Shown one piece after another: positions 1-64,000 of a stretch of DNA of 64,000 nucleotides. The notes under the pieces are model-generated. The model was not told the DNA's origin. It saw only the letters and a list, made by a program, of their open reading frames with translations, and did not search any database. Made by a program: the position numbers and the translations under genes. The stretch comes from Alicyclobacillus sp. SP_1. Its GTDB lineage: Bacteria; Bacillota; Bacilli; Alicyclobacillales; Alicyclobacillaceae. Numbering within the stretch: position 1 is the stretch's first letter; each line of letters starts with the position of its first letter. The stretch spans positions 1 to 64,000 of the forward strand of contig NZ_JAMCCX010000094.1 in NCBI RefSeq assembly GCF_024706985.1. Direction: 5' to 3'.

Positions 1-104
1 CAGGGCTCTTTCGCCCCGCTCCGTGGTGAAGCGACAGCGACTATCTTACCTCGCCCTCGCTCCTTTTGCAAGTCTTTCTCCCGACTTTTCTTCGCTTTTT
101 TCAA

Positions 105-155
105 AATAAAAAAGGCGGGCACCTGACGGCCCCTCTGGACACAGGTTCACCCGCG
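105..155 (-). terminator. Intrinsic terminator after lysS
   Basis: On the minus strand a GC-rich stem (GCGGGTgaACCTG pairing with CAGGTGCCCGC) lies just past the lysS stop and is followed by a T-rich run. It would end the transcript that includes lysS. Confidence 0.7.
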
Positions 156-162
156 TGATGAT

Positions 163-1698
<1,536 letters not shown>

Positions 1699-1740
1699 TC
1701 ATGAAAACATACACAAATTTCAGACAGAACTCCTTGTGTC

Positions 1741-2217
1741 CTATCGATGAATTTCGAGAATCTTAAACTGGATAGTTCCTGCAGGCACGGCGACATCAAC
1801 GGTCGACCCAATCGACTTACCGAGCAGCGCGCGCCCTACTGGGGATTCGTTCGAAATTTTATTGCTACCAGGGTCCGCTTCAGCCGAGCCAACAATGGTA
1901 TATTCCACTTGCTCGTCAAATTCTATGTCCTTCAAAACGACGGTCGACCCGATGGAGACCATTCCTGTGTCAACTTCGGATTCGTGGATAATTCGCGCGT
2001 TGCGGAGCATTTTCTCCAGTGTCATGATGCGCCCTTCAATGAATGCCTGTTCATTCTTGGCGTCTTCGTACTCCGAGTTTTCGCTGATATCGCCATAGGA
2101 GATGGCGAGCTTAATACGCTCCGCGACTTCCCGCCGCTTGACGCTTTTCAATTGCTCTAGTTCCTCCTCGAGCTTACGCAAACCCTCGGGAGTCAAGAGC
2201 ACCTCTTTTTCTGCCAT
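1741..2217 (-). CDS. greA: Transcription elongation factor GreA
   Basis: Binds the RNA polymerase secondary channel and stimulates cleavage of backtracked RNA. The 158-aa protein has the N-terminal antiparallel coiled coil (residues 1-75, [17 protein letters not shown], with the acidic tip [13 protein letters not shown]) and a C-terminal FKBP-like domain ([18 protein letters not shown]). Length and order match the family. The start is ATG with an AAAGGGG ribosome site. It sits 87 bases upstream of lysS and probably shares its terminator. Finding greA between the small XRE regulator and lysS is a local departure from the Bacillus order, where dusB is found here. Confidence 0.95.
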
Positions 2218-2296
2218 GCCAATCGCCCCTTTTCAAAGCAGTACAGCTACTTACTTATGCCAACCACAGGTGGATGTATGCTCCCAAGATGGGACA

Positions 2297-2326
2297 GAGC
2301 ACCGTCAGGAAATCCCGACAGTGCTC
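2297..2326. repeat. Inverted repeat upstream of greA
   Basis: A near-perfect hairpin (GAGCAC-GTC-GG arms, about 13 bp, with a short AAAT loop) stands between the XRE regulator gene and greA. No U-run follows on either strand, so it is not a standard intrinsic terminator. It may be an operator, an attenuating hairpin or an RNA processing site. Confidence 0.45.
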
Positions 2327-2413
2327 TCAGCCATGCACCGAACTGACGTCTATCGGCAATTATAGAGACGCCCCGTGGGGTTGTCAACGGATACCAACGC
2401 CGCACTCGTGGGT

Positions 2414-2644
2414 TTACGAGTCCTCCTGCGCCGCCGCACTCTCTGCTTCTCCAAACAATTCTGCAGCCGAAACTGTCAATTCACGCTCAAGCCGCTTCAA
2501 CAATTCGGGCGTAGGCGTTCGCGTTCCCCGTTCTAGAGAGCCGATAATCGCCAGAGAAACTCCTATCCGGATGGCCAACTCTTCCTGGGTCCAGTGTTTC
2601 AACTTCCGGTAGGCACGCAACTTCCTACCAAAAACGTCCGACAT
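2414..2644 (-). CDS. Small XRE-family helix-turn-helix protein (YazB-like)
   Basis: A 76-aa DNA-binding protein made almost entirely of one Cro/CI-type helix-turn-helix: LRAYRKLKHWTQEELAIRIG followed by a recognition helix (SLAIIGSLERGTRTPTPELL). It overlaps the end of folK by 20 bases, so it is probably translated from the same message. B. subtilis has yazB at the same place after folK, and the match in size, position and fold makes orthology likely. Its targets are not known to me. The acidic, alanine-rich tail (ESAAAQEDS) is outside the domain. Confidence 0.88.
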   Translation of the reverse strand: MSDVFGRKLRAYRKLKHWTQEELAIRIGVSLAIIGSLERGTRTPTPELLKRLERELTVSAAELFGEAESAAAQEDS

Positions 2645-3125
2645 ACCTCACCCCATCCTTCGACAATCTATCGGCTATTTGTTGAAAGGTCTGACCGCCC
2701 AGTCCGCGCCGGCCCGGACACAGTTCCGCCAACGGTATCATGACAAAGGCCCGTTGCCACATGCGCGGATGAGGTACTTGTAGCACTTTATAACAGATTG
2801 CGCCGTTCCCGTACAGGAGTAAATCTACATCGAGCGTGCGCGGCCCATTCGGAAACTCGCGGCGCCGACCCGCTTGTGCTTCCACACGCAGGCATTCTGC
2901 AAGTAATTCCAAAGGAGACAGTTGAGTAAAGAAACGGGTGACCATGTTCAAAAACTGAGGTTGATCCCGGTATCCAACCGGATCCGTCTCATACACAGCG
3001 GAAGTCTCCACCGGACCTACCGCCAACTTTCCCAAGCTTTCGACCGCCTGATTCAGGTAGTGAATTCGACCACCTTGGTTTGACCCGAGCGCAACAAACA
3101 CTTCGACATCACGAGACGACTGCAT
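2625..3125 (-). CDS. folK: 2-amino-4-hydroxy-6-hydroxymethyldihydropteridine pyrophosphokinase
   Basis: Transfers pyrophosphate from ATP to hydroxymethyl-dihydropterin, giving the substrate of FolP in folate synthesis. The 166-aa protein begins with the family signature VFVALGSNQGGR and contains the ATP/pterin-binding stretch GPRTLDVDLLLYG and the motif PHPRMWQRAFVMIPLAEL. It overlaps the end of folP by 17 bases, indicating coupled translation. The folB aldolase gene, normally between folP and folK in Bacillus, is absent, so dihydroneopterin aldolase must be encoded elsewhere or replaced. Confidence 0.95.
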   Translation of the reverse strand: MQSSRDVEVFVALGSNQGGRIHYLNQAVESLGKLAVGPVETSAVYETDPVGYRDQPQFLNMVTRFFTQLSPLELLAECLRVEAQAGRRREFPNGPRTLDVDLLLYGNGAICYKVLQVPHPRMWQRAFVMIPLAELCPGRRGLGGQTFQQIADRLSKDGVRYVGRFW

Positions 3126-3903
3126 CTTCAGCGACCATCGCCTCCATCATGCGAGCAACGCGGACACTCGCCTGGACATCATGCACGCGCACTGCTCTTA
3201 CCCCAGCGGCTACGGCATAGGCCACACCAGCCAAACTTCCTTCGAGCCGACTGTCCACAGGAAGTCCAAGCACGCCTCCCACGACCCTCTTGCGGCTTAT
3301 GCCGAGTAACACTTGTGGCCCCAGTTTCGCAAACTCAGGCAGCGCCCGCAGCGCCTGAAGGTTTTGGTCGTGGGTCTTAGCAAATCCGATGCCCGGGTCA
3401 ATCCAGAGTCGATTCTGCGCGATGCCTGCGCGAAGACATCGCTCCACGCCCATCCGGGTCTCTGCGAACAACTCGGAGAGTCCATCCCCAGTCGGTTCGA
3501 CCGGGCGATTGTGCATCCACACATAGTCACAATGCGCCTTGGCCACAAGTTCCAACATGGACTCTGAACACTGCGCACCAGACACGTCATTAACCATGTC
3601 CACCCCCATCGCCAGGGCCCGCCTCGCAATCTCGGGCTTATATGTATCAACGGAGATGCGGACTCGCAAGCGCCCACACACCGCTCGAAGCACGGGTTCA
3701 AGCCGCTGCCACTCCTCATCCATGGACACAGGCGTATGCCCCGGGCGCGTGCTCTCCGCCCCCAAGTCAATGATGTCTGCCCCTTCTTCCTGCAATTGCA
3801 AAGCGCGACCGACCGCTTCATCAACTGCAAAAAATTGCCCGCCGTCCGAAAACGAATCGGGAGTTATGTTGACAATCCCCATAATGAGAATGGGCTGGCG
3901 CAT
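3109..3903 (-). CDS. folP: Dihydropteroate synthase
   Basis: Joins hydroxymethyl-dihydropterin pyrophosphate with p-aminobenzoate to form dihydropteroate. The 264-aa product has the classic N-terminal signature MGIVNITPDSFSDGG, the second loop GAESTRPG, and the barrel motifs ISVDTYKPE, VNDVSG and DPGIGFAKT. The reading frame is open further upstream (to 4098), but the extra residues are not family-like and run into hslO. An AGAGGAGG ribosome site 8 bases before the ATG at 3903 fixes the start. The gene is in an operon with folK and the XRE gene. The pab genes that precede it in B. subtilis are not here. Confidence 0.95.
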   Translation of the reverse strand: MRQPILIMGIVNITPDSFSDGGQFFAVDEAVGRALQLQEEGADIIDLGAESTRPGHTPVSMDEEWQRLEPVLRAVCGRLRVRISVDTYKPEIARRALAMGVDMVNDVSGAQCSESMLELVAKAHCDYVWMHNRPVEPTGDGLSELFAETRMGVERCLRAGIAQNRLWIDPGIGFAKTHDQNLQALRALPEFAKLGPQVLLGISRKRVVGGVLGLPVDSRLEGSLAGVAYAVAAGVRAVRVHDVQASVRVARMMEAMVAEDAVVS

Positions 3904-3949
3904 GAAACCGCGCCTCCTCTCTTGACGACAGCTGGCTGTCGCCCAGAAT

Positions 3950-4846
3950 TCACTCAAATTCCACTCGAGACTCGTCCAACTCTGCCAGCGAACGGCGCAG
4001 GTCATCAGCGTCAAACAAGTAATGCTCATTACAAAAATGACATACAACTTCCGCCTGCCCATCTTCTTCGAGCATCGACACGAGTTCTCCTCTACCAAGA
4101 GACTTTAACACGTTTTCTAGACGGATTCGCGAACATGTGCAGCGAAATTCCACCGGAACAGACTCCGTCTGCACCGCATCAGGAGCGACTAAGAGCAACA
4201 AATCTACAGCACTCGCCCCGTGCTGAAGAACATCCGTCACACTCGGCACGGCCCGCAGACGTGCTTCCAACAAGTCAATATCTTCGGGGCGAGCGTCAGG
4301 CAGTAGTTGCAGCAGAAAACCTCCCGCCGCCAGTACTTGGTTCTCCGTCCCCACCAAGACCCCTGCTCCCACTGCTGACGGAACTTGTTCCGACGTAGCA
4401 AAATAATATGTGAAATCGTCCGCAATCTCTCCCGACTGCAATTCGGACGATCCGGTATAGAAATCTTTCAATCCGCTGTCCCTTGTCACATACAGTGTCC
4501 CTCTCCCAACAGCACCTCCCACATCCAACTTCCCGAGCGCGTTGGCTGGCAAGTGCACAAATGGATTGTCCACGAATCCCCGGACGTGGCCGTTGGCATC
4601 GGCATCGACGAGAATGCGACCAAGTGGGCCATCGCCTTCCACACGCAGAGTGAGTCGTTCTTCATTCTTTAAGAGTCGCCCCATCATCAAACCAATCGTC
4701 GCAGTTCTCCCCAGTGCCGCCGTAGCCACTGGCCACGTATGGTGCCGGGTTTGCATCGTCTGAACAACATCTGTGCTGACACAGGCAAACGCCAGTCCTC
4801 TTCCAGAAAGCATGGAGGCGCGCACCACTTCATTGACCACTTTCAT
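3950..4846 (-). CDS. hslO: Redox-regulated chaperone Hsp33
   Basis: Holdase chaperone switched on by oxidation and unfolding in the cytoplasm. The 298-aa protein ends with the expected zinc centre of four cysteines, CTC and CHFC about 30 residues apart, preceded by the conserved DVLQHGASAVDLL linker region. The central fold shows the typical GPLGRILVDADANGHVRGFV. The frame extends 16 codons further upstream, but the ATG at 4846 follows AGAGGAG at good spacing and gives the usual family length. It sits between ftsH and folP as in B. subtilis, although coaX, prsA-like yacD and cysK of that region are missing. Confidence 0.95.
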   Translation of the reverse strand: MKVVNEVVRASMLSGRGLAFACVSTDVVQTMQTRHHTWPVATAALGRTATIGLMMGRLLKNEERLTLRVEGDGPLGRILVDADANGHVRGFVDNPFVHLPANALGKLDVGGAVGRGTLYVTRDSGLKDFYTGSSELQSGEIADDFTYYFATSEQVPSAVGAGVLVGTENQVLAAGGFLLQLLPDARPEDIDLLEARLRAVPSVTDVLQHGASAVDLLLLVAPDAVQTESVPVEFRCTCSRIRLENVLKSLGRGELVSMLEEDGQAEVVCHFCNEHYLFDADDLRRSLAELDESRVEFE

Positions 4847-4888
4847 TTGGACACTCTCCTCTTGGCAGTAAAAGCCTTTGACTACAAG

Positions 4889-4918
4889 GAACAACCCCCG
4901 AACAAGTCGAGGGTTGTT
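4889..4918. terminator. Hairpin between ftsH and hslO
   Basis: AACAACCC pairs with GGGTTGTT around a 14-base loop, just after the ftsH stop. The T-run is poor on both strands, so it could be a weak terminator or a stabilising 3' hairpin of the ftsH message. Confidence 0.45.
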
Positions 4919-4951
4919 TGTCTGCGATTACTTTCCGGAAATCATGCAAAC

Positions 4952-7051
4952 TCACTCTGTTTTCGGTGCACTTGAATTGTCGCCATCGGGCGTGGCGTTA
5001 TCCCCACTGTCCTCCGCGGACGCCTCATGTCCTCCAGGCTCTTGGTTCGAGGACGAGAGAGTTTCTGTTGGAACCGTACCCGGCAAAGGCCCCTGCGCGG
5101 GTGACGGGTTTTGCGGAGCCGATGAGTTCTCCACGGGCGGCTGACTTCTGTCTGGTTCAGCCGGAGGCTGAACATCCGGCTTAAGATGGACTGGCACGCC
5201 ATCCATGGCCAAGCGCTGTGCCAAGTCATCCGTCCTCAAATCCTCCGGGTCTCGCCCTTCCATGATGGCGCGAATCTCGTACTCATCGATGGTTTCTTTT
5301 TCGAGCAACAAATTGGCCAGTGCATCCAGTTTGTCCCGGCGCTCCGTCAACAGACGACGCGTGCGTTCGTGACACACTTCGACAATCTGCTTCATCTCCA
5401 CGTCAATTTCAAACGCCACTTGGTCACTGTAGTTCGCTTCGCTCGACAGGTCTTTGCCGAGAAAGACCTGACCTTGACGACTACCATACTGCATGGGGCC
5501 CAGTTTCTCACTCATGCCATACTCAGTGACCATTTGCCGAGCAATGCCCGTGACGCGCTCCAAGTCATTGGACGCTCCTGTGCTGACTTCGCCAAGAACA
5601 ATTTCCTCCGCGACCCGCCCGCCGAGGAGTCCGCAGATGCGGTCGAACATCTCTTGTCGTGTCATAAAGTAACGGTCTTCTTTCGGCAAAGTCACTGTGT
5701 AGCCACCCGCCATGCCTCGCGGGATAATGGTGACTTTGTGCACAGTATCTGCCGCCTGCAGATAATACCCCACTACCGCATGTCCGGCTTCGTGGAAAGC
5801 GACCAACTTTCGTTCGTGCTCACTGATGACGCGCGACCGCTTCTCTGGGCCTGCCATCACGCGGTCAATCGCCTCATCGACATCGACGGTCGTGATTTTA
5901 CTCTCCCGCTTGCGAGCGGCGAGTAGCGCAGCTTCGTTCAATACGTTTTCTAAATCGGCACCCGTAAAGCCAGGCGTGCGCTTGGCGATAACGTCCATGC
6001 GAATGTCTGTCGCAAAAGGCTTGTTGCGCGAATGCACGCGCAAAATCTCTTCGCGACCACGAACATCGGGTCGATTGACGACAATCTGGCGGTCAAATCG
6101 GCCAGGGCGCAACAACGCTGGGTCGAGAATATCCGGTCGGTTCGTCGCCGCAATAATGATGATACCATCGTTTCCACCAAATCCATCCATCTCAACAAGC
6201 AGCTGGTTCAATGTTTGTTCTCGCTCATCGTGTCCTCCGCCGAGCCCAGCTCCGCGGTGACGGCCCACAGCATCAATTTCATCAATGAAGATGATGCAAG
6301 GTGCGTTCTTTTTCGCCGTTTCAAACAAGTCACGAACACGAGATGCACCGACACCAACAAACATTTCCACGAAGTCCGATCCGCTGATAGAGAAGAACGG
6401 CACGCCCGCTTCTCCTGCAACCGCACGGGCCAGCAGTGTCTTACCTGTTCCCGGCGGCCCGACGAGCAACACGCCTTTCGGGATGCGCGCACCCAGCAGC
6501 GCAAACCGTTTCGGATCTTTCAAAAACTCGACAATCTCTTCCAATTCCGCTTTCTCTTCATCCGCTCCAGCGACATCGCGAAACGTCACTCTGCGCTTCT
6601 CTTCCGTGTACAGCCGCGCGCGGCTTTTACCAAAATTCATCACGCGGTTGCCGCCGCCCTGCGCCTGATTGAAGAGGAAGAACATGATGACAAAGATGAA
6701 CACGAAAGGAATGATGGACGTTAAGAACTGAATCCAAACAGACTCCTTCGGTTCCGGGTTGGTGTACCACTTGACTTTATTGTTGACCAACAATGGATAA
6801 ATATTGTCATCGTACAATCCTCTGGTCGAGAACTTCTTGCCGTCACTGAGTGTCCCGTCAATCGTGACCGTGAGGCCATCGGGCGTCACGTAGACCGGTC
6901 CGGAAATGTTGTTCGTCTTGACATCATTAATAAAGGTACTGTAAGCAATCGTCGACTGAGGTGGGCGCGAGCCGGTCATGAAGTCCACCACACCCACAAT
7001 CGCCAGCAAAATCAAGACATAGAAGACAATGCTGCGGTAAAACCTGTTCAT
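4952..7051 (-). CDS. ftsH: ATP-dependent zinc metalloprotease FtsH
   Basis: Membrane-anchored AAA+ protease that degrades misfolded membrane proteins and regulators. The 699-aa protein has two membrane helices (about residues 5-24 and 112-128) flanking an extracytoplasmic loop, Walker A GPPGTGKT (198-205), Walker B IIFIDEID (253-260), the arginine-finger region RPGRFDR, and the zinc-binding HEAGH at 420-424. A long proline/serine-rich, acidic tail from about residue 630 is variable in the family. The ATG follows GAGAGGAGGTAAGGC. An extended -10 (TGGTACAAT) lies 30 bases upstream. Neighbours hpt and tilS keep the Bacillus order. Confidence 0.97.
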
Positions 7052-7081
7052 GCCTTACCTCCTCTCGGTCACGGCGGGAAT

Positions 7082-7090
7082 ATTGTACCA
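7082..7090 (-). promoter_or_regulatory. Extended -10 promoter element before ftsH
   Basis: The minus strand reads TGGTACAAT, a TGn-extended sigma-A -10 box, 31 bases upstream of the ftsH ATG. I see no convincing -35 at 16-18 bp, which fits an extended -10 promoter but leaves the call tentative. Confidence 0.45.
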
Positions 7091-7161
7091 TACGTACAGA
7101 GACGGCGACAGCCATGCAAGCCGATGCCTTGAACCGTTTGTGACAGTTGTGAGGACACTCG

Positions 7162-7701
7162 TCATGTCTGATAGACTTCCGCTCTGAGGACACCTACATA
7201 TGGCAAATTCCGATACCTTTCAGCATAGTCCAGGCCGTATCCGACAATAAATTCATTCGGTACTCGAAAACCATAATGGTCGGGACGAATATCGACCGAA
7301 CGCCCCTCCGGTTTGTCAAACAAAGACACGATGCGGACCGATGCGGCTCCTCGATGAAGCAAATTGTCCCGCAGATAGCGAAGCGTCAATCCGCTGTCGA
7401 CAATGTCCTCCACCAAAATCAAGTGGCGCCCCTCGACCGATGCCTCCAAGTCTTTCAAAATACGCACCACTCCAGAGGACTTGGACGAGGCCCCGTAACT
7501 CGACGTAGCCATAAAATCCATCTCCAACGGCACCGTCACATGTTTGACCAAATCAGCCATAAAAATGACCGCACCCTTGAGAACACAGACGAACAAGGGA
7601 TGACAGTTGGCACACTCTCGGCTCAAGATGTCCCCTAGTTCGGCCACGCGCTGTTGGATTTGCTCTTCATCGAAGAGTATGCGCTCAATGTCCTGGTGCA
7701 T
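7162..7701 (-). CDS. hpt: Hypoxanthine phosphoribosyltransferase
   Basis: Salvages hypoxanthine and guanine by transferring phosphoribose from PRPP. The 179-aa product contains the PRPP-binding signature VEDIVDSGLT (residues 97-106) and the N-terminal PPi loop VLKGAVIFMADL. The frame is open up to a GTG at 7761 that overlaps the tilS stop (GTGA), but the ATG at 7701 follows GGAGTGGAGGG and gives the normal length. The gene lies directly after tilS and before ftsH, the order seen in most Bacilli, where HPRT and TilS products can also bind at the ftsH promoter. Confidence 0.95.
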   Translation of the reverse strand: MHQDIERILFDEEQIQQRVAELGDILSRECANCHPLFVCVLKGAVIFMADLVKHVTVPLEMDFMATSSYGASSKSSGVVRILKDLEASVEGRHLILVEDIVDSGLTLRYLRDNLLHRGAASVRIVSLFDKPEGRSVDIRPDHYGFRVPNEFIVGYGLDYAERYRNLPYVGVLRAEVYQT

Positions 7702-7757
7702 GACTTCCCTCCACTCCTCCACGCTTTCAAAACCCTGAGTCCGCCGCCCTCGACGCT

Positions 7758-9245
7758 TCACGAGCTAGGTACTGTGCGGGCCAGTGCGGGTGGCAACAAC
7801 TCAACCACCACCCGCGGCGGCACTGCGGTCACTGTCCAGCCAGAGTCCTCAGTATCCACCGTTTTCAAACGAGATCGTACCATCCCCGGAATCCACAGAA
7901 CATGGTCCCCTTCTGCTACCACTGGCCATGCACTCCGTAGACCTTTGGGCAGTTTGCGTTCGCCAAATACATCGGAAATTTTTTTCGATCCGGTCATGCC
8001 AAGCGGCCATACCCGCTCGCCAACATGACTGGTCCGAATGTCGACTTCCCTCAGCGCTGCGGGAAATCTGACTTGCCATGCGGACGGCGTATGTATACCT
8101 TCATTGTGCAACATCCAAGGTCGGCAAGTCCACTTCCAACCGTCAGCTGTCGTGATTTCTTCCGAGGTACACATCGACCATCGCTGCGAACACTCCACCG
8201 CACGTCCGCTTTGTTCTATCCAACTACCGACGGCAGGATACCCAAGGACGACTTCGTCGTACAGGCGCCAAGCTTTCACACCAGCAGGGAGATGGATGCA
8301 AGCGGACACGTTCTTCGAATGAACCAAGTTCATCACTGCCTCAATGTGCACCGAAGACCAATCCACTTGAGGGAAATACATCAATAGTAGGCGAATTGCG
8401 CGGCGTTGTAAAGGAAGCGGCCACTCGAGCAGGGCTTTTACCGATACTCGGTAAGCCTGACCCTGTGCCAACACAGAAACCAGCGGCATCAACTTCCCGG
8501 CAACCCATTCCTGGAGCCAATCGTCTTCTTCCCGCAACAGCTGGCTCTGCCGGCGTGCGACGGCGTGAAGTTCGGGCTGCATCTCCAGCAACAGAGGTAC
8601 GACTTGCCTCCGAATTCGATTCCGAACCATAGCGTCGTCATGGTTGGAGGCATCTTCGCGGTGCTTCCATCCTTCGTGGGCCGCGACCGCCGCCAGTTGC
8701 TGTTTCGTAAATTTCAAAAATGGCCGCACCATCAGAAGAGGAGTCGACTCTATTCGCGACACATCTCGCATCCCAGCCAGCCCCGCCAAGTGAGCCCCTC
8801 GCAGAAACCTCCAAAGAAACGTCTCGACGACATCGTCCGCATGATGGCCCAGTGCCAAGATGGTCGACCCCGTCTCTTCGCACAGACGCCGCAACGCTTC
8901 GTGGCGTAACCGCCGTGCGTCTGCTTCCAATCCCTTGCGATCCGGATTTGAAATGGTCCCCAATTGTACATATTCTACACTCACAGGCAATCCCAACTCG
9001 TGCGCCAGTGTGACGACAAAGTCTGAATCGTCGTTTGCCTCCGAGCGAAGTCCATGGTGGACGTGGCCGACATGAATCTGCAAGTCTGCGCGGGCGGCGA
9101 CCGAGTGCAGCATGCGCAACAAAACCGTGGAATCCAATCCCCCCGAGCACGCTACGAGCATCCGTCTGGGGCGCAAACTTGGCAAAATTGCCTGCAAATG
9201 TTGCAACCATGCTTCTCGGTCGAGACCTTGGTCGACGGCTGACAC
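7758..9245 (-). CDS. tilS: tRNA(Ile)-lysidine synthetase
   Basis: Converts cytidine 34 of tRNA-Ile(CAU) to lysidine using ATP and lysine, so that it reads AUA. The 495-aa protein has the PP-loop motif SGGLDS at residues 34-39, the downstream ALGHHADDVVETFLWRFLRG signature, and a C-terminal TilS domain (RVWPLGMTGSKKISDVF). Starts at GTG with AGAGGATGAG upstream. It sits between the yabT kinase and hpt; its TGA overlaps an in-frame GTG of the hpt frame. Confidence 0.95.
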   Translation of the reverse strand: MSAVDQGLDREAWLQHLQAILPSLRPRRMLVACSGGLDSTVLLRMLHSVAARADLQIHVGHVHHGLRSEANDDSDFVVTLAHELGLPVSVEYVQLGTISNPDRKGLEADARRLRHEALRRLCEETGSTILALGHHADDVVETFLWRFLRGAHLAGLAGMRDVSRIESTPLLMVRPFLKFTKQQLAAVAAHEGWKHREDASNHDDAMVRNRIRRQVVPLLLEMQPELHAVARRQSQLLREEDDWLQEWVAGKLMPLVSVLAQGQAYRVSVKALLEWPLPLQRRAIRLLLMYFPQVDWSSVHIEAVMNLVHSKNVSACIHLPAGVKAWRLYDEVVLGYPAVGSWIEQSGRAVECSQRWSMCTSEEITTADGWKWTCRPWMLHNEGIHTPSAWQVRFPAALREVDIRTSHVGERVWPLGMTGSKKISDVFGERKLPKGLRSAWPVVAEGDHVLWIPGMVRSRLKTVDTEDSGWTVTAVPPRVVVELLPPALARTVPSS

Positions 9246-9315
9246 GATATTCTCATCCTCTGCACCACAAGATGTACGCTCCCATGATACCAGAGTCCGC
9301 GAAAGAGTTCCGAAC

Positions 9316-10236
9316 TCAGGACGATTTCAACAGCACCACCCAGGCGGCGAGCGTCGCAGCCGTCGCCGACGAGACAGAAAACCACATGAATCGCTCCGTC
9401 CAGTCCATGCGCTCTGCCTGGCTCACAGAGACACGTGCGGCTCCACTGGTGGACACTGCAGGAGAGGCCTGGAGCATCTGAACGGCGGTCTCTGCACTTC
9501 GTATGCGACTTTCTAGAATGCCAACTAACACGGAGTTGCGCCGCGGTGCCGGAGTCAATTGAGAAAGTATGCTGTACAGCCACTTTCGTCTCGACTCGAG
9601 CGGAGACTGCATTAAATCGGCCGGTGGGGGCTGACGTAAAAACAAAAACACGAGTGCCAAGCCAACGAGATCGTACGCAGCATCTGCAGTCCGCGAGCCA
9701 AGCCCCCAAAATCCGCGATCATAGGTCGGGGTGTATTGCCGCACAGACCTGCCGAACGACGTAACACCTCCAATGTCCACTAGGCGTGCGCGCCGTTCGC
9801 TCTTGCGCTCGACCAGCAGATTTTCTGGTTTCACATCGCAAAACGCGTAACCTTTTTCATGGAGCGAGGAAAGTGCCGACAAATAGTCACCAAAGAGGCG
9901 GTCCAAATCCGGATCGCCGAGCGACTTTGCCGCCACTGGAAGTGTATCTCCAGAAATTAATTCCATCACGTAAAAAAATGGCTTGCCGAGTGCATCGTCG
10001 TCCATCAAGACCGGCTGCACAAAAGCCGGGCTGGCAGACGCCAAATCGGACAATAAACGCCACTCAGACGCAATGTCTGCACTGACTGCACTCACCTTCA
10101 AAGCCACCAACGCGTTGCCTTTGCCAGTCTGAGTCGCTTGATAAACTTCACCATTGGCGCCCGACCCAAGACGCTGTTGAACGACAAACTCCTGTTGACT
10201 CCACTTTCCTCGCAAAACCGTCCCCGGCTTCAACAT
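9316..10236 (-). CDS. yabT: Serine/threonine protein kinase (YabT-like), membrane-anchored
   Basis: A 306-aa Hanks-type kinase. It shows the glycine loop RLGSGANGEVY (residues 22-32), the ATP-binding lysine in ALK (47), the catalytic CDVKPEN (Asp134) and DIGG (Asp154) in place of the usual HRD and DFG triads. The C-terminus has one predicted membrane helix (about 280-302, FSVSSATAATLAAWVVLL), so the kinase faces the cytoplasm. B. subtilis YabT has the same layout and gene position between yabS and tilS; there it is a sporulation-associated, DNA-responsive kinase. Orthology is inferred from synteny and architecture. The substituted triads suggest a fairly divergent member. Confidence 0.88.
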   Translation of the reverse strand: MLKPGTVLRGKWSQQEFVVQQRLGSGANGEVYQATQTGKGNALVALKVSAVSADIASEWRLLSDLASASPAFVQPVLMDDDALGKPFFYVMELISGDTLPVAAKSLGDPDLDRLFGDYLSALSSLHEKGYAFCDVKPENLLVERKSERRARLVDIGGVTSFGRSVRQYTPTYDRGFWGLGSRTADAAYDLVGLALVFLFLRQPPPADLMQSPLESRRKWLYSILSQLTPAPRRNSVLVGILESRIRSAETAVQMLQASPAVSTSGAARVSVSQAERMDWTERFMWFSVSSATAATLAAWVVLLKSS

Positions 10237-10239
10237 CGG

Positions 10240-10959
10240 TCACAGAGACGCCAGACGTGCGCCGTCGTCCTCATTCGGACGCTGCTGCAGCAGCGTCAAA
10301 GCCGTACGCAAAGCCGGTCCGGTTGGGGTACCGCCGCTCGCTACGTAGCAGCGCTTCAAGGCGGACTCATCTACCTTCGAAGTGAACGGCTGGATGGTCT
10401 CTGCCATGCCGTCATGGCGAGACGGAAAGCAGACGACCGCCACTTGGGAGTCTCCAAGACGTGCACTAAGCGACAGCGAAAGGTCTTGTATCGCTTCTCG
10501 CACCATCGCCATTTTGTGTTTCATGCTCGCACTCGTATCGACCAATACGACCAATTCAAGTGTCAGTTCTTCTTGCAATTTGTCCACAACTTGTGAGACT
10601 CGGGCTCGCTCTTCGGGCGGCAACTCTTCTGTCGTTTTGCCGAGCACCGACTGCAGTTCCTGACTCACAGCTTGCTGCAGAGTCAGTTGCATGGTCTGAT
10701 GCGTCATCATCTGAGCGGTCGCGGCAACGTTGTGCGGTTCGACAATTCGGCACATGCCACCACCCGCGTCCGCAATGGACAGCGCCTCTTGGCGTCCGGC
10801 TCTGCCCATATCGCCCCCGTCGACCACGCCAATCACATTCACCGAAATGCCTTTGCGGAAAGCTTCCACCGCTACATCCACCGGATTTTCTCCAATGTTT
10901 GAGCACCCGTCCGTAATCAGTAGAATTTGTCGCAACCTGGCCTCGCTACGCAACATCAA
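10240..10959 (-). CDS. yabS: VWA-domain protein YabS
   Basis: A 239-aa protein with a von Willebrand factor A fold. The N-terminal strand RQILLITDGCSN is followed by VNVIGVVD, and a metal-site DTSASM (Asp141-Ser143-Ser145) appears in the second half, so two VWA-like halves seem to be present. It lies 3 bases upstream of the yabT kinase, in the same order as spoIIE-yabS-yabT of B. subtilis, so the two products may work together, with the VWA protein as partner or substrate of the kinase. Its molecular role is not established to my knowledge. Confidence 0.85.
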   Translation of the reverse strand: MMLRSEARLRQILLITDGCSNIGENPVDVAVEAFRKGISVNVIGVVDGGDMGRAGRQEALSIADAGGGMCRIVEPHNVAATAQMMTHQTMQLTLQQAVSQELQSVLGKTTEELPPEERARVSQVVDKLQEELTLELVVLVDTSASMKHKMAMVREAIQDLSLSLSARLGDSQVAVVCFPSRHDGMAETIQPFTSKVDESALKRCYVASGGTPTGPALRTALTLLQQRPNEDDGARLASL

Positions 10960-11091
10960 AACACCTCCGCCGTTCTCCCAATTCTGGTATCCCTAGCAGT
11001 ATGGGCGAACGAGGAGGGGAACATTCTCCATCCGACAGATTTTCTGGGGTCTTTCGAGTCTTCTCCGGGCGTGACGGACAAGGGGCTCGAC

Positions 11092-13545
11092 CTACGCTCC
11101 CGCCGTACTCCGACCGACGATTTTTTTGCGCCGCAACCCTTCCACGCGCGGCAACTTGATGCTGGCCCATTCCGGCTCATACGGCTGCACTTTGGCCACC
11201 ACGACGGTCATGTCGTCGGAAATTTCGCCGAGGTTAACGCGCACCGCCGCTTCTACCAAAGTGTCCGCAATTGATTGCAAGTCTCGGGTGTCCAGTTGCT
11301 CCAATTGCCGCTGCAACCAATCCGTGCGGTCGTAGTGAGCACGCGGCGCGTCGTAAACTCCATCGGAGAGCAACACCAGGATGTCACCTGCCTGTAACTG
11401 CTCCGTGACGGTTTGAACCTCGATGTTTTGAAGAATACCAATCGGAACCCCGTCCCCGGTAATCGACAGAACTTCCTGCCCGCGAAGGATAAACGAAGGG
11501 GCACACCCCACTTTGAGAAAGTCCGCCCGTGCGCTGAAGAGGTCAATGAGAGCGAGATCGAGCGTCGTGAACATCTCGTCTTGATTGCGCAAGAGCAGTG
11601 CTGAATTGATGGTCTGAATCGTCAAGTGTTCATCAAAACCTGCTCGCAGCAGCTTCTTCGCCAATTCAATGGCAGCTTTAGACTCCCTGCGGGCGCGCTC
11701 TCCATTACCCATGCCGTCAGAGACGGCGAGGGCATAACGCCCATTTCCCAAGTCCACCGTGGTGTGCGTGTCCCCGGAGACCAACCGCCCACCTCGCGCT
11801 GCACCGGCGACTGCCGTTTGGACCGTGTATCGGCGCGCGGACGCAAACGTGCAGCGCACGAGGTCATGGTCCTTGGCATCCATGCGCGCGAGAGACACCG
11901 TCTCGTTTAGAATGCCCGACAAGAGCGGAGCCACCATCCGCGTGGCAGTCTCCTCCCCGCCTGCCGCTGGCAATGAGATTTCAATCTCAATTTTGCCTGA
12001 CTCAAGGGAGACAATATGAATGCGGTCAACATACAGGCCGAGTTCCTCAAAACCCGCGAGAATTTGCTCTTCCTCCGACAACGCAATCCGGTCTGAAGTC
12101 TGAATTTGCGCCGAAATGGCGCGAACTACCGCTGCAACTCCACCCAACTGCGAGGCGACCAACGTCCGTTGCTCGTACAGTTTTTTCATCCACTTCTCAT
12201 CACGGTAGGTTAGGTCGAGATTGTATCGAAGGACGCCCATCATCGAATCCAGACGACAGCAACGCTCTTTTAAGTCGGCAGTGGGGAGTGCCTTCCCCCT
12301 CGGACTGACTTCCATCTGGCTGATGGTGTTTGCCATCGCCTGGTAGGTCTGCATGCCTTGCTTATCCCAGCATACCGCTCGGCGCGCGCATCCTCTGCAG
12401 ACTTGATTGGCGCTCGTACTGACCATGTGCGTAACCAGTTGTTGAGCCGAAGCAAACGCATTTTCTCCAGTATCCGCAAACGTCACGGCCAATTCTTCGA
12501 AAACTTGGCCGAACTGCTCGATTTTTTCGGTCATCAGTTGATTCATGCGACGGACTCTATCTCGCTCCGACTGACGGTTCTCCGCCGTCCCCGGGATGAA
12601 CGACGCGAATTCTTCACGGAGACTGCCTGGCGTTAGTAAGTACAGCGTGAACGCCGCCAAGGCTGCACCAGCAGTCGCGAAAAGGCCGTGCCAATCAGGA
12701 GAAGTAGCCATCGACAAAACGACCACGGAGAGAAAGAACGACACGCCCATCCAAAACCGATTCGTCTCTTTCATAAGCCCCGCGAGAAAGCCCCCGAAAC
12801 CGCAGACCGCGGCGTCCGCCAAGGTGCCATTGTGACTCAACATTGAAAGTAGGCTGAGCAAAATGGCAGCTGCGACAGCAATCCCCATGCCTCCGCAGGC
12901 TAACATCAGTACCATCCAGTCGACGGCGACCGTCGCGACCGACACGCCGTGAACCGTCCATTGCGACAAGCCCATAACGAACGACCCCGCGAGAATAACG
13001 AGCGAGACGACCTGTTCACTGCGCAGTTCTTTCGACGACTCGGGAGCGAGAAAGAGTCCGATGCACTGAATGAAAATCAGCCCAAGAAGCGTCACCAGAG
13101 CGGCGTCGGCAAGAGCCAGCATCAAGTCCATTTTGGTCCAGACTGTGCCGATGACCAGTAGGTTAGAGAGAAGTGCTACACTTCCGGCCAAAAGCGGGAT
13201 AAACCGATAATTGACCGTTTTTTGCTTAAGAACGTAGCGGCGCGCGAGCCGGTACAAGACGAATTGCAGGAGCATCAAGAGCGCCGTGGGCAGACCCCCA
13301 ACCATCCAAGCACCAAGAGCGGCTGCATACCCGGCCGTTCGCGTTGCACGGCCGCCCCGCTCATTGAGAATGACAAAGAATGCAAATCCAAAGGGAGAGA
13401 TGACGTGAAGAATCGAGGCACGTCCCAGCACGAAGGCAATCAGAGCAAGTAGAATGAAGCGGCGCCAAGAGCGCAGTTGAAGGCGGGTGGTCCTTGGCGA
13501 TTCGCTGGAACGATGAGCATTGCCCACGAGCGATAAGTGCGACAT
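11092..13545 (-). CDS. spoIIE: Stage II sporulation protein E (PP2C phosphatase)
   Basis: Dephosphorylates SpoIIAA in the forespore and so releases sigma-F; also associates with the polar FtsZ ring. The 817-aa protein has about ten N-terminal membrane helices (residues 25-310), a central regulatory region with a cysteine pair cluster CRGCARRAVC, and a C-terminal PP2C domain with VSDGMGNG and LLSDGVYDA metal-binding motifs. The frame is open 43 codons further upstream, but the ATG at 13545 follows GGAAGGGG at good spacing and lies downstream of the promoter. Length is close to the 827 aa of B. subtilis. The promoter and 0A boxes are listed separately. Confidence 0.96.
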   Translation of the reverse strand: MSHLSLVGNAHRSSESPRTTRLQLRSWRRFILLALIAFVLGRASILHVISPFGFAFFVILNERGGRATRTAGYAAALGAWMVGGLPTALLMLLQFVLYRLARRYVLKQKTVNYRFIPLLAGSVALLSNLLVIGTVWTKMDLMLALADAALVTLLGLIFIQCIGLFLAPESSKELRSEQVVSLVILAGSFVMGLSQWTVHGVSVATVAVDWMVLMLACGGMGIAVAAAILLSLLSMLSHNGTLADAAVCGFGGFLAGLMKETNRFWMGVSFFLSVVVLSMATSPDWHGLFATAGAALAAFTLYLLTPGSLREEFASFIPGTAENRQSERDRVRRMNQLMTEKIEQFGQVFEELAVTFADTGENAFASAQQLVTHMVSTSANQVCRGCARRAVCWDKQGMQTYQAMANTISQMEVSPRGKALPTADLKERCCRLDSMMGVLRYNLDLTYRDEKWMKKLYEQRTLVASQLGGVAAVVRAISAQIQTSDRIALSEEEQILAGFEELGLYVDRIHIVSLESGKIEIEISLPAAGGEETATRMVAPLLSGILNETVSLARMDAKDHDLVRCTFASARRYTVQTAVAGAARGGRLVSGDTHTTVDLGNGRYALAVSDGMGNGERARRESKAAIELAKKLLRAGFDEHLTIQTINSALLLRNQDEMFTTLDLALIDLFSARADFLKVGCAPSFILRGQEVLSITGDGVPIGILQNIEVQTVTEQLQAGDILVLLSDGVYDAPRAHYDRTDWLQRQLEQLDTRDLQSIADTLVEAAVRVNLGEISDDMTVVVAKVQPYEPEWASIKLPRVEGLRRKKIVGRSTAGA

Positions 13546-13577
13546 CGTATGGTCCCCTTCCTGTCCTATGTATGGCC

Positions 13578-13610
13578 AGTATAGGTGGCACATGCCGCTG
13601 ATTTTGTCAG
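13578..13610 (-). promoter_or_regulatory. spoIIE promoter, sigma-A type with 21-bp spacer
   Basis: The minus strand carries CTGACA (13605-13610) and TATACT (13578-13583) separated by exactly 21 bp, 33 bases upstream of the spoIIE ATG. In B. subtilis spoIIE and spoIIG are known for this abnormally long spacer, which makes the promoter dependent on phosphorylated Spo0A. Confidence 0.75.
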
Positions 13611-13636
13611 ACTCCGTAGGCTCGAGAGAAAAATCT

Positions 13637-13673
13637 TGCGACAGATTCCCCTGTTTGCCAAGACAATTCGCCA
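13637..13673 (-). promoter_or_regulatory. Candidate Spo0A boxes upstream of spoIIE
   Basis: The minus strand has TGGCGAA (13667-13673), a match to the 0A-box consensus TGNCGAA, and TGTCGCA (13637-13643), one mismatch. They lie 27-63 bp upstream of the -35, where activating 0A boxes are expected. Confidence 0.55.
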
Positions 13674-13726
13674 CATTTTGCGAAGTGGCTAGGAGCGGTT
13701 CAAATCCCCGGCCGTCGAACGCTCGC

Positions 13727-13732
13727 TATAAT
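13727..13732 (+). promoter_or_regulatory. -10 element for the plus-strand deaminase gene
   Basis: TATAAT stands 47 bases before the GTG start of the deaminase. No good -35 is seen at 16-18 bp, so this is a partial promoter call. It is divergent from spoIIE. Confidence 0.4.
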
Positions 13733-13778
13733 GGGAGTATGTCGACGCATCCGATAGGATGGGAAAGGAGATTTTATC

Positions 13779-14291
13779 GTGGATGTTTTCAATCCGCAGA
13801 AACCGACAAGAATGAGTTGGGATGAGTTTTTTGCGTCTCTGAGTCGGTTGATGTCGATCCGGTCAACCTGCACACGTTTAGCAGTAGGCTGCCTACTCAT
13901 TCGCGACCGACGCATCATCGCAAGCGGATACAATGGGTCTCTGAAAGGGGATGTACACTGTATCGATGTGGGTTGCAAGATTGTGGACGGTCACTGCGTG
14001 CGCACCATTCACGCCGAGCAGAACGCCTTACTGCAATGCGCTCGCTTCGGTATTGCCACGGAGGGAGCGCATCTGTATGTAACTCACCAGCCTTGTCTTC
14101 AGTGTACAAAGAGCCTGATTCAAGCCGGTATCGCAGAGATTTTTTACGAAACCCCCTACCGCGAGGATGCATACGCGAAGGAGTTGCTGAAGTTCGCCGG
14201 AGTCTCTGTGCATCGAGTCCAGAGCCGGCTAGACCTCCTGGTGACGACTCAAACTCCGAATCCCACAACTGAAGAAATGAATGAGGAGTGA
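13779..14291 (+). CDS. Deoxycytidylate deaminase family protein (ComEB-like)
   Basis: A 170-aa zinc-dependent cytidine/deoxycytidylate deaminase that probably turns dCMP into dUMP. Zinc ligands are visible as HAE (78-80) and PCLQC (105-109). The structural zinc-binding segment of dCMP deaminases, Cys and His residues between 60 and 75, is also present. Starts at GTG with GGGAAAGGAG upstream. It is divergent from spoIIE and is followed directly by a tiny ORF and cmpA. In B. subtilis comEB is in the comE operon, so the location here is different and the symbol is not transferred. Confidence 0.9.
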   Translation: MDVFNPQKPTRMSWDEFFASLSRLMSIRSTCTRLAVGCLLIRDRRIIASGYNGSLKGDVHCIDVGCKIVDGHCVRTIHAEQNALLQCARFGIATEGAHLYVTHQPCLQCTKSLIQAGIAEIFYETPYREDAYAKELLKFAGVSVHRVQSRLDLLVTTQTPNPTTEEMNEE

Positions 14292-14294
14292 CGC

Positions 14295-14387
14295 GTGACA
14301 AGCTCGACTTGCGTACACTGTGAGCAAACGGAGTCTAACTCTGCTGCCATCGACCGTTTACACATCACGAGTCAACGAGGTGGGTAA
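14295..14387 (+). CDS. Possible 30-aa peptide with a CxxC pair
   Basis: Three bases after the deaminase stop a GTG follows GAGGAG with a 6-base spacer and opens 30 codons ending in TAA three bases before the cmpA ATG. The peptide begins MTSSTCVHCEQ and has one CxxC pair; nothing else is recognisable. The good ribosome site and the tight fit between two genes favour translation, perhaps only to couple cmpA. No family assignment. Confidence 0.35.
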   Translation: MTSSTCVHCEQTESNSAAIDRLHITSQRGG

Positions 14388-14390
14388 AGC

Positions 14391-14513
14391 ATGCCAGAGT
14401 GGTTGCGCAGTCAACTGAAACGAGCGTTTCTCAATCGCGATGCAAAATCCATACAGATGTTGAACGCAGCATTTTTCCGCTATCGCAGCAAGTCAACGGA
14501 AAACGCTCAATAA
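14391..14513 (+). CDS. cmpA: Cortex morphogenetic protein CmpA
   Basis: A 40-aa protein, MPEWLRSQLKRAFLNRDAK at its start and ending FFRYRSKSTENAQ. It matches the short CmpA family (about 37 aa in B. subtilis) in the MPxWLxxQxxRAF opening, the central QMLN and the aromatic-basic FFRYRSK segment. CmpA is a mother-cell adaptor that promotes ClpXP degradation of SpoIVA when coats are misassembled, a quality check in spore envelope assembly. A GAGGTGG ribosome site precedes the ATG by 7 bases. It is probably co-transcribed with the deaminase. Identification is from memory of the family, not from an alignment. Confidence 0.82.
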   Translation: MPEWLRSQLKRAFLNRDAKSIQMLNAAFFRYRSKSTENAQ

Positions 14514-14605
14514 TGGAATCATCCTCTGTATCAGCCGAGTTGCATTTTTGACACAGACAATAGCGACCAAAAGCGGGCGTATGTCGGACGTAGCACTGGG
14601 CGTAT

Positions 14606-14809
14606 CTACAACTCCAGTCGCCCATCCATCCGCTCGCCCGAAAATTTTTTGCAGATGTTGTTCAAGACATCTAGCGTAACCGGACCCAACTGCGCTTTGT
14701 ACATGTCCAACGAAATGTAGCAGCCATCTCTCTGGTTGATATCGGAGAACCTCAACAAGACACGTTCCTCATTCGCCAACGAATACTCCAAATAATAAAA
14801 ATCCTCCAC
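14606..14809 (-). CDS. Small hypothetical protein (67 aa)
   Basis: Unrecognised. The open frame continues upstream through the yabR terminator, but an AAGGAGG site 9 bases before GTG at 14809 sets a convincing start. The 67-aa product (beginning with VEDFYYLEYSLANEERVLL, acidic and aromatic) has no membrane helix or signal; a helical C-terminal half (GPVTLDVLNNICKKF) follows a short beta-like section. It lies just beyond the yabR terminator on the same strand, and convergent with cmpA. Confidence 0.6.
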   Translation of the reverse strand: MEDFYYLEYSLANEERVLLRFSDINQRDGCYISLDMYKAQLGPVTLDVLNNICKKFSGERMDGRLEL

Positions 14810-14849
14810 GAGGATATTCCTCCTTGTCTTAATCCGTGTCAGAGAAAAA

Positions 14850-14883
14850 CAGGGCGCCTCGTTGCGCCCTGTTTTTCTCTCCA
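14850..14883 (-). terminator. Intrinsic terminator after yabR
   Basis: AACAGGGCGC pairs with GCGCCCTGTT around a 6-base loop and is flanked by TTTTTCT on both sides, so it can stop transcription from yabR on the minus strand. It separates yabR from the 67-aa gene. Confidence 0.85.
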
Positions 14884-14903
14884 ATCACTCTGTTCTTATT
14901 CTG

Positions 14904-15317
14904 TTAACCACGACGTCCACCGCGGCCTCCACGTTTGGACTCGCTGCGACGGAGAGCTTGCAACCGTTCCTCGCTGTCTTTCATGAACCGAGACATTTTG
15001 TCTTCAAATGTCATCCGGTGAGGAATATGTCCACTTCGTCCGCGATGCCCAGAATCTCGCGTCGGTCGTACAGCAGGCGCACTGTCATCCGCTTGACGGA
15101 TGGACAATCCAATCTTGCCGCTCGGGTCCACATTGATTACCTTCACAGTGACTTCTTGATTCAACTGCAAGTGCTCGCGAATTTCCTTCACGTAGCTGTT
15201 TGACACCTCAGAGATGTGTACGAGACCTGTTTCGCCTCCCGGCAAAAGGACAAATGCGCCAAAATTCGTGATACCCGTAATCTTTCCAGACAATTTGCTG
15301 CCGACCTCAATGGACAT
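14904..15317 (-). CDS. yabR: S1 RNA-binding domain protein YabR
   Basis: A 137-aa protein with one S1 domain at residues 4-75 (GSKLSGKITGITNFGAFV, GLVHISEVS, KIGLSIRQ). The second half is basic, arginine- and glycine-rich and ends RGGRGGRRG, a nucleic-acid-binding tail. An ATG at 15317 preceded by AAGGAGG is the start; the frame upstream is non-conserved. It follows divIC, as in B. subtilis where yabR lies between divIC and spoIIE. It probably binds RNA or the ribosome; the precise role is not known. Confidence 0.92.
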   Translation of the reverse strand: MSIEVGSKLSGKITGITNFGAFVLLPGGETGLVHISEVSNSYVKEIREHLQLNQEVTVKVINVDPSGKIGLSIRQADDSAPAVRPTRDSGHRGRSGHIPHRMTFEDKMSRFMKDSEERLQALRRSESKRGGRGGRRG

Positions 15318-15425
15318 ACAGACAAGCTTCCTCCTTAGAATTTTAAACGCTACCAATATACAGTATAGAGAACGAGAAAAAAACGTGTCAAGCAAGGGAG
15401 GAAGAAAGCAGATTTGGGCGTCTGT

Positions 15426-15773
15426 CTAACGTCCGCCAATCGTAAACGGTACTTGACCAGGCATTACCAAATTCATATGCGAAGCTGCGTAGTTTTCTAT
15501 AAATTGCTTCGAATGCAACTCCACGACTTGCTTTTGCAAATCTTGATGCACTACTTTCAATTGCGTCAACTTACTGGCCAACTCCGCATGCTGCATCTCC
15601 AAATTCTGCAACATGGGGCGTTGAAAGGTGACATAGTGGAATGCTGCCCACCCACAGACAACCGCAACCGCCACATACCTAAGTTTAAACAAACGGCGCT
15701 TCAATGATGCCTTGCTGGAGACAGCGTTGACACTGCCCATTCTAGGGGACACACGCGGATTAGAGCTCGGCAA
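15426..15773 (-). CDS. divIC: Septum formation initiator DivIC
   Basis: A bitopic divisome protein that works with FtsL and DivIB at the septum. The 115-aa product has a basic cytoplasmic start (SLKRRLFKLRY), one membrane helix (residues 31-48, VAVAVVCGWAAFHYV) and an extracytoplasmic coiled coil (LEMQHAELASKLTQLKVVHQDL). AAGGAG precedes a TTG at 15773 by 9 bases and this is the preferred start; the frame upstream overlaps yabQ. Size is close to the 125 aa of B. subtilis DivIC, and neighbours yabQ and yabR agree. Confidence 0.85.
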   Translation of the reverse strand: MPSSNPRVSPRMGSVNAVSSKASLKRRLFKLRYVAVAVVCGWAAFHYVTFQRPMLQNLEMQHAELASKLTQLKVVHQDLQKQVVELHSKQFIENYAASHMNLVMPGQVPFTIGGR

Positions 15774-15811
15774 TACCAATCTCTCCTTGGGGCCAACCAG
15801 CTCGTCAAGGC

Positions 15812-16399
15812 CTAAGTTTCGCGGGATCGCTGCTTCAATAGGTTCGACAGGCGATTCCAGAATCCTTCCCACCGAAGACCGACTTGATTCCAAAAGTTTT
15901 TGGTTGCTCGGTAATTGCTGGAGAGTGGAAAAAACAAAACCCGAAGAACGAGCTTCAGCGTCCACACTAAGACGTCTTCCAGTTTGACGCCGATTCGATA
16001 ACCCGCCCGTGCCCCCTCAAACCCTATTTTCAGGATATACCAAAATGGATTCCAGACAAGCCATCGAAATGTTCTCCAAACGATTCGCAACAGGTACGCA
16101 ACGAACCGTACGAGCGCATCCGCACTGCCAATCACGACACGGCGAATAGAGATTCGATAGAGCAGATAGCCGACCAGCAGGATGCCAAACGTATACATGC
16201 GAAATCTTCCGCTGTCAGTCGCCAGCGAACAGCGAAAAACCACTGCGGCGGCCACCACCCAGAAGAAAATATCCAGACTTGGGCGAATTCGGCGTAGCCA
16301 TCTGCTACTCCCGAGAACCGTATTGTAAAAGTCAAACACAGTCCCCATGCCAAATCCGATGGCCGTCATTCCGAGCATGTAGAGCACCGTTGAATTCAT
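15812..16399 (-). CDS. yabQ: Spore cortex biosynthesis protein YabQ
   Basis: A 195-aa integral membrane protein needed for spore cortex formation in B. subtilis, acting in the mother-cell-derived outer forespore membrane. About four to five hydrophobic segments are visible (residues 5-25, 42-58, 68-86, 115-127 and 145-160). The GMTAIGFGMGTVFDFYN opening is characteristic. It is 4 bases downstream of yabP and forms the yabP-yabQ-divIC-yabR run seen in Bacillus. Expression in the mother cell under sigma-E would be expected. Confidence 0.9.
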   Translation of the reverse strand: MNSTVLYMLGMTAIGFGMGTVFDFYNTVLGSSRWLRRIRPSLDIFFWVVAAAVVFRCSLATDSGRFRMYTFGILLVGYLLYRISIRRVVIGSADALVRFVAYLLRIVWRTFRWLVWNPFWYILKIGFEGARAGYRIGVKLEDVLVWTLKLVLRVLFFPLSSNYRATKNFWNQVGLRWEGFWNRLSNLLKQRSRET

Positions 16400-16403
16400 C
16401 TCA

Positions 16404-16670
16404 TCACCACTTCAGACGGGTTGTCAAACCCCTCTTCTTTTTCGATTCAGGAAGGTATTGCATCCCCGTAACCAAGCCCTCGATGATGACGTGCCCCGAT
16501 TCCAAATCGAGATGCTTCATGTGCAGGTCCGTCCCGTGCACCTGCAACACACCAGCACTCGTCGTCAGTGTGAACTCAGTGATATCAAAACTCTCCACGC
16601 TGGTTACGCCCGTAATCTCGGCACGTTGCCTGTTTTCCAATTGCACGTGATGTACAGACGCATCGGACAT
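16404..16670 (-). CDS. yabP: Sporulation protein YabP
   Basis: An 88-aa soluble protein of the YabP/YqfC family, required with YabQ for cortex formation. It shows the beta-rich core VTSVESFDITEFTLTTSAGV and GTDLHMKHLDLESGHVIIEG, which is diagnostic. The ATG at 16670 has a textbook AGGAGGTG site; codons further upstream in frame are not family-like. A CATAAATT sequence about 44 bases upstream resembles a sigma-E -10 (CATACAAT), but I see no clear -35. It is the first gene after the rqcP terminator. Confidence 0.92.
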   Translation of the reverse strand: MSDASVHHVQLENRQRAEITGVTSVESFDITEFTLTTSAGVLQVHGTDLHMKHLDLESGHVIIEGLVTGMQYLPESKKKRGLTTRLKW

Positions 16671-16791
16671 CGGCGCACACCTCCTGACCTGTTCGTCCCC
16701 TCTAAATTTATGCTTTCCGCTCCGAGTTAGACCTTTTGATGTCTGCAGAGAATGGTGTTGGTCAAAGAAAGCGACCATTCCCGGCGCACCA

Positions 16792-16826
16792 AAAAGAGAA
16801 GCCGCATTGACTCTGCGGCTTCTCCT
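16792..16826 (-). terminator. Intrinsic terminator after rqcP
   Basis: GAGAAGCCGCA pairs with TGCGGCTTCTC around a 7-base loop and is followed by TTTTT on the minus strand. It ends the hup-rqcP transcript before yabP. Confidence 0.9.
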
Positions 16827-16893
16827 GTGAAGATTCCCTCGACAACCTGATTCCCGCGCCGTGCATGGTCGATGAGTTGCGGCAAAGAACAAC

Positions 16894-17205
16894 CTACTTC
16901 AATCCGTTAGGGTCTTCCTCTGCGTCATCAAGGAACGCGTGGTCCGTATGCTCTAGTTTTTCTTCAGACAACAACTCATACATGGATGCTGCCTGTTCTT
17001 TGCGCGGGTTCTCCATCAGAGCGACGATGGCTACGCGCACACGCTTGTGTCCATAGCGAATCGACAATTCATCTCCCACTTGAACGACAGAACTGCTCTT
17101 CGCTACTCGAGTCCCAATGGTAACCCGGCCAGCATCACACAATTCTTTTGCGAGCGTGCGCCGCTTCACCAGTCGCGACACTTTCAAAAATTTATCAAGG
17201 CGCAA
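16894..17205 (-). CDS. rqcP: S4-domain ribosome rescue factor RqcP (YabO)
   Basis: A 103-aa S4 RNA-binding protein that, with RqcH, supports alanine tailing of stalled nascent chains on 50S subunits. The S4 domain occupies residues 1-60: MRLDKFLKVSRLVKRRT, LCDAGRVTIG and VQVGDELSIRYG. The start is a TTG directly after the hup stop (TAATTG), with AAGGAG about 12 bases upstream. An acidic tail (DDAEEDPNGLK) follows. Position between hup/mazG and yabP matches yabO of B. subtilis. Confidence 0.92.
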   Translation of the reverse strand: MRLDKFLKVSRLVKRRTLAKELCDAGRVTIGTRVAKSSSVVQVGDELSIRYGHKRVRVAIVALMENPRKEQAASMYELLSEEKLEHTDHAFLDDAEEDPNGLK

Positions 17206-17478
17206 TTACTTTGTAAGCTCCTTCAATTTGTTTCCAGGCTTAAATGCGGGAATGGTTGCTGCCGGAATTTCAATCGTCTCTCCAGTTTGTGGATTACGCC
17301 CAGAACGGGCCGACCGAGAGCGGGTCTCAAAGGTTCCAAACCCAATGACCTGAACCTTATCTCCTTCACGTAACGCGTCTTCAATGCATTCAAACACGCT
17401 ATTCACGGCCATCTCTGCTTCTTTCTTCTTCAAACCAGACTTCTCTGCGACTTTATTAACCAAATCTGCCTTATTCAC
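17206..17478 (-). CDS. hup: DNA-binding protein HU
   Basis: A 90-aa nucleoid protein that bends DNA as a dimer. It shows MNKADLVNKVAEKSGLKKK, the GFGTFETRSRSARSGRNPQT beta-arm and the C-terminal PAFKPGNKLKE typical of HU. Length is exactly that of the family. It lies in the yabN-hup-rqcP run; in B. subtilis the hbs gene is elsewhere, so this placement is a variation found in other Bacilli and Clostridia. Confidence 0.95.
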   Translation of the reverse strand: MNKADLVNKVAEKSGLKKKEAEMAVNSVFECIEDALREGDKVQVIGFGTFETRSRSARSGRNPQTGETIEIPAATIPAFKPGNKLKELTK

Positions 17479-17559
17479 TCCGTAAGTGCCCCCTTCATGG
17501 GAATATCGGAAAAAGTATTCGTGCTTATCCGCCAGATTCCTGCCAAAAAATCCACTTCG

Positions 17560-19011
17560 CTATAATTTCGCCGATTTCCACAGCTCATTCAAGCTTTCCG
17601 GGGAATAATCACCCCATGTTTTGCCTACCTCTCGCATCTCTTGTTCCATTTTCAGGAATCTAGTTTCAAACTTTACATTCGCCCTATGTAAAGCTTGATG
17701 AAACGAAATATGATACCAGCGAGCCACGTTGACCAAGGAGAACAGGATGTCACCAAACTCGTCCATGCGCGAGTCGGAACTACCCGACTGACACTCTTGT
17801 GCAAATTCATTTATTTCCTCTTTTACTTTTTCTAAAACATCCTCTGCTCTTTGCCAATCAAATCCGACGGAAGCGGCTCGTGTCTGAATTTCTTCCGCAA
17901 CTTCATAGGCCGGTCTCCCGACCTTCAAGTTAGCAAGGAGCGACTCGTCCTCGGCTGTGTCTCCCTCGGTGCGTTTCACCTCATTCCAGCGACTTAGAGC
18001 CTCTTCTGCATTCCCAGCAGGTACCTCACCAAACACATGCGGATGGCGGCGAATCAACTTTTGCGACAGTGTGGCCGCAACGTCGCGAAAGTCGAAGTCT
18101 CCAGCTTCTGCGGCAATTTGAGCGTGCAACAGAACCTGCATCAGCAGGTCTCCGAGCTCAGACTCCAAATTCGCCATATCATCGCGGAGAACCGCATCCA
18201 TCACTTCATACGCCTCTTCCAAAGCATATGGCAAGAGAGATTCATGCGTCTGTGCTCTGTCCCACGGACAACCATCCGGAGCCCGCAGGCGAGCCATCAA
18301 TTCCACAGCATACGCAGGGTCCCGCAACAAAACATCAGTGCGAGCGGTCGGTGGTAGATAAACCGTGGTCAAGTGGTCGAAGCTTGCTTCCACGTCTAGC
18401 TCGTAAAGCGGTACAACGACCTTCTCGGTCAAGTCAGGCACTCCGGCCGCCGTGACGACCGTCACCGGATAATCGTCTGGATATACCGCCATGAGGGTCA
18501 ACTTGACATCCGAGGCGACCTCTTTTGAAAATACTTGTGCCACCACCGTATGAAGTCGCGGCTGCAAACACCCGTCTACCAACGCCGTCGCATCCAAGAG
18601 AAGAAAACCTTCGATGGGATCCACATGAAGTTCCGTCCAGAGTTCATCCAAGAACGAGTGTCCTGGTCCGACATGAACTTCCACGGAAGTCCCCGCCGCG
18701 CGAGCGACTAACGTCTGGACCGATTGCTCCGCTACAAGCGGATGCCCAGGTACCGCATAGACGACGTCTTCCATCTCGGCCATCGCTAGCAATTTCTCCG
18801 CCATGGCATTGTACAGTTCCTCAAATTGGTCAATTTGTTCGTACAACGTGTCAAAAGATGTGAATGGTATTCCATGTTTTTCTAAGTCCAACACGCACGG
18901 GTGCACTTGCGTGCGCAGGACCACGCGCTTCCCCGAAGCGAGCAATGTCCACGCACCTCTTGGTATTCCTTCTGCGGATCCCGGTCCCAATCCTACGACA
19001 TCAATGCGCAT
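17560..19011 (-). CDS. mazG: YabN: tetrapyrrole-methylase-like domain fused to MazG pyrophosphohydrolase
   Basis: A 483-aa fusion. Residues 1-220 form a SAM-dependent tetrapyrrole methylase fold (RIDVVGLGPGSAEGIPRGAW; VVYAVPGHPLVAEQSV), whose activity is unproven. Residues 230-483 hold tandem MazG modules with the metal-binding EEAYEVMDAV and ESELGDLLMQVLLHA and a second copy (EINEFAQECQ, DEFGDILFSLVNVARW). It hydrolyses nucleoside triphosphates to monophosphates and is thought to clear damaged or non-canonical NTPs. Position between the SpoVB-like gene and hup follows yabM-yabN-yabO. Confidence 0.93.
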   Translation of the reverse strand: MRIDVVGLGPGSAEGIPRGAWTLLASGKRVVLRTQVHPCVLDLEKHGIPFTSFDTLYEQIDQFEELYNAMAEKLLAMAEMEDVVYAVPGHPLVAEQSVQTLVARAAGTSVEVHVGPGHSFLDELWTELHVDPIEGFLLLDATALVDGCLQPRLHTVVAQVFSKEVASDVKLTLMAVYPDDYPVTVVTAAGVPDLTEKVVVPLYELDVEASFDHLTTVYLPPTARTDVLLRDPAYAVELMARLRAPDGCPWDRAQTHESLLPYALEEAYEVMDAVLRDDMANLESELGDLLMQVLLHAQIAAEAGDFDFRDVAATLSQKLIRRHPHVFGEVPAGNAEEALSRWNEVKRTEGDTAEDESLLANLKVGRPAYEVAEEIQTRAASVGFDWQRAEDVLEKVKEEINEFAQECQSGSSDSRMDEFGDILFSLVNVARWYHISFHQALHRANVKFETRFLKMEQEMREVGKTWGDYSPESLNELWKSAKL

Positions 19012-19030
19012 GTTTTCTTTCCGTCCTTTG

Positions 19031-20632
19031 TCATTGCGTCAATCCCAGACGTTGAAGCCAACGGACACACGTAGGTCCAACGCGCGGGATACGCTCAATT
19101 TCTTCGCTGGTCAGAGCCCCACTCGCGGTCACGGCGAGACCGTACAAGAGAATGCCGACAGCGAGGGCAATGACCGTTCCGCCACCGATTGCAAGGCGGC
19201 CAGCGACACTGTCCCGAAGCAGCCCCCAGCCACGAACCAATGCGAATACACCGCCGCCCATAACGACACTCGCCATCGTCACTTGAGGCAAGGCTAGGCT
19301 CCGAAAGGAAACTCCAGGGATGCGCTGAATGACCGCGCGAATGTTTAAATAGGCGGCCAATGCGTATGCCACGTCCGTCGCCAACGCAGCACCGACGAGA
19401 CCAAAGCGAGGAACCCAAAACAGGTTGAGAACAACTTTCAAGAGTGCCGCCAAGACCATGTAAACCACTGGCAAGTATACCATACCAGCCCCCTGCAACA
19501 CGGCGGAAGTGGTCGTTTGCAAACTGGCAAACAACACGGATGCCGACAACACGGCGATGATTGTCCATCCATCCACATTTTCGAACAATACCACATCAAT
19601 CGGACGCGCTAGAAGCGTCATGCCGATGGCTGCTGGCAGGGCAATCATGGTCGTCAAACGGACCGCGGACGCGACTTGGCTGCGGACTCGGTCATGGTCG
19701 CCACGCGCTGCTGCAGCCGAGACCGCTGGGATGACGGCAATACCAATGCCAGCAGCGAGGGTGATTGGCAACATAGTCAGTTTCGAAGCCCGACCCGCCA
19801 AAAGCCCAAATGCTGTAGTAGCGGCACGCTGGGAGACTCCACTTTGTTTGAGCAAATGAACTACCGTGAGAACGTCCACATTATTCATCAGGGGTACGAC
19901 CAACGCCCCCAAAGAAATGGGGAAAGCATAGTAGAGCAGTCGCCCGAGCAACCGAGGTGTAGACAAACTGCCCACCCGCTCCGTGGGCTCCAAACTCGCC
20001 TTTTGACGCCAGAAATAGAGCAGTACCAACAGACCGGCACCAGCCCCCGTCACCGCTCCAAATGCCGCTCCTGCCGCTGCAGCCCTAGTACCGTAACCCG
20101 ATTGAATCAAATAAATGGCTAGGCCAATGATGGTCGCCACGCGAACAAATTGTTCGACAACTTGCGAGACAGCCGTCGGGGCCATCCACTCAAAGCCCTG
20201 CAAATAGCCACGAACGGCACTGAGGATAGGCACGAAGAGAAGTGCTGGAGAGATAGCCCTGATGGCTAGCGTGGCAGCGGGATCGCCCGCAAGCTGTGCC
20301 CATTCCGGTGCCCATAGATAGAGTATGAAGAACGTCACGACGCCAGCGCTGGAGAGAAACAACGCAGACAGCTGAAACGCGCGCCGTGCACCGAGTGTGT
20401 GACCGCGCGCCAGTTCTTCCGCAACAAGTTTAGACACGGCGACCGGAAAACCCGCTGTTGCAATAGCAAGTAACGTGGCATAGATGGGGTAGGCCATCTG
20501 AAATAGACCCATACCATGGTCGCCAATGATGTTTTGAAGTACAATCGTGTACACCGACCCAAGGAGCTTGGAGAGCATCGCCGCACCTGCGAGAAGCATG
20601 GCTCCCTGCACAAAACTCTGCTGTCGCCGCAC
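19031..20632 (-). CDS. SpoVB-family polysaccharide flippase (YabM-like)
   Basis: A 533-aa MATE/MVF-superfamily transporter with about 14 membrane helices starting at residue 10. The opening SFVQGAMLLAGAAMLSKLLGSVYTI and AGFPVAVSKLVAEE is typical of the SpoVB/YabM/YtgP group, which moves lipid-linked cell-wall or cortex precursors across the membrane. It sits upstream of yabN, as yabM does in B. subtilis. A second paralogue lies at 51045-52700. Which of them serves cortex synthesis cannot be told from sequence alone. Confidence 0.9.
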   Translation of the reverse strand: MRRQQSFVQGAMLLAGAAMLSKLLGSVYTIVLQNIIGDHGMGLFQMAYPIYATLLAIATAGFPVAVSKLVAEELARGHTLGARRAFQLSALFLSSAGVVTFFILYLWAPEWAQLAGDPAATLAIRAISPALLFVPILSAVRGYLQGFEWMAPTAVSQVVEQFVRVATIIGLAIYLIQSGYGTRAAAAGAAFGAVTGAGAGLLVLLYFWRQKASLEPTERVGSLSTPRLLGRLLYYAFPISLGALVVPLMNNVDVLTVVHLLKQSGVSQRAATTAFGLLAGRASKLTMLPITLAAGIGIAVIPAVSAAAARGDHDRVRSQVASAVRLTTMIALPAAIGMTLLARPIDVVLFENVDGWTIIAVLSASVLFASLQTTTSAVLQGAGMVYLPVVYMVLAALLKVVLNLFWVPRFGLVGAALATDVAYALAAYLNIRAVIQRIPGVSFRSLALPQVTMASVVMGGGVFALVRGWGLLRDSVAGRLAIGGGTVIALAVGILLYGLAVTASGALTSEEIERIPRVGPTCVRWLQRLGLTQ

Positions 20633-20764
20633 CGAGACGCCTCCTTTGAAGTACTCAATCTCCCTTCAAAGATATGGGCCAAGCGCCTCGGTTAGTCCCA
20701 CTTTGTGGACTGGCCATAGGGAAGTGCCGACAGTCTGAAGCAACGACTCGGCGCTATGCAGAGA

Positions 20765-20809
20765 CAAATAGCCTGCCTGACGGCCATCGCCGCACAGACA
20801 GGCTATTTG
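20765..20809. repeat. Long inverted repeat between spoVT and the flippase gene
   Basis: CAAATAGCCTG and CAGGCTATTTG (11 bp perfect) enclose an inner CCTG/CGGC-GCCG pairing, giving a hairpin of about 45 bases. No U-run follows on either strand. It lies just after the spoVT stop and may protect the 3' end of the spoVT message or act as a weak terminator. Confidence 0.5.
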
Positions 20810-20853
20810 CGGAACCATTGGATGGCGCGTTTCACGGTCCCAGGGAGGGACGG

Positions 20854-21396
20854 TTATTGCTCCATCTGCTTTGCCAGAAAACCCGCTGCTGTCTCCACCA
20901 GCTTACGCTCCATTTCGCCCATCTTCGTCCCTTCATCTCGGGACAACAGCATCACAGCACCAATTGGGTCGCCCGCCGCAATGATGGGCGCAATGACGCG
21001 CGCACTCAAATGCTCCGGCATGTCGCGAACCACCGCATATTCGCCAGCCGTCAAATCCATCACAGTTTTCCTGTCTTCCATCGCCTGCTCTACATCCGGC
21101 GATACTGGCCGCTCTAAAAAGTCCTTTTTCGATGCCCCAGCTGCTGCAATAATGACATCGCGGTCGGCAATCAGGGCAATGTGCCCAGTGGATTCTGCCA
21201 ATGAATCGGCATACTCTTTCGCAAAGTCGCCCAATTCACCGATAGGCGAATACTTTTTGAGAATGACTTCGCCGTCCCGGTCGACGAAAATCTCCAAGGG
21301 ATCGCCTTCACGAATTCGCAGCGTCCGTCGAATTTCCTTCGGGATCACGACACGACCGAGATCATCAATCCTACGTACGATGCCTGTAGCCTTCAA
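20854..21396 (-). CDS. spoVT: Stage V sporulation protein T
   Basis: Forespore regulator that tunes sigma-G-dependent genes. The 180-aa protein has an N-terminal AbrB-type swapped-hairpin DNA-binding domain (residues 1-50, MKATGIVRRIDDLGRVVIPK) and a C-terminal GAF domain (about 55-178). Starts at TTG after GGGGATC. A strong sigma-G promoter lies about 52 bases upstream. The gene is located between mfd/PrsA-like and the flippase gene as in B. subtilis (mfd-spoVT-yabM). The N-terminal domain is a paralogue of AbrB at 44716. Confidence 0.96.
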   Translation of the reverse strand: MKATGIVRRIDDLGRVVIPKEIRRTLRIREGDPLEIFVDRDGEVILKKYSPIGELGDFAKEYADSLAESTGHIALIADRDVIIAAAGASKKDFLERPVSPDVEQAMEDRKTVMDLTAGEYAVVRDMPEHLSARVIAPIIAAGDPIGAVMLLSRDEGTKMGEMERKLVETAAGFLAKQMEQ

Positions 21397-21447
21397 ACGA
21401 AGATCCCCACCCTCATCAAAAGAAGTCTGCGGTGTCTGGCGTGAAGG

Positions 21448-21478
21448 TAGTATGTGAAGGCGGGGATTCCTCTATACA
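21448..21478 (-). promoter_or_regulatory. Sigma-G promoter of spoVT
   Basis: The minus strand reads TGTATA (21473-21478), an 18-bp spacer, then CATACTA (21448-21454). This matches the sigma-G consensus TGNATA-(17-18)-CATACTA in every fixed position. The spoVT start is about 52 bases downstream. Confidence 0.8.
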
Positions 21479-21549
21479 CCAATTCAGGCACGGAGCGGTC
21501 ATTGGATAAACTTGGGCAGTCTCGGAAATGTGCGCAAAGAACTGTTGGA

Positions 21550-22548
21550 TTATAGATCCGCAGCTTTGACCGTCATCTTCATGTCTAAAGCTTTTTTGGC
21601 AGCAGCGATGATACTTTGCTCTTTGGCGTTTTGTGCAGGTTGCAGCAATTGCTGCTTGATGCTACTTTCCACCTGGCTAAACGGTAGCTGCTTCCGAGCG
21701 TCTACGCGCATGGCAAAGTAGCCATACCGTGTCTTCACGGGTCCTCCGATTTTTCCAATCGGCAAAGTGGCACACGCTTCGGCAAAGTGCGGTACGAATT
21801 GCCCCGCCATCGAATTTGCATAGGTTCCGTGATTGGTCTTCACACCCGGGTCTTGCGAATACTTGTTGGCCAGCGCTGCGAAGTTCTTACCATCGTCTTT
21901 TTTCAACTCGGCAATGATGGTGTTGGCTTGCGCCTTAGTTTTGAGCAGTATTTCTGAGACCGTCACTTGCAAGTAGTCCAACTTATGAGCGTTGTAGTAC
22001 GACTTTGCATCGGCATCCGAGACTTTGACATTCTTCAGCAACTGCTGCAAGTAGTCCTGGAGAACTTGTCCTTTTTCTGCCAGCGTAATGTAATCCGCTT
22101 TCGTGACTCCGAGCGTCTTCATTTCTTTATCCAAATCTGCTTGGGTCTTGTACTGTTGTCCGACCAACTGTTTAAGGTATTGATCCGTCAATTGTTTCGC
22201 CTGGGCCACGTTGACGGGCGTCTTGTCTGAAGCAACTGCCTTCCCGTACATGTACTTGTAAAACAGCACGTAACTTTGCAGAAATTGTGTCTTTGACTCC
22301 TGTGCCGTCATTTTCGGCAAAACCACCTGCAAGTTGTACTGCTGAGTAAACTCTTCTTTCGTCAATTTGCCGCCATTGTAAGTAGCGACGACTGGCCCCG
22401 AATAATGTTGACTCACCGGCAAGTTCAACGTCGCAGCGGCCTTGTTTTTGGCCGTGTGTGTCGTTCCCTGCCCTGTCCCACATCCGGCAACCATCATTAC
22501 AGCCGCCAAGATGGACGCAGCTGTAATCAGTTTTCCTTTACTTGGCAA
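21550..22548 (-). CDS. PrsA-like foldase lipoprotein (parvulin peptidyl-prolyl isomerase)
   Basis: A 332-aa exported foldase. The signal peptide ends in the lipobox MVAGC (Cys23), so the protein is anchored to the outer face of the membrane. An N-terminal SurA/chaperone helical region (residues 50-185) is followed by a parvulin domain (about 190-290, with VSEILLKTKAQANTI, FAALANKYSQDPG and GGPVKTRYGYFAMRV). It assists folding of secreted proteins. The start region overlaps the end of mfd by 11 bases, suggesting co-transcription. B. subtilis has no prsA here; the neighbouring yacD homologue is missing from its usual place near hslO. Confidence 0.92.
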   Translation of the reverse strand: MPSKGKLITAASILAAVMMVAGCGTGQGTTHTAKNKAAATLNLPVSQHYSGPVVATYNGGKLTKEEFTQQYNLQVVLPKMTAQESKTQFLQSYVLFYKYMYGKAVASDKTPVNVAQAKQLTDQYLKQLVGQQYKTQADLDKEMKTLGVTKADYITLAEKGQVLQDYLQQLLKNVKVSDADAKSYYNAHKLDYLQVTVSEILLKTKAQANTIIAELKKDDGKNFAALANKYSQDPGVKTNHGTYANSMAGQFVPHFAEACATLPIGKIGGPVKTRYGYFAMRVDARKQLPFSQVESSIKQQLLQPAQNAKEQSIIAAAKKALDMKMTVKAADL

Positions 22549-25500
22549 TCCGTTCTACCTCCCGCTTCGCATTCAATACTTCTGTGTAGTCCCGAAGCAC
22601 CTCTACCAACCGCTTCAACAGTTCGCTGTCAGACAACCCCCGCGTCCGCAGCAAAAGAAACGTGGTCCCATTCGGACGGCGTGTGACCACCGCCGCATGC
22701 TTGAGCGCAGTGCCCTGCAACTTGGTGTAGTCAATGGGATGCTGTTCATCCTGTAAAAATCTGAGTGCCGTTTCTGAGCCCTGTTGGGAAATCTGGTCAA
22801 CCCCGCACTTGCCAGCATAGCCTTTAATCCGCGTGATGTCCAACAAGTTCCGTACAGGACTGGGAAGATCTCCATAGCGATCCTCTAATTCTTCTTCCAA
22901 GTCGTTCGCTTGCTCGGGTGTGTGAACAAATTTGAACTTCTTGTACATACTGATTTTCTGCGCTGCATCCGGAATGAATTCATCCGGTAGATACGCATCC
23001 ACGCTCAGTTCGACCGCGACTTCGCGCTGTTCTTCAACCGCTTCTCCGCGCAATTCTTTGACTGCCGCAGCCAGCATCTCGCTGTACATATCAAAGCCCA
23101 CTGAATTAATGAAACCATGCTGCTCTGCCCCGAGTAAGTTTCCGGCCCCGCGAATGGCCAAGTCACGCATGGCGATTTTGAATCCACTGCCGAGCTCCGT
23201 GAACTCCTTGATGGCTTGCAGGCGCTTTTCTGCGACTTCGGTCAGTACTTTGTCCTTCTGATACATAAAATAGGCGTAAGCAATTCGATTAGACCGCCCG
23301 ACACGACCGCGCAGTTGATACAGTTGAGACAGTCCCAGACGGTCGGCATCATGCACGACGAGCGTATTGACGTTGGGAATGTCTAAACCTGTTTCAATGA
23401 TGGTCGTCGTCACTAAAATGTCAATCTCGCCGTCCAAAAACTCCAGCATGACCCGCTCCAGTTCATCTTCCGCGAGTTGCCCGTGCGCCACACCAATGCG
23501 TGCGCCAGGCACTAATTTTTGCAGCCTCTCTGCTTGACTGGAGATGCTCTGCACTTGGTTATACAGAAAATACACCTGACCGCCGCGACCGAGCTCTCTC
23601 TCCAAAGCCTCTCGAACTAGACCGTCGTTGTACTCCATGACGTACGTCTGAACCGGAAATCTATTCTCTGGGGGTGTCTCGATGACCGACAAATCGCGAA
23701 CCCCCATCATCGACATGTGCAGCGTTCTCGGAATGGGGGTAGCGGTCAACGTCAGACAGTCCACATTCGCCCGCAGCTGCTTGAGACGCTCCTTGTGTGT
23801 CACGCCGAACCGCTGCTCTTCGTCGACAATGAGCAGTCCCAAATCTTTAAAAGCAATCGACTTCTGCAAGAGCCGATGCGTGCCAATGACAATGTCCACA
23901 CTACCGTCCTTTAACCCTTTAATGCACGCCTGTGCCTCTGTACGCGAGCGGAAGCGACTCAGTACCTCGACAGTGACCGGAAAGCCGCTAAACCTCTCTT
24001 TGAACGTTTCATAGTGCTGTTGGGCCAAAACGGTCGTCGGTACCAAGACCGCAACCTGCTTGCCATCCATCACGGCTTTGAAAGCAGCGCGAATGGCGAC
24101 CTCGGTCTTCCCATATCCGACATCCCCGCAGAGCAAGCGGTCCATAGGACGCCCCCGCTCCATGTCTCGCTTGATATCTTCAATCGCTCGAAGTTGGTCT
24201 GGCGTCTCTTCATACGGAAATGCCCCTTCGAAGTCCGCCTGCCATGCCGTGTCCTTGGCAAACGCGTGCCCCGGTGTCGCCTCTCTTGCGGCGTACAACT
24301 TGACGAGATCTGCCGCAATGTCACGCACCGTCTTCGACACTTTATTTTTGACGCGCGTCCAATCGCCGCCACCGAGGTGGTACACCTTCGGTTCTTTGTC
24401 TTCCGATCCGATATATCTCTGCACCTGATCGATTTGCTCTACGGGAACGTACAAGCTGTCGTTTCCCGCATAGATGAGGTGAAGGTAATCCTTGTGGTGA
24501 CCATCAATTTCTAAAGTTCGAATTCCGACATACTTGCCAATACCGTGATGGACGTGCACCACGTAATCTCCAGGTTTCAAATCCTGATAACTCTTAATCC
24601 GCTCGGCGTCTGTCATTTCCAAACGCGCCCGACGCGCTTTCGGGCGCTGATTCCCAAAGACTTCTTGGTCGGTCACCACTACGAGGTGAAACGAGGGTAG
24701 CTCAAATCCAGCCGAGATGTCTCCGATGAGTATCTGTGGCATGTCGCCGATCTGAAAGTGCGATTGCCGCACGGTTGGAATTCGATAGTCCTCCAAGACT
24801 CGCTCCATGCGCTCAGCGCGTTCATCGGTCGGTGCCACAAAAACCAATTGATATCCGGACTTTCGCCAATGAGCACACTCTGTCCTTAACACGTTCATTT
24901 GGCCGTGAAAATTTTGCGCATCTTTCGCCGTCAAGGCCAGGTGCGCACTATAGCGTGCGGCTCCGCGCTGAAATTTGCTCCACTGGATGCGAGCAAATCG
25001 TGCATCCTCGTAGACACGATGAAACTCTGGCGGCAAAACCGAACCAGACAAAAGCTCTCCTTTGAGAAGTCCGGCGGACAACCACTCATTGAATTCCCGC
25101 TGCAACGAACGCTCTCGCTCTTGAAGACGAGTCGGCTCTTCCATGCAGATAAGCGTGTTCTTAGGGAGATAATCTAACAGTGTCGACGTGTGACTTTTGA
25201 GATACATCATATAGCGCGTCTGACCGAAGAAAGGCTCTGCCTGGAGCAAGCGGTCCACGTCTCGCTGAACGATTTCTTGCAAGCGGTCTCTCACTTCGAG
25301 GTCGGTGACGGTTCGCATCCGCAGGCGCAGCTGGCCTTCTACAGCTTCCGCCGCCTTGCGCAATTCTGCTTGCGGAAAAAGTATGTCAATCGCTGGCATC
25401 AACTCAATCTCGCTTTGCTTTTCCAAGGAGCGTTGAGTCACGATATCGAACGTTCGGATGGAGTCAATGTCTGTGTCAAACAGTTCAATCCGGACTGGAT

Positions 25501-26098
25501 GTGCTTCAGTAAGCGGATAAATGTCGAGAATGCCGCCACGGAGTGAGAAGTGCCCAGCGCGTTCAACGAGATCGACCCGTTCATAGCCAATTCTCACGAG
25601 CCGCTCTACCTCGTCGGACAGTTGAAGCGTATCGCCTACACGATAGGATTTCATCTGAGAACGAAAATACCGCGGGTCACCTATCCACTCCGCTACTGCC
25701 GCAATCGTGGTCACGACGACACATCGCTGTTCGCCCATCAGAGCGCAGAGTGCCTGTAGCCGGAGTGCCGTCACGTCGACGCTTGCGGCCAAAATGTCGG
25801 CAATCACAAATTCTCTTTCTGGATAGACGAGAATCGTCTCCTCAGGAAGAAACGACCGCAAGTCATCGGCTACTATGTCCGCCTGGCTGGCGCTGTGCGT
25901 CACCACAAGCAACGAGGCATCTTTCTGAATTTTTCGCTTGGCTTCGATGGCAGCCGCATAGGCCAAATGGCGAGCACTACCACCAAGACCGGTCAACAGG
26001 CCATCGTATTTCCCCGGCCCCATCGATTGCACAAACTTGGCAAACGCCTCGTCTTCGGCGAGCATGCGCGCCAACTCTAACATGTGACTCCTCCTCAA
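22538..26098 (-). CDS. mfd: Transcription-repair coupling factor Mfd
   Basis: Removes RNA polymerase stalled at DNA lesions and recruits UvrA. The 1186-aa protein has the UvrB-like N-terminal modules, the RNA polymerase-interacting domain (about 500-575, GDYVVHVHHGIGKYVGI), translocase motor with Walker A CGDVGYGKTE and the DEEQ box, the TRG motif region and a C-terminal D7 domain. Size is normal. The start is an ATG at 26098 or the ATG four codons later. It lies between fin and the PrsA-like gene, keeping the fin-mfd-spoVT order. Confidence 0.97.
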   Translation of the reverse strand: MRRSHMLELARMLAEDEAFAKFVQSMGPGKYDGLLTGLGGSARHLAYAAAIEAKRKIQKDASLLVVTHSASQADIVADDLRSFLPEETILVYPEREFVIADILAASVDVTALRLQALCALMGEQRCVVVTTIAAVAEWIGDPRYFRSQMKSYRVGDTLQLSDEVERLVRIGYERVDLVERAGHFSLRGGILDIYPLTEAHPVRIELFDTDIDSIRTFDIVTQRSLEKQSEIELMPAIDILFPQAELRKAAEAVEGQLRLRMRTVTDLEVRDRLQEIVQRDVDRLLQAEPFFGQTRYMMYLKSHTSTLLDYLPKNTLICMEEPTRLQERERSLQREFNEWLSAGLLKGELLSGSVLPPEFHRVYEDARFARIQWSKFQRGAARYSAHLALTAKDAQNFHGQMNVLRTECAHWRKSGYQLVFVAPTDERAERMERVLEDYRIPTVRQSHFQIGDMPQILIGDISAGFELPSFHLVVVTDQEVFGNQRPKARRARLEMTDAERIKSYQDLKPGDYVVHVHHGIGKYVGIRTLEIDGHHKDYLHLIYAGNDSLYVPVEQIDQVQRYIGSEDKEPKVYHLGGGDWTRVKNKVSKTVRDIAADLVKLYAAREATPGHAFAKDTAWQADFEGAFPYEETPDQLRAIEDIKRDMERGRPMDRLLCGDVGYGKTEVAIRAAFKAVMDGKQVAVLVPTTVLAQQHYETFKERFSGFPVTVEVLSRFRSRTEAQACIKGLKDGSVDIVIGTHRLLQKSIAFKDLGLLIVDEEQRFGVTHKERLKQLRANVDCLTLTATPIPRTLHMSMMGVRDLSVIETPPENRFPVQTYVMEYNDGLVREALERELGRGGQVYFLYNQVQSISSQAERLQKLVPGARIGVAHGQLAEDELERVMLEFLDGEIDILVTTTIIETGLDIPNVNTLVVHDADRLGLSQLYQLRGRVGRSNRIAYAYFMYQKDKVLTEVAEKRLQAIKEFTELGSGFKIAMRDLAIRGAGNLLGAEQHGFINSVGFDMYSEMLAAAVKELRGEAVEEQREVAVELSVDAYLPDEFIPDAAQKISMYKKFKFVHTPEQANDLEEELEDRYGDLPSPVRNLLDITRIKGYAGKCGVDQISQQGSETALRFLQDEQHPIDYTKLQGTALKHAAVVTRRPNGTTFLLLRTRGLSDSELLKRLVEVLRDYTEVLNAKREVERIAK

Positions 26099-26212
26099 AA
26101 ACTACTTTCTGTACTTTCTGAACGCCCAAAGCAGCCTCAGCATCAAGCCGAGGCCGTTCGCTCTTGTACGCGGGTCATTGCGACCGGTCATCGCAACCTT
26201 CACCTGCCATGG

Positions 26213-26455
26213 TCATTGCAAAAGTTTTCCTTCCACCAATAGCTCCGGGTTTTCTTTTGCAGCGTGATGACAATAATCACAGACGGTATACACTTGCATC
26301 GTGCCCGATGGGTTCATGCGAATGGAGTCCAGCCGCTCTGCCTCTGTCCATTCGGACACTCCCAGACGAGCCTCGGCGTCTGCCAAGGACCAGTCCGGCC
26401 GACGCACTTCTCCGATCTTCTGACGACAGTGCCGACATATATATTCTATGTGCAG
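26213..26455 (-). CDS. fin: Anti-sigma-F factor Fin
   Basis: Small zinc-ribbon protein that binds sigma-F and helps the switch to sigma-G in the forespore. About 80 aa with CRHC (residues 7-10) and CDYCHH near the C-terminus as zinc ligands. With CTG at 26455 as start, the N-terminus reads MHIEYICRHC, which lines up without gap with MALHYYCRHC of B. subtilis Fin. AAGGTGG lies 8 bases before that CTG. In-frame TTG (26473) and GTG (26467) are alternatives. A CATACTA -10 element lies about 37 bases upstream. Placed between pth and mfd as in B. subtilis. Confidence 0.88.
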   Translation of the reverse strand: MHIEYICRHCRQKIGEVRRPDWSLADAEARLGVSEWTEAERLDSIRMNPSGTMQVYTVCDYCHHAAKENPELLVEGKLLQ

Positions 26456-26491
26456 TGGACACACCACCTTCAAGGATTTTTGTTCTCCTCT

Positions 26492-26521
26492 TAGTATGGT
26501 GGGTTCCGCCTGCAGAAATAC
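26492..26521 (-). promoter_or_regulatory. Candidate forespore (sigma-F/G) promoter of fin
   Basis: CATACTA (26492-26498 on the minus strand) is preceded at 17 bp by GTATTT, close to the sigma-F -35 GYWTA. The predicted start of transcription removes most of the upstream AGAGGAG, favouring the downstream AAGGTGG as ribosome site. Confidence 0.55.
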
Positions 26522-26539
26522 GCGAATAGACAGAGCCTC

Positions 26540-27106
26540 TCAGCGATTGAACTGATTCATCGCGGCATCAAAATTGTTCTCAAGTGCAAAAACGATACTC
26601 TCAGCGGCGCGTTGGACAGCCTCCTTGGCACTAGAGGCATCCGCCTTCGAAAAGTGTCCGAGAACGTGAGAGATGACGTCGATCCCCGGTTGGGGGCGGC
26701 CAACGCCTACTCGAATGCGCGGAAACGCATCCGTCTGTAAACAGTGAATGATGGACTTCATTCCGTTATGTCCACCAGCGCTGCCAAAGCCCCGCAACTT
26801 CACGGTACCTACCGGAAAGTCCATGTCATCGTAAGCCACCCAAACGTCAGCATCGACCTTCAACTCCGAAAAAAATGAGACCGCTTCACGAACCGATTCA
26901 CCACTCAAGTTCATAAAGGTCTGTGGCTTGAGCAAAAACACTTTTTCGTGATGGACCACCGTTTCTGCAAGCAGACCCTTGAATTTTGAGCGATACCCGG
27001 GGGCAGAGAGGATTTTGGCTACCTCATCAACCACCGCAAATCCAATATTGTGCCGGGTACGCTCGTACTGCTTCCCCGGATTTCCAAGCCCAACAATCAG
27101 TTTCAT
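26540..27106 (-). CDS. pth: Peptidyl-tRNA hydrolase
   Basis: Releases tRNA from peptidyl-tRNAs that fell off ribosomes. The 188-aa product shows MKLIVGLGNPGKQYERTRHN with the catalytic His in RHNIGF, the KPQTFMNLSGESV loop and YDDMDFPVG with the conserved aspartate. The ATG at 27106 follows AGGGGAA; codons upstream in frame are not conserved. B. subtilis calls this gene spoVC. The rplY (ctc) gene that lies between prs and pth in Bacillus is missing here: only 10 bases separate the two. Confidence 0.96.
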   Translation of the reverse strand: MKLIVGLGNPGKQYERTRHNIGFAVVDEVAKILSAPGYRSKFKGLLAETVVHHEKVFLLKPQTFMNLSGESVREAVSFFSELKVDADVWVAYDDMDFPVGTVKLRGFGSAGGHNGMKSIIHCLQTDAFPRIRVGVGRPQPGIDVISHVLGHFSKADASSAKEAVQRAAESIVFALENNFDAAMNQFNR

Positions 27107-27116
27107 CGGCATTCCC

Positions 27117-28061
27117 CTAGTCAAACAGCTGCGAGATGGAGCGCTGCGTGTGAACGCGGATAATGGCTTCCGCAATCAATTCCGCGACAGAAAGAACCGT
27201 AATTTTCGCGATTTGTTTATGTTTCGGCAACTCAATGGTATTCGTGACCACCACTTCTTCAATCACTGAGTTTTCCAGGCGTTCAACACCGTCGGCGGAC
27301 AGCACCGGATGGATGCAAGACGCATAGACCGCTTTCGCACCACGCTCCATCAATGCCTTCGCGCCCAAGGTAATCGTTCCTGCTGTGTCAATCATGTCGT
27401 CAATCAAAATCGCAGTTCGTCCCTTGATTTCTCCAATAATATTCATGACTTCAGCCACATTGGCTTCAGGACGGCGCTTGTCAATAATGGCAATCGGGGC
27501 ACCGAGTCGCTCGGCAAAAGCTCGCGCTCTCGTAACACCTCCCATATCTGGGGAAACCACCACCGGATCGGGCAGGTCCTTGTCCACAAAATACTTAGAC
27601 AAAATCGGCATACCCACCAAATGATCCAACGGAATATCAAAGAAACCCTGAATTTGCGCGGCGTGCAAGTCCATGCAAATGACGCGATTGGCTCCTGCTG
27701 TCTCCAAGAGATTGGCCACCAGCTTGGCTGTAATCGGGTCTCGAGCACGCGACTTGCGTTCTTGTCGCGCATATCCATAGTACGGGATGACAACGTTGAC
27801 GGTCCGAGCGGACGCACGTTTCACAGCGTCCACCAACACAAGAAGTTCCATCAGGTTCTCATTGACCGGGGCGGAAGTAGGCTGGATGATGAACACATTA
27901 CTTCCACGCACGCTCTCCGCAAGTTTGATTTGAATTTCGCCGTCTTTGAAGCGCCCGACCTCGCAAGCCGCCAACGGTACTCCGACATATTCGGAAATTT
28001 CCTGCGCCAAACGGAGATTGGCGTTTCCCGTCACGATTTTGAGATCGCCGTCAAAACTCAT
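27117..28061 (-). CDS. prs: Ribose-phosphate pyrophosphokinase
   Basis: Makes PRPP from ribose 5-phosphate and ATP for purine, pyrimidine, NAD and Trp/His synthesis. The 314-aa protein includes the family stretches [33 protein letters not shown] and the PRPP-binding [13 protein letters not shown]. The ATG at 28061 follows GGGAGGGAAT; the frame open upstream is extra. It overlaps the 3' end of glmU by 11 bases, so the two are co-translated. PRPP is also the effector of PurR, encoded nearby. Confidence 0.97.
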
Positions 28062-29463
28062 CTTGAGATTCCCTCCCTGCGGAGCCCGCACTCTGCCTCT
28101 TCAATTTCCATCTTTTAACATATTGCTCCTTTGTGACCTGATGTGCTCTGCCAATCGCAAAGGCATCGTCTGGTACTTCGTTTGTAATCGTCGACCCAGC
28201 GCAAACATAGGCTCCACGCCCCACCCGGACTGGTGCGATGAGGTTCGAATTCGACCCGATAAAGCTGTCATCTCCTACTTCCGTGCGATATTTCTTTTCT
28301 CCATCGTAGTTGACCGTGATAACTCCACAGCCAATATTCACTCGTTCGCCTACATACGCATCGCCTAGATAAGCCAGGTGACTGACCTTTGAGTCTTTTC
28401 CCAAGTGTGTATTCTTAATCTCGACGAAATCGCCTACTTTTGCATGTTCTCCAATGGTCGATCCCGGCCGGATATAGGCAAATGGTCCTACGGATGCATG
28501 CTCTCCAACCACACTTTGCAACACGACGCTGTATTGAATCGTAGCGTTGTCATGCACTGTGGCATCCAGGAGTCGGCTGTTTGGACCAACGATGCACTGT
28601 TCACCGATGCTGGTCTTGCCCTCGAGATGGGTGGCCGGGTAGAGAACCGTATCGCGACCAATCGTCACATCCGCGCCAACGTAGGTCGATTCAGGATGCA
28701 GCATGGTCACCCCACTCTGCATAAGTTCTCGATTTCGAGCAGCTTGGGCTAATTTTTCGACCTGCGCCAGCTGAACTCGGTCGTTGACACTTGCAATCTC
28801 GTCTGAATTTGCAATCTCTGAGGCCACCACACGTAGCCCTTGTTGCTTCAGAAGTGGTAGTACATCCGTCAGATAGTATTCTTTTTGCGCATTACTCGGC
28901 GTCAACTTTTTACAGGCTTGACCGAGCGACCGTGTATCAAATGCATAAATTCCGGTATTGATGCAATGATTTTCGCGTTCTTCTGGCGAGGCATCTCTTT
29001 CCTCGACAATTTTCTCCACAGAGCCCCCTGCATCGACAAATACACGCCCTAGACCCGTTGGATTCTCTACGCGCGCAGTCAACACCACCCCTGCCGCTGC
29101 CGTCTCCGACTGTACGTCTAATAGCGCCTGGATGGTCGTAGCTTGAATGAGCGGGGCATCTCCATAAAGGACGACGGTCGACTTTGAATCCGCTTTCACA
29201 AGTGGAAGTGCCGCCAAGACTGCATGTCCGGTGCCTAACTGCTCCTCCTGAATAGCATATTCGACAGATGTCCCCACGACTTCCATCACTTGCTCTCGAT
29301 GTTGCCCGACCACCACGATAATCTGCTGAATGTCTACTTTCATCAACTGATGTAAAATGTGTAAAATCATCGGTTTCCCGAGAATTGGATGAAGGACTTT
29401 GTGCAGCGAAGACTTCATCCGCGTCCCGAGTCCGCCAGCTAATATGATAGCAGTGCGGCCCAC
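28051..29463 (-). CDS. glmU: Bifunctional UDP-N-acetylglucosamine pyrophosphorylase / glucosamine-1-phosphate acetyltransferase
   Basis: Performs the last two steps to UDP-GlcNAc, the peptidoglycan precursor. The 470-aa protein has an N-terminal Rossmann uridylyltransferase domain ([11 protein letters not shown], residues 8-18) and a C-terminal left-handed beta-helix with hexapeptide repeats (about 255-450, including [12 protein letters not shown], the conserved acetyltransferase site region). Starts at GTG after GAAGGAGG. A sigma-A promoter lies 31-60 bases upstream. The order spoVG-glmU-prs is that of B. subtilis. Confidence 0.97.
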
Positions 29464-29493
29464 GCCCCAGCCTCCTTCATGTGCATGCCCTCA

Positions 29494-29523
29494 AGTGTAC
29501 AGGAAGGGGTAAACTAATTTCAA
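29494..29523 (-). promoter_or_regulatory. Sigma-A promoter of glmU-prs
   Basis: TTGAAA (29518-29523) and TACACT (29494-29499) on the minus strand are 18 bp apart, 31 bases upstream of the glmU GTG. Confidence 0.65.
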
Positions 29524-29573
29524 TTTTTATCGGCACCGTTGCAAAAATGCCACATTTCCAAAACACAAAACAC

Positions 29574-29602
29574 AGCCCTGACCAGCGTTCAAAGTCAGGG
29601 CT
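29574..29602 (-). terminator. Intrinsic terminator after spoVG
   Basis: AGCCCTGAC and GTCAGGGCT form a 9-bp stem with an 11-base loop, followed by a T-rich tail (GTGTTTTGTGTTTT) on the minus strand, 16 bases beyond the spoVG stop. Confidence 0.85.
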
Positions 29603-29617
29603 TCTATGTCTTCTGTG

Positions 29618-29896
29618 TCACGCACTCGGCTCTTCCACCGTCACGCCTGTCCGGTAGTATTCTTCAAGCACAGCTTGCTGTATTTTTTCTCTAGTGCCTG
29701 AAGAAATGGGGTGTGCAATGTCTCGAAACTCTCCATCGGGCGTCTTTTTGCTTGGCATTGCTACGAACATCCCATGATTGCCATCGATGACTCGAATATC
29801 ATGAACCACAAATTCGTTGTCAAAGGTAATGGACGCGATGGCCTTCATGCGACCCTCGCTGTCCACCTTGCGCAGACGGACATCTGTGATTTGCAT
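29618..29896 (-). CDS. spoVG: Septation/sporulation regulator SpoVG
   Basis: A small nucleic-acid-binding protein with effects on asymmetric septation and many post-transcriptional targets. The 92-aa product opens [11 protein letters not shown] and carries [19 protein letters not shown] and [20 protein letters not shown], all hallmark segments. The ATG follows AAAAGGGTGGTG. A sigma-H promoter lies about 50-80 bases upstream, as in B. subtilis. It stands alone between ridA and the glmU promoter with its own terminator. Confidence 0.97.
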
Positions 29897-29947
29897 CGAG
29901 ATTCACCACCCTTTTACCGAAAGAAACGCATCCCCATGCAAGCTTGC

Positions 29948-29976
29948 AATTCTACAAGGTATTGGTGGTTTCCTGC
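29948..29976 (-). promoter_or_regulatory. Sigma-H promoter of spoVG
   Basis: The minus strand has GCAGGAAAC (29968-29976) and GTAGAATT (29948-29955), matching the sigma-H consensus RnAGGAwwW ... RnnGAATww with a 12-base gap. The B. subtilis spoVG promoter is the classic sigma-H example. Confidence 0.7.
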
Positions 29977-30078
29977 TTTCCCGTCAAAATTTTTTCATAA
30001 TTGCTCATCACGACTATCGGAACCACTGACTTTCGGCAATTCCTGGTGATTTCCGGCCCAAGACGGCGAATTCATGAG

Positions 30079-30465
30079 CTAGTTTTCATTCACTGCGTGA
30101 TAAGCCATGACCTCGATTTCAATCTGCGCTCCGCGTGGCAGCGCCGCCACCTGGACGGTCGAGCGAGCTGGACGGTGGTCGCCGAAGAACTCCGCATAGA
30201 ACTCATTGACTTCCGCGAAATGTGCCAAGTTGGTCATAAAAATAGTCGTCTTCACCACCTCGTTCCGGCCATATCCGGCTTCCTTTAAGATGGCATCCAG
30301 ATTCTCCAATACTTGCTTCGTCTCCGTAGCGATATCCCCCTGCATAAACGTCCCATCCGGACTGAGTGGAATTTGTCCGGAAGTGTAGAGAAACGGCCCT
30401 ACCGCTACAGCTTGTGCATACGGACCAATGGCTGCGGGCGCAGACGTCGTCGAAATTTGTTTCAT
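30079..30465 (-). CDS. ridA: RidA-family 2-iminobutanoate/2-iminopropanoate deaminase
   Basis: Hydrolyses reactive enamine/imine intermediates produced by PLP enzymes. The 128-aa trimer-forming protein shows PAAIGPYAQAVAVGPFLYTSGQIPL near the start in two blocks, the NLDAILKEAGYG and the C-terminal RPARSTVQVAALPRGAQIEIEV region split by the usual arginine. The ATG at 30465 follows GGGAGGAA; the frame upstream is not conserved. It lies 92 bases downstream of purR, equivalent to yabJ, which in B. subtilis is co-transcribed with purR. Confidence 0.95.
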   Translation of the reverse strand: MKQISTTSAPAAIGPYAQAVAVGPFLYTSGQIPLSPDGTFMQGDIATETKQVLENLDAILKEAGYGRNEVVKTTIFMTNLAHFAEVNEFYAEFFGDHRPARSTVQVAALPRGAQIEIEVMAYHAVNEN

Positions 30466-30557
30466 AGTCAATTCCTCCCGATGAATAAATGTAAGACCCA
30501 TGCATTTACAATAAGTAGATTTTAAAGCAACTTTGCTCACTGAACGTTAAAACTTGT

Positions 30558-31376
30558 CTAACGCGCTGTGGTCTCTCCCGGCAGAGAGGGTCTCAAGGTT
30601 ATCTCGCCGCGCTCTGGATGATGTTGCAGAAGAAGAAGTGCCGTGTAATCTGACACCAGTTTGACCTGTGGCTCCTCTGTGGCCACAAAGACAGCGGACC
30701 CAACCACCGCCACGTTGAACTCGGCGAGCAGAGCAGAGACTCCCTGCACGGTGGCTCCAGCCTGCATAAAGTCGTCCACAATCAGTGCTTTGGCCTGGTC
30801 TGGCAAAGCGCGCTTGGAGACATACATAGTTTCAATACGGCGCAGCGAGCCAGACACATAGTGCATCGAGAGCGCCGGGCCTTCCGTGACTTTGTGCTCA
30901 CGGCGTACGATGACCACAGGCACATCCAGGTAGCGGGCGGTCGCCACTGCAATCGGGATTCCCTTCGTCTCAACTGTCACAACGACATTGGGGGCGGTGC
31001 GCGCATAGCCGGAAGCGATGATTCTGCCAATACTATCGAGCACGTCGGGTTGCCCTAGCACATCGGACATATACACATAGCCGCCTGGCAGGAGGCGCGA
31101 TGCATTCGATAGCGTATTCGCCACGCGCTCTAAAAAAGCCTGCCTCTCATGGGGAGGAACGCCAACACAATAGCGAATTCCCCCACCTGCACCCGCAAGA
31201 CTTTCAATCGTTCCCGCGCCCGTCGTTTCGAGAAAATGCCGGACGATGGCGACATCTTCACTCAAAGACGACTTGGCCGCACCCAAACCCTCAGCCAATT
31301 CCGTCAAAGAGACAACGTGTTGAGGTTTGTCCAGAAGTCGCTTCGCAATCGCCAGAACACGTTCCGTGCGCTGCAT
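30558..31376 (-). CDS. purR: Purine operon repressor PurR
   Basis: Bacillus-type PRPP-responsive repressor of purine genes. The 272-aa protein has an N-terminal winged helix (residues 1-70, RVLAIAKRLLDKPQHVVSL) and a C-terminal phosphoribosyltransferase-like effector domain with ALIVDDFMQAGATVQG as PRPP-binding loop. The ATG at 31376 follows GGGGAGG; the frame open to 31394 adds six residues. Flanked by ispE and ridA as in B. subtilis. PRPP, made by the nearby prs product, is expected to relieve repression. Confidence 0.96.
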   Translation of the reverse strand: MQRTERVLAIAKRLLDKPQHVVSLTELAEGLGAAKSSLSEDVAIVRHFLETTGAGTIESLAGAGGGIRYCVGVPPHERQAFLERVANTLSNASRLLPGGYVYMSDVLGQPDVLDSIGRIIASGYARTAPNVVVTVETKGIPIAVATARYLDVPVVIVRREHKVTEGPALSMHYVSGSLRRIETMYVSKRALPDQAKALIVDDFMQAGATVQGVSALLAEFNVAVVGSAVFVATEEPQVKLVSDYTALLLLQHHPERGEITLRPSLPGETTAR

Positions 31377-31390
31377 GGCTACGCCTCCCC

Positions 31391-32266
31391 TCAATGAAAC
31401 TCTTCTGCCTGCAAGAGGCGCACCAGATGAACATCCTTTGCAAAGCCGCGAAAGGCATTGTAAATCCGCTGACCTGACGCCTGTGTGGGTGCGAGCACGA
31501 AGAGCGTTGGCCCGCTTCCGGACATAAAGACTCGGCTCCCACAGACCTGCTCCATGCGTTGCTTGAGGACAGCAACTTCCGGGTACATCTCTAAAGTAAC
31601 TGGCTGGAGCCCATTGAAGAATCGCCGCTCAACCAAGGAGATGTCGCCTAACTGTAGCGCTTCGACCATCGCATCACTGGTAGGCACAGAGCTGTAGCGG
31701 GCAGGGGTCAACGCCTGATAGACATCTGCCGTCGACACAAACAGCGGCGGCTTGAGCAGCACTACCCAGCCCCGAAGTCCATGAGTCACACGTGTCAATT
31801 GCTCTCCACGCCCACGCGCTACGGCACAACCGCCGTAGACACAAAACGGCACGTCTGAACCCACTTCAGCGCCAAGCGTGGCGAGGTCCTCCATGGACAA
31901 GCCGACCTGATAGAGCCGATTTAATCCGCGCAGAACGGCTGCTGCATCAGACGACCCACCAGCCAGACCCGCAGCTACAGGAATATGCTTGTCTAGGTGA
32001 ATGTGCACTCCGCCCAGGTGAATGTCTGTCTTCCGGAAAAACACTTGCGCCGCCGCAACCGCAAGATTTCTGCCATCAAGCGGGATGTTCGTTGCAGCCG
32101 ATTCCATGACAATGCGCTGGTCCTCTCCATCGAGTCTCTCCAGCCAAATCTGGTCGGACAAATCGACCGATTGGAGCACCATGTCCACTTCGTGGTAGCC
32201 GTCGGAGCGCCGACCTAGTACATCCAATGTTAAGTTAATCTTCGCATAGGCTTGTTCCAACACCAA
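31391..32266 (-). CDS. ispE: 4-diphosphocytidyl-2-C-methyl-D-erythritol kinase
   Basis: Phosphorylates CDP-methylerythritol in the MEP route to isoprenoids. The 291-aa GHMP kinase has AYAKINLTLDVLGRRSDGYH at the N-terminus, the ATP loop PVAAGLAGGSSDAAAVLRGL and the C-terminal MSGSGPTLF. GAGGTGGGG lies just upstream of a cluster CTG-TTG-GTG-TTG; TTG at 32266 is chosen by spacing, with 32275 (GTG) or 32269 (CTG) possible. The gene is between cphA and purR, whereas in B. subtilis sspF and veg lie upstream. Confidence 0.94.
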   Translation of the reverse strand: MVLEQAYAKINLTLDVLGRRSDGYHEVDMVLQSVDLSDQIWLERLDGEDQRIVMESAATNIPLDGRNLAVAAAQVFFRKTDIHLGGVHIHLDKHIPVAAGLAGGSSDAAAVLRGLNRLYQVGLSMEDLATLGAEVGSDVPFCVYGGCAVARGRGEQLTRVTHGLRGWVVLLKPPLFVSTADVYQALTPARYSSVPTSDAMVEALQLGDISLVERRFFNGLQPVTLEMYPEVAVLKQRMEQVCGSRVFMSGSGPTLFVLAPTQASGQRIYNAFRGFAKDVHLVRLLQAEEFH

Positions 32267-32318
32267 CAGCCCCACCTCGTCGCCCTATAGAATGCGACGT
32301 GATGGGGTGCAAGTCAAG

Positions 32319-32342
32319 CGTGCAGGGAACCCCGCACACCTT
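32319..32342. repeat. Short inverted repeat between cphA and ispE
   Basis: GTGCGGGG and CCCTGCAC can pair across a 2-base gap. No U-run follows, so it is at most a weak stop or processing hairpin after cphA. Confidence 0.35.
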
Positions 32343-32360
32343 GCCTACGGTTCGTTCGTG

Positions 32361-35006
32361 TTATAGTACCACGTACTGTGGTTGTGAGAGAGGCATTTCG
32401 ACCGTCTCTACTGGAACTGCACCCACTGCAAGCAAGTGCTCCACAAGTGGTTCACGATGCTCGTAGAAAACAACCACCATATCCTGAGCCGTACACTCCG
32501 AGACAGCACTTCGAAATGCGCTCAGTTCATCGAGCACCACTTGACACGACCGGTCTGGGCGACGCTCTTGAATGCGATGGGCCAAAAGGCGCGCGATTTC
32601 ACCATCGGCTCTACCGCGTTTGTCCTCATCTTCTTTGACAATGATACGGTGGAAGATGTTCGACAAAGCATCGGCGGAAGCCATCACCACTTCATTGGCA
32701 CGGTCTCCCGGCACACCGACCACGCCGATGAGCCGTCGGACCGGGAGCGTCTTGAGCCAGTCGCCAATCGACGCAAATCCGGCTGGGTTATGCCCGTAGT
32801 CCAACAGCACGTGTCCACCGTTTTGAAGTCGATAGAGCATGACTCGACCCGCATTGTGACGCGGTTCGAAAGCGCAAAGCGCAGTTGCAACGCGTTCTCG
32901 AGACAAGCCGAGCGCTCGCAACGCCGCCACGGCCGCCAATACGTTCTCCACCTGGAACAGAGCCTTCCCTCCCAGTGTGATGGGAACATCGGCAATCGGC
33001 AGAAACGCTCGCTCAAAACTCCCCATAGCTTCGACTACAAATCCTCGGTCCACGTAATACGACCAGCCGCCGAGCGCAGCATGCCGCATGATATCGCGAT
33101 TGGCGTCACTGGCTGAGAAGAGGATGATGCGACTATTGAGCCGCTGCTGAAGTTCCAGAAGTTCTTTACAATCCGCGTTAAGCACCACATAGCCCGTTGG
33201 TTTGACGCACTCTGCGACGAGTGACTTGACACGGACCAAATCCGCAATCGTATCCACCCCGTCTTGTCCGAGATGATCCCCGCTGATATTCGTCAGCACC
33301 GCGACATCCGCATAATCATAGGCTAATCCCCCGCGGCAAATACCACCTCGGGCCGTTTCCAGGACGGCCACGTCGACGGTCGGATCGGACAATACCACAC
33401 GCGCACTTTGCGGACCCGTTGTGTCTCCGGACAATATCAACGAGTCGCCCACATAGACGCCTTCTGTGGTCGTCATCCCGACCGTGTGTCCCTGCTCTCG
33501 CAAACCGTGCGCTATTAACCGGGTGGTTGTGGTCTTACCGTTCGTCCCCGTGATGGACACAATCGGAATTCTCCCCGTTGCGTCATTCGGATATAGAGCG
33601 TCCACGATAGCCTTGGCCACGCGTCGACGATGGCCGAACGACGGGTGCTCGTGCATGCGGATGCCCGGTGCTGCATTGACCTCAATGACCACTGCACCCC
33701 CCACAACTTGGGCGCTGAACGGGTGCTCGATGACGAGATCGATACCACAGACATCGAGACCAATGGCCCTAGCCGCTCGCTCGGCCAATTGCGCATACAC
33801 TGGGTGCAACTTGTCGGTCACATCTTCGGCCTCGCCACCCGTGGACAGGTTGGCACTGTCTCGCAACACCACCGCTTCGAGAGGAGCAGGGACGCTGTCT
33901 AAAGTCAAACCGTGCTTGTCCAACGTTGCGAGGACAATTTCATCGATGTGAATTTTCGTGAGTGGACATTCGTGGTCCACGCCGCGAAGTGGGCTGGCGT
34001 TGGTGGCATCCACCAATTGTCGGATGGTCTTCTCTCCGTCGCCGACCACCGTGGCGGGCATGCGCAGCGCCGCCGCGACTAGGTTTCCGCCAACGCAGAG
34101 CGCACGAATATTTTGGCCCCGTTTGTATTCCTCGATGACTACGCCTGTTCCGTATCGGCAGGCAATTCGAAACGCCTCTACCACTTCCAACTCGGTCGCA
34201 AGACAGAGCGACACGCCGCGGCCCTGATTGCCAAACCGCGGCTTGGCAACCACCGGTGCCCCGATACCTCGAAACTCCCGCAGTGCCTCCTCTTCCGTAT
34301 AGGCAACTCCACCTCGCGGAACGGGGATGGCCGCTTCCGCCAACACCAGTTTCGTCTGCTCTTTGTCGCACGCCAGGTCCAGAGCGACAGCTGAACTGGC
34401 GTCCGTCAAGGTAGCTTCCAAGCGCTTACGATGGCGGCCGTATCCCAACTCCAGTACGCTGCCAGTCCCCAGCCTGCGTACCGGAATGTCACGCTCTTTA
34501 CAAGCCTCGACGATGGCCTTCGTGCTCGGCCCCAACTCCGTCTCGCGAAAGATGTCGCGAGCCTCGGCGAGAATAGGGTCAATCTCGACCGATCCGTTGT
34601 CAACCAAAGTCTTCACGACATCTACCGCGGCAGAGAGCAGGTAACGCTGCGTTTCGTAGGCTTTGCACTCCATAACGATGTCGTAAATACCCACATCTTC
34701 CGCCAGCATGGTCTTTCCATAGTGCACATCCAAGTCGAGATAGGTGCACAGTTCTATGGCCACATGTTCCACAATGTGTCCGAAATACGTGCCACCGTGC
34801 AGACGTTCGACAAATCCACCCGGTCTGCCCTTTGCACAATGATGGTCTGACAGACCCGGCAGCACCTGCAACAATCGACTCGAAAATCCTTCATAGTCCG
34901 AACTCTCTCGCCCCGTATATTCTTCCAAATGAATTTTCGCCATCAAAATCGGCTTGTACAAAAATACATTCGGGCCATCTATATGGCGCACCGAGACTAT
35001 TCTCAT
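32361..35006 (-). CDS. cphA: Cyanophycin synthetase
   Basis: Makes multi-L-arginyl-poly-L-aspartate (cyanophycin), a nitrogen-storage polymer, using ATP. The 881-aa protein has the usual three parts: an N-terminal primer/scaffold domain (1-160), an ATP-grasp domain (about 215-475, with PVVAKPRFGNQGRGV at 251-265 and IEVNAAPG) adding aspartate, and a Mur-ligase-like domain with the P-loop GTNGKTTT (487-494) adding arginine. The ATG at 35006 follows AAGGAGCTG; the frame upstream overlaps cphB and is not family-like. It overlaps the cphB stop by 4 bases, so the pair is an operon. Insertion here displaces sspF relative to Bacillus. Confidence 0.95.
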   Translation of the reverse strand: MRIVSVRHIDGPNVFLYKPILMAKIHLEEYTGRESSDYEGFSSRLLQVLPGLSDHHCAKGRPGGFVERLHGGTYFGHIVEHVAIELCTYLDLDVHYGKTMLAEDVGIYDIVMECKAYETQRYLLSAAVDVVKTLVDNGSVEIDPILAEARDIFRETELGPSTKAIVEACKERDIPVRRLGTGSVLELGYGRHRKRLEATLTDASSAVALDLACDKEQTKLVLAEAAIPVPRGGVAYTEEEALREFRGIGAPVVAKPRFGNQGRGVSLCLATELEVVEAFRIACRYGTGVVIEEYKRGQNIRALCVGGNLVAAALRMPATVVGDGEKTIRQLVDATNASPLRGVDHECPLTKIHIDEIVLATLDKHGLTLDSVPAPLEAVVLRDSANLSTGGEAEDVTDKLHPVYAQLAERAARAIGLDVCGIDLVIEHPFSAQVVGGAVVIEVNAAPGIRMHEHPSFGHRRRVAKAIVDALYPNDATGRIPIVSITGTNGKTTTTRLIAHGLREQGHTVGMTTTEGVYVGDSLILSGDTTGPQSARVVLSDPTVDVAVLETARGGICRGGLAYDYADVAVLTNISGDHLGQDGVDTIADLVRVKSLVAECVKPTGYVVLNADCKELLELQQRLNSRIILFSASDANRDIMRHAALGGWSYYVDRGFVVEAMGSFERAFLPIADVPITLGGKALFQVENVLAAVAALRALGLSRERVATALCAFEPRHNAGRVMLYRLQNGGHVLLDYGHNPAGFASIGDWLKTLPVRRLIGVVGVPGDRANEVVMASADALSNIFHRIIVKEDEDKRGRADGEIARLLAHRIQERRPDRSCQVVLDELSAFRSAVSECTAQDMVVVFYEHREPLVEHLLAVGAVPVETVEMPLSQPQYVVL

Positions 35007-35845
35007 TTCGACAGCTCCTTGTCGACACTCTTCTCCCACTCTGACCAGTCGGTAATGGCGGATCGCGTTCTCATGTGAAATCCATACCCCTCCGGTAGAA
35101 TGTGCAAACGGACGCCACACAAGGCAAGTGACTCATCCCGATGTGCCGTCTCCAAATTACTGTGCGACAGTGCCCCGGCGTCCACAATGGACACTGCTCC
35201 GCGTCCGAGCACGCGCAGAACGCCATGATGGACGGAGATGGCCGTGTCCTCGTCAATGCCTAGCCCCAGATGATGCGGATATTGAGCAACTGCTGATAAC
35301 AGTCGGCCTAAGCGACCACGCTCTGCAAAGTGCTGGTCCACCACTACACCATCTAAAAATTCCATGCCCGGAGCCATATCCACAATAGAGATGCGTGGAC
35401 TGGTCTCTGCCTCCCCGTCAACAATCATGGTACTCGACATCATCGAGGCCCCCGCGCTGGTGCCAGCAAGCGGTATACCTGCCGCATGGACAGTGTGCAA
35501 CAGAGAGTCCACTCGCGTTCCTCCAAGTAGCTTCGTAATTCGTAACTGGTCTCCGCCTGTGAAAAAAATGCATGTCGCAGAACGCACAAGATCGACTGCG
35601 CTGTCGCGATTAGCGTCCTCGCGGCAAGAGACGTCAAACGTTCGTACATCCGCTGCACCGAGACGCTGAAACACCTCCATGTATTCCGCTCCCACTTCAA
35701 TGGGCAGTTCCGTGGCAACGGTCATCACCAGAACTTTTGCGTGCTTGTCTCCACCAAGTTCGAGAAAATGCCGCAGAATTTTGCAGTCTCCACGTTTATC
35801 TTCCGCGCCACCCACGATCACAAGGGGACCCGCCTGCCCTGTCAC
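35003..35845 (-). CDS. cphB: Cyanophycinase
   Basis: Serine-type exopeptidase that breaks cyanophycin to beta-Asp-Arg dipeptides. The 280-aa protein begins with GPLVIVGGAEDKRGD and has the nucleophile elbow GTSAGAS (Ser130) and the preceding IFFTGGDQ, as in the S51 peptidase family. GGGAGGAGGGAAG precedes a GTG at 35845, the preferred start; the frame continues upstream without homology. It is the first gene of the cphB-cphA operon. Lacking a signal peptide, it should act in the cytoplasm on stored granules. The dipeptidase that finishes the job is not in this window. Confidence 0.93.
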   Translation of the reverse strand: MTGQAGPLVIVGGAEDKRGDCKILRHFLELGGDKHAKVLVMTVATELPIEVGAEYMEVFQRLGAADVRTFDVSCREDANRDSAVDLVRSATCIFFTGGDQLRITKLLGGTRVDSLLHTVHAAGIPLAGTSAGASMMSSTMIVDGEAETSPRISIVDMAPGMEFLDGVVVDQHFAERGRLGRLLSAVAQYPHHLGLGIDEDTAISVHHGVLRVLGRGAVSIVDAGALSHSNLETAHRDESLALCGVRLHILPEGYGFHMRTRSAITDWSEWEKSVDKELSK

Positions 35846-36004
35846 CGACTTCCCTCCTCCCGCGCCGACAAATACGCCACACGCGATTGCCGTAACGCGG
35901 CCAGATCGTCTTTTAGCGCTATCCAACTCCAAAGCAGGAAACTTCAGAACTAGATAACAGCCCTAGGCTTTACGACGAGCCGAATAGATATACGCAGACA
36001 ACAA

Positions 36005-36036
36005 AAAGCCCCACACTAGGGTGAGGTCTTCTCCAC
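36005..36036 (-). terminator. Possible terminator after veg
   Basis: On the minus strand AAGaCCtCAC can pair imperfectly with GTGtGGgGCTT and is followed by TTTTTGTTGT, about 100 bases beyond the veg stop. Pairing is imperfect. Confidence 0.45.
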
Positions 36037-36131
36037 TCAAATTGCTATTAATCATCTATATACGCATTCCGACTTGAATTTATCTTTACTTCTTCATGAC
36101 CTCGTACCTTTCACTCCAACGACTGCATACG

Positions 36132-36398
36132 CTACATGACATGCGTGTTTTCATCGTCTTTGCACCATACGAGTTCCACTGTCTCCGTCAGCACGTCCGC
36201 ATAGCTGTATGACACTCGCTTAAACGAACCATCCGGGGGGTCAAGCTTGACTACAAAAACTGAAGGATACGTCTCTTCCAGAACGCCAAAACGCTCTACC
36301 GTCTTTCTGCGCCCTCCATTGGCTCGCAAGAGAACACGCTCACCAATGAGACCTTCCAAATTTCTCTTAATATCGTGGAGCGCATTTTTCGCCAACAC
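36132..36398 (-). CDS. veg: Veg family protein
   Basis: An 88-aa small protein of the Veg family: [29 protein letters not shown] at the start in two blocks and [16 protein letters not shown] in the centre, an SH3-like beta fold. In B. subtilis Veg stimulates biofilm matrix genes by affecting SinR and is made at a very high level in vegetative cells. The start is GTG 36398 or the next TTG, after AGAGGTGG. Two strong sigma-A promoters precede it. Flanked by yabG as in Bacillus, but followed by the cyanophycin operon. Confidence 0.93.
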
Positions 36399-36419
36399 AC
36401 ACCACCTCTTTCCTGCTTT

Positions 36420-36448
36420 AGTATATCACGCGGAAAGAGGCCTGTCAA
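36420..36448 (-). promoter_or_regulatory. veg proximal sigma-A promoter
   Basis: TTGACA (36443-36448) and TATACT (36420-36425) on the minus strand with a 17-bp spacer, 22 bases before the veg start. Near-consensus. Confidence 0.85.
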
Positions 36449-36459
36449 TGTAGCCGATT

Positions 36460-36489
36460 ATTATAGCAACGCATCAAATTCGTTGTCAA
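36460..36489 (-). promoter_or_regulatory. veg distal sigma-A promoter
   Basis: TTGACA (36484-36489) and TATAAT (36460-36465) on the minus strand, both perfect, with an 18-bp spacer. It stands about 40 bp upstream of the proximal promoter. Confidence 0.85.
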
Positions 36490-36519
36490 TGGATATATTA
36501 ACACGATTTCCTCAAATGT

Positions 36520-37383
36520 TCATCCGTAAAACGATTTCGGCAGGCCGAGACGATACTTTCCTCGCGATTCCAGCCCGCCAACACCGTCCGTACCCGTGTA
36601 AGTCGCTTTCACCACGTCGTACAGGTTGACCGTTTCATGAATCGGCGTAAACGCAATTTTCTCCGCGATAAAGACCGGATCGAGAGCATGAATCATGATG
36701 CGCTGCGGAGAACTAGCAAAGTTGGCCCCCGCTTCGATAATACCTTCAAAGTGACTTTGACACGCTCCGGCAATAATGACTAAGTCATCTAAGTTTCGAA
36801 TTTTCTTTCGTGCATTGGCTACCGTTCGGATAAAGTTTTGGGAATTGCGGTAGTTCTGTACATCTGCCAAATCTTTTCCTTTGCGAATGACGCCATCATG
36901 CCCTGTGACGATGAGGATATCTGGACTGTATTTGTCCAACAGCGTTGCGACCGCCTCGGGCATCTTTGCCTCTGCAATGTGTTCCCCGACCGCCCGGACC
37001 CCAAGTTCTTTGTACATATTGAGACATTTTTGAAGATATGTCCCATCGCCATCCAGGTGCAGAACTCGTCCGGGCCGCTCAAAAAAATCCGGATTGGACT
37101 GATAGCGCACTTCACGCCTCAGCGATCTCTTTTCATGTTCCACCGCCCGCCGCGAACGAATGAGTCGCAAACTCTCTCCCTCGGATTGACTTCGCTGAAC
37201 CTCGAATTCGCGTTTCTCTTCTTCCGACATTTCCTCCAAATCAGCGAACGGCGCATCGGCCATCAAGCGCACATCCAGACCTTTGAGAATGGCTGTCTCC
37301 GTCTCTTCATCGACTTCCACCACCTGAAAGCAGACGTCCTTTCCGTAAGACTGTCGCACGACCATATCGCCAGCCTTCCACAT
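36520..37383 (-). CDS. yabG: Sporulation-specific protease YabG
   Basis: A cysteine protease that trims spore coat proteins in the mother cell. The 287-aa protein starts MWKAGDMVVRQSYGKDVCF and shows VLHLDGDGTYLQKCLNMYK, PDILIVTGHDG and the IIAGACQSHFEGIIEAGANFASSP core in separate stretches, with the catalytic His/Cys in GHDG and GACQSH. The ATG at 37383 has GGGGAGGAG upstream. A sigma-K type promoter sits 31-57 bases upstream, matching mother-cell late expression in B. subtilis. Located next to veg, as in Bacillus, but separated from rsmA by two plus/minus insert genes. Confidence 0.95.
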   Translation of the reverse strand: MWKAGDMVVRQSYGKDVCFQVVEVDEETETAILKGLDVRLMADAPFADLEEMSEEEKREFEVQRSQSEGESLRLIRSRRAVEHEKRSLRREVRYQSNPDFFERPGRVLHLDGDGTYLQKCLNMYKELGVRAVGEHIAEAKMPEAVATLLDKYSPDILIVTGHDGVIRKGKDLADVQNYRNSQNFIRTVANARKKIRNLDDLVIIAGACQSHFEGIIEAGANFASSPQRIMIHALDPVFIAEKIAFTPIHETVNLYDVVKATYTGTDGVGGLESRGKYRLGLPKSFYG

Positions 37384-37413
37384 AAGCACTCCTCCCCGCC
37401 CATTTTCGTACTC

Positions 37414-37440
37414 TAGCCTATGCACACACGCACAACTTGT
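37414..37440 (-). promoter_or_regulatory. Sigma-K promoter of yabG
   Basis: CATAGGCTA (37414-37422, minus strand) fits the sigma-K -10 CATAnnnTA, and the -35 dinucleotide AC (within GCACA) lies 16 bp upstream at 37439-37440. Confidence 0.6.
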
Positions 37441-37491
37441 GCCGCCATCCAGAGGCCAGTGGGGCCATTTCTACCGGAGGAGTGAACGGCC

Positions 37492-38262
37492 GTGGCCTTC
37501 AGCATCATCCCTGCTCAAAACGAAGCGCAAAGTATCGCCAACGTTCTCCGCCAACTGCACCGCGCCGGCATCCGCCAGCACGTGCTGATAGCCAACGGAT
37601 GCTCGGACCATACCGCTCAAGTGGCGCGCCAGACTGTCGCGTGCACGGCAGACGCGCTCTGCATCGTAGAGTGCCAAGCGCTCGGCTTGGACATCCCGCG
37701 CGCAGTTGGTTTGATGGCAGGGCTGCGCTGGCATCCGGATGCGGATGGCGCCGTGTTCATCGACGGAGACTTGCGCGGCAGTTTCGGTCCGCACCTGGAA
37801 GAGTTTCTGCGCTACGCGCAATCGACCGACGTCTGTTGGTGTCAACAAGAAAGTCACGCCCCAAACAGGTTCCTCCCCATCTCCGAGCCCGGATTGACCA
37901 CCCTCTCGCCACACGCCAAACGCTTCTGGCAATTCGCGGCGTTCGCACGCGTACCGCTTTGGATATCGAAACGATCGGTCCACGCAGTCCACCCACTCTG
38001 GGTACAAAGTCCCGGCGAGTGGTTGGCGCAAACGCTATTGAGAACGTCCTTGCGACTGGAACTTTACCCGACTAAGTCACTTCTGTGGTTGGGCCATCCG
38101 AGCGGATCGTACATTGAGCATAAGAGTCGAGAGACTCACTTGGCGGCTGAAGCCCGTCTCTGCTGGAAAAGACTACACAGCGGGGTCTGGGAGGAGAAAG
38201 GTCGATGGGCAATGCCTCGACCGTGGGACGTCAGGATTTCGTATATCGATCCGCCACCTTAG
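37492..38262 (+). CDS. Glycosyltransferase family 2-like protein
   Basis: A 256-aa cytoplasmic GT-A fold protein. The nucleotide-sugar site is seen in FSIIPAQNEAQSIANVL at the N-terminus and the metal-binding FIDGDLRG (DGD near residue 91). No membrane helix is evident. Starts at GTG with GGAGGAG upstream. It lies between yabG and the YkuK-like gene, both on the minus strand, and overlaps the latter tail-to-tail by 32 bases. Substrate unknown; proximity to yabG hints at a spore-surface role, but this is only inference. Confidence 0.8.
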   Translation: MAFSIIPAQNEAQSIANVLRQLHRAGIRQHVLIANGCSDHTAQVARQTVACTADALCIVECQALGLDIPRAVGLMAGLRWHPDADGAVFIDGDLRGSFGPHLEEFLRYAQSTDVCWCQQESHAPNRFLPISEPGLTTLSPHAKRFWQFAAFARVPLWISKRSVHAVHPLWVQSPGEWLAQTLLRTSLRLELYPTKSLLWLGHPSGSYIEHKSRETHLAAEARLCWKRLHSGVWEEKGRWAMPRPWDVRISYIDPPP

Positions 38263-38713
38263 AAGCACCATAGGCGTCCGGTTTGATGTGAGCTTCATAG
38301 CCGCTCGACGTAATCCAGGCGACAATTTCGCGAATCAATTGGTGCGTCGCACCGCGCTCGCCGATGTCCAAATGCACTTCAACATGCAATCGGTCGTCGG
38401 CCGTGGGAAACTCTTCTGACAACATTCCACCCACTTGAAGGGAATACGATGCCTCAGTGAACATTCTTTGGCGAAGCGAGTACATATGAGGCACTTGTTC
38501 TCGATGAATGTAGTATCGCGCCCCTTTTCCCACATGATGAAGAATGACCGCCGTGACAAAGGTGACCGTCTTCAGCTGGGGCTTAGGTTGCGAATCCGAT
38601 CCGATAATCAACCGAAAATCATCTTCAGGATATTGCCGAACGGTTCTCTTCATATCTTCGGACAACTCAGATAAAGTCATCATTCCCTGTGAAGGGCTCT
38701 GAAACATCCACAT
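38231..38713 (-). CDS. YkuK-like ribonuclease H-like protein (DUF458)
   Basis: A 160-aa protein of the YkuK family, with a predicted RNase H-like fold: RLIIGSDSQPKPQLKTVTFV (acidic first-strand site), RYYIHREQ, and HVEVHLDIGERGATHQLIRE with a second acidic site. In B. subtilis YkuK is associated with sporulation or stress, function unknown. The start is ATG 38713 (GGGAGAG upstream) or the ATGs ten codons later. It overlaps the 3' end of the glycosyltransferase gene. Confidence 0.85.
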   Translation of the reverse strand: MWMFQSPSQGMMTLSELSEDMKRTVRQYPEDDFRLIIGSDSQPKPQLKTVTFVTAVILHHVGKGARYYIHREQVPHMYSLRQRMFTEASYSLQVGGMLSEEFPTADDRLHVEVHLDIGERGATHQLIREIVAWITSSGYEAHIKPDAYGASKVADRYTKS

Positions 38714-38828
38714 TCTGTATCACTCTCCCACAGCTGAAACGCATTCTAGCGTGTGCTGAACCATTGCCTGGTGAAAAGGAGCAGTCTCAGAACTTGCGCC
38801 GACCAAAGGACAGACGATGTACGATGTT

Positions 38829-39686
38829 TTACGACTTCCACGTTGCAAAGATATTGGCTAGTTGTACAAACTCTTCGAGCGAGAGTGTTTCTCCACGCCG
38901 TTGTGGGGAAATGTGCGCTTGTTCGAGCATTTCCCGAACGTGCTCCTTACTCCAACCAAGACCGGCCGCCAACGCATTTTCTAGAGTCTTCCGGCGTGTG
39001 CCAAACGCGGAGCGAACGACTTTGACGAAAGAAAGCTCGCTGTCTGCGCGGACGGGGGTCATTTTCTGACAGTTCAAGTGTACCACAGTGGAATGAACAG
39101 AGGGAGGTGGCATAAAACAATGGGGCGCAATGTCCGCGACCAGCCGCACATCCGCATGGTATTGAACGGTAACTGACAGTACTCCGTAGTCCTTGCCGCC
39201 GGGACGAGCGACCATGCGAGTGGCGACTTCTTTCTGAACCAAAACCACAATATCAGAGATAGGCGTCTTCGCCTCAAGAACGTGAAACAGAATCGGGGTA
39301 GTGACGTAATAAGGGAGATTGGCGAGAAGAACAATCCGCTGAAAGCCACCTAGTTCGTCATGGATGAGCGCCTCCATCGGTTCGTCCAAGATGTCGGCGA
39401 AGCGCAAGCGAATGTTGTCCCAAGGAGCGAGCGACTCTTCCAGCAGAGGACGCAAGGACACATCTTTCTCCACCGCGACAACGCGACCTGCTCGTTTCGC
39501 CAACTCTGCAGTCAGCACCCCCGCGCCCGGCCCGATTTCCAGAACTCCCGTTTGTCGGTCCAACGTGACCGCCTGGACAATCTCTTGCAGCGCGTGACCA
39601 TCGACCAAAAAATTCTGCCCGTAGCCCTTTTTCAGGGTTACCCCGTGCTTCATCAACAGGGCCCGCAGCACCGTCGGCTTGACCAT
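38829..39686 (-). CDS. rsmA: 16S rRNA (adenine(1518)-N6/adenine(1519)-N6)-dimethyltransferase
   Basis: Dimethylates two adenines in helix 45 of 16S rRNA. The 285-aa protein has QNFLVDGHALQEIV, the SAM-binding VLEIGPGAGVLTAEL and the catalytic ANLPYYVTTPIL. The ATG at 39686 is one base after the rnmV stop (TGAGATG) and is far from a good ribosome site, so it relies on translational coupling with rnmV; 39764 is an in-frame alternative. The metG-tatD-rnmV-rsmA order follows B. subtilis, without yabE. Confidence 0.95.
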   Translation of the reverse strand: MVKPTVLRALLMKHGVTLKKGYGQNFLVDGHALQEIVQAVTLDRQTGVLEIGPGAGVLTAELAKRAGRVVAVEKDVSLRPLLEESLAPWDNIRLRFADILDEPMEALIHDELGGFQRIVLLANLPYYVTTPILFHVLEAKTPISDIVVLVQKEVATRMVARPGGKDYGVLSVTVQYHADVRLVADIAPHCFMPPPSVHSTVVHLNCQKMTPVRADSELSFVKVVRSAFGTRRKTLENALAAGLGWSKEHVREMLEQAHISPQRRGETLSLEEFVQLANIFATWKS

Positions 39687-39687
39687 C

Positions 39688-40299
39688 TCAAGGTTTTCCG
39701 AGACGTTCCTCCCCTTTCCCCAAAGCAATCCGGCAAGCTCGTTCCCACTCTGCACGTGGCACATGCAACGCGTTCAACTTGTGAACGAATGCCTTCGCGT
39801 TCCCATAGCCCAAGCCAAGCAGTTCCCCGACTTGCCGGCGCCGCTTTGCCGCTTCGCCGTGCGCAGTGAGTCCGACCGCAACGAGATCCGCCAACGTATA
39901 TTCTGGCTCGTTGCGCCCCTCAGGAGCCACGGCAAAGCCGTGCGTCCGCACTTCCGACAGAGCTCTCTGCACCGCCGCCACGGACGCATGCTCCACACCA
40001 ACGTGACCGCCAGAGAGCGCCTCCGCCTTCGTCACATAGGCGTGCATGCAGCCGGGTACCAAGGCATCCAAACGGCGGCGAATGTGTTCGCCTGGCCCAT
40101 CGGGATCGGTCAACACAATCACGCCTCGAGTCGCTTCAGCTCGCCGCAGTTCCGCCACTGTGCGGTGGCTAATTCGGTCGCCACCAAGGACCCATACATC
40201 CGCATCGACAGCGGCTTTCACTTTCTGCAAGTCGTGCAATCCTTCGACCACCACGAGTGGGCGCAAAACCAACCTTGCGCTGCCTGCTGAATCAACCAC
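39688..40299 (-). CDS. rnmV: Ribonuclease M5
   Basis: Cuts 5S rRNA precursor to its mature form, with ribosomal protein L18 as cofactor. The 203-aa product has an N-terminal Toprim domain (LVVVEGLHD, then VWVLGGDRIS and IVLTDPDGPGEHIRRRL) and a C-terminal M5-specific part. The start is a GTG at 40299 with AGAGGAG 7 bases upstream, located inside the last codons of tatD (8-base overlap). The longer frame upstream is only tatD shadow. Confidence 0.94.
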   Translation of the reverse strand: MVDSAGSARLVLRPLVVVEGLHDLQKVKAAVDADVWVLGGDRISHRTVAELRRAEATRGVIVLTDPDGPGEHIRRRLDALVPGCMHAYVTKAEALSGGHVGVEHASVAAVQRALSEVRTHGFAVAPEGRNEPEYTLADLVAVGLTAHGEAAKRRRQVGELLGLGYGNAKAFVHKLNALHVPRAEWERACRIALGKGEERLGKP

Positions 40300-41080
40300 G
40301 CGAACTCTCCTCTGCTTTCTGGAAAAGTCGCAGTGCGTTCGCATACGTCTGTTCTGCCAGTGCTTCCACTTCAACACCGCGCAGCTGTGCCAACTGTTCT
40401 GCAACAAGCCGAACCATCGCGGGTTCATTCCGGGTGCCGCGATGGGGATGCGGAGTCAGGTACGGAGAGTCTGTCTCCACGAGTAACCATTCACTTGGGA
40501 CGTGTGCCGCTACCGCATGCACGTTGCGGGCATTTTTGAAGGTCACTGGCCCGCCAAAGGAAAGAAACAGTCCCATTTGAATACACTCTTCTGCGGTTTC
40601 CAGGCTACCCGTGAAACAGTGCATGACGCCACCCACGCGACCCACATTCTCCCTTCTCAAGATGTTCAGAACATCCGCAGTCGACTCGCGATTGTGGACG
40701 ATGACGGGCAAATGCATCTCTGTGGCGAGTTGGATTTGGCGCGCAAACACGTCGTGTTGAACTGGCCGCGGCGCCGTATCCCAGTGATAGTCCAGTCCAA
40801 TCTCACCAATCGCCACCACCTTCGGATGCAGAGAGAGTCGGGCGACCGTCGCAAATTCCTGTTCGCCTGCAGAGAGTGCCGATTCGGGGTGAATACCGAC
40901 GGCTGCGAAGAGCGAAGGATGTCGCTCCGCCAATCGCACTGCCAACTCGGAACTCGCCGCATCCACTCCGGGGATGACCATGGACTGCACGCCCGCAGCC
41001 ATGGCCCTTGCCAAGACTTCTTCGAGGTCGCTCTGAAATGCCTCGTCCACTAAGTGGCAATGTGTGTCGAACAGCTTCAT
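40292..41080 (-). CDS. tatD: TatD family metal-dependent hydrolase
   Basis: A 262-aa metallo-hydrolase of the TatD/YcfH group (TIM barrel), probably a DNase/RNase or D-aminoacyl-tRNA deacylase-like enzyme. Metal ligands are in DTHCHL (His6, His8 region), GEIGLDYHWD, PVIVHNRES, HCFTGS and VETDSPYLTPHPHRG. It overlaps metG by 4 bases and rnmV by 8, so all three form one operon. Confidence 0.94.
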   Translation of the reverse strand: MKLFDTHCHLVDEAFQSDLEEVLARAMAAGVQSMVIPGVDAASSELAVRLAERHPSLFAAVGIHPESALSAGEQEFATVARLSLHPKVVAIGEIGLDYHWDTAPRPVQHDVFARQIQLATEMHLPVIVHNRESTADVLNILRRENVGRVGGVMHCFTGSLETAEECIQMGLFLSFGGPVTFKNARNVHAVAAHVPSEWLLVETDSPYLTPHPHRGTRNEPAMVRLVAEQLAQLRGVEVEALAEQTYANALRLFQKAEESSRG

Positions 41081-43116
41081 CGCACGACACTCCCATTCGG
41101 CATGTCACTCGGGACCGTCACGAGTTCTAATCGCTCCCCCTCGGATGCGGCCAAAATCATTCCATTCGACTCTACGCCCCGCAGTTTGACGGGTTTAAGA
41201 TTGACGACCACAATCACTTTTCTGCCAATGAGAGCTTCAGGCGTGAAATGCTTCGCAATTCCGGAGACAACTTGTCGAATTTCACTGCCTAGATGGACTT
41301 GCAGTTGCAACAGTTTGTCTGCCTTTTCTACCTTTGCCGCACTGACAATTTCGCCAACCCGGAGTTCTACCGCCGCGAATGTATCCATTCCAATCGTCGC
41401 AATGCCCGGTATGTCCGACGACACGGCTGCGTTGTTGGCCGATCCGCTCGTTTCCTTGACAACTTCCGTGCTGGCCGTTCTGTTGGCAGTTGGCTTCGGT
41501 TCGCCATCCGAAGGTGCTTCCTTCAACGGACCGCCCGTTAGAGCAGTCAACGCCTCCACCTCTTCCTTGATGTCAAGGCGAGGAAAAATAGGACCCGCTT
41601 CCACGACAGTATTGCCCCTGGAATGGAGGGCAAAGTCATGCGCGGCGGCCCATGCAAAGGCTTCGTCTGACCAGCCAAATTGCGCTCGCACCGCCCGCGG
41701 GAAATCCGTCATAAAGGGTTGTAAGAGGATGGTGATGACCCGAATGGCTTCAACCATTTGATGCAAGACGATGTGCAGTCGCACTTCGTCTCCCGTACGG
41801 TGCAACGCCCATGGGGCCGCTTCGTCGATATACTTGTTAGCCCGTCTGACGAGCGTCCAAATGGCACTGAGAGCCATCGAGAACTCTAATTTCTCGAGAT
41901 GCTCTTCGACCGCATGGATAGTGCTGCGAGCGAGGTTGGACAAGTCTTCGTCCAGCGGCGAAGGAGCCTCCTCCGATGGATTCGGCACAACTCCACCCGA
42001 AAACTTGTGGAGCATGGCCACTGTGCGGTGAACCAAGTTGCCAAGGTCATTCGCGAGATCGAAATTCAGTCGCTCTATCAATGCTTCCGGCGTAAAAACG
42101 CCATCCTGACCAAAGGGAACATCGCGCAGCAGAAAGTAGCGAATGGCATCTCGTCCATAGCGCTCAATCAACACATTCGGGTCAATGACATTGCCTTTCG
42201 ACTTGCTCATTTTCCCATCTTTCATGAGCAACCATCCATGCGCGTATACTTTGTGCGGCAGCGGAAGACCGAGCGCCATCAAGAAAATGGGCCAATAAAT
42301 GGTGTGAAAACGGACAATTTCTTTGCCGACTAGGTGAACGTTTGCCGGCCAAAACTGCTCAAATGTCGCCTGCTCTTCCGGTTTATCGCTGCCGTATCCA
42401 ATCGCAGTAATGTAGTTGGTCAATGCATCAAGCCAGACGTAGACCACATGTTTTGGATTGCTCTTGACGTGGATTCCCCAATGAAAGGAGGTCCGAGAAA
42501 CGCACAAATCTTGCAAGCCGGGCTTGATGAAATTGTTAATCATCTCCTGCTTTCGCGACTCGGGTTGAATGAAGTCGGGATGTTGCTCGTAAAACTCCAG
42601 TAACTGGTCTACGTATTTGCTCATCCGAAAAAAGTAACTCTCTTCTTTGGTGAATTCTACTTCGCGGTGGCAGTCCGGGCATTTTCCATCCACCAACTCG
42701 CGCTCTAACCAAAACGATTCGCACGGAGTGCAATACCATCCTTCGTAGTCGGATAGATAGATGTCTCCTTGACGAATGAGGCGCTCAAACAACGCTTGAA
42801 CGACCACCGTATGCCGTATTTCCGTCGTGCGAATAAAGCGGTCATAGGAAATGTCGAGACGTTCCCACAACTGCATAATCCAATCGATAATTCCTTGGAG
42901 AAACTCCAACGGTTCCTGACCCGCTTGCTCGGCGCTCGCTTGAATCTTTTGCCCATGTTCGTCTGTCCCGGTAAGAAACATCACGTCGAATCCACTGAGA
43001 CGCTTGTAACGGGCCAGTGCATCCGCAGCCACGGTTGTATATGCATGGCCAATGTGAAGCTTGTTGCTCGGGTAATAAATCGGTGTAGTCACATAGAAAG
43101 TTTGTTTCGACGTCAT
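41077..43116 (-). CDS. metG: Methionine--tRNA ligase
   Basis: Charges initiator and elongator tRNA-Met. The 679-aa class I enzyme has HIGH at residues 21-24, a zinc knuckle (CTPCESFW, CPDCHRE), KMSKS in DGKMSKSKGNVI near residue 300, and a C-terminal tRNA-binding (Trbp111-like) domain from about 570 (FAAVELRVGEIVSA). The ATG at 43116 is preceded by AGAGAGGG. It is controlled by the T-box leader described below. Operon continues with tatD, rnmV and rsmA. Confidence 0.97.
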   Translation of the reverse strand: MTSKQTFYVTTPIYYPSNKLHIGHAYTTVAADALARYKRLSGFDVMFLTGTDEHGQKIQASAEQAGQEPLEFLQGIIDWIMQLWERLDISYDRFIRTTEIRHTVVVQALFERLIRQGDIYLSDYEGWYCTPCESFWLERELVDGKCPDCHREVEFTKEESYFFRMSKYVDQLLEFYEQHPDFIQPESRKQEMINNFIKPGLQDLCVSRTSFHWGIHVKSNPKHVVYVWLDALTNYITAIGYGSDKPEEQATFEQFWPANVHLVGKEIVRFHTIYWPIFLMALGLPLPHKVYAHGWLLMKDGKMSKSKGNVIDPNVLIERYGRDAIRYFLLRDVPFGQDGVFTPEALIERLNFDLANDLGNLVHRTVAMLHKFSGGVVPNPSEEAPSPLDEDLSNLARSTIHAVEEHLEKLEFSMALSAIWTLVRRANKYIDEAAPWALHRTGDEVRLHIVLHQMVEAIRVITILLQPFMTDFPRAVRAQFGWSDEAFAWAAAHDFALHSRGNTVVEAGPIFPRLDIKEEVEALTALTGGPLKEAPSDGEPKPTANRTASTEVVKETSGSANNAAVSSDIPGIATIGMDTFAAVELRVGEIVSAAKVEKADKLLQLQVHLGSEIRQVVSGIAKHFTPEALIGRKVIVVVNLKPVKLRGVESNGMILAASEGERLELVTVPSDMPNGSVVR

Positions 43117-43185
43117 CGCCCTATCCCTCTCTCCGTGAATGCGCAAAATAGATGTCAAAATGAGCGTTCAAAATGCGAGAAACAA

Positions 43186-43526
43186 AAAACTCACCCCTCC
43201 AAGTGTTGGGGCGAGCTCTGTCGCGGTACCACCCAAATTCGCATTGTCAAGCACCTGTTACAGCACCAGACCATGCCTTCGGCGAGCGTCGTTCGACGCT
43301 CTCTTCGATAACGGGAAGACCCGCACGAGCCTCGTGCACTGCGACCGGATACATCGCCCTACACTCGACCCGCAGCCTCCGAAACCATACTCCCCAATCG
43401 CTTGAACATCGGCTTCCACCATCCCGACTCGCTGTAGATCCGCGCCTTGGGTACCATTTCTTCACGGGCAGTCTGAAGTTTTCAAAGACACACTGAACAC
43501 TTTGTCACGACCCATTTCGCTCGACA
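43186..43526 (-). promoter_or_regulatory. T-box leader, methionine-specific, upstream of metG
   Basis: The minus strand contains the T-box sequence GGGTGGTACCGCG (43222-43234), a downstream terminator (GCTCGCCCC paired with GGGGTGAGT and followed by TTTTTT, 43186-43220) and a Stem I region with GGGATGGTGGAAGCCGATG-like conserved bases. The specifier codon is most likely ATG at 43386-43388, followed by a G as expected. Uncharged tRNA-Met should favour readthrough into metG. Confidence 0.9.
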
Positions 43527-43531
43527 GCCCG

Positions 43532-43560
43532 AGTGTACCGAATTCTCTCGATGGAGTCAA
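43532..43560 (-). promoter_or_regulatory. Sigma-A promoter of the metG T-box RNA
   Basis: TTGACT (43555-43560) and TACACT (43532-43537) on the minus strand, 17 bp apart; the predicted RNA start falls just before the T-box Stem I. Confidence 0.75.
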
Positions 43561-43746
43561 CGCGCCGCGACAGTGCCAATCGCTCAGCAGTTGCACTCTC
43601 CGTCCGGGTCGTCGAGTACGCCTATCGTTCTGCTCCATCCGAAATCATTGAGACAAAGTACACGCCTTGCCACCGGTGTCGAAAAATATTGCACGAAATA
43701 CGTACCTCAGAGTTCCAACGCATATATTTTCCCCTTCAAAATTCGT

Positions 43747-43752
43747 TATAAT
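43747..43752 (+). promoter_or_regulatory. -10 element upstream of the 72-aa gene
   Basis: TATAAT in an AT-rich stretch, 60 bases before the ATG. No clear -35. The interval 43561-43811 between divergent promoters holds nothing else I recognise. Confidence 0.4.
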
Positions 43753-43811
43753 CTAGTATATTCTTCTTCTGCAGAAAGGGGCCTCTATATCGTGAGGTTG
43801 GGTTCAAGACG

Positions 43812-44030
43812 ATGAGCAGAATGCCTAGTCCGGAGACGATACAGGCAATCGTTCGCACACTGTCCAGTGAGTACCTTCTCGAATTAAGACGAAGCCTGCT
43901 GAGGTCTATTAAAGAAGAGCCCATGGCTCGTTTTCCTCGGCCACAGGCGATTGCCATGTTCCCTTTTTTAGAGAGTGAACTGGAGAGTCGTGGTGCCCTG
44001 GAAAATTTAGAAGATGATTTTGATGACTAG
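43812..44030 (+). CDS. Small hypothetical protein (72 aa)
   Basis: Unrecognised. The 72-aa product is mostly helical, with PETIQAIVRTLSSEYLLELR at the front and an acidic end (ENLEDDFDD). No signal, helix-turn-helix or cysteine motif. Ribosome site is weak (GAGG about 14 bases upstream), which lowers confidence, but base use looks coding and the stop overlaps the stop of a minus-strand gene by 4 bases, the tidy tail-to-tail layout of real gene pairs. Confidence 0.5.
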   Translation: MSRMPSPETIQAIVRTLSSEYLLELRRSLLRSIKEEPMARFPRPQAIAMFPFLESELESRGALENLEDDFDD

Positions 44031-44188
44031 ACTCGGTGACGCATTTTGACCAGCGCCTTCGCCAGCAACACGCGAAATTCGCCCATCGATGACCTCTTGT
44101 GCCTCTTTGGACAACCACAGCAATGGACACTCACATCCGAATCCCAACTGACGACAAAACTTGTTTTGCACGTGTCACAATGACCCAC
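44027..44188 (-). CDS. Small zinc-ribbon-like protein (53 aa)
   Basis: Unrecognised. GAGGGAAG precedes a GTG at 44188 by 5 bases; the frame runs further upstream without a ribosome site. The 53-aa product has two cysteine pairs, HCDTC (residues 3-7) and HCCGC (about 22-26), spaced like a small zinc ribbon, then a basic C-terminal half ending KMRHRV. Such proteins often bind nucleic acid or a sigma factor. It ends tail-to-tail with the 72-aa gene. Confidence 0.5.
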   Translation of the reverse strand: MGHCDTCKTSFVVSWDSDVSVHCCGCPKRHKRSSMGEFRVLLAKALVKMRHRV

Positions 44189-44433
44189 CGACTCTTCCCT
44201 CAGAACCAGAAGAACGGTGGGTGATTTGTGGACGAATGCCTCACTACGAATCATTGCCATTGCACTCAGCACACTTTGATACCGAAGTAATCCCCGTGCA
44301 GTGCACGGACCTACGTAGCCATACAAGGCGAAGGTACCGAGCAGAGGACACTAAAACGAAAACACACGGTTTCCAGATAGAGTTGCACACGGAATCAATC
44401 GTCCAATATCATGATCCATATATAGAAATATAT

Positions 44434-44569
44434 GGTCTTTCAAAAAACCCTTACATAACCATTAAATGCGCATCGTGATCTAAGTCACGTTTTTATTGGT
44501 GATTGTGAACAATTTTAGATGCTTTCTCTTTTTTCTCAGCACAACAACTGTAAGGTCTTGCAAAAAACC
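44434..44569 (+). repeat. Direct repeat GGTCTTnCAAAAAACC upstream of abrB
   Basis: Two 16-base copies differing only in the seventh base (T in the first, G in the second), at 44434-44449 and 44554-44569. The downstream copy includes the -35 hexamer of the abrB promoter, so a regulator bound there would compete with RNA polymerase. Confidence 0.5.
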
Positions 44570-44585
44570 TGAGATAAGGTATAGT
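44558..44585 (+). promoter_or_regulatory. Sigma-A promoter of abrB
   Basis: TTGCAA (44558-44563), 16-bp spacer, TATAGT (44580-44585). It leaves a leader of about 125 bases before the abrB ATG. Confidence 0.7.
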
Positions 44586-44715
44586 AAAGTCAATTCAAGT
44601 TATTGCGCGGAGTAGAAAGACATCCCTAGCTGGGAATCGCGTGTGATTTGAAGTAAAGCAAAAGACATCATGGGTTACAGGAGAAGAAAAAAATTACACA
44701 CAGGGGATGATACGC

Positions 44716-44955
44716 ATGAAATCAACAGGCATTGTTCGCAAGGTGGATGAGTTAGGTCGAGTCGTCATTCCAATTGAGTTGCGCCGAACACTGGGTATTG
44801 GAGAAAAGGACGCCCTCGAGATTTACGTCGACGGAGACCGCATTATTTTGAAAAAATACGAACCTGCTTGCATTTTCTGCGGACAGGCTGACGAGATTAT
44901 TCACTTCAAAGGCAAAAACATCTGCCCTTCTTGCATTGCAGAAATGCAAGCGTAA
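44716..44955 (+). CDS. abrB: AbrB-family transition-state regulator
   Basis: A 79-aa DNA-binding protein. Residues 1-50 are the AbrB swapped-hairpin domain (MKSTGIVRKVDELGRVVIPI). The C-terminal third has CIFCG and CPSC, the cysteine arrangement found in B. subtilis AbrB-type proteins (one CxxC pair is typical there; two pairs are seen here). AbrB represses sporulation and stationary-phase genes during growth. The ATG at 44716 follows GGGGATGATACGC. Located between metG and rsmI, divergent from the latter's strand, as in B. subtilis. Confidence 0.95.
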   Translation: MKSTGIVRKVDELGRVVIPIELRRTLGIGEKDALEIYVDGDRIILKKYEPACIFCGQADEIIHFKGKNICPSCIAEMQA

Positions 44956-44970
44956 GAACGCACAGTAGAT

Positions 44971-44999
44971 TGGGCCAGACCGACGTCTGGCCCATTTTT
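44971..44999. terminator. Terminator after abrB
   Basis: TGGGCCAGAC and GTCTGGCCCA form a 10-bp stem with a 4-base loop and a T5 tail on the plus strand. It stops abrB transcription between the convergent abrB and rsmI. Confidence 0.9.
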
Positions 45000-45023
45000 C
45001 ATATCCGTTTCTTGGTTGCCCCG

Positions 45024-45983
45024 TCACTCAGGTTGCGACTTCTCATCGCCATCTTGGGCTGGTGACATGAAATCCTGCATAGTTTGCGTGTGCGTTGCGT
45101 CAAGTGCTGCTCTATACAGTACTTTTCGACTCATCGCATACTGCTTCGCTGCTAGCGCAGTGGCATCGCGCATGGAGAGTCCACCTGCTAGCATGCGCAA
45201 CACTTCCTGCAACGCGAAATCAGCCCGCGCCTGCCCTTCCTGTTCTACCTGTGTCCGACTCTCCTCGTCGACGAACGGCGCAACGTCCGCAGTGTTCAAC
45301 ACAATCGCGTATTCGCCGCGGATGTCCTCAGATTCAAACTCTTTTAACAACTCTTCTGAACTCCCACGCCAAACGGTCTCGTGCCGTTTCGTCAATTCCT
45401 TGCAAATCGACATGGACCGTCCCGGAAATACCTGCGCGATAGCTCGGAGCGTTGCCAGGAGTCGGTGAGGTGCTTCATAAAACACCACAGTCCCGTCATA
45501 CATTTCATAGCTTCGCAATTCGTCCATCGCGGTAGCCGTTGATTTGGACAAAAAGCCATGGAATGCAAAGCGCTTCATAGGCAGGCCACTGATGATGAGA
45601 GCGGCCAACACAGCACTTGCTCCGGGAATGGGAACAACCGGAACGTTGGATGCGTGAGCTGCGGCAATCGCCACATCCCCAGGGTCTGAGACGCAGGGGG
45701 TGCCTGCGTCCGTGACCAGTGCGACCACTCCACCCCGCATCCACGTCTCCTGCAAAACGGGAACTTGACGAGTGGCGTTGTGTTCATGAAAGGAAATCAG
45801 TGATTTGGCGCGAATCTCGTAACGGGTCAGCAACTTTCTCGTTTGCCTGGTATCCTCTGCGGCTACCACATCCGCCTCTGCCAACGTCCTGAGCAGGCGG
45901 TGCGTCACGTCCTCCAAATTGCCAATCGGGGTACTACAAATATAGAGTTTGGCGCCTTCCTTAGAAAAACTTTGCAATCTCAC
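45024..45983 (-). CDS. rsmI: 16S rRNA (cytidine(1402)-2'-O)-methyltransferase
   Basis: Methylates the 2'-OH of C1402 in the decoding centre. The 319-aa tetrapyrrole-methylase-fold enzyme shows LYICSTPIGNLEDVTHRLLR, AEDTRQTRKLL, TDAGTPCVSDPG, PGASAVLAALI and FYEAPHRL. The frame is open to 46022, but TTG there is too close to its ribosome site; GTG at 45983 after AAAGGA gives the N-terminal length normal for RsmI. It follows yabA directly; yabB and yazA of Bacillus are absent. Confidence 0.93.
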   Translation of the reverse strand: MRLQSFSKEGAKLYICSTPIGNLEDVTHRLLRTLAEADVVAAEDTRQTRKLLTRYEIRAKSLISFHEHNATRQVPVLQETWMRGGVVALVTDAGTPCVSDPGDVAIAAAHASNVPVVPIPGASAVLAALIISGLPMKRFAFHGFLSKSTATAMDELRSYEMYDGTVVFYEAPHRLLATLRAIAQVFPGRSMSICKELTKRHETVWRGSSEELLKEFESEDIRGEYAIVLNTADVAPFVDEESRTQVEQEGQARADFALQEVLRMLAGGLSMRDATALAAKQYAMSRKVLYRAALDATHTQTMQDFMSPAQDGDEKSQPE

Positions 45984-46031
45984 GAAAGTGACGCGTCCTT
46001 TCGAAAACCGTGTCTCGGACAACCCTCTTCG

Positions 46032-46334
46032 TCAAGTCAATCCCAAAAACGACATACAGAAGAGGCACTCTCCATCGGTTCGCAAACTGCCATAATGCAC
46101 GTGGCAAATGTGAAAGCCATCTTCGTAAATTCGCTTCAAATTCCGATGAGTTTCCGAGGAGTCCCCACTCACCGATGGGTCGCTTTGCAACAACCGCTCC
46201 TGCTCCCGCTGCAAGCGCTGATTTTCCTCTATTAAAACGAGAATTTGTTGCTTGAGCGACCCAAGTTCCACATAGAGTTCCCCTATCCGTTCTTCCATGT
46301 TGGCCACCTGAACAAACAGCGATGCTTTATCCAT
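46032..46334 (-). CDS. yabA: Replication initiation control protein YabA
   Basis: Negative regulator of DnaA that also binds the DnaN clamp. The 100-aa protein has an N-terminal leucine-zipper helix (residues 3-50, VANMEERIGELYVELGSLKQ) forming the tetramer and a C-terminal zinc-binding domain (HICHVHYG and GECLFC). All residues expected for zinc are present. Located between ricT and rsmI, as in B. subtilis. Confidence 0.94.
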   Translation of the reverse strand: MDKASLFVQVANMEERIGELYVELGSLKQQILVLIEENQRLQREQERLLQSDPSVSGDSSETHRNLKRIYEDGFHICHVHYGSLRTDGECLFCMSFLGLT

Positions 46335-46351
46335 CGTTACGCTCCCGCAAC

Positions 46352-47011
46352 CTAGACCGTGATGCCCTGGTCCTGATAAGAATCATTTTCGAACTTCAGA
46401 CAGCACATCAGGCGACCACAGAGACCGGATATTTTCGAAGGATTGAGGGACAGGCTCTGGTCTTTTGCCATACGGATTGAAACCGGATCGAACTCACCCA
46501 TCCACGTACTGCAGCACAACAACCGTCCGCACGGTCCAATTCCGCCAAGAATTTTGGCTTCATCACGCACCCCAATTTGACGCAATTCAATCCGGACGCG
46601 AAAGACGCTTGCCAAATCTTTCACTAACTGACGAAAATCCACGCGACCTTCGGCCGTAAAATAGAAAATGAGTTTATTGCGGTCAAAGGTGAATTCCGCA
46701 TCCACCAACTTCATGTCGAGCTCATGCTGCAAAACTTTTTCGCGAAAAATGGCCATCGCTTCCCGCGCTTTCAACTCATTGTTGGCAACCGTCTCAGCAT
46801 CCATTTCTCGGGCCTGGCGCAATACCGGCTTCAGCGGCAAGACGACTTCCGCCTCACTGACTTCCCGCCGCTCCACCACCACTTGCCCGTACTCGAGACC
46901 GCGAGCTGTTTCGACGATGACGTGCGACCCTTTATGGAGTTCGAAATTTCCTGGCTCAAAATAATATATTTTGCCCGCTGGCTTGAACCGCACGCCGACA
47001 ATGCTATACAC
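46352..47011 (-). CDS. ricT: RicT (YaaT), PSP1-domain protein
   Basis: Component of the RicAFT complex, which carries iron-sulfur clusters and directs RNase Y cleavage. The 219-aa protein has the PSP1 domain with RGLEYGQVVVERREV and two cysteine clusters, CGRLLCC and CGRLMCCLKFEN, that supply cluster ligands. It stops soon after the second cluster, about 50 residues shorter than the B. subtilis protein (275 aa), with no visible frameshift: the next stretch is followed directly by yabA. Overlaps holB by 8 bases. Confidence 0.93.
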   Translation of the reverse strand: MYSIVGVRFKPAGKIYYFEPGNFELHKGSHVIVETARGLEYGQVVVERREVSEAEVVLPLKPVLRQAREMDAETVANNELKAREAMAIFREKVLQHELDMKLVDAEFTFDRNKLIFYFTAEGRVDFRQLVKDLASVFRVRIELRQIGVRDEAKILGGIGPCGRLLCCSTWMGEFDPVSIRMAKDQSLSLNPSKISGLCGRLMCCLKFENDSYQDQGITV

Positions 47012-48038
47012 TTTCTCTCACCTCGCAGAGACGGATGCACATCCGCTCAAGATTTAGTTGGGGCACCACGTGTGCCCGGTGCCGCGTGAGTGTCTCTTGC
47101 ACGATGTCCGCCGCACGCAACCAGACACTGAGAGGAAGCTTGTCTGTCGCTTGAAACTGCATCAGCAACGAGGGACTGCGCAACCGACGGTTGTCACCCA
47201 CGGTCACATGAATCATGTCCCGCAACACCGCGAGAAGAACATGTAGTCCATCCGCGACATGAGCCGCAGAAAATATTCGGAGAAAGTCATCTGCCAAATT
47301 CAAAACGCGCGTCGGCTGTCGCACCCACGCCTGAACCCATTGTAGCACTCGGTCAAAATAAGCGATAATTAAATCCGTGGCATCTGTTCCAGATGTCTCC
47401 CCCGTCGTGGACGGAACCTCCGCAGACAACGCGGTCAGAGACCTCGCCACTGCAGCATCTTCAAATGCCAAGGACTCTCGATGTTGCATGGGATAGACAA
47501 AACAGCGCGACAAGAGCGTACCCATCACAGCACTCGAGGACCTCGCAGTCATAAGCGCCAGCACATTGGAGAGCGGTTCTTCCAAGCCCTTCAGCAATCG
47601 ATTGCCCGCCACTGGCGTTATTTCGTCAAGATGCTGTAAGATATACACTCTATTTCCGCCATAATGTGATTTTCGGCTCAACCACGTCTGCAAAACCTCA
47701 ATATCCGCTGTCTTCACTGGCCCGGTCTGCTGTTCCCCGACCCGATGAAAATCGGGATGTACTCCTGCCCGATACTGCCGACACGACTCACATTCCCCGC
47801 AGGGTGGCACAGCTCCAGTGCAGAGCAGGCCTTCGGCAAAGAGGCCTGCAAATTGAGACGTTAAATCTGTGGGTCCTGTCAGAAGTATCGCGTGCGGTAG
47901 GGTATTCTCTTGGAGCGCCCGAGCCAAACCTTCCAAAGCAGGGTACGTGTGAGCCCACTCGGTCAAGAAGGCCTGCAGACGCAGTTCACTTCCCTGTTCA
48001 TCCACAGATTTCAACCCATCCTCAGGAAATATGCGCAT
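47004..48038 (-). CDS. holB: DNA polymerase III delta' subunit
   Basis: Clamp-loader subunit. The 344-aa protein has an AAA+ domain lacking the Walker A lysine, as in other delta' subunits (ILLTGPTDLTS), and a zinc module CTGAVPPCGECESC. The C-terminal collar helices follow. The ATG at 48038 has a GAAAGAG site; the frame upstream overlaps darA and is not used. Together with ricT, yabA and tmk it makes a replication-linked cluster. YaaR, between darA and holB in B. subtilis, is absent. Confidence 0.92.
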   Translation of the reverse strand: MRIFPEDGLKSVDEQGSELRLQAFLTEWAHTYPALEGLARALQENTLPHAILLTGPTDLTSQFAGLFAEGLLCTGAVPPCGECESCRQYRAGVHPDFHRVGEQQTGPVKTADIEVLQTWLSRKSHYGGNRVYILQHLDEITPVAGNRLLKGLEEPLSNVLALMTARSSSAVMGTLLSRCFVYPMQHRESLAFEDAAVARSLTALSAEVPSTTGETSGTDATDLIIAYFDRVLQWVQAWVRQPTRVLNLADDFLRIFSAAHVADGLHVLLAVLRDMIHVTVGDNRRLRSPSLLMQFQATDKLPLSVWLRAADIVQETLTRHRAHVVPQLNLERMCIRLCEVRESV

Positions 48039-48058
48039 ATCTCTTTCGCCGTTCGCCG

Positions 48059-48388
48059 TCAAAACTGAAGAAACTGCTCTACATCCAACACAAAGAGCGT
48101 CGCGCCGCCCACTTGGACAGACACTGGATATGGAATGTAAGACTCCAATTGACTCCCCATAGGCGACATCGGCGTAACGACCTGCTCGCGTGCCCGACAA
48201 CTCGACCGAATAATTTCCTGAATTTCGTCTACTTTATCGTCACTCGTACCAATGATAAACGTGGTGTTACCCGCATGCAAAAAGCCACCGGTGGAAGCCA
48301 ACTTCGTCGCGCGGATACCCGCTTGAATCAAATTGTGGGCCAGTCTCGGACTGTCTTTGTCCTGCACCACTGCAACAATCATCTTCAT
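48059..48388 (-). CDS. darA: Cyclic di-AMP receptor DarA (YaaQ)
   Basis: A 109-aa PII-like trimeric protein that binds cyclic di-AMP. It shows MKMIVAVVQDKDSPRLAHNL, ATKLASTGGFLHAGNTTFIIG and the C-terminal GGATLFVLDVEQFLQF. The ATG at 48388 follows GGGAAGGGGG. It overlaps the tmk stop by 4 bases (ATGA). Length equals the family norm. The downstream pathway is not known for certain; links to potassium and osmolyte control are proposed. Confidence 0.95.
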   Translation of the reverse strand: MKMIVAVVQDKDSPRLAHNLIQAGIRATKLASTGGFLHAGNTTFIIGTSDDKVDEIQEIIRSSCRAREQVVTPMSPMGSQLESYIPYPVSVQVGGATLFVLDVEQFLQF

Positions 48389-49029
48389 GAAAATCGCGCC
48401 CCCTTCCCTAAATGTATAGAATTCGCGACCGTCTCCCAAATGTCCTGCTCCAACTCATCTGCCGAACGCGTGGCATCGAGTACGACCACACGCTCAGGAT
48501 TGTCTTTCGCCAAGCGCAGAAACGCAGCACGCACGCGCTCGAAAAAAGCAACGCTTCGCTGTTCAATCCGATCCGCCGGCGCTCTTCCGCGCCCCGCCGC
48601 CGTGCGCAATTTCGACGTTTCCACAGGGAGATCGAACAAAAATGTCAAGTCTGGCAGCACTCCTTGAATCGCAAGTTCGTTCATCTCGCGAACTCGCTCC
48701 TCGCCAATCCCTAGACCCGCCCCTTGATAAGCAACCGATGCATCCACGTAACGATCGCAGACCACATGCCGTCCCTCGGCAAGCGCTTTGAGAATTACAG
48801 TTTCGACCAGTTGTGCCCGCGAAGCTGCATAAAGATACGCCTCAGCAATGGACGTCCAATCTGCGTCTTCGCGCAGCAACCACTCTCGAATGAGATTGCC
48901 GCCATCGGTTCCGCCTGGTTCCCGAGTGACAACGACTGCCCCCCCGGCCTTCTCCATGCGGCTGACCAACCTCGATATCTGCGTACTTTTGCCCGCACCG
49001 TCGAGCCCCTCAAACGTGATGAACATCAC
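48385..49029 (-). CDS. tmk: Thymidylate kinase
   Basis: Phosphorylates dTMP to dTDP. The 214-aa P-loop kinase has FITFEGLDGAGKSTQ at the N-terminus, the DRY-like VVCDRYVDASVAYQGAG and the LID region RGRAPADRIEQ. Starts at GTG 49029 or ATG 49026, with AAGGAGG upstream. It overlaps darA by 4 bases and follows the PLP decarboxylase gene, as tmk follows yaaO in B. subtilis. Confidence 0.96.
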   Translation of the reverse strand: MMFITFEGLDGAGKSTQISRLVSRMEKAGGAVVVTREPGGTDGGNLIREWLLREDADWTSIAEAYLYAASRAQLVETVILKALAEGRHVVCDRYVDASVAYQGAGLGIGEERVREMNELAIQGVLPDLTFLFDLPVETSKLRTAAGRGRAPADRIEQRSVAFFERVRAAFLRLAKDNPERVVVLDATRSADELEQDIWETVANSIHLGKGARFS

Positions 49030-49089
49030 GGCAACCTCCTTGGCTTGGCCCCCGCCTCGCGCCTCGCCTACTCATTTTGTCCATCCATG

Positions 49090-50520
49090 TCAGTCAGCCA
49101 AGATACTCAATTCCAGTCCGGCCTGCCCGACTCTGCTACCAACCGGAATTCTGTCCAGTTCTGCAAGACAGATGAGCGCCTCCACGTGTCCCGGTTCAAT
49201 GCGCTCACCTGGCAAAAGAATGGGGACACCCGGCGGGTAGGGCACGACCACGCGCGCCGCCAACTGACCCATCGCTTGGCGGGCCCTGCACCAGCGACGC
49301 TTCGTATGAGTGAGCGCGGCCGGCTTGCCGACGACCAAATTCACATGCCTTTCGGACACAAATCGAAGCGCATCCAGCAACTTCGCATCTCGCTGGTCGT
49401 TGGCTGGGCGCCAGACATCCAGAACCGCGCCAAGACGCTCCAACTCCCTCACACGAACGCTGTAGGGAAAGAGAAACAGCGCCCCGGACGGATCGACATA
49501 CTCTACAAAAATTCCCTCGGCCTCCAACAACCTCTCCAGATGTAAGGCTGCAGCGGCGTTTCCTATGGGCCACCAGCGCCTGAGTCCGTCCATGCGCTCC
49601 GCATCACGAGACAAGCCATGCATCTCGTCAAACAACCCGAGGGTGGCAACGGCTCGCGATGCGATGACCGCTCCCTCGGTGCGCAACCAAGCCTGTGCGA
49701 CGTCGAGCGAAGCTAAAAGCAGATAAGACGGACTCGTGGTGGTGAAGCGCAGCAATGCGTCTTCAACCGCCTCTTCCTCCACGCGCCGACCACTGACGTG
49801 GAGCCATGCAGTTTGACCCAATGCAGGCAAAGTTTTATGAACGCTCTGCACAACCAAATCTGCACCGTGAGAGACACTGTGCGGCGGCAACGACGAACAG
49901 AGGCCAAAATGCGGGCCATGAGCCTCGTCGACAATCAACGGACAGTCGAACTCGTGAGCTAGTTGGACCCAGTCTGCGACAGGCGCCACAATGCCTGCAT
50001 AGACTGGCGACGTGATGACCACTGCCGCAATATCGGTATACCCCGCAAGCGCAACGCGCACAGAATCGACCGGGGGATGCAGCGCAAGCAAGCTTTCGCG
50101 GTCAAACCGTGAAGGGAACACCAGCGGCGTGGCTCCCGCCATTTCCACTCCGCGCCATACACTCCAATGAAATGGACCAACAAGGACCACTTTCTGTCTG
50201 CCCGGACGAACGACTGCATAGATACTAGCCATGATACACGCGCTCGATCCGTTGACCGAAAAGAAACACCGTCCGGACCCATAGTGTGTGGCTGCCAGTT
50301 GTTCCGATTCGGCAATGCACTCGGTCGCATGGTGCAAGTTGTCGAGTCCGGGCAGCTCCGTCATATCAAGACGGGCTGCCGGACCTAGCCAATCGGCAAA
50401 CAAAGGCGGCAAATCGCGCCCGAGGTGATGTCCGGGAACGTGCAGAGGCTGGCGATTTTTCTGACTAAGCCGGATGAGGGCCTGTAAAATTGGAGTTTCC
50501 TCCAGTGATAAAATCCCCAT
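49090..50520 (-). CDS. Orn/Lys/Arg decarboxylase-family PLP enzyme (YaaO-like)
   Basis: A 476-aa fold-type I PLP enzyme. The cofactor lysine is Lys229 in SVHKTLPALGQ; Asp198-Glu-Ala-His201 (VDEAHG) contacts the ring. The N-terminal PLHVPGHHLGRDLPPLF and NLHHATECIAESEQLAA are typical of the class. It probably decarboxylates arginine, lysine or ornithine to a polyamine precursor; which one cannot be read from sequence. The C-terminal domain holds PYPPGVPILLPGERI. B. subtilis yaaO lies at the same place before tmk. Confidence 0.9.
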   Translation of the reverse strand: MGILSLEETPILQALIRLSQKNRQPLHVPGHHLGRDLPPLFADWLGPAARLDMTELPGLDNLHHATECIAESEQLAATHYGSGRCFFSVNGSSACIMASIYAVVRPGRQKVVLVGPFHWSVWRGVEMAGATPLVFPSRFDRESLLALHPPVDSVRVALAGYTDIAAVVITSPVYAGIVAPVADWVQLAHEFDCPLIVDEAHGPHFGLCSSLPPHSVSHGADLVVQSVHKTLPALGQTAWLHVSGRRVEEEAVEDALLRFTTTSPSYLLLASLDVAQAWLRTEGAVIASRAVATLGLFDEMHGLSRDAERMDGLRRWWPIGNAAAALHLERLLEAEGIFVEYVDPSGALFLFPYSVRVRELERLGAVLDVWRPANDQRDAKLLDALRFVSERHVNLVVGKPAALTHTKRRWCRARQAMGQLAARVVVPYPPGVPILLPGERIEPGHVEALICLAELDRIPVGSRVGQAGLELSILAD

Positions 50521-50590
50521 GGATACTCCCTTAGAAAGACAAATTGTACATTCACGGTCATCATAACCTGCACGGCAAGAATCGCAAAGT

Positions 50591-50779
50591 CTAAGATAGC
50601 GCCGAAATCCAAATTTTCTTCATGCACTCTACATAAAGCGGATACTCCGGATCGTCCACCGAGGTGTGAACAATGGCTTGCTCGCAATCGATGCAGATAA
50701 ACTCCCCACAAATTCGAATACCCTCCGGCTTGATGGAGTGGCAGACAATGCATTCCGTCGTATCCGTCCATTGCTGCAC
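50591..50779 (-). CDS. gin: Anti-sigma-G factor Gin (CsfB)
   Basis: A 62-aa zinc-binding inhibitor that holds sigma-G (and sigma-E in the forespore) inactive until engulfment ends. Zinc ligands are visible as CIVC (10-13), Cys24 and CIDC (29-32), followed by the helical C-terminal part. Starts at GTG after AAAGGGTGG. It lies upstream of the decarboxylase gene and matches csfB of B. subtilis in place and size. No clear sigma-F promoter could be identified upstream. Confidence 0.92.
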   Translation of the reverse strand: MQQWTDTTECIVCHSIKPEGIRICGEFICIDCEQAIVHTSVDDPEYPLYVECMKKIWISALS

Positions 50780-50996
50780 CAGACCGCACCACCCTTTCGC
50801 TGTTCAAGTCAATGGACACAAAGAATCCGGCGTGCCATCTCCTTTCTATCAGTCTGTCTAGTTTCGCAGTCTTCCATACGTCCTCTTCCACTAGTTTGAC
50901 CATGGAGACGAGACGTTTTACACAAGCATCGGTTCGAGACAGTATCTTCATCTCCTGCTCCCAGTTCTACACGCTATGACCCTCAGGCAAGATTGG

Positions 50997-51026
50997 TTCA
51001 ACAGTCGGAAATCGATTTGCTATAAT
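50997..51026 (+). promoter_or_regulatory. Sigma-A promoter of the second flippase gene
   Basis: TATAAT (51021-51026) with TTCAAC (50997-51002) 18 bp upstream. It falls inside the longest open frame, which shows that translation must begin downstream of it. Confidence 0.6.
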
Positions 51027-51044
51027 GCAGTGACGGATTTGGAG

Positions 51045-52700
51045 GTGGACCTGACGAAAGCACCCAATGTTGCCCGTGGCGCATCCATCATGGTACTCTG
51101 CGTCGCTTTGGCGAAATTTCTTGGAATCATTTGGGTTGTTCCAGTCACCGCCTTGATTGGACAGGAAGGCCTCGGACTGTATTCCAATGCATACGCAGTG
51201 TTTACCATCTTTCAACAACTTGCTTTATCCGGATTCCCGTTGGCCATGAGCAAGCTCATCTCCGAGAGGATTGCCCACGAACGATTTGCAGAAGCTGAAC
51301 AAATATACCAAGTCGCGATGCGGACCATCGTGCCTTTGGGTCTCTTGGCGTTCCTACTCATGTGGTTTGGTGCACCGTTATACAGCTATTTGACAGCCGT
51401 GGGCGACCCGACAGAAGCCGCCCGACTCCTAGTGCCGTCGTTTCACACTCTGGCGCTGGCACTCTTGTTCATCCCATTTATCAGTGGTTTTCGCGGCTAT
51501 ATGCAAGGATTTCAACAATTGGAGGCACCCGCTTACTCGCAGGCCATTGAGCAGATTTTTCGCGTAGTCGCGATGGTTGTTGGGGCGTATTTCGTCATCC
51601 GCGTGGAACATCGTTCCGTTGCTGCAGGCAGTGCGGCAGCAACGCTCGGCGCGGCGGTTGGAGCCGCCGCTGGCGCCCTCCTCCTAGCTTTCGCCATTAT
51701 TCCCTTAAGGCGAGAATACCGCGTGTCCGTCCACGACTCACCGCTCCGTTATAGACAAGCTTTGCGGGTTCTCTATCAAGTAGCTCTGCCCATCTCGCTC
51801 GGTGGTCTAGTGGTGCCGATTTCCAATTTAGCTGACAGCTTTACCGTCCAAAACTTGTTGATGGCTGCCGGTCAAACTTACAAAGAAGCCACCGCCGGAT
51901 ATGGAATTTTAACGCGACAAGCGCTTTATCTGATTCAATTGCCGCTGTCTTTCGCCTACGCGATTGGCATTTCGGTGCTGCCCGCAATCTCAGCAGCGAC
52001 AGCCAAAGGTGACCACAAGACACTTCAGCGCACCGTTCGATCGACCGTGCGCGGCATGTTCTTAATTAGCTTTCCAGCAGCAGCCGTACTCCTCATCTTG
52101 GCTCGTCCAATTTCCTCGAGTCTATACGGTAATTACGATGGAGCTCCGATTATTTCCGCAGTGTCATTTATGGCTATTTTTTCTAGCCTGGAGCTGATAT
52201 CGACTTACATCCTGCAAGGTCTGGGGAAATTTTATCGCCCTGTGCGCAATATGTTTCTCGGGGTGGGCGTGAAGGTCGTGTTAAACGTGGTTCTCATCCT
52301 CAGCTTGCACAGTGTCATGGGGGCTGCCATTGCCACGACCATCGGATACATCTGTTCATCGGCACTCAATGTGCTGGCTGTGAAGAAATATGGAAATGTA
52401 AAAATGTCTCTTGGTCGTTACGCTCTCCGTTTTGCCACTCCGACCGTCGGTCTCTTGGCCGTTCTCTGGCTGTCGAAGACTGGAGTTCGCTGGTTCTTGA
52501 GCGAGTTGCTCGTACATTCGGTGCGGTTTGAGAATGTTACGGTTCTTATCATATCTGTGCTGGTAGGTGCCTGGTCTTACGTTTATTTCATTCTCAAGTT
52601 AGGCATTGTACGGGAAAAAGAACTGGAATCCCTGCCGGGCATTGGTCGCCGCCTGGCCAGCATTTCGCGGCGATTCTTTCCAGAAGTCTCTGCAAAATAG
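51045..52700 (+). CDS. SpoVB-family polysaccharide flippase (second copy)
   Basis: A protein of about 550 aa with roughly 14 membrane helices, same family as 19031-20632 (RGASIMVLCVALAKFLGIIW, SGFPLAMSKLISERI, ALPISLGGLVVPISNLADSF). It should move lipid-linked sugar precursors across the membrane. The frame opens at 50976, but a TATAAT promoter lies in that part, so the start must be later: GGAGGTGG is followed by CTG at 51051 at short but workable distance; TTG 51039 and GTG 51045 are alternatives. On the plus strand, alone, between gin and bofA, where B. subtilis has rRNA genes and xpaC/yaaN. Confidence 0.88.
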   Translation: MDLTKAPNVARGASIMVLCVALAKFLGIIWVVPVTALIGQEGLGLYSNAYAVFTIFQQLALSGFPLAMSKLISERIAHERFAEAEQIYQVAMRTIVPLGLLAFLLMWFGAPLYSYLTAVGDPTEAARLLVPSFHTLALALLFIPFISGFRGYMQGFQQLEAPAYSQAIEQIFRVVAMVVGAYFVIRVEHRSVAAGSAAATLGAAVGAAAGALLLAFAIIPLRREYRVSVHDSPLRYRQALRVLYQVALPISLGGLVVPISNLADSFTVQNLLMAAGQTYKEATAGYGILTRQALYLIQLPLSFAYAIGISVLPAISAATAKGDHKTLQRTVRSTVRGMFLISFPAAAVLLILARPISSSLYGNYDGAPIISAVSFMAIFSSLELISTYILQGLGKFYRPVRNMFLGVGVKVVLNVVLILSLHSVMGAAIATTIGYICSSALNVLAVKKYGNVKMSLGRYALRFATPTVGLLAVLWLSKTGVRWFLSELLVHSVRFENVTVLIISVLVGAWSYVYFILKLGIVREKELESLPGIGRRLASISRRFFPEVSAK

Positions 52701-52731
52701 ATCCGCGACAACTGGCCGTCCTTCGGTGCGT

Positions 52732-53004
52732 TCAAACGGGAAAGACCCACAATTTGAGGGCTATCAAGGCGGCTAGTCCAGGTATACCGAGAAAACCCGC
52801 GGTGAGGGCCGTGGCCGGATTAAACGGAAGGTGAAAATGAACGTAACTTCCAGCCCAGTTGATTACAAAAATTGACACACATCCAAAGACGACGGTCTTT
52901 ACCAACATCCACATACCGCGCAGCGGGCTACGAAAAAATTGTGCCACAATAAGCAAAGCGAGAACGCCGCCACCAACCCACAACAAGATGGATTCCAATC
53001 TCAT
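52732..53004 (-). CDS. bofA: Pro-sigma-K processing inhibitor BofA
   Basis: A 90-aa membrane protein that holds the SpoIVFB protease inactive in the outer forespore membrane until sigma-G signals. Two to three hydrophobic segments (residues 5-23, 35-55, 62-86) and the conserved C-terminal GFLGIPGLAALIALKLWV are visible. The ATG follows CAGGGGG. It is 51 bases after yaaL, with the recR-yaaL-bofA order of B. subtilis kept. Confidence 0.94.
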   Translation of the reverse strand: MRLESILLWVGGGVLALLIVAQFFRSPLRGMWMLVKTVVFGCVSIFVINWAGSYVHFHLPFNPATALTAGFLGIPGLAALIALKLWVFPV

Positions 53005-53055
53005 CCCTTACACCCCCTGTTCGCTTGCCAGCGACAGAATACCGTCCGCACTGCA

Positions 53056-53367
53056 CTAATCTTCCTCAGCCCATTCAAAGCGAACACCAGACACAGACAC
53101 CCCATACACTCGCGCCTGTTGAAGCAAATAGCGGAAGTGTTGTTCTGCCGCATCGAGACGGAACACCATGTGGTCAACCAAACGGGGGTCGCTCACTTCG
53201 TTAAATTGACGTTCGGCGTTGACCAAGTCGCGGTGAGAGTCGACAATCTCGCGAAACAGGCGCTCGCCGTCCAAAGTGCGAACCGTCGGTTCGTCAACTT
53301 GGGCTGCGGCTGTCTGACTTTTGCTAGGCTTGGAAGACTGGCGCAAACGAGGAGTTCTCAACAACAA
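53056..53367 (-). CDS. yaaL: YaaL family protein (DUF2508)
   Basis: A 103-aa protein of unknown function, conserved in spore-formers next to bofA. The C-terminal two thirds carry the family core: HRDLVNAERQFNEVSDPRLV and HMVFRLDAAEQHFRYLLQQA, predicted helical. Starts at one of three consecutive TTG codons, AAGGGAGG being the ribosome site. That site lies within an inverted repeat (listed below), so translation may be controlled. Confidence 0.88.
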   Translation of the reverse strand: MLLRTPRLRQSSKPSKSQTAAAQVDEPTVRTLDGERLFREIVDSHRDLVNAERQFNEVSDPRLVDHMVFRLDAAEQHFRYLLQQARVYGVSVSGVRFEWAEED

Positions 53368-53373
53368 CGACCT

Positions 53374-53406
53374 CCCTTGTCTCGAATACTAGAGTATAGA
53401 CAAGGG
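53374..53406 (-). promoter_or_regulatory. Hairpin overlapping the yaaL ribosome site
   Basis: On the minus strand CCCTTGTC and GACAAGGG pair (8 bp) with an inner TACT/AGTA stem. The 3' arm contains the AAGGG half of the yaaL Shine-Dalgarno, so the hairpin can hide it. No U-run follows. Confidence 0.5.
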
Positions 53407-53454
53407 CGGCTTGGAATAGACCAGGGATTTCTGACTCAAGAAGCTCATAAAAGA

Positions 53455-53495
53455 ATAAAAAACCTCAATCCCAGCAAAACGGCCAGGTCGAGGTG
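53455..53495 (-). terminator. Terminator after recR
   Basis: ACCTC...GAGGT with an imperfect inner CCTGG/CTGGG stem, followed by TTTTTTAT on the minus strand, about 80 bases past the recR stop. It would end the dnaX-ebfC-recR operon. Confidence 0.75.
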
Positions 53496-53576
53496 ATGTG
53501 TGGCTTGAAAGATTTTTAAGTGCTATGAAACCATGCAAAAGTGGCCCAGATCAAAAAGGTGACGTGTTCCCGAGAC

Positions 53577-54182
53577 TCAAAGCATTCGCCGTCCCTCGAG
53601 AGATTTGGCCAAGGTCACTTCGTCCGCATATTCCAAATCTCCACCTACTGGCAGACCGCGCGCAATGCGCGTCACGCGCACTTCAAATGGCTTGAGCAAT
53701 TTCGACAAGTACATCGCCGTTGCTTCACCTTCGACGGTCGGATTGGTAGCGAGAATAATTTCCTCAACGGCACAGTCATTTTCCGCAATTCGCTCGAGCA
53801 ACGGGCGAATTCTCAAATCATTCGGGCCAATTCCCTCCATCGGGGAAATCGCCCCGTGCAAGACGTGATAGTGGCCATGGTATTCGTGAGTGCGCTCCAT
53901 GGCCATGACGTCTTTCGCATCTTGGACCACGCACAGTAAACGTGCATCACGCCGAGCATCCGAGCAGATGGAGCAAGGCGACCTCTCAGTGATGTTGCAG
54001 CACGTTGTGCATTCTGTCAGTTTGGTCTTGACATCATTCAACGCTGTAGCAAACGATTGGACGCTCTCGCTCGACATAGTCATGCAGTGAAACGCCAAAC
54101 GGGCCGCCGTTTTCGGTCCAATTCCGGGCAGTTTCATGAATTCTTCCATCAATCGGTTGATTGGCTCTGGATATCCCCACAT
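53577..54182 (-). CDS. recR: Recombination protein RecR
   Basis: Works with RecF and RecO to load RecA on gapped DNA. The 201-aa protein has the helix-hairpin-helix [15 protein letters not shown], a zinc module ([16 protein letters not shown], residues 56-71) and a Toprim domain ([35 protein letters not shown]). Length is as in B. subtilis. It is 3 bases after ebfC. Confidence 0.96.
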
Positions 54183-54185
54183 GCT

Positions 54186-54497
54186 TTAAAATAATCCTGG
54201 CATGTTCATGCCGCGCGTGTATTTTCCCATCTCTGCTTCCGACATTTCTTCTGCTTTTTGAAATGCATCTTGAATCGCCACCATGACCAAATCTTGGAGC
54301 ATTTCAATCTCTTCAGGATTGACAACGTCCGGCAATATGGTAACAGACTCTACCTTCTTGTGCCCATTCATAACCACTGTCACAGCCCCGCCACCGGATG
54401 TCCCCGTCACCGTGCGGGCGCCTAGGGCTTCCTGTGCTTTAAGTAAGTCTTCCTGCATTTTCTTCGCTTGCTTCATCAACTGGTTCATGTTCTTCAA
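54186..54497 (-). CDS. YbaB/EbfC family nucleoid-associated protein
   Basis: A 103-aa DNA-binding protein of the YbaB/EbfC family (yaaK in B. subtilis). Typical features are the N-terminal helix MNQLMKQAKKMQEDLLKAQE, GTSGGGAVTVVMNGHKKVES and the C-terminal AIQDAFQKAEEMSEAEMGKY. It sits between dnaX and recR with 6- and 3-base gaps, the order universal in many bacteria. Confidence 0.95.
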   Translation of the reverse strand: MKNMNQLMKQAKKMQEDLLKAQEALGARTVTGTSGGGAVTVVMNGHKKVESVTILPDVVNPEEIEMLQDLVMVAIQDAFQKAEEMSEAEMGKYTRGMNMPGLF

Positions 54498-54503
54498 CTC
54501 ACG

Positions 54504-56207
54504 TCACTCCTCTGACGAATACTCCACCAAGTCTTTTCCAAACAGCGTCTCAACCGCATGAATCCACTCTTCTCCCCCATGCCGATCCTCCAAGCTCGTC
54601 GAGGTGGCCGAAGCGGAGGATGTCGACCAGTCATCCCAGTCTACTTGCAACAGCGCCAAAATGCTCATGGGCTGCCCCAAAACTTCTTCCAGCGCCGCCT
54701 CAATCGTACTTCGCTCGTCTGGTTTCATGACTGCATCTCGGTGAATCTTACTGGCAAACACGAATACCACCTGCGTAGTGGTCGCCAGAACAGGCTGTCC
54801 ATACATCAGCCATGCATGCGTCTGGATGCGCCGCTGCCGCACTTCTGTCAAGAGACTTTCCCACTGTGCCTGAATCCGCTGCAAGGTACCAAGATCTGCG
54901 GCCTGGTGCAATTGGTCGAGAACTTCCTGCTTTCGATTCTTCGTTCCCATTGGAGCGCGCGCGGAGCGGTGCGCAGGCACGTCTGATGGAGCGGATGTCG
55001 AGACCTTCCGTTCGGCCGATCCCGCTCCCGCAGCTCCAACCGAACTCGCGCGCGCTTGGATGGCCGCTTCATTCGTCTTCTTGACAGCATCCATCGTCTT
55101 GACCGGCGCCACTGAAACTTTAGGCATGAGTTGCTCCCGGGCAATATCCAAAAAAGCCGTTTCCAACAACAAGCGAGGCTGTTCTGCGAAACGCAGTCCC
55201 GTATATGCATCGTTGAGCTTGGACAGAGCGTTCAGCACCCACTCCGTGCGAACGGCGGCCGCCAACGGTTCATACGGCAGAAATGTTGGCGGTAATTGCT
55301 GTCCCTGCTCCACGGTCAATTTGGCGATGAGGACATCGCGAAGCGCTTTGAGAATGTCTGCAACGATACGCGCTGCATCTTTCCCCGCTTCATAAAATTC
55401 TCCGAGCGTGTCCATGACTTCCAAAAGTTGTCCTTCGTGCAGACACTTTAGCAACGACATTTTTTTGGCAGGCTGTATGCCTCCCACGACCATGGCCACA
55501 ACATTCGCATCCACATGAGCTTGCCCGTACGCAACGCACTGTTCCAAAAGTGACAGCGCATCCCGAAGACCTCCGTCAGCAATATCTGCCAACTGCCACA
55601 AAGCCTCTTCTGAGACTTCCCAGCCTTCCTCAGAAGCAATTGAGTGCATGCGCTCGACCATTGCACTCGGTTCGATGCGACGAAAGTCAAATCGTTGGCA
55701 ACGTGACGCAATGGTTCCAGGTATTTTGTGCGGTTCGGTGGTTGCCAACACAAACAAGGCATGCTGTGGGGGCTCTTCCAACGTCTTGAGAAGCGCATTG
55801 AAAGCCTCTGAGGTCAACATGTGAACTTCATCAATAATGTAAACTTTCCGTTGTAGACTTGTGGGGGCGTAGTTCACTTTTTCCCGCAATGTCCGAATTT
55901 CATCCACGCCGCGATTAGACGCTGCGTCAATTTCTTCGACATCTACGTTCGATCCGTCCATAATCGTCCGACACGCTTGGCACTGATTGCACGGCTCCAC
56001 ACCGTCTGGCGAGAGGCAGTTGACGGCCTTAGACAATACTTTCGCTGCACTAGTCTTGCCTGTTCCGCGCGGTCCCGTGAACAGGTACGCATGGGCAACG
56101 TGACCCGATTGCAGCGCATTCTGAAGTGTGGTGCGAACATGCGCCTGTCCGACGATATCCTCGAAGCGTTGCGGCCTTCTTGTCCGATAGAGCGCCTGAT
56201 AGCCCAT
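54504..56207 (-). CDS. dnaX: DNA polymerase III subunits gamma/tau
   Basis: Clamp-loader ATPase that also ties polymerase and helicase. The 567-aa protein has Walker A GPRGTGKT (45-52), a four-cysteine zinc module (Cys64, 73, 76, 79), the DEVHML Walker B and an SRC motif (IASRCQRFDFRR). The C-terminal third is the variable tau region. The ATG at 56207 follows GAGGAGGGGG. I saw no obvious slippery frameshift site for a gamma form. First gene of dnaX-ebfC-recR. Confidence 0.96.
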   Translation of the reverse strand: MGYQALYRTRRPQRFEDIVGQAHVRTTLQNALQSGHVAHAYLFTGPRGTGKTSAAKVLSKAVNCLSPDGVEPCNQCQACRTIMDGSNVDVEEIDAASNRGVDEIRTLREKVNYAPTSLQRKVYIIDEVHMLTSEAFNALLKTLEEPPQHALFVLATTEPHKIPGTIASRCQRFDFRRIEPSAMVERMHSIASEEGWEVSEEALWQLADIADGGLRDALSLLEQCVAYGQAHVDANVVAMVVGGIQPAKKMSLLKCLHEGQLLEVMDTLGEFYEAGKDAARIVADILKALRDVLIAKLTVEQGQQLPPTFLPYEPLAAAVRTEWVLNALSKLNDAYTGLRFAEQPRLLLETAFLDIAREQLMPKVSVAPVKTMDAVKKTNEAAIQARASSVGAAGAGSAERKVSTSAPSDVPAHRSARAPMGTKNRKQEVLDQLHQAADLGTLQRIQAQWESLLTEVRQRRIQTHAWLMYGQPVLATTTQVVFVFASKIHRDAVMKPDERSTIEAALEEVLGQPMSILALLQVDWDDWSTSSASATSTSLEDRHGGEEWIHAVETLFGKDLVEYSSEE

Positions 56208-56261
56208 GCCTAACTGCCCCCTCCTCGTGACTAAGGTATCACAGGGAAGAGTCAAGGACAA

Positions 56262-57365
56262 TCAGCAAAGTCCAGACGGTCGTTGCGGGATTCGAGGCAC
56301 ACCATCGGAGACGGGCAGGCGAACAGAGAAGGTACAGCCAAAGCCTTTCGATGATACGCGGATGTCTCCGCCATGGTCCGCCACAATTCTCTGGCAGATA
56401 GGCAGCCCCAGCCCAGTACCCTTCTCTTTGGTGGTATAAAACGCATCAAAAATCTTATCCATTTGATAATACGGAATGCCCGGACCCGTATCGGCCACCA
56501 AAATCTCGCAGTAAGAGTCTGTACGGCGCAAAGAGATGGTCAACTGGCCTCCAGCGTCCATCGCTTCCATCGCATTTTCGGCCAGATGTTGGATGACACG
56601 ACGAATCATTCGCACATCCACAAACAACCGCGCATGGTAATCGACATTCCAACGACAGTCAATTCCGCGAATTTCCGCCTCCAGTTCAATCGCGGACTGC
56701 AACGCTTGAATCAAATCAAGAGCAGTGCACGTCTCTGCGACGACTTTGCGCGGACGCGCGAGAAGGAGCAGTTCTTCCACCAACTCGTCCACTCTCTCGA
56801 CTTCCATCAGCATCATCCGAGCGACGCTCTTGTCATCAGTATCTCCAGCACGAGCCGACCTCCGCTCCATCACTTGCAAAAAACCTTTAATGGTAGTAAG
56901 TGGGTTGCGCACTTCATGTGCAATGCCCGCCGCAACCTTCCCAATGACCGCAAGCTTTTCATCTCTCTGCATCTTCTGGTCGAGAACCCCAAAGTTCCCC
57001 AAGTCTTTCATTGTGACGTAAATGCCGAGGAACTTGCCGGATGCATCGTGTTCCGGAAACGAGTCCACCAACAAGTGCAAAAGCTCCCCATGCTGCTCCC
57101 AGGTAACAATGACATCCCGATAGGCACGGCGCTCACGAATCATTTCCGCGAGTAGGTGGTATTCTTCCGAGTCCGAGTGCAGACAGCGGCTAAGTGCAAC
57201 GGGCGGAGCGAGTATCTCTGCATGGTCGAACAAACGACATGCCGCAACGTTATAGAAAACCAACTCTTCGCGCAGCGAGATGAACAGGACCGCCGCGTTG
57301 AGAAGATGTAAGGAAGGCGGAGGAACATCTGAAAACGGTTGTTTTGAGGCGGCCAAATAGGTCAT
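56262..57365 (-). CDS. PAS-domain sensor histidine kinase
   Basis: A 367-aa soluble histidine kinase with no membrane helices. A PAS-like sensor domain (about 20-115) is followed by the phospho-accepting H-box AAGIAHEVRNPLTTIKGFLQ near residue 150 and the HATPase domain with DTGPGIP and GTGLGLPICQRIV. Starts at ATG 57365 after GGAGG. There is no response regulator beside it, as for the sporulation kinases KinA-KinE, so it may feed the phosphorelay; this is inference. A perfect 0A-box-like TGTCGAA lies about 95 bases upstream (57460-57466). Confidence 0.88.
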   Translation of the reverse strand: MTYLAASKQPFSDVPPPSLHLLNAAVLFISLREELVFYNVAACRLFDHAEILAPPVALSRCLHSDSEEYHLLAEMIRERRAYRDVIVTWEQHGELLHLLVDSFPEHDASGKFLGIYVTMKDLGNFGVLDQKMQRDEKLAVIGKVAAGIAHEVRNPLTTIKGFLQVMERRSARAGDTDDKSVARMMLMEVERVDELVEELLLLARPRKVVAETCTALDLIQALQSAIELEAEIRGIDCRWNVDYHARLFVDVRMIRRVIQHLAENAMEAMDAGGQLTISLRRTDSYCEILVADTGPGIPYYQMDKIFDAFYTTKEKGTGLGLPICQRIVADHGGDIRVSSKGFGCTFSVRLPVSDGVPRIPQRPSGLC

Positions 57366-57540
57366 GAAATAGCCTCCATCCAAAGTGAAAGTCCTTCTCT
57401 GAATGGACTATTAACCACGACCATGAGACATTCCTTCCACCAGACAAAAAGACAAGGATTTCGACACTGTGTGACACCTGTTCGCACATCGGACTCGTTC
57501 ATAAGCGACGAATGTCTGCGCAAAAAAAGAGCCACATGCT

Positions 57541-57666
57541 TTCACCAAAAGCCGAACCAGGTACCCCTACATCACCCAGAAGGTCTCCCTTAGTGCTGCT
57601 TCCGTCAGGATCTGACACGGTTCGTGAGTTTCCGTCGCGTAGGACCCGGCTCAGCCTTTGGTGAAA
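57541..57666 (-). ncRNA. ffs: Signal recognition particle RNA
   Basis: On the minus strand the conserved SRP RNA core is recognisable: GTGTCAGATCCTGACGGAAG and AGCAGCACTAAGGG in the apical loop region, and GGGTGATGTAGGGGTACC near the 3' side. The 5' and 3' ends pair as CACCAAAGGCTGAGCC with GGTTCGGCTTTTGGTG. It binds Ffh to guide membrane proteins to the translocon. Position between dnaX and tadA equals scr of B. subtilis; ends are estimated from the closing stem. Confidence 0.9.
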
Positions 57667-57741
57667 AAATGCGGCTTAGACACTCATGCTTTTCGTAAAA
57701 AAGAAGCAGGGACAAGACGGGCAAACTTCGCCCGTCCGTGA

Positions 57742-57831
57742 TGGCGGAGAGAGTGGGATTCGAACCCACGAGACCCTTACAGGCCTACTCGCTTTCGAGG
57801 CGAGCTCTTTCGACCACTCAGACATCTCTCC
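57742..57831 (-). tRNA. tRNA-Ser (anticodon CGA)
   Basis: The minus strand shows a 7-bp acceptor stem (GGAGAGA with TCTCTCC), anticodon loop CTCGAAA flanked by CTCGC/GCGAG giving anticodon CGA, a long variable arm as in serine tRNAs, T-loop GGTTCGAATCC and an encoded CCA. It decodes UCG. B. subtilis also has a tRNA-Ser between scr and tadA. Confidence 0.96.
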
Positions 57832-58333
57832 GCGGTCGCATCGTTTGACGAACTTCCTGAAAGAAGTTCTTCAGTACTATACCACACTCCTCCGCCAAAA
57901 TGCCACCAGTGACAGCTGGATGATGGTTCCACCCGGGCGATTGATAGAGCTGAACTTGTGAGACGATGGCACCACCCTTGGTATCGACCGCACCATAGTA
58001 CAAATGGTCAATCCGCGCCTGCAAAATCGCCCCAGCGCACATTGCGCAAGGCTCGAGCGTGACGTACATCTGACAATCAAACAGGCGCCACCCACCTCTT
58101 CGCAGAGCCGCCTGCCGCAATGCAATGAGTTCTGCGTGCGCAGTGGGGTCTCGCCACGTCTCTCGAAAGTTATGTGCACGACTGAGCACTTCATCGCCCT
58201 GCATGACCACTGCTCCAATGGGCACCTCGCCGAGTCTGGCGCCGCGCATGGCCTCCTCAAGCGCAAGGCGCATCCCAAATTCGGGAGACCACTCGGCCTC
58301 TCGGTCGGATTCCAAGTCAGTCCATACGGTCAC
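57818..58333 (-). CDS. tadA: tRNA-specific adenosine deaminase
   Basis: Deaminates A34 to inosine in tRNA-Arg(ACG). The 171-aa zinc enzyme has HAELIALRQAA (catalytic His/Glu) and PCAMCAGAIL (zinc cysteines), and the N-terminal EFGMRLALEEAMRG helix. The GTG at 58333 overlaps the comFB stop (GTGA). The C-terminal end runs 14 bases into the tRNA-Ser gene: the stop is inside the tRNA acceptor region, so processing of tRNA would cut the tadA message at its end. Confidence 0.94.
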   Translation of the reverse strand: MTVWTDLESDREAEWSPEFGMRLALEEAMRGARLGEVPIGAVVMQGDEVLSRAHNFRETWRDPTAHAELIALRQAALRRGGWRLFDCQMYVTLEPCAMCAGAILQARIDHLYYGAVDTKGGAIVSQVQLYQSPGWNHHPAVTGGILAEECGIVLKNFFQEVRQTMRPRRDV

Positions 58334-58605
58334 TTCGATGTACCCTGATGGCGTGGATTCTGCTGAACTTTGGTCAGGGCCACCGCGAGCTCTCGGACAA
58401 TGTCCATTTGCAATTGGGAATTCATGTACTGTGCTTTGACATAAGCTTGTCCTCGGTCGGTCGAAACGTACCGAGAAGGCAGCTGATTGAGTGCGATGGC
58501 CATAATGTCATCGCGACACTGCTCACACGCGCACGGCATTCTCGACTCCCACTCATGTTCCTCCAGCGTATGACGAACCAACAATTCTGTCACATTAACC
58601 AACAT
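58330..58605 (-). CDS. comFB: Late competence protein ComFB family
   Basis: A 91-aa protein of the ComFB family. It shows VNVTELLVRHTLEEH, CACEQCRDDIMAIALNQLPS with a zinc-binding cysteine pair, and PSRYVSTDRGQAYVKAQYMN. ComFB-type proteins have been linked to cyclic dinucleotide binding. Starts at ATG 58605 after a GGGGGGG run; not in the usual comF operon but directly upstream of tadA, with overlapping stop/start. The separate position suggests a role other than competence. Confidence 0.85.
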   Translation of the reverse strand: MLVNVTELLVRHTLEEHEWESRMPCACEQCRDDIMAIALNQLPSRYVSTDRGQAYVKAQYMNSQLQMDIVRELAVALTKVQQNPRHQGTSK

Positions 58606-58684
58606 AACCAAGCCCCCCCAGCCGCGCCAATATCCGTCGTCCCATGCATAAGATGCGAAGAGTCTTGTTGAAGGAGGAGTACCG

Positions 58685-59545
58685 ATGGAAAACGGTCATC
58701 TTGACGAACAGCGAAAATTTATAGACAAATGGCAGATGCATATTCTACTTTCTCGGCACACAGTACCCGACCTTCACCTGCCATACACTGCACTTTGGAG
58801 CAAAGAGGCATTGCACTCCTTCTGTGAACACTATCGTTGTCTATACATTAAGCCGACAGACACGTGGGGCGGCCAGGCCATCGCGCGCATCCAACAGGTG
58901 CAAGGGCATTGGATTGTAAAATCGCCCTCTGATGAACCCATCCTCTTGTCTTCAGTTGAAGAAATTTGGAATGTGTTGAATCCACGCTATCAAACCAAGA
59001 CCATTATACAGCAGTGTGCACCGGTCGCTTCCTGGATGGGTCGACCGCTCGACATCCGCGCACTGCTCCAGCGAGACGAGTCCGACCGATGGATTTGGAG
59101 TGGTATGTTGGTACGAATCGGCGGTGAAAACAGTGTTGTCTCGAACGTTCAAGTAAGTTTTGGGAATGTTCAACCGCCCAATCAAATATTACCACACATT
59201 CTTAAAAGTCGCGCTCTCTATCCGCAAGTCGTCGAAAAAATTCAAACTATCTCATATGCTCTCTGCTCCAAATTGGACGAAATCCACTTTTTTGAGGAAG
59301 TCGGTATCGACTATGGCGTCGGCAGGCACGGCGACCTCTGGCTCTTTGAGGTCAATACCAACGATGCGCTCGGTGGACCAAGTCACGAACTGTTCGCACA
59401 GTTGCAGGACAGGCGCCTCTATGACGAAATCGAAGCACGCTGGCGGAGTCGACAAATGAATGTCGCTCGAGAACTGTGGAAAGACCTGTTTCATTCGGCC
59501 GAAGCGGACAACACTTCCGATGCGTCTTCTTTGGGTGACTTGTGA
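58685..59545 (+). CDS. YheC/YheD-family ATP-grasp protein
   Basis: A 286-aa protein of the YheC/D family, spore-coat-associated ATP-grasp-like proteins. The typical stretches are CLYIKPTDTWGGQAIARIQ, FLRDIRALLQRD-like RPLDIRALLQRD, and GVGRHGDLWLFEVNTNDAL near the C-terminus. The N-terminal part of the family is shortened. GGAGGAG precedes the ATG. A CAATATC ... CATAAGAT pair upstream is a weak sigma-E-like candidate. Its 3' end overlaps the thioesterase gene by 55 bases, tail to tail. Confidence 0.85.
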   Translation: MENGHLDEQRKFIDKWQMHILLSRHTVPDLHLPYTALWSKEALHSFCEHYRCLYIKPTDTWGGQAIARIQQVQGHWIVKSPSDEPILLSSVEEIWNVLNPRYQTKTIIQQCAPVASWMGRPLDIRALLQRDESDRWIWSGMLVRIGGENSVVSNVQVSFGNVQPPNQILPHILKSRALYPQVVEKIQTISYALCSKLDEIHFFEEVGIDYGVGRHGDLWLFEVNTNDALGGPSHELFAQLQDRRLYDEIEARWRSRQMNVARELWKDLFHSAEADNTSDASSLGDL

Positions 59546-60024
59546 CGCTGTTTATAAAAGTGAGCCATCGCCATCGCCACCACCTCGCCATCCTCGTTGT
59601 AGGCAGTCGTATGGAAGACGATGATCGTCTTACTGTTTTGTACGACTTCTACGGCCGCTCGGATTTGTCCAGGCAGTCCAGGTTTGATGAAATCGACGTG
59701 AATATTAAGCGTGAACGCACGTTCGACTGTCGTGTCAATCAGGAATGCCGTCTCCGCCATCGCCGTGTCCAAAAAAGCGGTCATCAGTCCCCCGTGTAAA
59801 ATGCCATAGCGATTGAGCAGCTCATCCGCGACGGTCATCTCAAATTCATATTGTCCATCTTCCAACTTACCAAGAGAACGGAATTTCATAATGGCCTGAA
59901 TAAATGCCAGCGGTTTATGATAGGTTGCTTTTTTTGCTCGCACCAGACCAAGCACATGATGAAGCTCGTCTTCGGGCAGATGTTCTAGTTCCGACAACAG
60001 TTGGGACATGATGTTCGAATTCAC
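59491..60024 (-). CDS. PaaI-family hotdog thioesterase
   Basis: A 177-aa hotdog-fold protein, likely an acyl-CoA thioesterase. The central GILHGGLMTAFLDTAMAETA carries the catalytic Asp in the long helix, and LNIHVDFIKPGLPGQI and VFHTTAYNEDGEVVAMAMAH follow. GTG at 60024 after AGAGGAG is the start. The N-terminal 50 residues (HLPEDELHHVLGLVRAKKAT) are an extra helical segment. Substrate unknown. The C-terminus overlaps the ATP-grasp gene, convergent. Confidence 0.88.
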   Translation of the reverse strand: MNSNIMSQLLSELEHLPEDELHHVLGLVRAKKATYHKPLAFIQAIMKFRSLGKLEDGQYEFEMTVADELLNRYGILHGGLMTAFLDTAMAETAFLIDTTVERAFTLNIHVDFIKPGLPGQIRAAVEVVQNSKTIIVFHTTAYNEDGEVVAMAMAHFYKQRHKSPKEDASEVLSASAE

Positions 60025-60292
60025 AAGCGTTCTCCTCTCGCATCGGCGCAGGCCAGCCACTCGTCTATCCGTGCGACACACTTCTTCTTTGCCGTCATTT
60101 CGGACATGAGAAATCAGCAGACTGCCGCACTCTACTCCCCCATTCTACCGCAATGTCTTTAGGGTTCGTCAGAGCACATTCTCACATCGAACCGCTATGG
60201 CAAAGCGAACAGTTTGTCACATTCCAACCGCTCACTCCGTCTGATTTTACACGAGACTTCATTTGGCTGAGAAAAGAGGAGGGAGCGGGCAC

Positions 60293-62434
60293 ATGAAACG
60301 ATTTCTCCGTTGGGCATGTCCAATTATGGCGATGAGCCTCCTCGTCAGCGCTTGTGCCACTGCCCCACAATACTCAGAACACGTCAATACCTTAGAAAAT
60401 GCATCGCCTGTCCAGAATCAGCCGTTGCACTTCCATTCATCATTACTGCAGCCTCTGCATAAGACAGCAACCATCGAAGGTTTACCGATGCATCCATCTC
60501 CCGCCGTAACTCAGTTGGACTTTGTCACTCGCGCCGTCGGCTTTGCCATCAACGACAGAGGGGGATTAGAGGAATCTGTGGACGGCGGGCGGCACTTTCG
60601 CTTGCAAAACAAGATGCCCGGTCTGCCATTGCAATCTCTGTCGGCAGTCGGCTCCAAAACACTCTTTGCCGTGGCATCCACTGCAGACGAACAAAGCAGC
60701 CCCTCCGTCGCACAAAAGCTCTTATACAGCGAGGATAGCGGCGTCCATTGGACGACGCTCGCCAGCGTCAAGGAAAAGGCCAGTCCCACCGCTTTTCAAG
60801 TTCAACCTACCCTTCAAATCGTTTCGTCTGACCGTGGTTTTGCAACTTTCGCCGGCGAACTCTTGACGGGCCATCCCGTCAAGAGTCACTGGCACTCCAT
60901 TGCCATTCCACACCATTGGGCCGTTTTGTCATCTTATTTTTTCAATGACCGTCAAGGCGTCATTCTCGCCACCCCGCGACTGCAAAAGAACCAGCCTCTC
61001 AGGAAAGTCAGCCTCTATCGAACAACCGATGGTGGACATGACTGGACATACATGCGCGCGTTTGGACGCTCAGCACACACGCTGGACAACGTCTTTCTTT
61101 GCGGCACCCCCAACGGTCAAGTTTGGGTACTCTTCCAAAGTCTCTACTCGATGTCTCTATGGATAGCGCACTCATCCGACGGAGGCATCGATTTTTCTCT
61201 ACAAAAAGCACCATCCGTCGGTGCTATTCACCATGTCATACCCTCGACCGTGGACGTCACGTCGGCCGTAGCAGGAGCCCATGGACGTCTCTATATCACG
61301 ACTGCGTCGGCACAGTCGGCTGGAGGAATTGCCGTCCTCAGCCAAGGCGGAAAGCAAGTGCTGTCTTCCGACGGATGGCGTTCCGGCTGGGAGATGACGG
61401 ATATTGACAGGGTTGGAGTGCACGACTGGATGGCTACCGGAAACACCTTGCTAGGTGAGTCTCTCATCCTTCACGCGACCCATGCCACTGGCCCTTGGCA
61501 ACAGCTTTCCCCGGCCATGACTCCAACTCGACAAATCGACTTTATCTCCGCAAATGTGGGTTTTGGGCTCGGTAACGCCATGGACCCGAATGCACTTTTG
61601 TCGACCGCCAACGGTGGTCAGACGTGGTCCGTCGTGACCACTTCAAGCGGTCCATATGCTCGTCAACCGTTTCATAAGATCGACACCGTCCGCTTCCTAT
61701 CCCGCCAAATCGGTTGGATGGAAGTAGACACATGGACAGAGTCCAACAGAACGCCCAGCGTCTCCCTCTGGATGACACACACCGGAGGCGTGTCGTGGCA
61801 GCCCATATCGATGCAAATACTCCCTCATGCCATGCAACAAGAAGCGCAATCGGGTAACCTGTTATTTCTTCACAATGCACTCGAAGTTTTCTCTAAAAAT
61901 CGGCTACTCCTTCAGATTGGCGGATTTCCGACGTATGAATTTCGCTTCAGCGACAACGGCGGGAAAACGACACATGCCTTCTTCACTGGCCGCAAAGCTC
62001 CAGCCAGTTGGGCGAGTGTCTCGTTTCCGCAGCCAGAAAACGGCTACCTGCTCACTACGACCAACCGGGACAACCTGCCGCGGGCTCAGCTGTATCAAAT
62101 TCGGCCCAAAATGACTGCTACTCGGCTATATCGTTGGAAAAACGATGTTGCTGGAGAAGGACTGTCTTTCCCTCAGCCACAAATCGGATATGCTTTGCTC
62201 GCCAAACACCCCTTCTCCGAGCACCCGCTCTTTCTCTTGGAACGCACGACAGACGGCGGGCGCACGTGGTCAGTGGAAACGTTCCCGCCGACTGTGACAT
62301 TCCCTCCCATTGCAAATCGAAATCATCCGGAGCTCCAGTTTATCAATCAAATGGACGGCTGGATTTTAACCAGCGACGGTATTTGGCGAACGACAGATGG
62401 CGGTATTCATTGGACTTTTCTAGGCGGTGCATAA
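60293..62434 (+). CDS. Large lipoprotein with BNR/Asp-box (YCF48-like) repeats
   Basis: A 713-aa exported lipoprotein: signal peptide MKRFLRWACPIMAMSLLVSA with lipobox LVSAC, so it is attached outside the membrane. Several Asp-box-like repeats are spaced along the chain: TTDGGHDW, SSDGGIDF, TANGGQTWSVV, THTGGVSWQP, SDNGGKTT, TTDGGRTWSVE and TTDGGIHWTFL, indicating one or two beta-propellers of the sialidase/YCF48 type. No enzymatic site is recognised. ATG 60293 after GAGGAGG. It may bind polymers or assist assembly of a surface complex; function unknown. Confidence 0.88.
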   Translation: MKRFLRWACPIMAMSLLVSACATAPQYSEHVNTLENASPVQNQPLHFHSSLLQPLHKTATIEGLPMHPSPAVTQLDFVTRAVGFAINDRGGLEESVDGGRHFRLQNKMPGLPLQSLSAVGSKTLFAVASTADEQSSPSVAQKLLYSEDSGVHWTTLASVKEKASPTAFQVQPTLQIVSSDRGFATFAGELLTGHPVKSHWHSIAIPHHWAVLSSYFFNDRQGVILATPRLQKNQPLRKVSLYRTTDGGHDWTYMRAFGRSAHTLDNVFLCGTPNGQVWVLFQSLYSMSLWIAHSSDGGIDFSLQKAPSVGAIHHVIPSTVDVTSAVAGAHGRLYITTASAQSAGGIAVLSQGGKQVLSSDGWRSGWEMTDIDRVGVHDWMATGNTLLGESLILHATHATGPWQQLSPAMTPTRQIDFISANVGFGLGNAMDPNALLSTANGGQTWSVVTTSSGPYARQPFHKIDTVRFLSRQIGWMEVDTWTESNRTPSVSLWMTHTGGVSWQPISMQILPHAMQQEAQSGNLLFLHNALEVFSKNRLLLQIGGFPTYEFRFSDNGGKTTHAFFTGRKAPASWASVSFPQPENGYLLTTTNRDNLPRAQLYQIRPKMTATRLYRWKNDVAGEGLSFPQPQIGYALLAKHPFSEHPLFLLERTTDGGRTWSVETFPPTVTFPPIANRNHPELQFINQMDGWILTSDGIWRTTDGGIHWTFLGGA

Positions 62435-62487
62435 GGTTAAGGACCCTCCGCGCACGCCCTTCTGTCCAACTGCATAGTGTGTCGAAG

Positions 62488-62499
62488 GGCCCATGGGCC
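62488..62499. repeat. 12-bp perfect palindrome upstream of asnB
   Basis: GGCCCATGGGCC is a perfect palindrome 52 bases before the asnB GTG. It may be a regulator half-site pair or chance. Confidence 0.3.
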
Positions 62500-62550
62500 A
62501 ATGCACAGCCAGTCCGTTCGGCGTCTCAGAACGATGGGGGGAATTCACAC

Positions 62551-64000
62551 GTGTGTGGAATTGCAGGTTGGGTGAACTGGTCGCGCGACTTATCGCACGA
62601 GGAAACTACCGTGCGCCCGATGGGAGAATCGCTCGCCGCGCGCGGCCCCGATGCCGCAGGCGTCTGGCTCAGTGAGCACTGTGCGTTTGCACATCGTCGA
62701 CTCATCGTGGTCGATCCGGTCGGTGGCGCACAACCTATGACTCGCCGCTTCGGCGACCGCACCTTCTGCCTCGTCTACAACGGGGAACTCTACAATACAG
62801 ACAGTCTGCGGCGTGATTTGATAGAGCGTGGATACGCGTTTCATTCTTACTCCGACACGGAGGTGGTCCTCGTCGCCTACGCGGCTTACGGACCAGCCGC
62901 CGTAGAACGTTTCAACGGCATTTTCGCTTTCGCCATCTGGGACCAGCAGGAGCAAACACTCTTTCTGGCCCGGGACCGGCTTGGCGTGAAGCCGCTCTTC
63001 TACAGTCCTGTCGATGGCGGCTGGTTGTTTGGTTCCGAAATAAAAGCCATTTTGGCCCATCCGCAAGCCTCCCACCAAGTCGATGCGGAAGGCCTCGCCG
63101 AAATCCTCGCCGTGGGTCCGGCGCGGACACCCGGACACGGCATTTTTCGCCACATTCATGAGCTTCGGGCAGGTCACACGGCGAGGATTTCGAAGTCAGG
63201 TTGTGCCCTCCATCCCTACTGGAAGCTCACAAGTTACGAGCACACGGAGGACGAAGAGACGACCGCACGCACGGTTCACGACCTAATGGTCGACACGGTC
63301 GAGCGGCAACTCGTCTCCGACGTACCAGTGGCCACTTTTCTTTCTGGCGGTCTTGACTCATCAGTGGTCTCTGCCATTGCCGCTCGGTATTTTCAGCGGG
63401 AAGGAAAGTCGCCTCTGCACACCTTTTCGATTGAATTCGCAAATATGGACCAGTTTTTTCAGGCCAATGAATTCCAGAAAAGTTTGGACGGCCCCTGGGC
63501 CCGCAAGGTAGCAGATTTTCTGTCCACGGTGCATCACTCCGAGATCTTCGATACGCCAGACCTTGCTAAGTACCTTCTTCTCACGTTGCCCGCACGCGAC
63601 TTGCCTGGTATGGCAGACATCGACACTTCGCTCTTTTTGTTCTGCGAGCGGATCAAACAAAAGTTTACGGTCGCCCTGTCTGGTGAATCTGCAGATGAAG
63701 TATTCGGAGGGTATCCATGGTTTCATCGCCCGGAGTCACTACAGGCCAAAACTTTCCCCTGGGCGCTTCGGACGGCAGATAGAATGAGCATTCTTCATCC
63801 AGACACAATCGCCAAAACCCGACCTTACGAATACGTACAGAGCCGATATGCCGATGCGCTCGCCGAAGTGCCCCGATTGCCGGGAGAATCTGCCGAAGAA
63901 GCGCGCATTCGAGAAATCTCCTATCTCTCCATCACCCGCTTTTTACCTACTCTGTTGGACCGAAAAGACCGGATGAGTATGGGCACAGGGTTGGAGGTGC
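62551..64000 (+). CDS. asnB: Asparagine synthase (glutamine-hydrolysing), partial
   Basis: The first 483 codons of a class II amidotransferase that runs off the window. The GTG start after GGGGGG is followed by Cys2 (MCGIAGWVNWSRD), the N-terminal nucleophile that hydrolyses glutamine; the NTN domain continues to about residue 190 (VYNGELYN, RDRLGVKPLFY). The synthetase half has the PP-loop LSGGLDSSVVSAIAARYF and GESADEVFGGYPW. It makes asparagine from aspartate, ATP and glutamine. No stop is present, the frame simply continues to the edge. Follows the lipoprotein gene by 116 bases on the same strand. Confidence 0.95.
   Translation, partial: MCGIAGWVNWSRDLSHEETTVRPMGESLAARGPDAAGVWLSEHCAFAHRRLIVVDPVGGAQPMTRRFGDRTFCLVYNGELYNTDSLRRDLIERGYAFHSYSDTEVVLVAYAAYGPAAVERFNGIFAFAIWDQQEQTLFLARDRLGVKPLFYSPVDGGWLFGSEIKAILAHPQASHQVDAEGLAEILAVGPARTPGHGIFRHIHELRAGHTARISKSGCALHPYWKLTSYEHTEDEETTARTVHDLMVDTVERQLVSDVPVATFLSGGLDSSVVSAIAARYFQREGKSPLHTFSIEFANMDQFFQANEFQKSLDGPWARKVADFLSTVHHSEIFDTPDLAKYLLLTLPARDLPGMADIDTSLFLFCERIKQKFTVALSGESADEVFGGYPWFHRPESLQAKTFPWALRTADRMSILHPDTIAKTRPYEYVQSRYADALAEVPRLPGESAEEARIREISYLSITRFLPTLLDRKDRMSMGTGLEV

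Follow-up and report, generated by a model that had tools for sequence, protein, structure and literature searches.

Cyanophycin genes in a spore-gene neighbourhood of Alicyclobacillus and candidate forespore-type promoters before cphB in its relatives

The cphB-cphA locus

The stretch of DNA considered here (the window; 64,000 nucleotides of contig NZ_JAMCCX010000094.1 from Alicyclobacillus sp. SP_1) carries on its minus strand, in the order yabG, veg, cphB, cphA, ispE, purR, ridA, spoVG, glmU and prs, a gene neighbourhood in which two cyanophycin genes lie between veg and ispE. The features of this region are as follows.

36520..37389, minus strand: yabG, sporulation peptidase, upstream neighbour (TIGR02855, 376.1 bits)
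36132..36398, minus strand: veg, upstream neighbour (NF046033, 142.1 bits)
36009..36026, minus strand: terminator-like hairpin 3' of veg (weak on its own)
35964..35993, minus strand: candidate sigma-F promoter (GTATA at 35993-35989, 15 bases, GTAAAGCCTA at 35973-35964; two mismatches)
35853..35858, minus strand: cphB ribosome-binding site AGGAGG (direct sequence reading)
35003..35845, minus strand: cphB, cyanophycinase, GTG start, 280 aa (TIGR02069; solved cyanophycinases 7uqv and 3en0)
32361..35006, minus strand: cphA, putative CphA1-type cyanophycin synthetase, 881 aa (TIGR02068, alignment with 7lg5, active-site residues)
31391..32275, minus strand: ispE, downstream neighbour (TIGR00154, 285.7 bits)

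Both cyanophycin genes appear intact. An earlier, sequence-only reading of this DNA described overlapping cphB and cphA genes between ispE and veg and a ribosome site before cphB, and both descriptions hold: the two products score far above their family cut-offs, a four-base overlap (ATGA) joins the cphB stop to the cphA start, and AGGAGG lies seven bases 5' of the cphB GTG. Terminator-like hairpins are about as frequent in the region as in shuffled sequence (four seen, 3.6 expected), and if the one following veg is functional, cphBA would need its own promoter.

The enzymes of the cyanophycin cycle

The CphA protein matches TIGR02068 with 1111.3 bits (cut-off 850) over residues 2-858 of 881, and its residues 1-850 align nearly end to end with the solved synthetase 7lg5. 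This structure is taken to be SuCphA1: at positions 59, 79, 82, 83, 267, 585 and 586 it has the residues given for that enzyme in the accessible text of PMC9262961. The primer-cutting motif of the N domain, Cx19HxxEH, is present in the window and in all 128 of the 128 full-length rows examined, against 83% of CphA1 proteins according to the same text (PMC9262961). In the Mur-ligase (M) domain, the Asp-His pair of the arginine site (D585, H586) is kept and the P-loop GTNGKTTT is present, which rules out a CphA2-type enzyme devoid of the arginine site. Position 267 of the G domain, His in the solved enzyme, is Gln in the window; its replacement by Ala is described as inactivating SuCphA1 (PMC9262961, accessible text). 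Gln stands at this position in 55/55 Bacilli rows and, among the matches listed, in 31 of the 42 at-locus rows from clostridia; of the others, 8 have Lys and 3 have His. Gln is also found in the Desulfitobacterium kin, and the recombinant synthetase of D. hafniense was reported to make the polymer, to judge from a title cited by PMC5532821. By the family match, the primer-cutting motif and the arginine site, the window protein is a CphA1-type cyanophycin synthetase, a putative maker of the polymer from Asp, Arg and ATP.

The CphB protein, a cyanophycinase of family S51, reaches 300 bits against TIGR02069 (cut-off 126.6). Its alignment with 7uqv and 3en0 shows the motifs GTSAGA, DQHF and GIDEDT to be kept, which hold the catalytic Ser, His and Glu. 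The last step of the cycle is the cleavage of the released dipeptide, for which the accessible part of PMC10206079 gives IadA or IaaA in only 10.1% of 179 CphA1-bearing Firmicutes genomes and terms the Firmicutes dipeptidase undiscovered. In the order of the window, IadA exceeds its cut-off in 47 of the 55 genomes searched, which would thereby have a known dipeptidase for this step. The window genome is among them (G000:C39:1553-2716, 511.3 bits), and the gene is unlinked to cphBA.

Distribution of cphBA and the fate of sspF

A CphA sequence is present in 58 of 59 genomes of the order, that of the window included (53 over the cut-off, 5 below it and in pieces), and CphB exceeds its cut-off in 57 of 59. 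The search for cphA-cphB between ispE and veg in relatives, which the sequence-only reading had proposed, gave the order veg-cphB-cphA-ispE on a single contig in 48 of 57 genomes, the locus in the other 9 being broken by contig ends; G013 and G056 (62% and 73% complete) are left out of this set. In a scan of named genomes, restricted to the best 80 loci among the matches listed, cphA lies directly before ispE in 43, plus Alicyclobacillus mali (L211, counted as a Bacilli row), while 28 loci are elsewhere in their genomes, 6 are not classed, and L192 and L207 were dropped for having fewer than 100 bases upstream. Three of the rows counted as elsewhere are doubtful: L140 and L168 stop shortly past cphB, and L205 has cphA-ispE beside cphB in a rearranged order. 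The at-locus rows, many of which follow yabG or veg, come among the matches listed from Clostridium, Caloramator, Fonticella, Desulfosporosinus, Sporomusa, Propionispora, Lucifera, Fervidicola, Syntrophomonadaceae and others. At one Clostridium locus (L173), a gene for a SPOCS/LysM protein precedes cphB, and relatives of gerA, gerB and gerC follow ispE. Confinement of the operon to one strain with mobile-element remnants, which would have made it a recent accident, is ruled out by its order-wide presence and its recurrence in distant Firmicutes.

The sequence-only reading also placed cphBA where Bacillus carries sspF. Indeed, there is no sspF in the window's veg-ispE interval, which would suit a recent replacement of sspF by cphBA in this lineage; the SspF model finds no match anywhere in the window genome (99.98% complete) nor in its congener, and other alpha/beta SASP genes number two in the former and three in the latter. 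However, cphBA is order-wide and sspF adjoins veg in 52 of the 57 order genomes fetched. Relatives carry both, in the order veg-sspF-cphB-cphA-ispE, and the replacement, which we now give almost no chance, is refuted. In this set sspF is absent from the window genome, its congener (G001) and G048, and contig ends prevent a call in G052 and G055. Outside the order, loci were taken for 39 of 62 genomes of the class; veg and ispE lie together in 37 of these 39, and of the 37, sspF is present in 31 and cphBA in 6, all 6 of the latter also having sspF. Since sspF stands beside veg so widely, including at 6/6 cphBA loci outside the order, the comparison indicates that the genus of the window lost sspF later and that cphBA was the neighbour of sspF, not its successor. 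In two members of the class (G067 and G075), cphBA occupies other sites, and their CphB is closer to 7uqv (64%) than at-locus CphB is (47-49%); these copies were probably acquired by transfer.

Age of the operon and co-occurrence with spoIVA

The CphA tree was built by a quick search from 95 of the 128 full-length rows and one outgroup sequence. All 28 Bacilli at-locus rows fall in a single clade (SH-aLRT 100), the Desulfitobacteriaceae rows and the Sporomusa-like rows make up one clade each, and the copies found elsewhere in genomes nest within the clostridial part, save the doubtful L205. Descent of cphBA from an early ancestor of Bacillota is the best reading of this tree, not a proof, because the deep branches lack resolution and the outgroup is one sequence. 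Together with the recurring order cphB-cphA-ispE, the tree suggests that Bacillus probably lost the operon, leaving veg-sspF-ispE.

The presence of cyanophycinase (counted over the cut-off) tends to go with that of spoIVA. In a sample of 150 genomes from Negativicutes, the class of Sporomusa, 39 of the 52 genomes that match spoIVA have it, against 1 of the 98 that do not (Fisher p 1.4e-23, kinship ignored). Among 245 genomes sampled from the class of Clostridium, the counts are 50/174 and 5/71 (p 1.5e-4, kinship ignored), so that most of the spoIVA-bearing genomes there (124 of 174) have no cyanophycinase.

Promoters before cphB

A promoter before cphB was looked for, as the sequence-only reading had advised, and the window offers a candidate sigma-F site at 35993-35964. 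With two mismatches the site is weak alone: shuffled regions reach this level in 5.2 of 62 cases on average, 92 such sites occur on both strands of the 64 kb window, and the congener has no better one, so that promoter evidence from the window by itself was judged insufficient. Relatives have better matching sites in the corresponding intergenic region. Six sigma-factor consensus models were scored, unfitted, before cphB in many genomes and against dinucleotide shuffles; part of the upstream sequences had been inspected before the scoring.

Within one mismatch, a sigma-F site is found in 31 of 62 Bacilli cphB regions (shuffles mean 0.3, max 1) and a sigma-G site in 16 of 62 (mean 1.05, max 4); these counts, like those that follow, come from related sequences and overstate independence. 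The corresponding numbers for the clostridial and other at-locus regions, among the matches listed, are 30 of 43 for sigma-F, 12 of them perfect (shuffles mean 1.03, max 5), and 10 of 43 for sigma-G (mean 2.87, max 7). None of 1000 permuted sigma-F models hits as many regions in either at-locus set (max 5 and 11). Copies of cphB elsewhere in genomes have a sigma-F site in 11 of 28 cases (shuffles mean 0.6, max 3; among the matches listed), which indicates that such control does not depend on this location; of the doubtful rows, L168 and L205 have one at one mismatch and L140 has none. Control of cphB by sigma-E, sigma-K, sigma-A or sigma-H was rejected, as their models gave no excess over shuffles within one mismatch: in the 62 Bacilli regions sigma-A, sigma-E and sigma-H score 0 and sigma-K 1, and sigma-A is also at 0 of the 43 other at-locus regions among the matches listed. 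Eight of 26 genera have neither a sigma-F nor a sigma-G site within one mismatch.

The same models were applied to control genes of the Bacilli set, of which veg, yabG, spoVG and sspF are known or expected from B. subtilis to depend on sigma-A, sigma-K, sigma-H and sigma-G, respectively. They returned sigma-A for veg in 60/60 regions, sigma-K for yabG in 41/56, sigma-H for spoVG in 18/51, and for sspF sigma-G in 20/58 and sigma-F in 14/58. Sigma-F sites are found before neither ispE (0/56) nor purR (0/55) in this set; sigma-F-like matches do occur before Bacilli glmU (4/48) and, among the matches listed, before clostridial veg (7/24) and cphA (10/43). The sigma-F promoter of B. subtilis csfB, given as GTATA / GGGGAGGCTA in the accessible text of PMC4383634, is much like the GTATA / GGACAGCCTA found before cphB here.

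A fainter signal of the same kind precedes iadA. In the 40 upstream regions taken from the 47 genomes over the IadA cut-off, a sigma-F-like site with at most two mismatches occurs in 23, where permuted models average 4.7 (max 13), and with one mismatch in 5, where they average 0.4 (max 4); another choice of start codon gives 24 and 6 regions, with shuffles averaging 3.85 and 0.35. No well-placed sigma-F-like site was found upstream of the window's own iadA.

These results bear on the possibility that vegetative or stationary cells use cyanophycin as a general store of nitrogen or arginine, the location of its genes among spore genes being an inherited accident. In cyanobacteria the polymer usually serves as such a store, granules were reported in C. 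ljungdahlii under non-sporulating growth (PMC13241827, section 3.5), and the promoter match in the window is weak. However, no sigma-A-type site within one mismatch was seen in either at-locus set, among the matches listed, while forespore-type sites are plentiful, and cyanophycinase is nearly absent from the sampled Negativicutes without spoIVA; we regard a general store as improbable.

Proposed role in the forespore

The shared spore-gene neighbourhood and the frequent forespore-type promoter suggest instead that cyanophycin is an old part of spore making and not a local oddity. The link of cphBA to sporulation drawn by the sequence-only reading is supported by the neighbourhood, the forespore-type promoters and the co-occurrence with spoIVA; a taking over of the sspF place is not supported. 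It is proposed that cphB-cphA was inherited mainly vertically, before ispE in the yabG-veg-sspF neighbourhood, and that in many lineages keeping the operon it would be transcribed in the forespore by sigma-F polymerase (sigma-G in some lineages). As sigma-F is active after asymmetric division, cyanophycin would be synthesized in the forespore, where CphA1 would join Asp and Arg with ATP and its N-domain site could cut its own primers. CphB would then release beta-Asp-Arg, from which IadA, in most genomes of the order, would free Asp and Arg. Carried in the spore, the polymer would be a compact Arg/Asp nitrogen reserve, used at germination and outgrowth next to the amino acids that the SASPs store. 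The genes, their residues, the synteny, the promoter statistics and the co-occurrence are what the sequences show; the forespore timing, the polymer in the spore and its use are what we infer here, and storage for sporulation or germination would be the likely function. That all of this holds jointly, i.e., an old vertical Bacillota operon, forespore transcription by sigma-F and cyanophycin as a spore Arg/Asp reserve, appears to us slightly better than an even bet on the sequence evidence.

The least certain step is the control in the genus of the window, since sspF has been lost there and the promoter site fits the consensus weakly. With sspF gone and only two or three SASP genes present, the polymer of this genus may account for a larger share of the reserve. 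The fuller proposal, in which an ancestral sigma-F module of Bacillota makes cyanophycin in the early forespore (with an unlinked iadA in this order) as a spore reserve, was lost in Bacillus and bears more of the reserve load in the window's genus, is one on which we are evenly divided. It would explain why the cycle has gone largely unseen in sporulation, the model Bacillus having lost it.

A sporulation link of cyanophycin is already published. The work of Liu et al. (2016) on C. perfringens is said to be a proteome study of one species. Its cphA and cphB, as here, tie cyanophycin genes to sporulation in a Firmicute, whereas the present analysis compares the gene location, the CphA phylogeny and the promoters of many lineages and proposes forespore control. 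The C. perfringens proposal makes the polymer or the synthetase an assembly matrix or structural material, in the spore or the mother cell, and a role of cphA in spore assembly is indeed ascribed to that study in the accessible text of papers citing it (PMC5532821; PMC6174930). Against this count promoters that indicate the forespore, not the mother cell, and show no excess of sigma-E or sigma-K before cphB, and the presence of cphB and iadA alongside cphA, which suggests turnover; we consider it unlikely. If the reserve in the forespore is the correct reading, then a polymer best known from cyanobacteria would be an old part of endospore formation lost by the model Bacillus, and reports from single species would become a prediction across spore-formers, namely forespore cyanophycin under sigma-F. 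The window organism itself probably sporulates, given sigF (358.1 bits, cut-off 321.45), a full yabG and SASP genes in its genome.

Relation to known cyanophycin systems

In the open-access literature searched, no report of sigma-F control or of a phylum-wide location was found in the accessible texts, and nothing on cyanophycin synthetase with Alicyclobacillus. The sigma-F-type promoters before cphB are what appears to be new here, although a search of this scope does not prove novelty. Clustering of cphA1 with cyanophycinase is given for 81% of 658 genomes having both in the accessible part of PMC10206079. The CphA1/CphB operons of cyanobacteria, Acinetobacter, Desulfitobacterium and others share the same two enzymes and adjacent genes with the locus described here, which differs in its spore-gene neighbourhood, the forespore-type promoters of its relatives, Gln for His267 and the unlinked IadA. 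In segmented filamentous bacteria, cphAB and ispE precede a ger operon and a use in germination was proposed (PMC9482736), and in C. ljungdahlii cphB was placed among sporulation genes (PMC13241827, section 3.5). These two reports resemble the present one in the cphBA-ispE adjacency and the germination or sporulation use; they concern single lineages and name no promoter in their accessible text, whereas many lineages and their promoters are compared here. The interval veg-sspF-ispE, as it occurs in Bacillus and further Bacilli, has its flanks in common with the window; that interval is without cphBA, probably by loss, and the window is without sspF, by loss as well.

Sigma-F-like sites and iadA

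Elsewhere in the window, sites matching the sigma-F consensus with one mismatch were found at only three positions, namely 36470 on the plus strand and 43044 and 50921 on the minus strand. The last of these lies upstream of the gene at 49090-50520, which shows a weak likeness to Orn/Lys/Arg decarboxylases. Within the 200 bases 5' of cphA, sigma-F-like sites are present in 10 of the 43 clostridial loci with cphA directly before ispE, and perhaps represent a second promoter within the operon.

The gene of the isoaspartyl dipeptidase IadA, proposed to carry out the last step of cyanophycin breakdown, was found in 47 of 55 searched genomes of the order, unlinked to cphBA. The copy of the window genome (G000) is:

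contig C39, 1553-2716: iadA

Together with the copies of 39 more order genomes (loci L222-L261), it was searched for sigma-F-like sites, and a faint signal was observed 5' of iadA.

SASP genes and variants of the cphBA locus

The genomes without sspF at the locus, i.e., the window genome, its congener G001, and G048, have few alpha/beta SASP gene matches (2, 3, and 1, respectively; relatives have up to 9). In G052 (L120), an sspF match lies at the contig end beside cphB in the opposite orientation to it, reflecting either a rearrangement or an assembly fault.

The cphA of G011 is split into two overlapping frames (L082; contig C1, 2252575-2255153), resulting from a frameshift that is either real or a sequencing fault. 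In G108 (L131; contig C9, 1089758-1091824), a single 852-aa frame contains two cyanophycinase-type stretches, and no CphA above the cut-off was among the matches listed for this genome. Two Bacilli not belonging to the order, G067 (L071) and G075 (L126), carry clostridial-type cphBA outside the veg-ispE interval, probably acquired by transfer.
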